From an uncultured Ruminococcus sp. (GTDB lineage Bacteria; Bacillota; Clostridia; Oscillospirales; Acutalibacteraceae), in contig CAJOFK010000008.1 in assembly GCA_905234015.1 (NCBI GenBank), forward strand, positions 1 to 36,302: 36,302 nucleotides of DNA, in the 5' to 3' direction. Both the position numbers and the translations under genes were made by a program. Below the pieces are notes generated by a model. The model did not search any database. It saw only the letters and a program-made list of their open reading frames with translations, and was not told the DNA's origin. Positions 1 through 36,302 of this stretch are shown here, in pieces (within the stretch, counting starts at the first letter, position 1; each line of letters begins with the position of its first letter).

Positions 1-1494
1 GAGACAGAAGCTGCTGACGCTAACATCTTTAAGGCTGCAGTTCCCGAAGATGTTCCGAAGATTATCTGGAACAACCTCGTAGACGGCGGCGAAGATAAGT
101 CTGCTCCTGTTTACAAGGCTGCTATCCGGTCTCAGGATATCTCGACAAAAGGATATAGCAGCAGCTTCTATCCCAACGGTGTTGAGAATTTTGACGGAAT
201 GATCTTCGTTTGCGAACCCTTCAATGCGGAGGAATCTGATATAAATCAAAATCCAACTTATAAGGGTGATTGGTTCTATTATTACGGAAACGGTGAGTAT
301 GGAATATATGAAACACGAGAGGAAGCTTCTATAAAAAACGGAATATTTTCCAAAGGTGATTTTCCGAAAACCGCGGACGAAAAAGAACCCGATAATCATG
401 AAAACACAACTTGTGAAACAACTGCTCCGCAGGAAACTACCGTTCCTGTAGAAAATGAAACAGAAAACACTGAACCGGCAACAAAAGATACTATCGTTGA
501 AAACAAAAATATGATATATTTCAACGCGTTCCGCTGGAAAAACGTAACAAATATGTATTGCCATATATGGAAAAGAGGCGGCAACTCTTTCTTCGGTTGG
601 CAATCTAAAAAAGAAAAATGCAAAAGAATTAACGGCGACATCTGGGGTTATGACCTTTCCGTCTTAGCTTCTACCGATGAATCGGATTTGCAAAACAGTT
701 TAAAGAAGGACGTTGACTACTGCATTATATTCAGCGCGGTTGCGGGTGATAATTACTATCAGACTTATGACGCAACCTTCGGCACGGAATGTATCGGAGA
801 CGCGTTACAGCTTACGGAGGACAATGAAAAAATTGAGAGTCCCGTTGATTCCGAAAAAAGTGTTGATAATGTGGAATGGACTGATAACAAAGACAAATAC
901 GGTCCTCACCTCGCGTTAACGTCTATCGGGAATATTGTAGGCAAGTTCCTGTGCCCGAACGAGAAGGGTACAGAGGTTATCGGCGACTGGCTCGCGGCTT
1001 ACTACAAAAGCAAATATGTAAATCCTGTTTACGCTCTCGCGAACGCATTTCCGAAGTTCGGCATAAAAACCGCTTCGGACTTAACGGATGTTTATAAATA
1101 TATTGTCAGCAAGAAAACAGGCGAAGATGAGAAGACTATGAAGGATATTCTGGAAAATGCTTTTGTGAAAGCTTATCCGGATAAAGTTCCCGGCGGTTGG
1201 TTAAAACTTTCAAATCCCGTAAAAGTAAAAGCGGTTAATAAAATCTTTAAGGCAAAGACGCTTAAGAAAAAATCTCAAAGCTATACGGCGCTTAAGGTCA
1301 CAGGCGCAAAAGGTAAGGTAACTTATAAGGTAACTAAGAAAAACAAGAAGCTTGCGTTTAAAAGCGGAAAAATCACGGTAAAAAAAGGAACTAAAAAGGG
1401 CATCTATAAGCTTACCGTAAAAGTTACCGCGGCGGGAAACAGCTCCTACGCGGAAAAGGCGGTTACAAAAATCGTTAAGGTAACGGTAAAATAG
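1..1494 (+). CDS. Secreted carbohydrate-binding (starch-binding-like) protein, 3' part only
   Basis: The reading frame is open from base 1, so the gene starts upstream of the window; the ATG at 199 in the ORF track is internal. Two similar modules can be seen: one before about codon 125 (with GDWFYYYGNGEYG) and one with YFNAFRWKNVTNMYCHIWKRG and FFGWQSK, whose Trp/Tyr pattern resembles the starch-binding-like modules common in Ruminococcus surface proteins. They are separated by a Thr/Glu-rich linker (TTAPQETTVPVENETENTE). A middle region of about 130 residues has no family I recognise. The C-terminus is a Lys-rich Ig-like domain (VTGAKGKVTYKVTKKNKKL) that ends at the stop, with no LPXTG or dockerin. 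The role is inferred as extracellular glycan or starch binding. A catalytic domain could lie upstream, but the window shows none. Confidence 0.7.
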   Translation, partial: ETEAADANIFKAAVPEDVPKIIWNNLVDGGEDKSAPVYKAAIRSQDISTKGYSSSFYPNGVENFDGMIFVCEPFNAEESDINQNPTYKGDWFYYYGNGEYGIYETREEASIKNGIFSKGDFPKTADEKEPDNHENTTCETTAPQETTVPVENETENTEPATKDTIVENKNMIYFNAFRWKNVTNMYCHIWKRGGNSFFGWQSKKEKCKRINGDIWGYDLSVLASTDESDLQNSLKKDVDYCIIFSAVAGDNYYQTYDATFGTECIGDALQLTEDNEKIESPVDSEKSVDNVEWTDNKDKYGPHLALTSIGNIVGKFLCPNEKGTEVIGDWLAAYYKSKYVNPVYALANAFPKFGIKTASDLTDVYKYIVSKKTGEDEKTMKDILENAFVKAYPDKVPGGWLKLSNPVKVKAVNKIFKAKTLKKKSQSYTALKVTGAKGKVTYKVTKKNKKLAFKSGKITVKKGTKKGIYKLTVKVTAAGNSSYAEKAVTKIVKVTVK

Positions 1495-1506
1495 GATATT
1501 TCTTTC

Positions 1507-1535
1507 AGCGTCGGCGTTAATGCCGGCGCTGTTTT
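1507..1535 (+). terminator. Rho-independent terminator of the carbohydrate-binding gene
   Basis: AGCGTCGGC and GCCGGCGCT pair through 9 bp with one G-U wobble around a GTTAAT loop, followed by GTTTT. It starts 12 bases after the stop codon. Confidence 0.7.
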
Positions 1536-1579
1536 AATCTCTAAAAATTTATTATAATTCCCTATCCTAACTATAACGC

Positions 1580-1610
1580 AAATTACATATGGTAAAATAA
1601 AATGTAATTT
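1580..1610. repeat. 9-bp perfect inverted repeat upstream of purL
   Basis: AAATTACAT and ATGTAATTT are exact inverted copies separated by 13 bases. The repeat lies 50 bases before purL, just downstream of a TATAAT-like hexamer at 1553-1558 that lacks a good -35 box. It could be an operator or a weak leader hairpin. It matches neither the Bacillus PurR box nor a purine riboswitch that I can recognise. Confidence 0.4.
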
Positions 1611-1660
1611 TATGGTCTTTTAAACGTTTCTGATTTAATGTAAAAAACGGAGGAATTTTT

Positions 1661-4600
1661 ATGGCAGATGTAATCAGACTTTTTGTTGAAAAACGCGGCG
1701 AAATGAACGTTGTTGCCGAGCAGACAAAGTGGGATTTACGCCACAATCTCGGTATCAGGGCAATTGAGGAGCTGCGCTTTTTAAACCGCTACGATATCGA
1801 AGGTATGACGAGAGAGGAGTTCGATAAGGCGAAGAACATCATCCTCTCAGAGCCTAATCAGGATATTATCTATGAGGAAGTTCTCCCCGTTGACGAGGGC
1901 TTCCGCGTATTCGCTATGGAATATCTTCCCGGTCAGTACGACCAGCGCGCCGACTCCGCGGAGCAGTGCGTTCAGCTTCTTACTCAGGGCGAGCGCTGTA
2001 AAATCCTCACCGCGAGAGTAGTTTGCGTTAAGGGCGATATCTCAGACGATGAGTTCGTAAAAATTCAGAACTATATGATTAACCCGGTCGAGAGCCGTCT
2101 TGCCTCGCTCGATAAGCCCGAGTCGCTCGAAATGCCGCTTGAGGCTCCCGAAAACGTTAAGCGCGTTGAGGGCTTTATAAGCTGGAGCGACGACGAGATG
2201 AAGGAATTCTTCGACTCAATGGGCTTTGCTATGACGCTCGATGACCTTAAATTCACCCGCGATTACTTCCGCGATACCGAAAACCGCGAGCCTACCGTTA
2301 CGGAGCTCCGCGTAATCGACACCTACTGGTCTGATCACTGCCGTCACACCACCTTCCTCACGAGATTAAACAAGGTTGAAATAGAAAAATCCGCGATTTC
2401 GGGCGTTATCGAGGACGCGTTAAAGCTGTATTACGATACGAGAGACGAGGTCTACGGCAAGGACACCGACCGCAACGTCAGCCTTATGGATATGGCGCTT
2501 ATGGGTATGAAGGCACTTAAAAAGCGCGGACTTATCCCCGACCTCGACGAGAGCGAGGAGATTAACGCCTGCTCAATCGAGGTGCCCGTTACAATCGACG
2601 GAAAGGTAGAGAAATGGCTCGTTCAGTTTAAGAACGAAACTCATAACCACCCGACCGAAATCGAGCCCTTCGGCGGCGCGGCAACATGTCTCGGTGGCGC
2701 TATCCGCGATCCGCTCTCAGGCAGAGCGTACATCTATCAGGCAATGCGCGTTACCGGCTCGGGCGACCCGACGGTACCGTTTAAGGACACAATGGAGGGT
2801 AAGCTTCCGTCGCGCAAAATCACTACCGGCGCGGCTCAGGGCTATTCCTCCTACGGAAACCAGATAGGCCTCGCAACAGGTCAGGTAGTCGAGCTTTACG
2901 ATAAGGGATATGTCGCTAAGCGTATGGAAATCGGCGCGGTTATCGGCGCTTCTCCTAAGGAGAACGTTATCCGCGAGGTGCCCGCTCCCGACGACGTTAT
3001 CGTCCTCTTAGGCGGACGTACCGGACGCGACGGCTGCGGCGGAGCTACAGGCTCCTCAAAGGCTCACACCTTAAGCTCTATCGAGACCTGCGGAGCCGAG
3101 GTTCAGAAGGGTAATCCTCCTACCGAACGTAAAATTCAGAGGTTGTTCCGCAATCCCGAGGTTGCTAAGATGATTAAACGCTGCAACGACTTCGGCGCGG
3201 GCGGCGTATGCGTAGCTATCGGCGAGCTTGCCGACGGCTTAACCGTAAACCTCGATAAGGTTACTAAGAAATACGAGGGACTCGACGGCACAGAGCTCGC
3301 TATCTCCGAAAGCCAGGAGAGAATGGCGGTTGTGCTCGATAAAAACGACGTTGAAAGATTTATCGCTCTTTCCGAAACCGAGAACCTCGAGGCTACAGCC
3401 GTAGCGGTTGTTACCGAAAGTCCGCGTCTTACTATGAACTGGCGCGGTGACAAAATTGTAGATATCAGCAGAGAATTTTTAAATACAAACGGCGTTACTC
3501 AGACCGCCGAGGCGTTTATCACCGCTCCCGACGAAAACGCCTGCTACCGCAAGGCTTGTCCCGAAAGCTTAAAGGGACTCTCTACAGCCGAAGCGGTTAA
3601 GAAGAATATGGCGCGCTTAGAGGTCTGCTCTCAGATAGGTCTCAGCGAGCGCTTTGACGCCAGTATCGGCGCCGGTACGGTAATTATGCCCTTCGGCGGA
3701 AAAACCCAGCTCACTCCTCAGGAAGCTATGGCGGCTAAAATTCCGCTTCTTAAGGGAGAAACCGACGACGCTACGGCTATGAGCTACGGCTTTATTCCCG
3801 GAGTATCGCGCTGGAGCCCGTTCCACGGCTCAGCTTACGCAGTAGTCGAGTCGCTCTCAAAGATTCTTGCAATCGGAGCGTATCCGTTAAAGGCAAGACT
3901 TACCTTCCAGGAGTATTTTGAAAAATTAAAGAACGAGCCTAAACGCTGGGGCAAGCCCGCGGCGGCATTACTCGGAGCTATGGAAGCTCAGCTTATGCTC
4001 GGTATTCCGTCAATCGGCGGTAAAGACTCTATGAGCGGAACCTTCGAGCAGATTGATGTACCGCCTACTCTTGTTTCCTTCGCGGTTGCTATGACTAAGG
4101 CGAGCAAGACGATTTCAGCGGAGTTCAAGAAAGCGGGCTCTAAAGTAATATACGTTCCCGTTCCCGAGGATAAGGCAACTCTTATGCCGAAATGGAACGA
4201 GCTTAAAGCAATGTACAACGCGGTTTACGCGCTGATGGATAAGGGCGGAGTGCTCTCCGCTTCCGTAGTCAAGGAAGGCGGCGCTGCGGCGGCTGTATGT
4301 AAGGCTTGCTTCGGAAATAAGCTCGGCTTTAAGTTTGAAAACGAACTCAGCTTCGAGGAGCTTTTCGCTCCGCTTTCAGGCTCGCTTATTCTCGAGCTTA
4401 AGGACGGCGCAAAGCTTTCCGACGATATTTTATACTATCCGCTCGGCGAGGTACAGGATAATGAAGAAGTCGAAATCAACGGCGAAAAAATTAAAATTGA
4501 TGAAATCCTCAGCGAGTGGACTGCTCCGCTTGAAAAAGTATTCCCAACGCAGGCGCAATGCCCGAAAATGGAGCAAAGTGCGCAGCTCTATACTGAAAGA

Positions 4601-5428
4601 AATAATAAGGCGCCTGTAATTAAGGTCGCTAAGCCCAAGGTGTTTATCCCCGTATTCCCGGGAACAAACTGCGAGGTTGATACCGCGAGAGCGTTCGAGA
4701 AGGCAGGCGCAGAGGCTCAGCTTCTTATCGTAAAGAACCTTAAGCCCTCCGATATCGAGGACACAATCGCTAAAATGGTTGAGCTTATTAATGACAGCCA
4801 GATGATTATGTTCCCCGGCGGCTTCTCAGGCGGCGACGAGCCCGACGGCTCCGGTAAGTTTATCGCGACTACATTCAGAAACCCGAGGGTTAAAGAGGCG
4901 GTAGACAATCTCCTCAACAAGCGCGACGGACTTATGCTCGGTATCTGCAACGGCTTCCAGGCGCTCATAAAGCTCGGTCTCGTTCCCTACGGCGAAATCC
5001 GCGATATTAAGGAATCCGACCCGACGCTTACCTTTAATACAGTCGGCAGGCATATCTCTCATATGGCGTATACGAGAGTTACCTCGGTTAAATCGCCGTG
5101 GTTCTCCTCGGTTAACGCGGGCGACGTATTCGCCGTACCGGTATCTCACGGTGAGGGACGCTTTATGGCCGACAGCGAAACTGTCAAGCGCCTTATCGAA
5201 AACGGTCAGGTAGCAACTCAGTACGTTGACTTAAACGGCAATCCGAGCGACGATATAACTTATAACGTAAACGGTTCAATCTGCGCGATTGAGGGTATTA
5301 CAAGTCCCGACGGAAGAATCCTCGGTAAAATGGGACATTCCGAGCGTAAGGGCGAAAACCTCTACGCAAACGTTCCGTTTGAAAAAGACCAGAAAATCTT
5401 TGAGAGCGGCGTTAAGTATTTTAAATAA
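1661..5428 (+). CDS. purL: Phosphoribosylformylglycinamidine synthase (single-chain PurL, FGAM synthase)
   Basis: Converts FGAR, glutamine and ATP to FGAM in de novo purine synthesis. At 1255 residues it is the long fused form, with the synthetase and glutaminase in one chain, unlike the split PurS/PurL/PurQ of Bacillus. The N-terminal part carries the substrate-binding motif FKNETHNHPTEIEPFGG near residue 325 and FGAGGVCVAIGELADG near residue 510. The C-terminal class I glutamine amidotransferase begins about residue 990 (KVFIPVFPGTNCEVD), with the nucleophile Cys near 1096 in MLGICNGFQ and the His/Glu pair in SHGEGRF. The start is fixed by GGAGG eight bases before ATG. It is flanked by terminators on both sides and no other pur gene is in the window, so it is probably monocistronic. 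Confidence 0.97.
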   Translation: MADVIRLFVEKRGEMNVVAEQTKWDLRHNLGIRAIEELRFLNRYDIEGMTREEFDKAKNIILSEPNQDIIYEEVLPVDEGFRVFAMEYLPGQYDQRADSAEQCVQLLTQGERCKILTARVVCVKGDISDDEFVKIQNYMINPVESRLASLDKPESLEMPLEAPENVKRVEGFISWSDDEMKEFFDSMGFAMTLDDLKFTRDYFRDTENREPTVTELRVIDTYWSDHCRHTTFLTRLNKVEIEKSAISGVIEDALKLYYDTRDEVYGKDTDRNVSLMDMALMGMKALKKRGLIPDLDESEEINACSIEVPVTIDGKVEKWLVQFKNETHNHPTEIEPFGGAATCLGGAIRDPLSGRAYIYQAMRVTGSGDPTVPFKDTMEGKLPSRKITTGAAQGYSSYGNQIGLATGQVVELYDKGYVAKRMEIGAVIGASPKENVIREVPAPDDVIVLLGGRTGRDGCGGATGSSKAHTLSSIETCGAEVQKGNPPTERKIQRLFRNPEVAKMIKRCNDFGAGGVCVAIGELADGLTVNLDKVTKKYEGLDGTELAISESQERMAVVLDKNDVERFIALSETENLEATAVAVVTESPRLTMNWRGDKIVDISREFLNTNGVTQTAEAFITAPDENACYRKACPESLKGLSTAEAVKKNMARLEVCSQIGLSERFDASIGAGTVIMPFGGKTQLTPQEAMAAKIPLLKGETDDATAMSYGFIPGVSRWSPFHGSAYAVVESLSKILAIGAYPLKARLTFQEYFEKLKNEPKRWGKPAAALLGAMEAQLMLGIPSIGGKDSMSGTFEQIDVPPTLVSFAVAMTKASKTISAEFKKAGSKVIYVPVPEDKATLMPKWNELKAMYNAVYALMDKGGVLSASVVKEGGAAAAVCKACFGNKLGFKFENELSFEELFAPLSGSLILELKDGAKLSDDILYYPLGEVQDNEEVEINGEKIKIDEILSEWTAPLEKVFPTQAQCPKMEQSAQLYTERNNKAPVIKVAKPKVFIPVFPGTNCEVDTARAFEKAGAEAQLLIVKNLKPSDIEDTIAKMVELINDSQMIMFPGGFSGGDEPDGSGKFIATTFRNPRVKEAVDNLLNKRDGLMLGICNGFQALIKLGLVPYGEIRDIKESDPTLTFNTVGRHISHMAYTRVTSVKSPWFSSVNAGDVFAVPVSHGEGRFMADSETVKRLIENGQVATQYVDLNGNPSDDITYNVNGSICAIEGITSPDGRILGKMGHSERKGENLYANVPFEKDQKIFESGVKYFK

Positions 5429-5432
5429 CGTT

Positions 5433-5464
5433 AAAGAGGCTTCCGCAAAGCGAAAGCCTCTTTT
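5433..5464 (+). terminator. purL Rho-independent terminator
   Basis: AAAGAGGCTTCCGC pairs with GCGAAAGCCTCTTT around an AAA loop (one mismatch) and ends in TTTT, five bases after the purL stop. Confidence 0.88.
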
Positions 5465-5503
5465 AATCTGCCGGTTATATAAAAATTTAAAACCGAAAAC
5501 TAA

Positions 5504-5526
5504 AGCCGCCGCAAAATGCGGCGGCT
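5504..5526 (-). terminator. Terminator-like hairpin for the minus-strand small gene, possibly bidirectional
   Basis: AGCCGCCGCA and TGCGGCGGCT form a perfect 10-bp stem with a 3-base loop. On the minus strand it lies just after the stop of the 5532-5906 gene and is followed by TTTAGTTTT; on the plus strand it is followed by GTGTTTT. Confidence 0.7.
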
Positions 5527-5531
5527 GTGTT

Positions 5532-5906
5532 TTATAATGTTACTGCGGTAAATTCAACCTTATCTCCGTTTTTAATTCCGTAGCGCACCTCTTTATCGTA
5601 CTGGCCGTTACGGATATAGTCGTTGAGCACAGCCGAAGTAAGCGGCTTAGCGGGATAATAAATTGCTTTCTTTATCTCCGTCCAATGCCCGGACTGAGTG
5701 ATATAAAGGTCGTTAGTTTTAGCAAAATAGTAATAAACTTCCTTAATGCCTTCGTCACAGCGCTTTATACCGACGTACCTTAAAAACTTAGGATTAGTAA
5801 ATTCCTCGATGTTTTTATCGTCGCCGTCGTACTCGTCGTTGTGCTTAAAAAGCAGGATTTCATCATTACGAATTAAAAATAATCTCTTTTCCTGAAGATA
5901 CTCCAC
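5532..5906 (-). CDS. Hypothetical small protein (124 aa)
   Basis: I do not recognise a family. The product is a soluble, charged 124-residue protein with many Asp, Lys and Tyr, no signal peptide and no membrane segment. The start codon read here is GTG (GTG GAG TAT), with AAGGA about 10 bases upstream and a good sigma-A-like promoter (TTGATT, 16 bp, TATAAT) before it. The nearby ATG is in another frame. A strong hairpin follows the stop. It sits convergent to purL and downstream of the two secreted paralogues, with its own promoter, so it is probably a single-gene unit. The clean promoter, ribosome site and terminator are the main reasons to call it real. Confidence 0.7.
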   Translation of the reverse strand: MEYLQEKRLFLIRNDEILLFKHNDEYDGDDKNIEEFTNPKFLRYVGIKRCDEGIKEVYYYFAKTNDLYITQSGHWTEIKKAIYYPAKPLTSAVLNDYIRNGQYDKEVRYGIKNGDKVEFTAVTL

Positions 5907-5938
5907 AGTAGTCCCATCCTTATATTCAATTTATAATC

Positions 5939-5966
5939 ATTATATACTTTTTGCTGAGAAAATCAA
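5939..5966 (-). promoter_or_regulatory. Sigma-A-type promoter for the 124-aa gene
   Basis: On the minus strand, TTGATT, a 16-base spacer and TATAAT, about 35 bases before the GTG start. Confidence 0.6.
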
Positions 5967-5994
5967 CCGCTTTATTCAATATTTTTAAAATTTT

Positions 5995-7245
5995 TTAAGC
6001 TTCCGTGCTGTTGCTTAATACCTCAATCGGACATCCGCCCTCAAAGGTGCTCTTATCCGAGAAGGTAATCGTATAATTAACTACGGCGTAGCCGGGCTTT
6101 TTACCCGTAACCTTACCTTCCTTGCTTACGGTAACAACCGACTTATCGGTCGACTTATAGGAAATGCTGTACTGGGATTTCTTAAAGCTCGAGCCGGTAT
6201 AGGTATTGTTTACGAGCGATTTTACGATAGTGCTCTTCATAGTAAAGCTCTCGCTCGGAGAAAGGAACTCAACCATTTCGCCGTTGCCGAAGATACCTTC
6301 GGTGAAAAGCAGCATATTCTGCTTAGCGACGTAGCTCATCTTCGCCTTAGTAACGTTAATAGTAAACTTGCCGATTTCGGTTTCTTCCTTTTTGCCTATC
6401 TTCTGATAAACGGTCGCCTGAGTGGAGCCGGTTCCTACGGAATAGATAATTGTGTTTTTCTTTTCGGTAAAGGAAGACGCAATCTTCTCATTCTCGATAA
6501 CTACGGAATAAGTCGCTCCTGACTTTTTATCCTTAAGCATTTTACTGAGGCTTATGTGGCAATCCTCCATATAGGAGCTTGTGCCGTGAGAATTGTACTT
6601 AAGTTCAAGCGGCTTGTATTTTTTTGAGATAGTAGTCGGGTAATCTCCCGCGGTAACCTTGAAGCTTCCGACCTTAACCTTAGTGTCCTTTAAATAAACC
6701 TCAACAGTGGTGCTGCCCTTTTTAAGCGCCTTAACCTTATAAGTATACTTCTCGCCTGATACGGATTTTTTTATCTTAGCGATTTTCTTATCATATTTGA
6801 TAGTGTATTCCTTATAATAAGGGTTCTTAATCGTCTTTTTCTTCGTCATATTGACGTTAATTTTCATCTCGTTATAGGTCTTTGCGGAAGGCTTGTTAAC
6901 GGTGAATCTGTACTTTTTAACGTCGATTTTCTTACCGTTCTTTTCCTTATAAACGGTGAGAAGCGGCTTGCCTTCTTCAGGGGTAACCTTCTTAGCCGTG
7001 ACGGTAAGACGATAGGTTGAACCGCTGTCTGAGTATTTTACCTTAATATAATTTTTATCGTTGTTTTTGATTTTAATCTTGTAAGTATCCTCGGACGACT
7101 TAGAATCGGGGTAAACAACTCGGGTGTACTGAGTCATTACTTTAGTAATAGCCTGAACGGTAACGGCGCTTGACGAAAATACCGCCGCAGAGGCTACTGT
7201 CAACATCACAAGAATACTACAAATTATTGACTTAGTAAGCTTCAT
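5995..7245 (-). CDS. Secreted Lys-rich protein with Ig-like (Big2-type) C-terminus, paralogue A
   Basis: A 416-residue protein with a clear N-terminal signal peptide (MKLTKSIICSILVMLTVASA), then a very Lys-rich, beta-strand-like body. The last 70 residues (YKSTDKSVVTVSKEGKVTG) match the pattern of a bacterial Ig-like group 2 domain. No sortase motif, dockerin or lipobox is seen, so it is probably released or held to the wall by charge. It is a clear paralogue of the 7585-8862 gene: the two share KNPY.KE, a LKKGST block, a GSFK.T.GD block and an L.L.YNSH block in the same order. The start is supported by AGGAGG and a sigma-A promoter at 7276-7304. A second, ECF-like module lies further upstream. 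Function unknown; an extracellular adhesive or scaffold role is only a guess. Confidence 0.82.
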   Translation of the reverse strand: MKLTKSIICSILVMLTVASAAVFSSSAVTVQAITKVMTQYTRVVYPDSKSSEDTYKIKIKNNDKNYIKVKYSDSGSTYRLTVTAKKVTPEEGKPLLTVYKEKNGKKIDVKKYRFTVNKPSAKTYNEMKINVNMTKKKTIKNPYYKEYTIKYDKKIAKIKKSVSGEKYTYKVKALKKGSTTVEVYLKDTKVKVGSFKVTAGDYPTTISKKYKPLELKYNSHGTSSYMEDCHISLSKMLKDKKSGATYSVVIENEKIASSFTEKKNTIIYSVGTGSTQATVYQKIGKKEETEIGKFTINVTKAKMSYVAKQNMLLFTEGIFGNGEMVEFLSPSESFTMKSTIVKSLVNNTYTGSSFKKSQYSISYKSTDKSVVTVSKEGKVTGKKPGYAVVNYTITFSDKSTFEGGCPIEVLSNSTEA

Positions 7246-7275
7246 TTTTAATCCTCCTTCTAAATCTATTTTTCT

Positions 7276-7304
7276 ATTATAACATTAAAATCCAAAAAAT
7301 GCAA
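7276..7304 (-). promoter_or_regulatory. Sigma-A-type promoter for paralogue A
   Basis: On the minus strand, TTGCAT, a 17-base spacer and TATAAT, about 30 bases before the ATG. Confidence 0.68.
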
Positions 7305-7443
7305 GTTTTATGCCGTTTTACGGATTTCGGGAGAGGCTCGCGCAGGATTATTCGGAAATTAACAACCGTATCAGCCGCCGCTTTTGAGCTGATATTATAC
7401 GCGTAAATTTACAGCGTTTCGGTTTTCTGACGGCGCAAAAATC

Positions 7444-7487
7444 CCCCTTTCATATTAGTAGTGTCAAAAACTCAGAAAAAAGTTTCA
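7444..7487 (-). promoter_or_regulatory. ECF-sigma-like promoter module, copy 1 (upstream of paralogue A)
   Basis: On the minus strand, TGAAAC, a 16-base T-rich spacer (TTTTTTCTGAGTTTTT) and GACACT, then AAGGGG 10 bases on. The same elements at the same spacings recur at 8913-8956 upstream of the paralogue. TGAAAC with a 16-base spacer is the layout of SigW/SigM-type ECF promoters; the -10 (GAYACT) differs from CGTA/CGTC. This copy is about 215 bases upstream of its gene, just past the terminator of the preceding gene. Confidence 0.5.
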
Positions 7488-7519
7488 AAAGGTCAATATT
7501 TTTCGCTGTCAAATTGAAA

Positions 7520-7552
7520 AAGCCGAAAACCCGTAAGCTGAGTTTTCGGCTT
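7520..7552 (-). terminator. Terminator of paralogue B
   Basis: AAGCCGAAAAC and GTTTTCGGCTT form a perfect 11-bp stem. On the minus strand it is followed by TTTCAATTT. It separates the two paralogous genes into two transcription units. The 339-base gap 7246-7584 holds this terminator, ECF-like copy 1 and the sigma-A promoter; nothing else is evident in it. Confidence 0.8.
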
Positions 7553-7584
7553 AATGTTTTTTGCTTTAAGTTAAAATCGTCTTT

Positions 7585-8862
7585 TTAATCGGGACGCTCC
7601 TCCTCGGGCCATACGTCGAACGAACCGCCGCCGGTTGCTTTTGAACCGTCTTTAAAAGTAACCGTATAATCTACATAGTTAACGCCTTCGTTATCGAGCG
7701 CGTTACAGGTACAGATTCCGTTTTCGTCTACGGAGATTATCTCGGGGTGGTTGGAAGTCGCGGTAAATGTGTATTCGTCCTCGTCAAAATGCGAACCTGT
7801 CCACTCGAGGTTTATATAACGTCTTTCAACTACCGACTTTAAGCCGAATCTTTCGCCCGGCGAGATAAACAGCTCGTAAAAGATACCGTCGTTATCAAGC
7901 TCTCTGTTGCTCCTGTATACTTCGGCGTCTTTAACCTTTTTAACGGTTAGCTTAATTGTATCTATCTTCTTTTTCTTAGCCTTGCCGCGCTTTTCGTAAA
8001 CGGTAAGCGTAGTTTTACCCGTCTTTTTAGAATAAATAAGAACCGATTTCGGAACAAGCGCCGATTTCTTTTCGGAAAAGCTTGAAATAAGCTTTTTATT
8101 CTTAGCCTTAAAGGTGTAGGTTGAATTCGCGTGGAAATTCTTTATGCATTCGCCGAGGTTAATTGAACCGCCCTCAAGATAATAGCTCTTTTTCATATGA
8201 GAGTTATAATTAAGGGTAAGCTTCTTATACTTGCTCTTAACCTTAGCCTTAAAATCTCCTACGGTAATCTTAAACGAGCCGAGAAGCATAGTTGTGCCCT
8301 TTAATTTAACCTTAACGGTAGAGGTTCCCTTTTTAAGTCCCTTAATTTTATAGGTATAGTTTTTTCCGTCGCTATAGTAGCCCTGATAGAACTTAACGAT
8401 TTTCTTATTATACGAAAGCTTCGGTTCCTTTTCATAAGGATTCTTAATCGTTATTTCCTTGCAGGTGCCCTTATTTATCTTTACGTTAGACATCTTTACC
8501 TTTTTAGCGGCGGTAACGGTAATCTGATACTTTTTATACTCCGTCTTATTCTCGCCGTCGAGCTTATAAATCGTAATAACGGGCTTTTCGGTTTTTGTGG
8601 TAGGCTTTTCCGATTTAACGGTAAACCAGTAATAATCGCCCTCGTTATTCGCGTCAACTTTAATATAGCCCTTGCTGTTGCCGGTAACTACGCACTCGTA
8701 ATTATCCTCCTCGTTCTTATCGAAGGTTAAGTTCAGCTCCTTATACTGAACCATTGTTTTTTGTACCGCGCTTATCGCCGAAACCGAAGCAGGCGCAATA
8801 ACAACGCTTAAAACGATTATTAAGCTTAAAACAATTCCTGTTACTTTTTTAAAATTTTTCAT
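7585..8862 (-). CDS. Secreted Lys-rich Ig-like protein, paralogue B
   Basis: A 425-residue protein with a signal peptide (MKNFKKVTGIVLSLIIVLSV, cleavage probably after the Ala/Ser-rich stretch near residue 30) and the same architecture as paralogue A: repeated Lys-rich beta-strand blocks (KGLKKGSTSTVKVKLKG, GSFKITVGD) and an Ig-like end (TATSNHPEIISVDENGICT). The tail ends in an acidic PEEERPD instead of an anchor. The start is fixed by AAAGGAG ahead of ATG. Only the ECF-like module is seen as a promoter; there is no obvious sigma-A -10 close to the start. Overall divergence from A is large, so the duplication is old. Function unknown. Confidence 0.82.
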   Translation of the reverse strand: MKNFKKVTGIVLSLIIVLSVVIAPASVSAISAVQKTMVQYKELNLTFDKNEEDNYECVVTGNSKGYIKVDANNEGDYYWFTVKSEKPTTKTEKPVITIYKLDGENKTEYKKYQITVTAAKKVKMSNVKINKGTCKEITIKNPYEKEPKLSYNKKIVKFYQGYYSDGKNYTYKIKGLKKGTSTVKVKLKGTTMLLGSFKITVGDFKAKVKSKYKKLTLNYNSHMKKSYYLEGGSINLGECIKNFHANSTYTFKAKNKKLISSFSEKKSALVPKSVLIYSKKTGKTTLTVYEKRGKAKKKKIDTIKLTVKKVKDAEVYRSNRELDNDGIFYELFISPGERFGLKSVVERRYINLEWTGSHFDEDEYTFTATSNHPEIISVDENGICTCNALDNEGVNYVDYTVTFKDGSKATGGGSFDVWPEEERPD

Positions 8863-8912
8863 TTTTCATTCTCCTTTCGGAATCAATCTTTCGGGGGTAA
8901 ATTTTTAAACTG

Positions 8913-8956
8913 CCCCTTCTGTATATGTAGTATCAAAAAGCCGTAAAAAAGTTTCA
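8913..8956 (-). promoter_or_regulatory. ECF-sigma-like promoter module, copy 2 (upstream of paralogue B)
   Basis: On the minus strand, TTGAAAC, TTTTTTACGGCTTTTT (16 bases) and GATACT, then AAGGGG at the same spacing as copy 1. Its predicted -10 lies about 70 bases before the ATG, a normal position for the only promoter of this gene. Confidence 0.55.
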
Positions 8957-9040
8957 ATTTTTCTTAATAAACCTTTATTTCAGCGAATCGCACAATTTGC
9001 GCAGGCTGATTTTGTGCAGGTTTACTACAGCTTTTCCGAG

Positions 9041-9069
9041 TTGATAAAAAATTGATTTTATAGTACAAT
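9041..9069 (+). promoter_or_regulatory. Sigma-A-type promoter of the SDR operon
   Basis: TTGATA, a 17-base spacer and TACAAT, 22 bases before the SDR start codon. Confidence 0.68.
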
Positions 9070-9091
9070 AATCTCGTAAGAAGGTGAGCTT

Positions 9092-9814
9092 ATGAAAACC
9101 GTACTGATAACCGGAGCCTCACGCTCAATCGGCGCCGCGGCTGCCGAGGCGTTCGCGCGCGAGGGTTACTCCCCTATAATTAATTATATCAAAAGTAAAG
9201 ACAAAGCGCAAGATTTAGCCGAAAAAATTTCTGCTCTTTACGGTGTAAAATGTACCGTTTACGGCTGCGATATCTCGGACAGCGCGGCTGTCAGGGAAAT
9301 GTTTAAAAATATCAGCGATGTCGACGTGCTTATTAATAACGCGGGAATATCTCAGCAGAAGCTTTTTACCGATATTACCGACGAGGACTGGGAAAATATG
9401 CTCGGCGTAAACCTCAGCGGTGCGTTCTACTGCTCAAGAGAAGCGCTTAAGGGTATGATAAAAAGAAAAAGCGGCTCAATAATCAATATCAGCTCAATGT
9501 GGGGCCAGGCAGGAGCCTCCTGCGAAGTTCACTACAGCGCCGCAAAGGCAGGCTTAATCGGTCTTACGAAAGCTTTAGCAAAGGAGGTCGCGCCCTCAAA
9601 TATCCGCGTAAACTGTATCGCTCCCGGAGTTATCGACACCGATATGATGAAGGACTTTGACGACGAAGCTAAGGCCCGGCTGATTGAGGAAACTCCGCTT
9701 TTAAGGCTCGGATCTCCCGAAGATATAGCCGACGCCGCGGTATTCTTAGCAGGAGAAAAAGCCTCCTTTATTACGGGACAGGTGCTCGGAGTCAACGGAG
9801 GATTTATCATATAA
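9092..9814 (+). CDS. Short-chain dehydrogenase/reductase, FabG-like
   Basis: A 240-residue classical SDR using NAD(P)H. The cofactor loop reads TGASRSIG (usually TGxxxGIG, so the middle Gly is Ser). NNAGIS follows the fourth strand, and the catalytic set is Ser in NISSMWG with Tyr and Lys in HYSAAKAG near residues 150-155. The C-terminal GQVLGVNGGF is typical of FabG-like 3-oxoacyl-ACP reductases. No other fatty-acid gene is nearby, so the true substrate is open; FabG is the best family match, not a proven role. The start is supported by AAGGTGA. The stop overlaps the next start (TAATG), so the two genes are translationally coupled. Confidence 0.88.
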   Translation: MKTVLITGASRSIGAAAAEAFAREGYSPIINYIKSKDKAQDLAEKISALYGVKCTVYGCDISDSAAVREMFKNISDVDVLINNAGISQQKLFTDITDEDWENMLGVNLSGAFYCSREALKGMIKRKSGSIINISSMWGQAGASCEVHYSAAKAGLIGLTKALAKEVAPSNIRVNCIAPGVIDTDMMKDFDDEAKARLIEETPLLRLGSPEDIADAAVFLAGEKASFITGQVLGVNGGFII

Positions 9815-10917
9815 TGGATGCTTTAGCAAAAAACGGTATGCTGAATTACGCTTATCTGCTTAAGCTTATATCCGCCGCAATTAACGAAGCTCAGCCCGAA
9901 GAGCCGGAGCCCGGGGTTAATTTCGGTCAGGTTTATAAAATCGCCTGCTCTCACCTCGTTGAAAACACCGCCTTTTACGCCGTGGAAAAGCTAAAAAACA
10001 AGCCCGAAGCCGGACTTTTCAAGAAGTGGCAGAATAAGCGCAACAAGGCTTTTCACCGCAATATGACTCAGCGCGCGGAGCTTGAGAGCATAAAATCCGC
10101 GTTTAGCTTAAACGGAATCGAATACCTGCCCTTGAAGGGCTTTCCCGTTTGCGACCTTTATCCGCAGAGCGATTACCGCTTTATGAGCGACCTGGACATC
10201 CTCGTAAAGGATATAAAAAAGGCGGATGAAATAATAACCTCCCTCGGCTATGAACCGAAAGAGGTCGGTATGCATCATCACGACGAGTTTTCAAAGCCGC
10301 CGTTTATGTATGTTGAAATTCACCGTGACTTAGTCGGAGCGGATTCCGATTTTTACGACTACTATAAAAAAATATTTGACCGCGCAAAAAGCCTCGGCAG
10401 CTGCGCGTATGAGCTTTCACACGAGGATTTTTACATCTACTCAATTGTCCACCTCGAAAACCACTACGCAAAGGCAGGCACCGGCATACGCTCAATATCG
10501 GACCTCTTCCTTATGAACAAAAAGTTTCTTCCGGGGCTTGATACCGCGTATATCGAGTCCGAGCTCAGAAAGCTGGGGCTCCGGGATTTAAGAAATCTGC
10601 TTTCGGATATTGCGGAAAAATGGTTTAAAAACAACGACTTTACCGACTTTTCCGAGGCGGAGCTGCGGATTCTCTTCAGCGGAGCCTACGGCACGGTTGA
10701 GAATAAAATCAACGCCGCAAAGGGCGACCGCGGCAGCTTCGCTTTTCTTATGCGCAGGATTTTCCCGACGGCTAAGTCTATGAAATGGGTTTTTCCGTGG
10801 CTGAAGGACTATCCGTTTCTGCTTCCGTGGGCATACGTTTACCGTATTTTCCGCGACGGTATCGGAAAGAGAAAGAAAGCGGCTAAGGAAATCAGAAAAC
10901 TTAAACAGAAAAACTGA
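9814..10917 (+). CDS. Nucleotidyltransferase-like protein (NTP_transf_5 family)
   Basis: A 367-residue protein with the family hallmark EYLPLKGFPVCDLYP followed by RFMSDLDILVKD near residue 125, where the D-x-D pair is the expected metal-binding site of a nucleotidyltransferase fold. The His-rich stretch MHHHDEF and IHRDL follow, also usual in this uncharacterised group. The C-terminal 120 residues are helical and basic. Family members often sit beside glycan or peptide-modifying genes, but no biochemical role is established that I can name. It begins inside the stop of the SDR gene (TAATG) and so shares its transcript and probably its process. Confidence 0.8.
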   Translation: MDALAKNGMLNYAYLLKLISAAINEAQPEEPEPGVNFGQVYKIACSHLVENTAFYAVEKLKNKPEAGLFKKWQNKRNKAFHRNMTQRAELESIKSAFSLNGIEYLPLKGFPVCDLYPQSDYRFMSDLDILVKDIKKADEIITSLGYEPKEVGMHHHDEFSKPPFMYVEIHRDLVGADSDFYDYYKKIFDRAKSLGSCAYELSHEDFYIYSIVHLENHYAKAGTGIRSISDLFLMNKKFLPGLDTAYIESELRKLGLRDLRNLLSDIAEKWFKNNDFTDFSEAELRILFSGAYGTVENKINAAKGDRGSFAFLMRRIFPTAKSMKWVFPWLKDYPFLLPWAYVYRIFRDGIGKRKKAAKEIRKLKQKN

Positions 10918-10932
10918 GTTTTACCTGTGATT

Positions 10933-11166
10933 TTGTGAAAAATACTGTCGCTTTTGTGAAAAATGACACCGGCTGCCGGCAGAGTGACAGTAAAGTGACA
11001 GATTGTTTTATCAATCTGTCACCCCGCAAAGCTACTGTTTATGAGGGTTTCAAGACTTAGTGACAGTAAATACAGTAAAAAACACAGAAACTTTTTAAAA
11101 ATGAAAAAAGAATTTTTATTTTTTATAATATTTAAAAACTTTACAAAACGGGGATTTTGCTGTCAC
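10933..11166. repeat. Cluster of GTGACAG/CTGTCAC sites and TTTTGTGAAAAAT repeats
   Basis: The gap between convergent genes holds two copies of TTTTGTGAAAAAT (10933 and 10954), three GTGACAG (10984, 10995, 11060) and two CTGTCAC (11016, 11160). GTGACAGATTG and CAATCTGTCAC (10995-11022) are a perfect 11-bp inverted repeat around TTTTAT. The 12-mer AGTGACAGTAAA occurs twice. The first two GTGACAG sites are 11 bp apart, one helical turn. The hairpin has no T-tract, so it is not a standard terminator. Confidence 0.7.
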
Positions 11167-11174
11167 CCGAACGT

Positions 11175-11206
11175 AAAAAAGACTGCCGAATCGGCAGCCT
11201 TTTTTT
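11175..11206. terminator. Bidirectional terminator between convergent genes
   Basis: An A6 tract, then CTGCCGA/TCGGCAG as a near-perfect palindrome, then T7. It serves the SDR operon on the plus strand and the lipoprotein gene on the minus strand, whose stop codon lies in the T-tract. Confidence 0.85.
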
Positions 11207-12455
11207 ACTTCAGTTCGAAAACCTTCATTTTGTTGTTAATTTCTACGGCGAGCTTATCGTCGGTAATCCAGAACAAATCAGCCTCCGTAGTTTTCTTTCC
11301 CTTAAGCTTGCAATAGCTGACCTTATCGCCGTCAACCTTAAGCACCGCAAGCTTCTTAGTATACTTATCACCCTCAGAGGAAATAACTATATACGCGGTC
11401 TCGCCGGGCTTAAGTCCGGAAGTTATAGCCTCGCAGCTGTAGTTTTTAGGACTTTTTAGCAGCGTTTTATGCTCTGCGGTCTTTATATTATATGTAATAA
11501 AGGTTTCGTGAGTAGTACTGTTAAAGTCACACATAAGGGCGGTAGTTGAGGTTTTATCCACAAACCACGGGTCGATTTTACTCTTGAATTTCTTTGACTC
11601 GGTTTTATTGCCGTCCTTGTCGATAATGCAGATTTTACCCTTCTCACCGGCTTTTCGGGAGTAGAATACCGCGTCCTCGCTGTCCTTAGCGGCTATGCTC
11701 TCGCCGTAGCTGTACTTAACCTCCTTCTTGATATCCTCGGTTTCGAGGTCAAGAGAGTAAACATCGTAATCAACCTTTTTCTTCGTGATAATCTCGGGCG
11801 AGGAGAATTTATCGTTAGAGAAATAGATTTTTCCGTTATAAACGCAGTTATAGTTTACCTGATAGTCGAGGGATATCATCTCGGGATCCTTTTTGCTTCC
11901 GAGCTTATAGCGCATAATGTGAGTATCCTTCTCGGCGGAGGTATCGGGGCTGTTCCTGAAATACAGGTTGCCGTTATAAATCGTAATAAGCGAGGCGGGG
12001 CCTATGCCCTTAAGCTCGAGCTTTTTATGCTTACCCTTCATACCCATCGAGAAAATATAATACTCGTAGGTTGAGTCGCTTCCGCTTTTTACGATAAGAT
12101 AGTAAATTTTCTTTCCGTCACAGAGCACGGCGCCGTTGCTCCACGCGGTTCGGGGGTGGTGGTTAGAGATTTTTACGCCGTTGTGCCTTAAAACCTTCTT
12201 TACGAAAATTCCGTTTTCGTTAGAGTATACGTACCTTCCGTCTACATAAAGCAGGGTTGAGTACATATCCTTATCGCCTACATAATAGTTGTAGTCGCTT
12301 GAAAGCACGAAGTTACTTTCCTGAACCTCGGCTTTCGGTGCGGCCGTAGAAGGGACTGTTTCAGTCTTTTTCTCGTTATTCCCGGCGCAGGAGCAGCCTG
12401 AAATAACGGAAATCATCACCGCTAAGGCACAGATAATTCCAAAAAACTTCTTCAT
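11205..12455 (-). CDS. Lipoprotein with propeller-like repeats, function unknown
   Basis: A 416-residue protein with a lipoprotein signal (MKKFFGIICALAVMISVISGC), Cys 21 being the lipidation site after the ISG lipobox, then a Thr/Ala-rich linker. The body repeats short patterns such as DGKKIYYLIV, YNGNLYFRN and YNGKIYFSND, the '(Y/D)(N/G)GK-IYF' style seen in DUF5050-like beta-propellers. No catalytic motif is visible. It would be exposed on the outer face of the membrane. The start has AAAGG nine bases upstream. It lies 42 bases after gtrA on the same strand with no promoter or terminator between, so it is likely co-transcribed with the flippase and may belong to the same envelope process. 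Confidence 0.78.
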   Translation of the reverse strand: MKKFFGIICALAVMISVISGCSCAGNNEKKTETVPSTAAPKAEVQESNFVLSSDYNYYVGDKDMYSTLLYVDGRYVYSNENGIFVKKVLRHNGVKISNHHPRTAWSNGAVLCDGKKIYYLIVKSGSDSTYEYYIFSMGMKGKHKKLELKGIGPASLITIYNGNLYFRNSPDTSAEKDTHIMRYKLGSKKDPEMISLDYQVNYNCVYNGKIYFSNDKFSSPEIITKKKVDYDVYSLDLETEDIKKEVKYSYGESIAAKDSEDAVFYSRKAGEKGKICIIDKDGNKTESKKFKSKIDPWFVDKTSTTALMCDFNSTTHETFITYNIKTAEHKTLLKSPKNYSCEAITSGLKPGETAYIVISSEGDKYTKKLAVLKVDGDKVSYCKLKGKKTTEADLFWITDDKLAVEINNKMKVFELK

Positions 12456-12497
12456 CTTTTCATAACCTTTCTACCCTTAAAAGCATAAGCTCACCGT

Positions 12498-12980
12498 TTA
12501 ATCGGGCGGTAAAACGGGAGTGTCGCTTTTCTTTTCCTTAAAGGCGAAGAAACGCTGACCTATATAATTGCAGCCTACAAATACGCAGGCGCCTACAGCC
12601 CAACTGAGATTTGCCGCGAAGGAGTTGACGTCCATCCCGAACATCGAAATTCCCGCGGCCTTACAGCCCTCGCTCACGGCGGTCGCCGCAATTACTCTTA
12701 AAAGCAGACATACTACAATATTAAGAGTAAAACGGAGCATAGGCTTAATTCCCTTTTCCGTATTTTTAAAGGTAAAGTATTTATTCATAAAATAGCTGAC
12801 TATACTGCCGACTATTGTTCCGACAACTGCCGCGGCTCCCGCGCCCCATACAAAGCCCTTCCAGCCAAACGGATGCAGGCACAGTAAAACCGTACATTCA
12901 CCGACAATTGTGTTGATTACTCCCACTAAAAGGAACTTCCAGAATTTTATATCAAAAAAATTTTTCAGAAAGTTTTTCAT
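12498..12980 (-). CDS. GtrA/GtcA-family membrane protein (polyprenyl-phosphate-sugar flippase type)
   Basis: A 160-residue protein with four hydrophobic helices and the family opening FWKFLLVGVINTIVG, followed by SYFMNKYFTFKN near residue 65 and a matching C-terminal half ending in QRFFAFKEKK. GtrA/GtcA proteins are thought to flip undecaprenyl-phosphate-linked sugars across the membrane for glycosylation of teichoic acids, O-antigen or other surface polymers. It is first in a minus-strand operon with the lipoprotein, from a TAGACT-17-TATAAT promoter, and the ribosome site is GAGGAG. It is divergent from a YfhO-family gene, the same pairing of families as GtcA and YfhO in Bacillus, which supports the call. 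The partner glycosyltransferase CsbB is absent here. Confidence 0.87.
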   Translation of the reverse strand: MKNFLKNFFDIKFWKFLLVGVINTIVGECTVLLCLHPFGWKGFVWGAGAAAVVGTIVGSIVSYFMNKYFTFKNTEKGIKPMLRFTLNIVVCLLLRVIAATAVSEGCKAAGISMFGMDVNSFAANLSWAVGACVFVGCNYIGQRFFAFKEKKSDTPVLPPD

Positions 12981-13004
12981 AATGTTTTACTCCTCTAACT
13001 TAAA

Positions 13005-13033
13005 ATTATACCAACTTATAACAAAAAAGTCTA
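13005..13033 (-). promoter_or_regulatory. Promoter of the gtrA-lipoprotein operon
   Basis: On the minus strand, TAGACT, a 17-base spacer and TATAAT, about 25 bases before the gtrA start. Confidence 0.62.
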
Positions 13034-13070
13034 TATTTTATTAAAGATTTATTTAAAATTCATATTTACC

Positions 13071-13098
13071 TTGTAAAAAAAATGTGTTATTATATACT
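13071..13098 (+). promoter_or_regulatory. Promoter of the yfhO-like gene
   Basis: TTGTAA, a 16-base spacer and TATACT, 34 bases before the ATG. It is back-to-back with the gtrA promoter in a 152-base AT-rich gap. Confidence 0.55.
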
Positions 13099-13132
13099 CT
13101 GTGTAAAAATGCATTGAATAGGAGATTTTCGT

Positions 13133-15970
13133 ATGCTCAAGAAAAAGAACCGGTCTGACGCGCCGTCGGCAGTAAGCGAGATAAAAAAGCTCTCGTTTTT
13201 TGACTGTCCCGCTCAGCCCACCTTAAGAGAAGGAAAATTCTTCCACAGGAACGTTTTCGTAATCTTCTCATTTCTTATTCCGTTCGCGCTTATGTTTACG
13301 GCGTTTGCGGTTATGGGGTGTCAGCCTTTCGGCGACAAGCAGATTCTCGTTACCGATTTATGGCACCAGTACTTCCCTTTCCTGGTTGATTTTCAGGACA
13401 AGCTGAAGCACGGCGAGTCACTTTTATGGTCATGGACTCAGGGCGCGGGTACTAACTACCTTGCTCTTATGTCGTATTATGTAGCGAGCCCCTTAAACTT
13501 TTTAACCGTACTTTTACCCTCAAGCTTATTCGGCTTCAACAATATCGCGATTTTGAATATGTATCTTACCTTCTCGGTAGTTCTTAAAATCGCGCTTGCG
13601 GGCGGCTTCTTCGCTTTATTCTTACGCTATACCTTTAAGCGCGACGATATATCCCTCGTGATATTCTCAACGTGTTTTGCGCTTGCGTCCTTCTTTATGG
13701 GCTATTACTGGTGTGAAATCTGGCTTGATACAGTAGCGCTTACTCCGCTCGTAGTAATGGGCTTTACCGCGTTAATGCGCGAGGGCAAGTACCGCCTTTA
13801 TATCATTTCTCTCGCGGTATCTATCCTTGCGAACTACTATATCGGTCTTTTCACCTGTATCTTTATGGCGCTCGTATTTATCGGCTACAACGTATGCCGC
13901 TGGGACGGGATAAAGGAATTCGGAAAAAGATTTCTGCGTATAGGCGTTACCTCGGCTATTGCTATTATGATAACTCTGTTCTTTATGCTTCCCGCTTACT
14001 TCGGGCTTCAGAACACCAACGCCGCTTCCAGCGCCTTCCCCACAGGCTATCAGATTAACATCGGCCCGTCTAACGATTTCCTCGGAACCTTAGACGCTAT
14101 AAAGCAGGTAATCTCGAACTCCGGCGCGTTCATTAACCCCACTATCACAACCGGACTTCCGAACATCGCCTGCGGCGTAATTTCGGTTGTACTCGGAATT
14201 ATGTTTATGGTATCGAAGAAGATTAAGCTCAGAGAAAAAATCTTCAACGGCTGCTTACTTCTCTTCTTCGTAATGAGCTTTATTATCCGTCAGCTCGACT
14301 ATATCTGGCACGGCTTCCATTTCACAAATATGATACCGTACCGATTCAGCTACCTGTTCAGCTTTATACTCGTCTTAATGGCGTTCAGAGCGTTTCAGGT
14401 ACTCGACGGAATCAACCTTTTCGACCTTATTATCACTGCTCTCGTAACAACGATTGTAGTGCTCCTGTGCATAGGCACTCAGGAGGTTTACGTCATAATC
14501 TCGACCGCTGTAATCGCTGTACTCATACTCGCGGCGCTCTTCCTCTATAAGAAAAACATCCTGAGGAAACCGCTTTTATGCGCGCTGCTCGCGGTTATGG
14601 TTATCGCCCAGAGCGCGGTTACGGCTTATATCGGCGTTAAGACAACGTCCGTTACAACAACCTACGAATATCCCCGCGGCGGAGATTCCACCGTCGGTGT
14701 TGTCAACTATATGAAGAACCTCGAAAAGGATACTCCCGAGCTTTGGAGAGCCGAGTTTACCAGCACTCAGACGCTGTGCGACTCTTCGTTAAACCTCTTT
14801 AACGGCGTTTCGATGTTCAACTCTATGACTAACGTAAATATTACCCGCTTTGCGGAAAACTTCGGTCTTATGGGCTGGCTGTCGGGTAACCGCTATACCT
14901 ACGCCGAAAGCTCCCCCGTTACCGATATGTTCTTAAACCTCAAGTATATTATCGCCCGCGAGGGTAACTTCAACGATAAAGCGTACCTTAAGGAAATCTA
15001 CAACAATATGAGCGTAAGGCTCCTTAAGAGCGGATGTTACCTGCCGATGGGTATGATGGTTGATGAAAATCTTCTCTCTTACAGAGGAGAGGAATCCGAG
15101 GATACCTATAACGTATTCAATAATCAGAACGAGTTCTTTACGCTCGCTACAGGCGTTAAGGAGAACGTATACACCAAGCTCGACGTTGTAGACCAGGGCC
15201 ATACGGATTATCAGACCTTCCCGGTTAACCGTCTTGACTACGGCAGCTACAGCTTCTCCTCAAACGACCAGACTACGGCTCCGCACCTTAAGTGGAACTA
15301 CCGTGCGCCTAAGGACGGCTACTACTACGCTTATGCTCAGATTACCGACGCGGATAACGTAACAATTATGTGCAACGACGTTGCCCGTACAGGCACCTCG
15401 TCCTTCTATATCAAGCGCCCGTACCTGATGTCAATCGGCTACTTTAACAAGGGCGATAAGATTTCCGTTTACTGCGACCTTAAAGCAGGCGCCAACGGCT
15501 CGGCTAAGGTTTACGTAAATCTTCTCAACGACGACGTATTCCAGAAGGGCTATAAGGCGTTAGCAGGCAAGAGTATGAATACCACCGCTTTATCCGGCAC
15601 CTATATGAAGGGTACTATCAACGCCGAGAAGGACGGTTTATTCTACACCTCTATTCCCTATGAGCCCGGTACTACCGAGGACGATAAGCTTATCGGCAAG
15701 CTCTTCGGAACCTCCGGCGAGGGCTGGACAGCCAAGGTTGACGGTCAGCCCGTTGAGATTACTCCCATCGCTCACGCTCTTACGGCGTTTAAGCTGAGTA
15801 AGGGTAATCACGAAATCGAGCTCAGTTATACCCCTAAAGGCTTCACCAAGGGAAGTATAATTACGATTTTCGCACTAGCGGTATTTATCGGCTATACAGT
15901 ATTTCGAAAGGTTAAGAAGAAGGAATTTACCTTCTTAGCTCCTAAAACAGAAGAAGAAACCGAAGAATAA
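13133..15970 (+). CDS. YfhO-family multi-pass membrane protein (putative envelope glycosyltransferase)
   Basis: A 945-residue protein. The N-terminal 500 residues hold about a dozen hydrophobic helices. The first periplasm-side loop carries the YfhO signature LVTDLWHQYFPFL followed by SLLWSWTQGAGTNY, with the Asp typical of GT-C folds. A large extracellular C-terminal domain of about 380 residues follows, then one last helix near residue 910 and a Lys/Glu tail. In Bacillus, YfhO transfers GlcNAc from a lipid carrier to lipoteichoic acid; here the acceptor is unknown. The ribosome site is TAGGAG. It is divergent from gtrA, which fits the same pathway. It is longer than Bacillus YfhO mainly in the C-terminal domain. 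Confidence 0.88.
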   Translation: MLKKKNRSDAPSAVSEIKKLSFFDCPAQPTLREGKFFHRNVFVIFSFLIPFALMFTAFAVMGCQPFGDKQILVTDLWHQYFPFLVDFQDKLKHGESLLWSWTQGAGTNYLALMSYYVASPLNFLTVLLPSSLFGFNNIAILNMYLTFSVVLKIALAGGFFALFLRYTFKRDDISLVIFSTCFALASFFMGYYWCEIWLDTVALTPLVVMGFTALMREGKYRLYIISLAVSILANYYIGLFTCIFMALVFIGYNVCRWDGIKEFGKRFLRIGVTSAIAIMITLFFMLPAYFGLQNTNAASSAFPTGYQINIGPSNDFLGTLDAIKQVISNSGAFINPTITTGLPNIACGVISVVLGIMFMVSKKIKLREKIFNGCLLLFFVMSFIIRQLDYIWHGFHFTNMIPYRFSYLFSFILVLMAFRAFQVLDGINLFDLIITALVTTIVVLLCIGTQEVYVIISTAVIAVLILAALFLYKKNILRKPLLCALLAVMVIAQSAVTAYIGVKTTSVTTTYEYPRGGDSTVGVVNYMKNLEKDTPELWRAEFTSTQTLCDSSLNLFNGVSMFNSMTNVNITRFAENFGLMGWLSGNRYTYAESSPVTDMFLNLKYIIAREGNFNDKAYLKEIYNNMSVRLLKSGCYLPMGMMVDENLLSYRGEESEDTYNVFNNQNEFFTLATGVKENVYTKLDVVDQGHTDYQTFPVNRLDYGSYSFSSNDQTTAPHLKWNYRAPKDGYYYAYAQITDADNVTIMCNDVARTGTSSFYIKRPYLMSIGYFNKGDKISVYCDLKAGANGSAKVYVNLLNDDVFQKGYKALAGKSMNTTALSGTYMKGTINAEKDGLFYTSIPYEPGTTEDDKLIGKLFGTSGEGWTAKVDGQPVEITPIAHALTAFKLSKGNHEIELSYTPKGFTKGSIITIFALAVFIGYTVFRKVKKKEFTFLAPKTEEETEE

Positions 15971-15977
15971 CGTTTAA

Positions 15978-16004
15978 AGGCTGCCGCTTGCTTTGCGGCA
16001 GCCT
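15978..16004 (+). terminator. Terminator-like hairpin after the yfhO-like gene
   Basis: AGGCTGCCGC and GCGGCAGCCT form a perfect 10-bp stem. The following sequence (ATTAATATAC) is T-poor, so some read-through into the next gene, 32 bases on, is possible. Confidence 0.6.
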
Positions 16005-16035
16005 ATTAATATACAAGTTTATTAAGGAGACTATA

Positions 16036-16470
16036 ATGGCTGAGAAAATAAAAATATATCTTGCTTCCCCGTTTTTTAACGAGGAGGAGCTTAAGAACGT
16101 AGAAACTGCCGAAAAAATATTATTCGGACGCGGGTTTGAGGTTTTCAGCCCGAGACTCAACGAGGTTCGCAGCGAGGAAAACATCGGCTCTCCCCTGTGG
16201 TCAAAGGAAATCTTTATGAACGACAGGCGGTTTATCGACTGGGCGGACGCGGTAGTTATGCTCTACTACGGCGGCTACAGCGACAGCGGCACCGCGTGGG
16301 AATGCGGCTACGCCTACGGCACAAACACTCCCGTAGTTGTGGTTCACCTCGGAGAGGACTCCAACCTTATGGTTCACGAGGGCTCTCATACCAACATAAC
16401 TTTAGATGAGTTAAAGACTTACGATTTTAATAAAATGCCCCATAATCAGTATGAGGGCAAGATGTTTTAG
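16036..16470 (+). CDS. Nucleoside 2-deoxyribosyltransferase family protein
   Basis: Swaps or removes bases on deoxynucleosides in nucleotide salvage. The protein (144 residues) opens with KIYLASPFFNEEE, has WADAVVMLYYGGYSDSG and the catalytic Glu in GTAWECGYAYG near residue 95, and ends with the conserved PVVVVH region. The ORF track starts it at 15988, but that ATG lies inside the preceding hairpin. ATG 16036 has AAGGAG seven bases upstream and gives the usual N-terminus and length of the family, so I use it. It may be read partly from the yfhO-like promoter, since no separate promoter is evident in the 65-base gap. Related enzymes act as nucleosidases, so the exact reaction is open. Confidence 0.88.
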   Translation: MAEKIKIYLASPFFNEEELKNVETAEKILFGRGFEVFSPRLNEVRSEENIGSPLWSKEIFMNDRRFIDWADAVVMLYYGGYSDSGTAWECGYAYGTNTPVVVVHLGEDSNLMVHEGSHTNITLDELKTYDFNKMPHNQYEGKMF

Positions 16471-16492
16471 CGATTTGCAATAAACGATTAAC

Positions 16493-16636
16493 AAATTCGG
16501 TCGAGCGTATATGCTGATTAATTATCGGCATTATATGCCCGGCCTTGTTTTATTGAGGGATTCACTTATAAAGCATATAAAATCGGCCGGGAGCTGAGGT
16601 TATCAAAATAACCGTTATGTCTTCCCGACCGAAATT
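16493..16636 (+). other. Cloverleaf-like structured element (candidate RNA or MITE-like palindrome)
   Basis: Four stems nest cleanly. P1 is AAATTCGGTCG (16493-16503) with CGACCGAAATT (16626-16636), 11 bp with one mismatch. P2 is 16511-16531, 8 bp with a U-G pair. P3 is CCCGGCC (16538-16544) with GGCCGGG (16585-16591). P4 is GGTTAT-CAAA-ATAACC (16598-16613). The single-stranded joints are 6, 6, 7 and 12 bases. The U-G pair favours a plus-strand RNA. It fills most of the 192-base gap between convergent genes. No T-tract follows the outer stem, so it is not a plain terminator, and no target-site duplication is evident. Confidence 0.55.
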
Positions 16637-16662
16637 ATCAATTATTAATTTTCAATTGCTGA

Positions 16663-19356
16663 TTAGTTGAGCGCCTCTATCGCTGCCTTAATCATAGCAA
16701 TCTGCTCTCTTTCCTTAGCCGCCTGACCTTTAACCTTTTCAACTACGGCGGCGGGAGCCTTAGCGACAAAGCCCTGATTATTAAGCTTGCCCTCGCTTTG
16801 AGCAAGGCGCTTTTCAACCGCTTTAAGCTCCTTGTTAAGTCTTTCAAGCTCCGCCTTTTTATCTACAAGCTCGTCCATCGGGATGTAGATTTTAGCGTCG
16901 GCAGTTACGGCGTTTACCGCGCCCTGAATATCAAAGCTGTCGCCTGTTTCAACCTCGCTCGCGGAAGCAAGGTGGCAGATAAACTGCGCTCCGTTCTCAA
17001 AAATATCCTTAAACTTAGTCGCGATATAAACCTTAGCCTTCTTTGAGGGCGGTACGTTCATCTCATTTCTGCGGTTGCGGATAGCGCGGATAGCCTCCAT
17101 AATCTTCTCCATGCTGTCAACAGCCTCGGGGAAGTTGAGCGCCTCGTCGTACTTCGGATATTCCTCAAGCATAATCGTCTCGCCGTCAACGGGCAGAGTC
17201 TGCCAGATTTCCTCCGTGATATAAGGCATAAACGGATGCAGAAGCTTTAAAATTTTATCGAGCGTCCAGAGAAGCACCTGACGCGCGTTAGCGGCGGTTT
17301 CGCCCTCGCTCTGAAGTCTTGACTTGCTGAGCTCAATATACCAGTCGCAGAAGCAGTCCCAGATAAAGTCGTAAAGCTTCTGAACGGCTACTCCGAGCTC
17401 GAATTTTTCGAGATTAATATTGATTTCCTTAGCGACTGTATTCAGCGTTGAAACAATCCACTTATCCTCGGTGGTGAGAGTTTCGGGAAGCTCGTTTTTA
17501 ACCTCAAAGTCGTCGATATTCATATGAACGAAACGGCTCGCGTTCCAAAGCTTATTCGCGAAGTTTCCGCACGCCTCAACCTTTTTATCGGAATAACGCA
17601 TATCGTTGCCCGGGGCGTTGCCTGTCGCGAGGAAGAACCTTAACGCGTCGGCGCCGTTTTTCTCGATTACCTCGAGCGGGTCGATTCCGTTTCCGAGGGA
17701 CTTACTCATCTTTACGCCGTTTTCGTCACGAACGATTCCGTGGATAAATACGGTGTCAAACGGCTGGGCATTCATCTGCTCAACAGATGAGAAAATCATT
17801 CTCGCAACCCAGAAGAAGATTATATCATATCCCGTAACGAGCGTACTCGTCGGGAAGAAGTAGTCGAGCTCGGGAGTCTTTTCGGGCCAGCCGAGAGTAG
17901 AGAACGGCCAAAGCGCGGAGCTGAACCATGTATCGAGGGTGTCCTCGTCACGGGTGAGCTTTTTGCTGCCACATTTCGGGCAGGTGTGAGGCTCATCCTT
18001 AGCTACTATTACCTCTCCGCAGTCATCGCAGTACCACGCGGGAATCTGATGGCCCCACCAGAGCTGACGGCTGATACACCAGTCCTTGATATTTTCCATC
18101 CAGTGATAATAGATTTTATCGAAGCGGTCGGGGATGAACTTGGTCTTTCCCTCGCGAACGCACTTAATAGCAGGCTTTGCGAGCGGTTCCATTTTAACGA
18201 ACCACTGCTTGCTTACCATCGGCTCGATAGTAGTGTGACAGCGGTAGCAGGTTCCTACGTCGTGAGTTAAATCCTCTACCTCTTTAAGCGCATTACAAGC
18301 CTTTAAGTCCTCTAAAATAACCTTTCTCGCCTCGTCGGTAGTAAGTCCCGCGTATTTTCCGCAGTCGAGAACCTCAGGCTCGTTTTCAGCGAGGTTGCCC
18401 TTTTTTAGGAGCTCCTCATACTGCTTAACGTCCTCGGCGCCGGTCATATGACCGTCATAGGTAAAGCAGCGTACAATCGGGAGATTGTGGCGCTGGCCTA
18501 CCTCGAAGTCGTTCGGGTCGTGAGCGGGGGTAATCTTAACTACGCCGGTACCCTTTTCCATATCGGCGTGCTCGTCGCATACAATCGGGATTTCCTTATT
18601 TAAAAGCGGTAAAATAACGTGACATCCGTGGAGGTGCTTATAGCGCTCATCCTCGGGGTTAATCGCAACGGCTGTATCGCCGAGCATAGTTTCGGGACGG
18701 GTTGTAGCGAGCTCAAGATACTCGCCCGTCTCCTTAACGGGATAGAGCAGGTGCCAGAAATGACCGTTCTGCTCCTCGTAATCAACCTCTGCGTCGGAAA
18801 TCGAGGTGCAGCAATGCGGACACCAGTTTACCATACGGTTTCCGCGGTAGATTTTTCCGTCATTATAAAGGCGTACGAAAACCTCGTTTACCGCCTTTGA
18901 GCAGCCCTCGTCCATAGTGAAGCGCTCGCGCTCCCAGTCGCAGGACGAGCCAAGCTTTTTAAGCTGCTCGGTAATACGTCCGCCGTATTCCTTTTTCCAG
19001 TCCCACGCTCTTTCGAGGAATTTTTCTCTGCCTAAATCCTCTTTAGTAAGGCCTTCCTTACGCATAGCCTCAACGATTTTAGCCTCGGTTGCGATTGAAG
19101 CGTGGTCGGTTCCGGGAAGCCATAAAGCCGAATAGCCCTGCATTCTTCTCCAGCGGATAAGAATATCCTGGAGGGTTTCGTCGAGGGCGTGACCCATATG
19201 AAGCTGGCCGGTAATATTGGGAGGCGGCATAACGATAGTATAAGGCTTTTTATCCTTATCCACCTCGGCGTGGAAGTAGTTTCCCTTCATCCAAAAATCG
19301 TAAATCCTGTCCTCAAAGTCCTTAGGATTATATGATTTCGCCATTTGATTACTCAT
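16663..19356 (-). CDS. valS: Valyl-tRNA synthetase
   Basis: Charges tRNA-Val with valine in the cytosol. The protein has 897 residues, usual for bacterial ValS. The HIGH box reads HMGH within [17 protein letters not shown] (about residue 50) and the KMSKS box is exact ([10 protein letters not shown], about residue 550). The editing domain lies between them, and a Cys-rich zinc-finger-like region ([17 protein letters not shown]) precedes the KMSKS part. The C-terminal coiled coil ([20 protein letters not shown]) is the known tRNA-binding arm of ValRS. The start [11 protein letters not shown] is supported by AAAGGA eight bases upstream. It is controlled by a T-box leader (19392-19632) and transcribed from its own sigma-A promoter. 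Confidence 0.98.
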
Positions 19357-19391
19357 AAAATCTATCCTTTCGTTCAGTATTATGTTTATAA

Positions 19392-19632
19392 TGAAACAGC
19401 CCCGAGCATAAGCTCGGGGCGAACATAGTCCGTGGTACCACCCAAGTTCGGAAATAAAAATTTCCGCTCTCTGCCGATATAACGGTCGAACCCGTTCAGA
19501 CCTACTGCGATTTCAGCCTGAAAGCTCAGAGGCTACATCCGGAAATCCCTCGCGAAAGCTTACACCGACCGCTTCCTCTCTGAGCCTCGGGATAAACGAA
19601 CCTCCTCGTCAAAGCCTGTTTTTATTTAACTA
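19392..19632 (-). promoter_or_regulatory. T-box riboswitch leader of valS
   Basis: Read on the minus strand, it holds the near-invariant T-box GGGTGGTACCACGG (19443-19430), whose TGGT bulge would pair with the ACCA end of uncharged tRNA-Val. A terminator follows: GCCCCGAGC/GCTCGGGGC (19420-19399) and TGTTTCATT. Upstream are Stem I (GCTCAGAG pairs with CTCTGAGC; AGAGAGGAAGC and GGTCGGTGTAAGC resemble the AG-bulge and apical loop) and a Stem III hairpin (CGGAAAT/ATTTCCG). The specifier is best read as GTA (Val) at 19536-19534; that single codon is tentative, the class is not. Confidence 0.95.
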
Positions 19633-19638
19633 AAATGT

Positions 19639-19667
19639 ATTTTATCACAGCCGATTTTTATTGTCAA
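19639..19667 (-). promoter_or_regulatory. valS promoter
   Basis: On the minus strand, a perfect TTGACA, a 17-base spacer and TAAAAT. The TGA stop codon of the upstream ABC gene lies inside the TTGACA box, so the promoter and that gene cannot vary independently. Confidence 0.85.
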
Positions 19668-21397
19668 CCGCTGAACTGGCTGTTATACAACTTTTTATAA
19701 AATCCGTCCTTTTTAAGCAGCTCGTCGTGGGTTCCCTGCTCAATAATATCGCCGTCGTTCATAACGAGTATAACGTCGCTTTCCTTAATAGTCGAAAGCC
19801 TGTGCGCGACGATAAACGAGGTTCTTCCCTTCATCAGCTTCTTAAACGCCTTCTGAACCCTTATCTCCGTGAGGGTATCTATCGAGGAAGTCGCCTCGTC
19901 GAGAATAAGCATCGGCGGATTAAGCGCCATAGCGCGCGCTATGCAGAGAAGCTGCTTCTGCCCTGCCGAAAGGTTCGACGCGCCCTCGTTGAGCTTCGTA
20001 TTATAGCCCTCGGGCATTTTACGAATAAAGCTGTGAGCATAGCTTAATTTAGCCGCTTCAATAAGCTCCTCGTCGGAGGCTTCGGGGTTGCCGTAGCGCA
20101 GGTTCTCCATAATCGTTCCCGAGAACAGCCAGCTGTCCTGAAGTACCATTCCGAAAAGAGAACGCAGGCTGTCGCGTTTCATATTGGCAGTATTTATATT
20201 ATCTATCAGGATTTCACCCGACTGAACCTCGTAAAATCTCATTATAAGGTTAATAAGAGTGGTTTTGCCGCAACCGGTCGGACCGACTATCGCAATTTGC
20301 CGGCCGCTTTTTACCGAGAGTGAAAAGTCCTTAATCAGCTCTTTTTCGGGTGAATAGCTGAATTTAATATGGTTAAACTCTATATCGCCTTTTACGTCCT
20401 TAAGCGTAAGCTTGTTGCTGTCGTCGGGCTCGTTCTCCTCCTCGAGCAGCGCGAAAACTCTTCCGCCTGCCGCAAGCGCGGTCTGAATCTGGGTTAAAAC
20501 CCCCGTAACTTCGTTGAACGGCTTCGTGTACTGGTTAGCGTAGGCAAGAAAACACGACAGCTGACCGATTGTAAGCGCTCCCATAAACGCGCTGACTACG
20601 GTTAGCGCGCCGACTATTCCCGTTACGGCGTAAACCATATTGTTTACAAATCTCGTGCAGGGATTGGCGAGCGCTCCGGCAAACTGAGCCTTAAGCCCTA
20701 CCTTGAATAGCCTTTTGTTTTTTTCACCGAACTCGTCGCGGCTGCGCTGTTCATACGCGAAGGCCTTAACGACCTTCTGATTTCCGACGATTTCCTCAAC
20801 ATAGGAGCTGATTTCGCCCTGAAGCTCCTGCTGGTCGCGGAAGCTCTTAGCGCAGAGCTTGCCGATAATTCCTGCGACTAAAACGGAAAGCGGAGTTAAA
20901 ACCACGACCACAAGCGCAATCCACGCATTTATGCTCACCATAAAAATCAGGGTTCCGATAATCGTCACTATTCCCGAGAAAAGCTGGGTTATAACCTGAC
21001 TTAAGCCGTCGCCGACCGCTTCAACATCGTTTGTAATACGGCTTATCAAATCACCGCGTGCTCGGCTGTCGATAACGCTTAAGGGTACGCGGTTGAGCTT
21101 TTTAAACAGATCGGATCTCATATCCCGAACCGTCCGGGCGCAGATAATATTCGTAAAGTTGCTCGAAAGCCATTGAAATACCGCCGCAACCGCGATAAAT
21201 ACCGCGATTTCGAGGATGATATTCAGGATTTCAGTAAAATCCACCTCTCCCCTTTTTATCATAAAATCGACGGCATTACCGACAAGCACGGGGATATAAA
21301 GCGTAATTCCGACGCTTACCGCCGAGCTGATTAAAGCGAGCAGGATATATAAGGAATGGGCTTTAGTATAACGCAAAATCTTTTTAACTACGCTCAT
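19664..21397 (-). CDS. ABC exporter half-transporter, canonical ATP-site subunit
   Basis: A 577-residue half-transporter with six membrane helices followed by an ATPase domain. Walker A is GPTGCGKT (about 371), the signature is the unusual LSAGQ (about 474, normally LSGGQ), Walker B is LILDEA with the catalytic Glu (about 499), and the H-loop His is in VAHRLST. It belongs to the multidrug/lipid/peptide exporter type; the substrate is unknown. Its start overlaps the stop of the preceding gene (ATGA, 4 bp), so the two are translationally coupled and likely form a heterodimer. The altered signature here would face the degenerate ATP site of the partner, as in TM287/288-type exporters. No terminator separates it from the valS leader. 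Confidence 0.93.
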   Translation of the reverse strand: MSVVKKILRYTKAHSLYILLALISSAVSVGITLYIPVLVGNAVDFMIKRGEVDFTEILNIILEIAVFIAVAAVFQWLSSNFTNIICARTVRDMRSDLFKKLNRVPLSVIDSRARGDLISRITNDVEAVGDGLSQVITQLFSGIVTIIGTLIFMVSINAWIALVVVVLTPLSVLVAGIIGKLCAKSFRDQQELQGEISSYVEEIVGNQKVVKAFAYEQRSRDEFGEKNKRLFKVGLKAQFAGALANPCTRFVNNMVYAVTGIVGALTVVSAFMGALTIGQLSCFLAYANQYTKPFNEVTGVLTQIQTALAAGGRVFALLEEENEPDDSNKLTLKDVKGDIEFNHIKFSYSPEKELIKDFSLSVKSGRQIAIVGPTGCGKTTLINLIMRFYEVQSGEILIDNINTANMKRDSLRSLFGMVLQDSWLFSGTIMENLRYGNPEASDEELIEAAKLSYAHSFIRKMPEGYNTKLNEGASNLSAGQKQLLCIARAMALNPPMLILDEATSSIDTLTEIRVQKAFKKLMKGRTSFIVAHRLSTIKESDVILVMNDGDIIEQGTHDELLKKDGFYKKLYNSQFSG

Positions 21398-23097
21398 AAT
21401 TCCGCCTCCTTTAACTGAGAGAGACAGATTTCCTTATAGGCAGGGCAGGTTTTTAAAAGCTGTTTATGAGTGCCCTCACCCTCGAGCCTGCCGTCCTCAA
21501 GCACAAGGATTTTATCAGCGGACATAATCGTCGAGCACCGCTGAGTAACTACAATATAAGTAGTGTTCTTTCGATTTAAAAGCGCAGTGCGAAGCGCTTT
21601 TTCCGTAGCAAAATCAAGCGCTGAAAAGCTGTCGTCAAGTATTATAAGCTCGGGCGAGCCGACGAGAGCCCTCGCTATACAGAGCCGCTGGCGCTGGCCT
21701 CCCGAATAATTCAGTCCTCCGCGGGATACGCTCATATCCAAACTGTCAACAAAATCAACCTGAGCGATTCTCAAAGCCTCGAAAATCTCCTCGTCGTCCG
21801 CGTCGGGCTTTTGCCAGAGCATATTCGAGCGCACCGTTCCGCTGAACAGCACCGATTTCTGCGGCACGACTCCGATTTTTCCGCGTAAATCGTCAAATTT
21901 ATAATCGCGCACGTCCGCTCCGCCGACCTTAACCGAGCCCGACTGCGCGTCGTAATAGCGCATAATAAGGCTTAACAGCGTGGTTTTTCCCGAGCCTGTC
22001 GTACCGATTATGCCGTTAAATGTATTTCTTTCGAGTTTAAAACTGATATTTTCAAGCTCCTTATCGCCGTCGCCGTAGGAAAAGCTCACGTCATTAAACT
22101 CAACCGCGGGTGCGTTTTTATCGGCAACAGCCCCGTTTTCGTTTTCCTTAACGGAGGATTCAACGGAAAACACCTCGTTAATTCTCGCGGCGGAGGCGCT
22201 TCCGCGCGAGAGCAGTACAACGAGATTTGCGAGTACAATCATCGCGAGCAGAATCTGAGTCATATAGCTTACGAGCGCGACGATATCTCCCGAAAGAAGC
22301 GCTCCCGAGTTAACCTTTCCCGCGCCGAACCACAAAATCAGGATAACCGCGGTATACGCAATTAAATATGTAGCCGGATTTAACAGCGCCGAAAGCCGTC
22401 CCACACGCACCGAGATTTTTGCAAGCTGCCGAGCTTCCTTATCGAGGTTTTCCTCCTGAAGCTTCTGCTTTGAAAACGCGCGGATAACGCGGTTTCCCGC
22501 GAGGTTTTCGCGCGATAAAAGCGAAATCCTGTCGAGCTTGGTTTGAACCGCCTTATAAAACGGCAGGGATTTTGTCATCACAAAATACAGGATTATTCCG
22601 ATAAGCGCCGAAGCGCCGAAGAAAATCAGCGAAAGTCCCGGATTTATATAACACGCCATAAACAGCGCGCCGATAATAAGAAACGGCGCTCTTAATAGCA
22701 GGCGCATAGTCATAGCGATATTCGCCTGAACCGCGTTGATATCGCTAGTCATTCTCGTAATAAGCGCGGGAGTTCCGATTTCGTCGAGCTCCTTATGCGA
22801 AAGAGTTCCGATATGCTTAAACAGCGCGTCACGAATTTTAGTTCCCGCGCCCTGAGAGGTATAGGAAGCCATATACTGGCACACAAGCGCGAAGCTTAAG
22901 CCCGCCGCCGCGAGCAGTACCAATACTATTCCCATTTTCAAAATATAGCCCGTATCGTTTTTCAGGATACCGTTGTCGATAATTCCCGCCATAACCAGCG
23001 GAACGAAAAGCTCGAGTACAGCCTCGGTAAGCTTGCACAGCGGTCCTACGATTAACTGAAGCTTATATTCCTTTAAAAATCTTCTCAGCTTAAACAT
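21394..23097 (-). CDS. ABC exporter half-transporter, degenerate ATP-site subunit
   Basis: A 567-residue half-transporter (six N-terminal helices plus ATPase). Walker A GTTGSGKT (about 364) and signature YSGGQ are intact, but Walker B reads LIILDDS, with Asp in place of the catalytic Glu (about 486), and the switch position reads VTQRCST, with Gln in place of His (about 516). This combination marks the non-hydrolysing site of heterodimeric exporters of the TM287/288, BmrCD and LmrCD type. First gene of the pair, from a TTGATA-17-TATAAT promoter with AAAGGAAAAT before the ATG. Drug or lipid export is inferred from the family. No regulator gene lies beside it. Confidence 0.93.
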   Translation of the reverse strand: MFKLRRFLKEYKLQLIVGPLCKLTEAVLELFVPLVMAGIIDNGILKNDTGYILKMGIVLVLLAAAGLSFALVCQYMASYTSQGAGTKIRDALFKHIGTLSHKELDEIGTPALITRMTSDINAVQANIAMTMRLLLRAPFLIIGALFMACYINPGLSLIFFGASALIGIILYFVMTKSLPFYKAVQTKLDRISLLSRENLAGNRVIRAFSKQKLQEENLDKEARQLAKISVRVGRLSALLNPATYLIAYTAVILILWFGAGKVNSGALLSGDIVALVSYMTQILLAMIVLANLVVLLSRGSASAARINEVFSVESSVKENENGAVADKNAPAVEFNDVSFSYGDGDKELENISFKLERNTFNGIIGTTGSGKTTLLSLIMRYYDAQSGSVKVGGADVRDYKFDDLRGKIGVVPQKSVLFSGTVRSNMLWQKPDADDEEIFEALRIAQVDFVDSLDMSVSRGGLNYSGGQRQRLCIARALVGSPELIILDDSFSALDFATEKALRTALLNRKNTTYIVVTQRCSTIMSADKILVLEDGRLEGEGTHKQLLKTCPAYKEICLSQLKEAEL

Positions 23098-23145
23098 CGT
23101 ATTTTCCTTTTTTCAGCCTATAAAAAGACAATATTAATCGTTTTT

Positions 23146-23174
23146 ATTATAGACGATATTTTTATTTTTATCAA
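23146..23174 (-). promoter_or_regulatory. Promoter of the ABC exporter pair, with 8-bp direct repeats
   Basis: On the minus strand, TTGATA, a 17-base spacer and TATAAT. The octamer TCGTCTAT occurs twice, 25 bases apart (23174-23181 and 23149-23156), overlapping the -35 and -10 boxes, so it could be a repressor site. Confidence 0.72.
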
Positions 23175-23191
23175 TAGACGAAGCTCTTACT

Positions 23192-23545
23192 CTACTTTTC
23201 CTTTGACTTAAAAATCAGCCCGGCTATTACCGAGCCGGAAATTGCGGCGCAGATTCCTCCTGCCGCCGCGGTAAGCGCGCCCGTAAGAATCCCCACTGCG
23301 CCGCTGTCCTTAACCGCCTTTTCAACTCCCGACGCCATAAGATACCCGAAGCCCGATATCGGAACGAGCGCGCCCTCTCCGGCGAACTCGGCGAACGGCT
23401 TATACAGTCCGAGTGCCGTTAAAATAACCCCGGCGATTACAAATCCGGTTAAAATCCTCGCGGGGGTAAGGTTCGTTTTATCGATAAGAAGCTGACCGAG
23501 TACGCAGATAAGTCCTCCGATTACGAATGATATAATATAATCCAC
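23192..23545 (-). CDS. spoVAE: Stage V sporulation protein AE (SpoVAE family)
   Basis: A 117-residue, very hydrophobic protein with three to four membrane segments that matches SpoVAE along its length: LICVLGQLLIDKT, TPARILTGFVIAG and VPISGFGYLMASGV are the family's conserved stretches. SpoVA proteins form the spore inner-membrane channel for dipicolinic acid. The start read is GTG with AAGGAGG nine bases upstream. Its usual neighbours spoVAC and spoVAD are not beside it; the next gene on the strand is the ABC exporter, which has its own promoter. I could not identify a clear sigma-G or sigma-F promoter in the 160 bases upstream. The presence of the gene suggests, but does not prove, that the organism sporulates. 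Confidence 0.9.
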   Translation of the reverse strand: MDYIISFVIGGLICVLGQLLIDKTNLTPARILTGFVIAGVILTALGLYKPFAEFAGEGALVPISGFGYLMASGVEKAVKDSGAVGILTGALTAAAGGICAAISGSVIAGLIFKSKEK

Positions 23546-23707
23546 GGATTTTTCCTCCTTAAATGTGACGGTTTTTTGAAATTTTGTGAACTTAAACTGA
23601 TTTTTTATTATTTTTTCCCCAAAACAGCAATTTTATGTTATACTATAATTAAGTAAATTTGCGCAATAAACCTTTGCGCGGAAAAATGTCCCAAAGGAGT
23701 GAATGCT

Positions 23708-24670
23708 ATGGTTGAGGTTAAAAACCTGACTAAGCGCTACGGAAATACAACCGTTGTCGATAATATCAGCTTCTCCGTAGATAACGGAGAAATCCTCGGC
23801 TTTCTCGGCCCTAACGGCGCCGGAAAAAGTACGACAATGAATATGATTACCGGTTATATTTCCTCGTCGAGCGGTACGGTTACCGTAAACGGAGCGGAGG
23901 TTCTAGATAACCCTAAAAAGGTAAAAAGCAATATCGGTTATCTTCCCGAGATACCGCCCCTGTACGTTGAGATGACCGTAAGGAAATATCTCGAGTTTAT
24001 GTTTGACTTAAAAAAGGTTAAGCTGCCTAAAAAAGAGCATATAAGCGAGGTTATGCGCCTCGTTAAAATTACGGACGTTTCCGAAAGAATTATCAAGCAT
24101 CTCTCTAAAGGTTACCGCCAGAGAGTCGGCTTCGCTCAGGCGCTGCTCGGAAATCCGCCTATACTTATCCTCGACGAGCCTACGGTAGGACTCGACCCTC
24201 AGCAGATTATTGAAATAAGAACGCTTATAAGGAGCCTCGGTAAAAAGCACACCGTTATATTCTCCTCTCACGTTCTTTCCGAGGTTTCCGCAACCTGCGA
24301 CCGTATTATAGTTATTTCAAACGGTAAAATCGTAGCCGATGAAAAGACCGAAAACCTGAGCTCATCTATTTCGGGAGAGCAGAAGCTCCGCCTCGATATC
24401 GAGGGCTCGTCCTCAACGGTTCTCGACGCGCTTAAGATTATCCCCGGAGTAATTAAAATCCGCAAGCAGCACGATACGGGCAACAATACCGCGCGTTATC
24501 TTATCGAGTATAAAAACGACGTTGATATCCGCCGCGACGTATTCCGCTCAATCGCGAACGCCGGCTGCGTTATTCTCGATATGCAAAGCGGCAACGAAAC
24601 TCTTGAGGACAGCTTCTTAAAGCTCGTAAGCCAGGACCAGACTAAAGATATTACGGGAGGTAAAAGATAA
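23708..24670 (+). CDS. ABC transporter ATP-binding protein (GldA-like)
   Basis: A 320-residue ATPase: Walker A GPNGAGKST (about 35-43), signature LSKGYRQRVG (about 131), Walker B LILDEPTVGLD (about 152-162) and the H-loop His in VIFSSHVLSE. The ORF track starts at GTG 23699, but ATG 23708 sits eight bases after AAAGGAG and gives the normal N-terminus (MVEVKNLTKRYG), so I prefer it. A TATAAT-like -10 is at 23644-23649 without a clear -35. The gene overlaps the permease gene by TAATG. With the following ABC-2 permease, GldG-like and DUF4340 genes it forms the Gld-type ABC set. In Flavobacteria GldAFG is linked to gliding; in Clostridia the substrate is not known. Confidence 0.9.
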   Translation: MVEVKNLTKRYGNTTVVDNISFSVDNGEILGFLGPNGAGKSTTMNMITGYISSSSGTVTVNGAEVLDNPKKVKSNIGYLPEIPPLYVEMTVRKYLEFMFDLKKVKLPKKEHISEVMRLVKITDVSERIIKHLSKGYRQRVGFAQALLGNPPILILDEPTVGLDPQQIIEIRTLIRSLGKKHTVIFSSHVLSEVSATCDRIIVISNGKIVADEKTENLSSSISGEQKLRLDIEGSSSTVLDALKIIPGVIKIRKQHDTGNNTARYLIEYKNDVDIRRDVFRSIANAGCVILDMQSGNETLEDSFLKLVSQDQTKDITGGKR

Positions 24671-25380
24671 TGGGCGCTATACTTAAAAGAGAGCTCGGCT
24701 CTTACTTCAACTCCGCGATAGCCTATATCGTTATGGCGGTATTCTTCGGATTTGCGGGATACTTCTTCGTTATGACCTGCTTTATTTCGAACACCTCCTC
24801 GTTAAGCTACACCTACAGCAATATATTTGTAATTATAATCTTTCTCACTCCTATTATTTCTATGAAAACCTTCAGCGAGGAAAAACGTCAGCGCACCGAC
24901 CAGGCGCTGTTTACCTCGCCGTCCAACCTTTTTGAGATAGTTCTCGGGAAATTCTTAGGCGCGTTTATCCTTTACGGAATCTGCTGTCTGATTTTCTTCG
25001 TATTCGGACTTGTTATTCAGATGTTTACCCCCGCGAACTGGCCGGTAATTATCTGTACTAATATCGGACTGCTGCTGCTCGGCGGAGCGCTTATCGCTAT
25101 CGACGTATTTATCAGCGCGCTTACCGAGAGTCAGGTTATCGCCGCGGTAGTCGGTATGGCGGTAGGCGTTATGACCTATATGCTGAGCTCGCTCGTATCA
25201 ATGACCAGCAGCTCGGTTCCGTGGCTTTCGAACGCGATTAACGCTGTTTCCTTTACAAATTACTATCAGAACTTCACATACGGTATTTTAGACTTAACGG
25301 GCGTAATCTTCTTCTTAAGCGTAATTGCCCTGTTTATATTCTTTACTATCCGTGTGTTTGAGAAAAAACGCTGGAGCTAA
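24670..25380 (+). CDS. ABC-2 type permease (GldF-like)
   Basis: A 236-residue membrane protein with six hydrophobic helices, beginning MGAILKRELGSYFNSAIAYI, a typical ABC-2 start in which a short amphipathic segment precedes the first helix. The motif TPIISMKTFSEEKRQRTDQA between helices 2 and 3 is conserved in GldF/NosY-like permeases. It starts within the ATPase stop (TAATG), so its synthesis is coupled to that gene. It is the channel-forming part of the complex; what is moved is unknown. Confidence 0.88.
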   Translation: MGAILKRELGSYFNSAIAYIVMAVFFGFAGYFFVMTCFISNTSSLSYTYSNIFVIIIFLTPIISMKTFSEEKRQRTDQALFTSPSNLFEIVLGKFLGAFILYGICCLIFFVFGLVIQMFTPANWPVIICTNIGLLLLGGALIAIDVFISALTESQVIAAVVGMAVGVMTYMLSSLVSMTSSSVPWLSNAINAVSFTNYYQNFTYGILDLTGVIFFLSVIALFIFFTIRVFEKKRWS

Positions 25381-25392
25381 GGAGGTATAACG

Positions 25393-26952
25393 ATGAGAAA
25401 TAAAGAAATCTTAGAAAACTCCGCCCCCGAAGCGTCAGTAAAGAAAAAGAATAAATTAGTCGCTTTCCTCACCTCGAGAAAAGCAAAACGAGGCTCGCTC
25501 TCGATTGTTATTACCGCGGTATTTATCTGTATTATTATACTTATAAACTTTATCACGGGACTTTTAGTAGAGCGCTTCCCGAGCTTACAGTTCGATATGA
25601 CCGCCTCTCAGACCTATCAGCTTCAGAACGATACCTCCGAGTATTTAAAGCAGCTTGATAAGGATATCACAATTTACGTCCTCGCTAAGGAGGAATCCTT
25701 TAAGGGAGGTATGAACGCTTACTCGGGCGCTCAGTACTTTGTGCAGGCAGATAAGCTTCTTAAAAAGATTGCCGCCGCAAGCGGTCACGTCAGCTTAAAG
25801 TTTGTTGACCTGTCCTCAAATCCGACATTCACAGGTAAGTATAAAAACATCGACTGGAACTCAGATAACACAAATAACCTTATTATTGTTGACGCAGGCG
25901 ATAATTACACAACTCTTTCGCTCAGTGACTGCTTCAGCTATGACGACGAAACCTACTCCTACTACGGCTACTACGCTTATACCGGAACTAAAATCGAGCA
26001 GGCTGTCGTAACCGGTATCCTTGAGGTTACGGTAAATGATAAAGTAGGCGTAGACATTATCACAGGCTCCGGCGAGGAGGAAAGCCTTTATTCCTCACTC
26101 TCCACTCTCTTAAAGCAGAACGCCTACGATATCAAGGAAATCAATCTCACTACTCAGAAGCTCCGCAAAAATTCAAAGATTGCCGTCTTGTTCGCTCCGA
26201 CCGTCGACCTCTCCGAGCAGGCTGTTAAAAAACTCTCCGACTGGCTCGACAACAACGGCGAAAAGGACAGAACCCTTATTTATATGCCGATGGATGTTGA
26301 AACCTCTACCCCGAACCTCGATGTTCTTTTAGAGGACTACGGAATGAAGGTTTCAAACGGTCTTACCTTCTGTTCGAGCGACGAGTATATGGTTCAGAGT
26401 CCGTATATGTTCCTTGCGGATTATAAGAGCTCCGATTATACCTCCTCGCTTAAAAATTCCGGCATCCCCGTAATCTCCTACAATTCAAGAAATATCACTA
26501 TCACGAATAAGGAAACCGCTCAGGCTCTGCTCGGAGTAGAATCCTCGGTAGGAGTAATCCCCTTCAGCGCCGATACAACCGATATGACTATCGACGACGC
26601 GATGGAAAAATACAGTAAAAAGAGCATTACCTTAGCGGCTATAGGAACTAAAACAAATTCCGAAAGCAAAAAATCAAACGTAGCCGTATTCGGCTCGCCC
26701 TATATGTTCTCGGGCAACTTCCTCTCCACCGCCTCCTATAACAACTCCAATTATATTGTCAACTTCTGCAATACCGTTACAGCGCGCGGAGATATGGGCA
26801 TTACCATCAATTCCGCTGCCCTCGACGACACCGAGCTGGGCGTTACAAGCGCCTCTACGGTAGCCGCGGTCGCTATTATCTTTATTGCGGTAGTTCCGTT
26901 AATCATTCTTATTATCGGTCTTGTAATGTATATCCGCAGGAGGAATAAGTAA
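25393..26952 (+). CDS. GldG-family extracytoplasmic ABC component
   Basis: A 519-residue protein with a short basic cytoplasmic N-terminus, one membrane helix at about residues 35-57 (SLSIVITAVFICIIILI), a large extracellular region and a second helix at the C-terminus (AIIFIAVVPLIILIIGLV) before RRRNK. The extracellular part has the GldG/PF09822 features: FDMTASQTYQLQNDTSEYL just after the helix, and LIYMPMDVETSTPNLDVLLEDYG in the middle, similar to a sugar-binding or GATase-like fold without a visible active site. The start is backed by GGAGG. It lies 12 bases after the permease and overlaps the DUF4340 gene by TAATG. Confidence 0.87.
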   Translation: MRNKEILENSAPEASVKKKNKLVAFLTSRKAKRGSLSIVITAVFICIIILINFITGLLVERFPSLQFDMTASQTYQLQNDTSEYLKQLDKDITIYVLAKEESFKGGMNAYSGAQYFVQADKLLKKIAAASGHVSLKFVDLSSNPTFTGKYKNIDWNSDNTNNLIIVDAGDNYTTLSLSDCFSYDDETYSYYGYYAYTGTKIEQAVVTGILEVTVNDKVGVDIITGSGEEESLYSSLSTLLKQNAYDIKEINLTTQKLRKNSKIAVLFAPTVDLSEQAVKKLSDWLDNNGEKDRTLIYMPMDVETSTPNLDVLLEDYGMKVSNGLTFCSSDEYMVQSPYMFLADYKSSDYTSSLKNSGIPVISYNSRNITITNKETAQALLGVESSVGVIPFSADTTDMTIDDAMEKYSKKSITLAAIGTKTNSESKKSNVAVFGSPYMFSGNFLSTASYNNSNYIVNFCNTVTARGDMGITINSAALDDTELGVTSASTVAAVAIIFIAVVPLIILIIGLVMYIRRRNK

Positions 26953-28640
26953 TGAGTGACGAAATAAAGAACAATGAGGTTTTAATCGAGGAGGATAAGG
27001 ATTACGACGAGCTTCTCGGAAAATTTGAAAACCCGAAAGAGAGCGCGTCCTCCTCAAAAAAGAAAAACAGCAATATTAAGGCGCTGATAATCTGCATAAT
27101 CGCGGTTGTTGTTCTCGTCGGTGCCGGCGCGCTGCTGATATTCGCCCCTAAGGGCGAGCCCGAGTCAAAATCCTCCGGCGGAGCGGCGCAGGTTAAAACC
27201 GAAATAGGAAAAGACAAGGTTCGTGAATTAAAGGTAAAAACCGACTCAAACGGTAAAATTACCCAAAACGGCAGCGGAGAGCTTGTCGGTAAGGTTCCCG
27301 CGGACGTAACCGAAATTAAAATAAAAAACAGTAAGGGCAGCTACACGCTCCTCTCCTATACTCCTAAAAAGAAAACGAAGGAGACCGACCCCGATACGGG
27401 TAAAACGAAGTATAAAACCGAAGAAACTCAGTATACCCTGAAGGGCTACGAAAACTTTAAGCTTCAGGACGGTATTCCCGATGAGGTGGCTAACTCCTGC
27501 TCAACAATGGAGTTCAAGTCGGTAATTTCCGAAAACGCAGGCTCAAACCTCTCCGACTTCGGACTTGATAAACCGAGAGCGGTCGCGACTGTAACCTTTG
27601 AGGACGGTACAAAAGCCATAATCAAGGTCGGCGCTGACGCCGCTCAGCAGCTCGGCACCTACGTTATGTACGGCTCGAATAAAACCGTGTATCTCTGCGC
27701 GAGCGAGCAGCCCTCAAAGCTGCTTTACGGAGTTACCGATTTTATCAGCAAGGAAATCAACAAGAGCATTTCCGACGAAGGCAGCGCCGAGTTCAGCAGG
27801 CTGACTCTTTCCGGAACTCATTTCAAAAACAATATCGTGCTTAAGCCGAACTCCGACACAAAGCACATCTCCAACACTCATATTATTACTTCTCCCTACA
27901 GCGATTTCGCCGACGATACCGAGGCAAGCCAGGTGCAGGGCGCAATCAGGGGACTTAACGCCGAAAGCGTTGCGGCGGTTAAGCCGAATTCCGGTACAAT
28001 TGCAAAATACGGTTTATCCAACCCCTACGCTAAGCTCGATGCGGTTTATTCGGACGCGACGGTAAGGCTTATCGCCTCAAAGCCCGACTCAAAGGGCAAT
28101 TGCTACCTTATGAAAACCGGCGGAAACGTCATTTATAAGATAGGCAGGGCGTCTATTCCGTGGATTGATACCACCGCGGAAAAGCTCCTTACGAAATATG
28201 TATTCAAGCCCGAGCTTTCAAGCCTTAAGCAGATGTCGGTAACATTATCGAAAAAGACCTACGATTTCGATATTAAGACAACCGTAACAACGTCCAAGGA
28301 CGAAAACGGCGAGGAAACCTCATCCTCCGACACAAGGACCAAGTATAACGGAAACGAAATCGAAGAAGGAAACTTCGAGACGTATTTCGGAAACGCAAAT
28401 CTTATTACCAAGGCGGACAACTCCTCCAAAAACGCGTCAGGCTCACCCGCGCTGACGATAAAGTATACTTACGAATCCGGCAGGAAACCCGATACGGTTT
28501 CATTCTATAAGAGCGGAACCAAGTATATTGCAGTTGTGAACTCGAAAACGGTAGGTACGGTAATTTCAACATACGTTGAAAAGCTGATTGACCAGACTCC
28601 CGAGGTCGCGCAGGATAAAGAAGTAAAAACCTTCTGGTAA
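26952..28640 (+). CDS. DUF4340-containing membrane-anchored protein
   Basis: A 562-residue protein with a 45-residue acidic and Lys-rich cytoplasmic start, one membrane helix (about 46-67, ALIICIIAVVVLVGAGALLI) and a large extracytoplasmic region. The segment FGLDKPRAVATVTFEDGT followed by VKVGADAAQQLGTYVM is the typical DUF4340 repeat; a second, more diverged copy begins at about residue 345 (YGLSNPYAKLDAVYSD). DUF4340 proteins almost always follow a GldG-like gene, as here, where the start overlaps its stop. This is the last gene of the operon; a strong terminator follows. Its molecular role is unknown. Confidence 0.88.
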   Translation: MSDEIKNNEVLIEEDKDYDELLGKFENPKESASSSKKKNSNIKALIICIIAVVVLVGAGALLIFAPKGEPESKSSGGAAQVKTEIGKDKVRELKVKTDSNGKITQNGSGELVGKVPADVTEIKIKNSKGSYTLLSYTPKKKTKETDPDTGKTKYKTEETQYTLKGYENFKLQDGIPDEVANSCSTMEFKSVISENAGSNLSDFGLDKPRAVATVTFEDGTKAIIKVGADAAQQLGTYVMYGSNKTVYLCASEQPSKLLYGVTDFISKEINKSISDEGSAEFSRLTLSGTHFKNNIVLKPNSDTKHISNTHIITSPYSDFADDTEASQVQGAIRGLNAESVAAVKPNSGTIAKYGLSNPYAKLDAVYSDATVRLIASKPDSKGNCYLMKTGGNVIYKIGRASIPWIDTTAEKLLTKYVFKPELSSLKQMSVTLSKKTYDFDIKTTVTTSKDENGEETSSSDTRTKYNGNEIEEGNFETYFGNANLITKADNSSKNASGSPALTIKYTYESGRKPDTVSFYKSGTKYIAVVNSKTVGTVISTYVEKLIDQTPEVAQDKEVKTFW

Positions 28641-28646
28641 AAATAC

Positions 28647-28686
28647 GATACGGGCTGTGGTTTTCGCGGCCTGTATCTTTTTCTTT
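28647..28686 (+). terminator. Terminator of the Gld-type ABC operon
   Basis: GATACGGGCTGTG pairs with CGCGGCCTGTATC, with several G-U pairs, around a TTTT-rich loop and is followed by TTTTTCTTTTT. Confidence 0.85.
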
Positions 28687-28702
28687 TTATCTTGAAATAC
28701 GG

Positions 28703-28731
28703 TTGACAATTTTGTATAATTTTGATAAAAT
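28703..28731 (+). promoter_or_regulatory. Promoter of the 188-aa membrane protein gene
   Basis: TTGACA, a 17-base spacer and TAAAAT, the same boxes and spacing as the valS promoter. The nearer TATAAT at 28715 is too close to the -35 to be the -10. Confidence 0.78.
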
Positions 28732-28767
28732 GTTTTTCAGAAAATTATGCAACTTGAGGTGAAATAA

Positions 28768-29334
28768 ATGGCACACGAGTCAGAGCACAGACACCATTTT
28801 AAAAACAGGAAAGAAAAAATCGGCTGGTATCTTGACGAGATAGATTGCTACAAGGAGGATATGGGTAAGTGGTATACTCTTTTTATCCGTATAATTCTTC
28901 CGTTTTTACTCTTTATTATCCCGATTAATAAGATTTCCTTCAGGGGCTTTGAGCTTATCCGTACAAAATACCTGCTCGGCGTTCTTCCCGAACCGAACAG
29001 CACTATCCCGATTATTATATGGTTAATCGGAGCTATTGTTTTTCTCGCTATTCTCATCTTCCTGCCGAGGTTCGCTACGTTCTGCGAATTCGCTATGGCG
29101 GGTGTGTTCTACTATATGGCGTTAACCATTACATATATTCAGAAGATTGACGGAAAATGGGTTGAGAGAGCTTTTATTACAAACGGTCTCGGCTATTTTA
29201 TAGTATTCGCCCTGGGAACCTTTATGCTGATGAAGCTGATTTTCCTCGTACTGGAAATTATGTATATGATTGTTTTCCACGGCGAGAAAGAGCCTAAGGC
29301 TTATAAAGACGACCAAAACGAGATTGTTTTTTAA
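28768..29334 (+). CDS. Four-helix membrane protein, function unknown
   Basis: A 188-residue protein with a His- and Lys-rich cytoplasmic start (MAHESEHRHHFKNRKEK) and four hydrophobic segments: WYTLFIRIILPFLLFIIPI, IPIIIWLIGAIVFLAILIF, FAMAGVFYYMALTITYI and FIVFALGTFMLMKLIFLVL, ending in a charged tail. I do not recognise a family. It has its own strong promoter and GAGGTGA ribosome site, and lies between the Gld-type operon terminator and the rimP promoter, so it is a single-gene unit. Confidence 0.75.
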   Translation: MAHESEHRHHFKNRKEKIGWYLDEIDCYKEDMGKWYTLFIRIILPFLLFIIPINKISFRGFELIRTKYLLGVLPEPNSTIPIIIWLIGAIVFLAILIFLPRFATFCEFAMAGVFYYMALTITYIQKIDGKWVERAFITNGLGYFIVFALGTFMLMKLIFLVLEIMYMIVFHGEKEPKAYKDDQNEIVF

Positions 29335-29341
29335 AAAACAC

Positions 29342-29370
29342 TTGCATTTACCTGAAAAAGGTGCTATAAT
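29342..29370 (+). promoter_or_regulatory. Promoter of the rimP-nusA-infB operon
   Basis: TTGCAT, a 17-base spacer and TATAAT, about 130 bases before rimP, leaving a leader of about 125 nt. Confidence 0.78.
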
Positions 29371-29395
29371 TCTATTGTTGAATATTGAAAGTATG

Positions 29396-29478
29396 AAGGA
29401 GTGAGCGAACAGCTTGCTCCTTTCTGTTTAAAGAAAAGCCGAGGAGCGCAGCCTTTAATTAGCGACCCTCCGCTTTTT
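29396..29478 (+). promoter_or_regulatory. Structured rimP leader (candidate attenuator)
   Basis: Stem 1: AAGGAGTGAGC with GCTTGCTCCTT, 11 bp with tandem U-G pairs, loop GAACA. Stem 2: AAAAGC-C-GAGG (29434-29444) with CCTC-C-GCTTTT (29467-29477), ending in T5 like an intrinsic terminator. GCTCC of stem 1 could instead pair with GGAGC in the stem 2 arm, giving two exclusive folds. No known riboswitch class is recognised. Confidence 0.55.
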
Positions 29479-29501
29479 AACTGATAGAATAAGGAGTATT
29501 T

Positions 29502-29972
29502 ATGGCTAAACAAAATACCGTTTCCCGCGTACGGGAAATCGCCGAACCGATAGCCGCCGAACTCGGGCTTGAGCTGTGGGACGTGCGATACGTTAAAGAA
29601 GGCGCTAACTATTATCTCCGTATCTTTATCGATAAGGACGGCGGAGTTGATATAAACGACTGTGAGAAGATGTCGAGAGCTATCGATAAGCCCCTCGACG
29701 ACGCGGACCCTATTCAGGACGCGTATACCCTCGAGGTCTGTTCACCCGGACTCGAGAGGGAGCTTATAAGAAAAGAACATTTTTCGCGCTTTATCGGCGC
29801 CGATATTATGGTAAAAATGATTCGCCCGATTGAGGGTATCGGTAAGGAGTTTAAGGGCGTTCTTACCGCCTTCAGCGACGGCGAAGTTACAATAACCGAC
29901 CACAGCGGTGAGAACGAGATAACAATTTCTCAAAAGGACGCCGCGTGGATTAAGCTTGATGATTTTGACTGA
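29502..29972 (+). CDS. rimP: Ribosome maturation factor RimP
   Basis: Assists late maturation of the 30S subunit. A 156-residue protein with the family landmarks LGLELWDVRYVKEGANYYLRIF and IDKDGGVDINDCEKMSRAID near the N-terminus, SPGLERELIRKEHFSRFIG at about residue 85, and an SH3-like C-terminal barrel. AAGGAG lies before the ATG. First gene of the conserved operon; nusA follows 20 bases on. Confidence 0.96.
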   Translation: MAKQNTVSRVREIAEPIAAELGLELWDVRYVKEGANYYLRIFIDKDGGVDINDCEKMSRAIDKPLDDADPIQDAYTLEVCSPGLERELIRKEHFSRFIGADIMVKMIRPIEGIGKEFKGVLTAFSDGEVTITDHSGENEITISQKDAAWIKLDDFD

Positions 29973-29992
29973 AAGAAAGGAATGGTAGGAAA

Positions 29993-31078
29993 ATGAACAA
30001 CAAGGAATTATTCGCGTCTCTTCAGCTGCTCGAAAAGGAAAAGGGAATCCCTATGGATTATATGCTCGAGCAAATCGAAAGAGCTATCAAGGTTGCGTGT
30101 AAGAACTCTTACGGCGGCAACGAAAACGTAGTATTTAAAATTAACCCCGAGAAAAACACCTTCGACGTAAAGCTCACTAAGACTGTTGTCGAGGAGGTTG
30201 AGGATCCGAACTTCGAGATTTCGCTCGAGGAGGTTCGTAAGAAAAGAAAGAAAATCGAGGTCGGCGACGAGTATGATGTTCCGCTCGACCCGAAACAGCT
30301 CGGCCGTATCGCCGTTCAGACCGCGCGAAGCGTTATCCGTCAGGGTATCCGCGACGGTGAGAAGGGTCAGATGCTCCGCGAGTTCAAGAGCCGCTTAGGC
30401 GAGCTTGTTACCGCGGTTGTAGAGCGTGTTGACCCCGTTAACGGTATGGCGACTATTCGCATAGGCAAGGCAGTTGCCACTCTTCCCAAGAGCGAGCAGG
30501 TCGGCGACCGCGTTTTAAAGGACGGCGACAGCATTAAGGTTCTCGTAGCCGATATCAAGGACAACGAAAGAGGTCCTAGAGCTATGATAAGCCGTACTAA
30601 CCCCGAGCTCGTTAAGCGTCTTTTCGAGCAGGAGGTTCCCGAGATTTACGACGGCGTAGTTGAAATCAAGGCTATCGCCCGTGAGGCGGGAAGCCGTACT
30701 AAAATGGCGGTTATCTCTAACGACGAGAACATCGACGCTATCGGCTCCTGTATCGGTACACGCGGCGACCGTGTAAACGAGATTGTTGAGGAGCTCGGCG
30801 GAGAGAAAATCGATATTATCGAGTACAGCGACGAGCCCGAAAAGTACATCGCGGCGGCTTTATCCCCCGCTACCGTACTTAAGGTTGATATAATTGACGA
30901 AAGCGCAAAGAGCTGCAAGGTAACAGTTCCCGACGGTCAGCTTTCACTCGCTATCGGCAACAAGGGTCAGAACGCCCGTCTCGCAGCCCGCTTAACAGGC
31001 TGGAAAATCGACATCCGTCCCGAATCCGGCTTCTACGGCGAGGACGAGGAAGAAGAAGAAACAGAAACCGAGGAATAA
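29993..31078 (+). CDS. nusA: Transcription termination/antitermination factor NusA
   Basis: Binds RNA polymerase and RNA to tune pausing, termination and antitermination. The 361 residues show the N-terminal polymerase-binding domain (1-125, with YGGNENVVFKINPEKNTF), an S1 domain (about 133-200, ELVTAVVERVDPVNGMATIR), KH1 with the IGTRGDR loop and KH2 with SLAIGNKGQNARLAARL, then a short acidic tail (EDEEEEETETEE). The C-terminal repeats of the E. coli protein are absent, as usual in Firmicutes. Its last codons contain GAGGA, which serves as the ribosome site for rnpM. Confidence 0.97.
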   Translation: MNNKELFASLQLLEKEKGIPMDYMLEQIERAIKVACKNSYGGNENVVFKINPEKNTFDVKLTKTVVEEVEDPNFEISLEEVRKKRKKIEVGDEYDVPLDPKQLGRIAVQTARSVIRQGIRDGEKGQMLREFKSRLGELVTAVVERVDPVNGMATIRIGKAVATLPKSEQVGDRVLKDGDSIKVLVADIKDNERGPRAMISRTNPELVKRLFEQEVPEIYDGVVEIKAIAREAGSRTKMAVISNDENIDAIGSCIGTRGDRVNEIVEELGGEKIDIIEYSDEPEKYIAAALSPATVLKVDIIDESAKSCKVTVPDGQLSLAIGNKGQNARLAARLTGWKIDIRPESGFYGEDEEEEETETEE

Positions 31079-31080
31079 TT

Positions 31081-31383
31081 TTGAAGCAGAAGAAAATACC
31101 GATGCGTAAGTGCGTAGGCTGCGGCGAGATGAAGCCGAAGCCGGAGCTCGTAAGGGTTGTTAGGGCTCCCGACCTCAAATCAGAAAACGGCGAAATAACC
31201 GAAAAGGGAGAAATCAGCCTTGACTTAACCGGTAAAAAACCGGGACGCGGCGCTTATGTATGCAAAAATACCGAATGTCTTGAAAAGGCGATTAAGGCTA
31301 AACGCTTTGAGCGTACCTTTAAGGGACAGCTTCCCGGTGAACTTTTTGACGGAATTAAAGAGGAGCTGAAAAGCTTTGAATGA
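31081..31383 (+). CDS. rnpM: RnpM (YlxR, DUF448) RNA-binding protein
   Basis: A 100-residue protein with the YlxR signature MRKCVGCGEMKPKPELVRVV and KKPGRGAYVCKNTECLEKAI, ending in KRFERTFKG. In Bacillus it binds RNase P RNA and was renamed RnpM. It starts with TTG two bases after the nusA stop; GAGG in the nusA tail is about seven bases upstream, and no other start fits as well (the internal ATG would remove residues before the CxxC). It overlaps ylxQ by 8 bases. Confidence 0.93.
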   Translation: MKQKKIPMRKCVGCGEMKPKPELVRVVRAPDLKSENGEITEKGEISLDLTGKKPGRGAYVCKNTECLEKAIKAKRFERTFKGQLPGELFDGIKEELKSFE

Positions 31384-31705
31384 TAAAATACTGAACCTGC
31401 TCGGCATTTGCCGGAGAGCAGGAAAGCTCACTATCGGCAACGACGCCGTGACTGACGATGCGGTAAACGGAAAAGCCTCTCTTGTATTAGTAGCTTGCGA
31501 CGTATCGCAAAACACCGCGAAAAAGCTTAAAAACACCTGCGCCCGCTGCGGCACGCAGGTTTTAAAGCTCAACCGCACCCGCGACGAGCTGTCCGCTGCA
31601 ATCGGCAAATTTTGCGCGGTAGCCGCGGTATGCGATAAAGGCTTTGCGAAAAGACTTTGCGAGCTTATTTCAGAAGAAAATTCACCCGAAGATATAACGG
31701 TATAA
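31376..31705 (+). CDS. ylxQ: L7Ae-family ribosomal/RNA-binding protein YlxQ
   Basis: A 109-residue L7Ae/L30e-fold protein that binds kink-turn RNA. Landmarks are LLGICRRAGKLTIGNDAV, then ASLVLVACDVSQNTAKK, and CAVAAVCDKGFAKRL near the end. It starts with TTG inside the end of rnpM, ten bases after GAGGAG; the ATG four bases later is in another frame and closes at once. Two consecutive genes with TTG starts and this overlap suggest translational coupling and low, matched output. A 42-base gap with AGGAGG leads to infB. Confidence 0.92.
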   Translation: MNDKILNLLGICRRAGKLTIGNDAVTDDAVNGKASLVLVACDVSQNTAKKLKNTCARCGTQVLKLNRTRDELSAAIGKFCAVAAVCDKGFAKRLCELISEENSPEDITV

Positions 31706-31747
31706 ACTATAGTGATTGAAAATATGGAAATCAGGAGGTAACTGTCT

Positions 31748-34123
31748 ATGATAAAATATAAGGTTAAAGAAGTTGCGGACGATTTTAACGTAAAAAGTAA
31801 GGTAATTACGGAACTCCTTTCCAAGCATTGCGGAGTAAACAAAAAGTCTATGACCTCCCTTGAGACTGAGGAGCTTAACGTTATTTTCGACGTTATGACG
31901 AGCGAAAACGCGCTTAAGGATTTTTCGGCGTATTTCGCAGTCCGCGATAAGGCGGTTGAGGAATATGAGAAGCAGGCCGCTCAGGAAGTAAAGGAAATCA
32001 AAGAGGAAAAGCCTAAGCGTAAGGAAATTCCTGTTGAGAAAAAGGAAACCAAGCCCTCTAAGAAACCGGGCGAAAAGGCTAAGAACGTTAAAGGCAAACC
32101 CGAAAAGGTCGAGGTTGTCAATACTATTGAGGAGGAAAGGTCCGATAACCGTTCCAACAGACGCGTTATCGATACCCGCCAGTCCAACGTCGACGTAGAA
32201 AGATATAACCAGAAATACGACGATATGGCGAACGAAAAGCTCCGCCGTAATCAGGATACAAGCAAAAAACAGAAATTCACAAACCGCGCCCGCAAGCAGC
32301 GCCAGCGCCGCGGCGGCAAGCGCGAGACCGAGGCTCAGAGACTCGCACGTATCGAGAAGCAGCGTAAGGAACGTCCTATCACCATTACCATCCCGGACGA
32401 AATCGTTGTTTCCGAGCTCGCTTCACGCCTTAAGGCGACTGTTGCCGAGGTAGTTAAAAAGGCTTTCCTGATGGGCTCTATGATTACTGCCAACGATACT
32501 GTTGACTACGATACAGCCGAGCTCATCGCTATGGAATTTAACGCCAAGGTTGAAAAAGAGGTAGTAGTTACTATCGAGGAGAGAATTATCGACGACAGCG
32601 AGGACGACGATACCAACCTCGAGCCCAGAGCTCCGATTGTTGTTGTTATGGGTCACGTTGACCACGGTAAGACCTCTATCCTCGACGCTATCCGCCACGC
32701 CAATGTTACCGAAGGCGAGGCAGGCGGTATCACTCAGCATATCGGCGCATACAGAACTATCGTAAACGACCAGCCGATTACCTTCCTCGATACCCCGGGA
32801 CACGAAGCGTTTACCACAATGAGAGCGCGAGGCGCTCAGGCTACGGATATCGCTATCCTCGTTGTAGCCGCGGACGACGGTATTATGCCCCAGACGGTTG
32901 AAGCTATCAACCACGCTAAAGCGGCAGGCGTTACCGTAATTGTCGCTATTAATAAAATGGATAAACCCGGCGCAAACGCCGACCAGGTTAAGCAGCAGCT
33001 CACAGAATATGAGCTTATTCCCGAGGAATGGGGCGGAGATGTTATCTGCGTACCTGTTTCCGCTAAGACTAAGGAAGGCCTTGACGACCTTCTCGAAAGC
33101 GTACTGCTCGTAGCCGAGATGAAGGAGCTTAAGGCTAATCCCGACAGAGCGGCTAAGGGTATCGTAATTGAGGCTCGTCTTGATAAGGGCAGAGGTCCTA
33201 TCGCAACCGTACTCGTTCAGAACGGTACTCTCAATGCAGGAGATACCGTAGTTGCCGGCACCTGCTTAGGAAGAGTCCGGGCTATGACCAATGATAAGGG
33301 CGAAAAGGTTGAAAGCGCAGGCCCGTCCGTACCCGTAGAGATTATCGGTCTCGACGAGGTTCCCGTAGGCGGAGATATATTCAACACAGTTACAAACGAG
33401 CACCTTGCTCGCCAGCTCGTTCAGCAGCGTAAGGATGAGCGTAAGGAGGAAATCTTCAACGCTCAGACCAAGGTTACTCTCGATAACCTCTTTGACCAGA
33501 TGAAGCAGGGCGAGATGAAGGAGCTGAAGATTATCGTTAAGGCTGACGTTCAGGGCTCGGTTGAGGCAGTTCGCCAGAGTCTCGAGAAGCTCACTAACGA
33601 GGAAGTTCGTGTTAACGTAATTCACGGCGCGGTAGGCGCGGTTAACGAGAGCGACGTTATGCTCGCGAACGCCTCCAACGCTATTATCGTAGGCTTTAAC
33701 GTACGTCCCGATTCAAACGCTCAGAGCAGCGCAGAGCGCGACGGCGTAGATATGCGTATGTACCGCGTAATCTACGACTGCATCGAGGAAATCGAGAGCG
33801 CTATGAAGGGTATGCTCGCGCCTAAGACGAGAGAGGTTGAGCTCGGTACCGCCGAGGTCCGCAACGTTATCAAGATTAAGAGCGTCGGCACAATCGCAGG
33901 CTCCTACGTTAAGAAGGGTAAGATTAAGCGCGACGGTTTGGTTCGAGTTGTCCGCGACGGTATTATTATTGCCGACGACAATATCGCTTCGCTCCAGCGC
34001 TTTAAGGACTCCGTTAAGGAAGTTGCCGAGGGCTACGAGTGCGGTATCTGCCTTGAAAAATTCAGCGACCTTAAGGAAGGCGACGTTTTCGAGGTTTACG
34101 AGATAGAGGAATACAGGGACTAA
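31748..34123 (+). CDS. infB: Translation initiation factor IF-2
   Basis: GTPase that brings initiator tRNA to the 30S subunit and promotes subunit joining. The protein has 791 residues. The N-terminal IF2_N motif [19 protein letters not shown] is followed by a long Lys/Glu/Arg-rich linker (about 75-215) and a second N-domain. The G domain has GHVDHGKTS (about 301), DTPGHEAF and NKMD. The C-terminal IF2-specific domains contain [17 protein letters not shown] and [12 protein letters not shown], and end with FEVYEIEE. Full length, with an AGGAGG ribosome site. The gap after it is unusually long for this operon (192 bases). Confidence 0.98.
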
Positions 34124-34315
34124 CCCGGAGCCCGCGAGCCGATTCCGCCTTGCACTAAACGTTCGGAGGATATGACAATTCAGAAAGGAACGTCCACGTT
34201 TATAGTCTACAGCAGAACCTGTCCTCCCTATCCAAAACCTGACATTGACTGAAAGGTACGGGAGATATGGTCTTAAAAGAGGGACTGCACAGTTTGACGT
34301 GGACACATAAAAATA
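34124..34315 (+). other. Structured spacer between infB and rbfA, no Shine-Dalgarno near rbfA
   Basis: In an otherwise overlapping operon this gap is 192 bases. GTCCACGT (34192-34199) and ACGTGGAC (34297-34304) are exact inverted copies. ACGTTC (34159) and GAACGT (34188) form another stem, and CTCCC/GGGAG a third. A degenerate repeat is visible: AAACGTTCGGAGGATATGA (34157) against AAAGGTACGGGAGATATGG (34252). Two mini-ORFs (34172-34252, 26 codons; 34267-34326, 19 codons) start right after these GGAG motifs. No ribosome site lies 5-12 bases before rbfA; AAAGGA lies just outside the 5' arm of the outer stem. Confidence 0.5.
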
Positions 34316-34681
34316 ATGGGACATAAGATTGAAAGGACTACCGAGGATATAAAGAGAGAGCTTACGGCGATTTTCCGCGAGCTTAAGGACCCGCGCGTTA
34401 AAGACGCGTTCATCTCGATTATCCGTGTAGAGGTAACCAACGACCTGTCCTACTGTACGGTATATGTCAGCGCAATTGAGGGAATGGAGCGCTGTAAGCT
34501 CGCTTGCAAAGGGCTCGACAGCGCAAAGGGCTTCATACGCAGGGAGCTCGGCCACAGGCTCAGGCTCCGCCACGTTCCCGAGCTGATATTCACCGCCAGC
34601 GACAGCATTGAATACAGCGCGAATATTTCGCGGATTTTAAACGATTTAGATATTAAGGACGACGATAATTATGACTCTTAA
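34316..34681 (+). CDS. rbfA: 30S ribosome-binding factor RbfA
   Basis: Cold-shock factor needed for 16S rRNA 5'-end maturation. The 121 residues match RbfA closely from the first residues (IERTTEDIKRELTAIFRELKDPRV), through RVEVTNDLSYCTVYVSAI and GFIRRELGHRLRLRHVPEL, to the C-terminal DSIEYSANISRIL. That N-terminal match fixes the start at 34316 even though no Shine-Dalgarno sequence is seen close to it. It overlaps the next gene by 11 bases. Confidence 0.95.
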   Translation: MGHKIERTTEDIKRELTAIFRELKDPRVKDAFISIIRVEVTNDLSYCTVYVSAIEGMERCKLACKGLDSAKGFIRRELGHRLRLRHVPELIFTASDSIEYSANISRILNDLDIKDDDNYDS

Positions 34682-35597
34682 AGAGGTATCGGATTTAATA
34701 TTACAGCATAATAATTTTGAGATTTTAACTCACGATTATCCTGACGGCGACTGTATCGGAAGCGCCTTTGCGCTTGCGCTCGCGCTTAAGCAAATCGGAA
34801 AAAACGCCCGGGTTATTATGACCGAGCGTCTTAATAAATATAACTATATTTACGATATGCTTACGGAGTCCGATTTTAAGGCGGAGTATATTATTTCAAC
34901 TGACGTAGCCGACGAAAAGCTCCTCGGCTCAAATAAAAAATTTTATTCGGGTAAGATTGAGTTATGTATCGACCATCATAAGTCGAACCGGATTGACGCC
35001 CCTTATAAATACGTCGATTCCGAAGCCGCTGCGGCAGGCGAGATAATTTTTAAGCTCATTCCGCTTTTAGGCGCAAAGTATAATAAGGATATCGCCGACT
35101 GCCTTTATACGGCAATCAGCACCGACACCGGCTGCTTCAGATATTCAAATACAACCTCCGAGACAATGCGGATTGCGGCTGAGTTAATCGACCTCGGATG
35201 CAGCAGTGCCGAAATCAATAAGAGTATGTTTGAGACTAAATCGAGGGGCAGAATTGAGCTTGAGCGCGAGGTGCTTGAGAATATGATTTTCTGCGCCGGC
35301 GGCAAATGCGCTATCGTTTACACTACTCTTAAAATGACCGAAAACCTCGGCGACGACGAAACCGAGGGGATCGCGTCTATTCCCCGTCAGATCGAGGGAG
35401 TTAAAATCGGCATAACCATCCGTGAAAAGGAAAACGATTATAAGGTTTCAGTGCGTACTAACGACGGCGTTGATGCGTGCAGCTTCTGCAAACGCTTCGG
35501 CGGCGGCGGACATATCGCGGCTTCGGGCTGTTCCTTAAAGGGCAGCCTGGAGGAGGTTATAGAAAAACTGAAAACCGCGGCGGAAGAAGTCTTATGA
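34671..35597 (+). CDS. nrnA: DHH/DHHA1 phosphoesterase, NrnA-type oligoribonuclease/pAp phosphatase
   Basis: Degrades short RNA oligomers and 3',5'-pAp. A 308-residue protein with the DHH-family metal motifs: HDYPDGDCIGSA (about residue 20), ISTDVAD, CIDHHKSN (about 103) and TAISTDTGCFRYSNT. The C-terminal DHHA1 domain carries the Gly-rich GGGGHIAASGCS. Placement between rbfA and truB is the standard Firmicutes order. It starts inside rbfA, and its stop overlaps truB by four bases (ATGA). NrnA is favoured by context; the Mn-pyrophosphatase-like and GdpP families differ in domain layout. Confidence 0.9.
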   Translation: MTLKEVSDLILQHNNFEILTHDYPDGDCIGSAFALALALKQIGKNARVIMTERLNKYNYIYDMLTESDFKAEYIISTDVADEKLLGSNKKFYSGKIELCIDHHKSNRIDAPYKYVDSEAAAAGEIIFKLIPLLGAKYNKDIADCLYTAISTDTGCFRYSNTTSETMRIAAELIDLGCSSAEINKSMFETKSRGRIELEREVLENMIFCAGGKCAIVYTTLKMTENLGDDETEGIASIPRQIEGVKIGITIREKENDYKVSVRTNDGVDACSFCKRFGGGGHIAASGCSLKGSLEEVIEKLKTAAEEVL

Positions 35598-36302
35598 ACG
35601 GCGTTTTACTGATTGATAAGCCGAAGGAGCATACCTCTTTTGACGTTGTCGCAATCGTCAGACGACTTATATCTCAAAAAAAGATAGGTCATACGGGAAC
35701 TCTCGACCCTAACGCGACGGGAGTTCTTCCTCTTTTAATAGGAAACGCGACCAAGGCTCAGGATATTATCCCGAATCACGATAAGGAGTATATCGCAGGC
35801 TTTCAGCTTGGTTTAACCTCCGACACTCTCGATATATGGGGTGAGGTTAAAAAGTATTCAGCCCCTTCGGTAAAAAGAGCTGAGCTTGAAAAGACGCTTG
35901 AAAGCTTCCGCGGTGAAATCGAGCAGATTCCGCCGATGTATTCCGCAGTTCAGGTTAAGGGGCAGCGTCTTTACGACTTAGCGCGTCAGGGTATTGAGGT
36001 TGAAAGAAAACCGAGAAAAATAAAGATTTACGAGCTTACGCTTTTAAGCTATGACGAGGAAAATTTCAGCGGTACGCTTAAGATAGGCTGTTCAAAGGGA
36101 ACTTATATCCGCTCGCTTATTGACGATATCGGAAAAAACCTCGGTTCCGGAGCGGTTATGACGTCGCTCGACAGAACCAAGGCGTGCGGATTTGATAAGA
36201 GGGGTTGTATCCCTCTTGAAAAACTCAGAGAGCTCTCCCCCGCCGAAATCGAATCAAGCCTAAGCTCTACGGAAAGCCTGTTTAAAGCTTACCCCGAACT
36301 AA
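35594..36302 (+). CDS. truB: tRNA pseudouridine(55) synthase TruB, 5' part
   Basis: Makes pseudouridine 55 in the T-loop of tRNAs. Not in the ORF track because it runs off the window without a stop. The visible 236 codons start MNGVLLIDKPKEHTSFDVV, have the catalytic Asp 38 in IGHTGTLDPNATGVL, then KEYIAGFQLGLTSDTLD, IPPMYSAVQVKGQRLYDLAR and GTYIRSLIDDIG, all in the right order. The family is about 300 residues, so roughly 60 residues (the C-terminal domain) lie beyond the edge. It overlaps nrnA by ATGA. Confidence 0.96.
   Translation, partial: MNGVLLIDKPKEHTSFDVVAIVRRLISQKKIGHTGTLDPNATGVLPLLIGNATKAQDIIPNHDKEYIAGFQLGLTSDTLDIWGEVKKYSAPSVKRAELEKTLESFRGEIEQIPPMYSAVQVKGQRLYDLARQGIEVERKPRKIKIYELTLLSYDEENFSGTLKIGCSKGTYIRSLIDDIGKNLGSGAVMTSLDRTKACGFDKRGCIPLEKLRELSPAEIESSLSSTESLFKAYPEL

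Follow-up and report, generated by a model that had tools for sequence, protein, structure and literature searches.

What is the palindrome of 144 nucleotides that lies between two convergent genes at 16493-16636 of the window, the whole stretch of 36,302 nt analysed here from an uncultured Ruminococcus sp.? The initial annotation had described it as a cloverleaf and had left three options, namely a new small RNA, a 3'-UTR protector and a MITE-like palindrome. A well-folding intergenic palindrome need not be a new RNA, and the reading favoured here, with a probability of about 0.8, is that the feature is a copy of a dispersed, non-autonomous, REPIN/MITE-like palindromic family, specific to the genus of R. 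bromii, spread in trans and probably having a side role at gene 3' ends.

The locus, its parts and its folds

Both the coordinates and the placement between convergent genes were correct, a deoxyribosyltransferase-like ORF facing valS. The element itself is real but larger than 16493-16636, its 7-bp-periodic inverted flanks reaching to about 16469-16660. Its parts and neighbours are listed below, R1 being a model built from a single-orientation alignment of 11 units of the host genome, two of them from the window element.

15988..16470, plus strand: nucleoside 2-deoxyribosyltransferase-like gene (PF05014, E 5.7e-19), 3' end toward the element
16469..16498: outer flank on the left, (ATTAACA)-like, an imperfect inverted match to the right flank
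16499..16544, plus strand: left palindromic unit, 46 nt, GGTCGAG...CCCGGCC, inner sequence diverged (R1 match)
16545..16584: spacer, 40 nt, which begins with TTGTTTTATT right after the left hairpin (from the sequence; other doublets have spacers of like length)
16585..16630, minus strand: right palindromic unit, 46 nt, in inverted orientation (R1 match and blastn)
16631..16660: right outer flank, (AATTATC)n heptamer array (Tandem Repeats Finder)
16663..19356, minus strand: valS (PF00133, E 9.6e-147, plus Val_tRNA-synt_C), 3' end toward the element

Two 46-nt palindromic units, with starts 86 bp apart, form an inverted doublet at the locus. R1 matches the left unit at 16494-16549 on the plus strand (43 bits, E 1.6e-11, R1 itself including the left-unit sequence) and the right unit at 16580-16635 on the minus strand (65.5 bits, E 6.3e-19); the right unit also has model-free blastn matches elsewhere in the host genome, the best with E 8.8e-8. 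Terminal inverted repeats are present as two arms of 35 nt, 16469-16503 and 16626-16660, which are 71% complementary, and the AATTATC array at 16633-16657 has a period of 7 and 3.6 copies according to Tandem Repeats Finder. Just upstream of valS there is a T-box leader (19412-19621, minus strand; Rfam RF00230, 112.6 bits).

The inverted repeats are real, for the 144 nt fold far beyond chance on both strands: the plus strand reaches -52.8 kcal/mol (z -5.15), none of 200 dinucleotide shuffles being as stable, and the minus strand -40.8 kcal/mol (z -3.62, against 200 dinucleotide shuffles). As plus-strand RNA, three hairpins in a row (-52.8 kcal/mol) compete with the closed four-way form (-52.1), in which the closing stem has a probability of about 0.28; the closed form is the minimum for minus-strand RNA and for single-stranded DNA of both strands. 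The four-way junction that had been proposed survives, in other words, as a near-tied fold of plus-strand RNA and as the minimum of single-stranded DNA, but three hairpins in a row are slightly better as plus-strand RNA, and the 11-bp closing stem exists with 10 of 11 pairs and one A-A mismatch. The cloverleaf symmetry arises because the locus consists of two inverted copies of the 46-nt palindromic unit, in which each arm has more than one possible partner. Likewise, the argument that a U-G pair favours plus-strand RNA is weak, because units of either orientation are found throughout the genome.

A family of paired units and its distribution

Dispersal is a direct observation. In the host genome, a draft of 86 contigs that is 89% complete, plain blastn without a model returns 10 other partial matches to the element, and R1 returns 95 matches at E<=1, corresponding to 68 distinct places in 51 clusters. 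The places are intergenic, 5 clusters overlapping short ORF calls only, as expected of a multi-copy extragenic palindrome of the REP type. The unit consensus ends with ATTTCGGTCGGG...CCCGACCGTATT. The doublet architecture is equally plain: all 17 doublets of the host genome have a plus unit followed by a minus unit, at a spacing of 80-87 bp in 11 of them. On both sides the outer flanks of the family are 7-bp repeat arrays of several sequence types, which show an identity of 0.60 at a lag of 7 and 0.53 at a lag of 14, versus roughly 0.25 for most other lags. Local duplication accounts for part of the spread, as two identical units 238 bp apart on contig C64 indicate.

Some further arrangements accompany the doublets. 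In the relative G025 (L200, G025:C64:1-560), near-identical units stand in tandem and in the same orientation with an exact period of 86 bp. At L089:2100-2300 and at L082:4900-5020 a truncated unit (...CGGATC), a heptamer array and a complete unit are joined, and the recurrence of the identical junction at two sites suggests nested or template-switched copies. The G000 contigs C7, C27, C47, C72, C79, C80 and C85, and many contigs of G005, end no more than a few hundred bases from units, which suggests that assemblies break at these repeats.

The cloverleaf was also considered as the fold of the whole family and rejected: in 27 doublets the local pairing of arms averages 0.57 as RNA and 0.56 as DNA, versus 0.33 and 0.27 for pairing across units. 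In a scan of 38 doublets, a few of which are tandem or chance pairs, the base just outside GTCGGG has a local partner in 56 of 76 cases and a partner in the other unit in 31 of 76 (p 7e-5, indicative only because the sequences are related); on these predicted pairings, local hairpins are better supported across the family than the cross-unit cloverleaf.

R1 matches at E<=1e-5 occur in 16 of the 40 genomes of the R. bromii genus, with 1 to 64 per genome. The counts are patchy (64, 50, 30, 22 and so on), and they are zero in the other 24 genomes, several of which are 99-100% complete; no R1 match at E<=1e-6 was found in 196 other genomes of the order. When 84,980 species were scanned with a DNA pattern, the matches listed were almost all records of Ruminococcus or Clostridia, R. 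bromii ATCC 27255 among them.

Empty sites and species-specific sites are observed directly. Contig C64 is syntenic with relatives, in which gaps A, C and D are shorter and carry no units. Among unit-facing gene ends elsewhere, 3 of 128 have an ortholog that faces a unit in the host genome, against about 3.6 expected by chance (the estimate of this analysis, given 51 ends of this kind in about 1,800 genes). At the valS gap, the sister species G043 retains the same two genes, between which there is a single 46-nt palindrome that lacks heptamers and has another inner sequence; valS of most other species lies next to a different gene, and an ordinary hairpin follows it. Judged by these comparisons, the positions of units are lineage-specific, not conserved. 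The initial annotation had named scattered copies with a target duplication as the mark of a MITE: copies are found, but the flanks of the empty sites are too diverged for a duplication to be read, G043, the closest genome with the same gene order, differing strongly between genes. Of the three options, the MITE-like palindrome is the best supported, by the scattered copies, the species-specific positions and the empty sites.

Gene ends and rival explanations

The bias toward gene 3' ends is also a direct observation. The 51 clusters comprise 23 in tandem gaps, 11 in convergent and 6 in divergent ones, 6 at contig ends and the 5 with short ORF calls (gene context was taken from fetched genome stretches and a simple ORF caller); in 22 of the 23 tandem gaps the cluster is nearer to the stop of the upstream gene (p 6e-6). 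Such a bias is compatible with promoter avoidance or with a useful function at the 3' end. The closing stem indeed has no T-tract after it, as had been noted; yet on the plus strand TTGTTTTATT comes directly after the left hairpin, and on the minus strand GATTTTAT comes after the right one. From the left hairpin and the tract after it, copies may serve as transcript terminators; the same tract, together with a mean of 4.9 T in the first ten bases inside doublets versus 4.1 outside, makes termination plausible. A 3'-end role is likewise plausible as a secondary effect of the element.

Could the units be, first and foremost, intrinsic terminators that work in both directions on convergent and tandem genes, and that share sequence through gene conversion or local copying and not through transposition? 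The 3'-end bias speaks for it, as do the several units that start 35 nt or less from a stop codon and leave little space for another terminator, the good T-tracts on some single units (C12, TTTTCTTTTT; C21, GGTTTTTTAG; units of G031) and the unit retained in the valS gap of the sister species. Yet at site D the host gene's own ordinary terminator precedes the insert, site C is a promoter gap between divergent genes, 6 clusters lie in divergent gaps, and paired inverted units with heptamer arrays are not needed for termination. Moreover, a simple terminator scan called neither hairpin in the element, and of the inner flanks no more than 34%, of the outer ones 7%, have at least 6 T in the first 10 bases. 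This explanation is judged unlikely.

Far less probable still is one structured RNA, regulatory or small, that would form a four-way junction and be conserved at this locus. The folding is strong (z -5.15), the four-way form is near-isoenergetic as RNA, and the outer and inner arms of the window copy pair well across units; dozens of unrelated gaps carry units, however, and the doublet is missing from the sister gap, where the single palindrome of different inner sequence speaks against a new dedicated small RNA. Neither the conserved position nor the covarying stems expected of a locus-specific structured RNA are seen in that gap or in the orthologous gene ends, the preference for local pairing over cross-unit pairing in the family tells against the junction, and Rfam, at gathering and relaxed thresholds, gave nothing meaningful at the element and no match near threshold. 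As for a chance palindrome in AT-rich intergenic DNA, the general AT-richness of the gaps is all that can be said for it; with no shuffle as stable as the element, and with a copy number that refutes it, its probability is close to nil.

Known repeats and the search for a candidate mobiliser

By its layout the family is closest to REPINs; it is filed as REPIN/MITE-like and is a member of neither. REPINs or REP doublets (Pseudomonas, E. coli BIME) have preferred spacings of 71 and 110 bp (PMC3116915). In common with them, the family has short extragenic palindromes in inverted doublets at a preferred spacing (84-86 bp here), a hairpin-capable spacer, singlets beside doublets and a patchy presence across species; it differs in its 46-bp unit, in its outer heptamer arrays and in having no GTAG tag, and, unlike with REPINs, no Y1/RAYT transposase was found in the host genome or in several unit-rich relatives. 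The CGTC-tagged REPs (PMC3733652), of which the main text of the report never mentions Firmicutes, are similar in that their palindromes are often dimeric and without a known dedicated transposase, whereas no CGTC tag stands at the unit end here. With MITEs the family shares a length of about 190 bp, the lack of an ORF, inverted ends and scattered intergenic positions, but at its inverted ends it has heptamer arrays, of several sequence types, in place of one fixed TIR. The STRR of cyanobacteria are heptameric intergenic repeats. So are the TAACTGA arrays (PMC4679880). In both, as here, 7-bp tandem arrays lie between genes; here, in contrast, the heptamers flank palindromic units within a composite. 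Searches of the open-access literature for such repeats in Ruminococcus or Faecalibacterium gave no report on point.

The full element consists of a heptamer array, a 46-bp unit, a spacer of about 30-40 nt with a small hairpin, an inverted unit and a complementary heptamer array. We infer that it transposes by means of a trans-acting enzyme, which would work on a single-stranded fold, as with a REPIN or MITE, such that new intergenic sites are reached via the fold of the element's single strand. Insertion would be tolerated mainly just downstream of genes, where the GC-rich hairpins with their T-rich inner flanks could double as terminators or 3'-end stabilisers.

The RAYT-type domain PF01797 (Y1_Tnp) is absent from the host genome, from the unit-rich G005 (100% complete) and from G025, G028, G034 and G045. 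As a candidate mobiliser it was rejected: it exceeds the cut-off in 7 of 16 unit-positive versus 14 of 24 unit-negative genomes, and therefore has no positive link to unit content. Among the ORFs next to units there is no recurrent transposase or mobile gene; they are ordinary orthologs, e.g. dockerin proteins and sigma factors (named tentatively from sequence). A bolder reading, which we hold to be doubtful, would see in the family a RAYT-less REPIN-like class in Bacillota, with composite heptamer and 46-bp ends that are recognised either by an enzyme not yet described or through replication-linked template switching, and with copies that are portable bidirectional terminators for convergent genes.

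Repeats of the REPIN-like kind affect both the 3' ends of genes and the plasticity of genomes, and near them assemblies of these genomes are often interrupted; a RAYT-less family of this kind in a keystone genus of gut and rumen would offer a system for asking what moves the elements and whether they supply terminators.

Other repeats are found in the same genomes. At 34151-34319, between an infB-like gene ending at 34123 and the next gene, lies another dispersed repeat of a different sequence family, with 20 further partial matches in the host genome. The stretch 11028-11146 has matches of 75-81% at L082:10110-10229, at L089:2426-2536 and at the start of contig C7 (L091), adjoining a unit in the latter two, and is possibly a third repeat family. 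A further short repeat, at L082:7704-7769 and 9972-10038, has many copies in the relative G008, with 85-95% identity.
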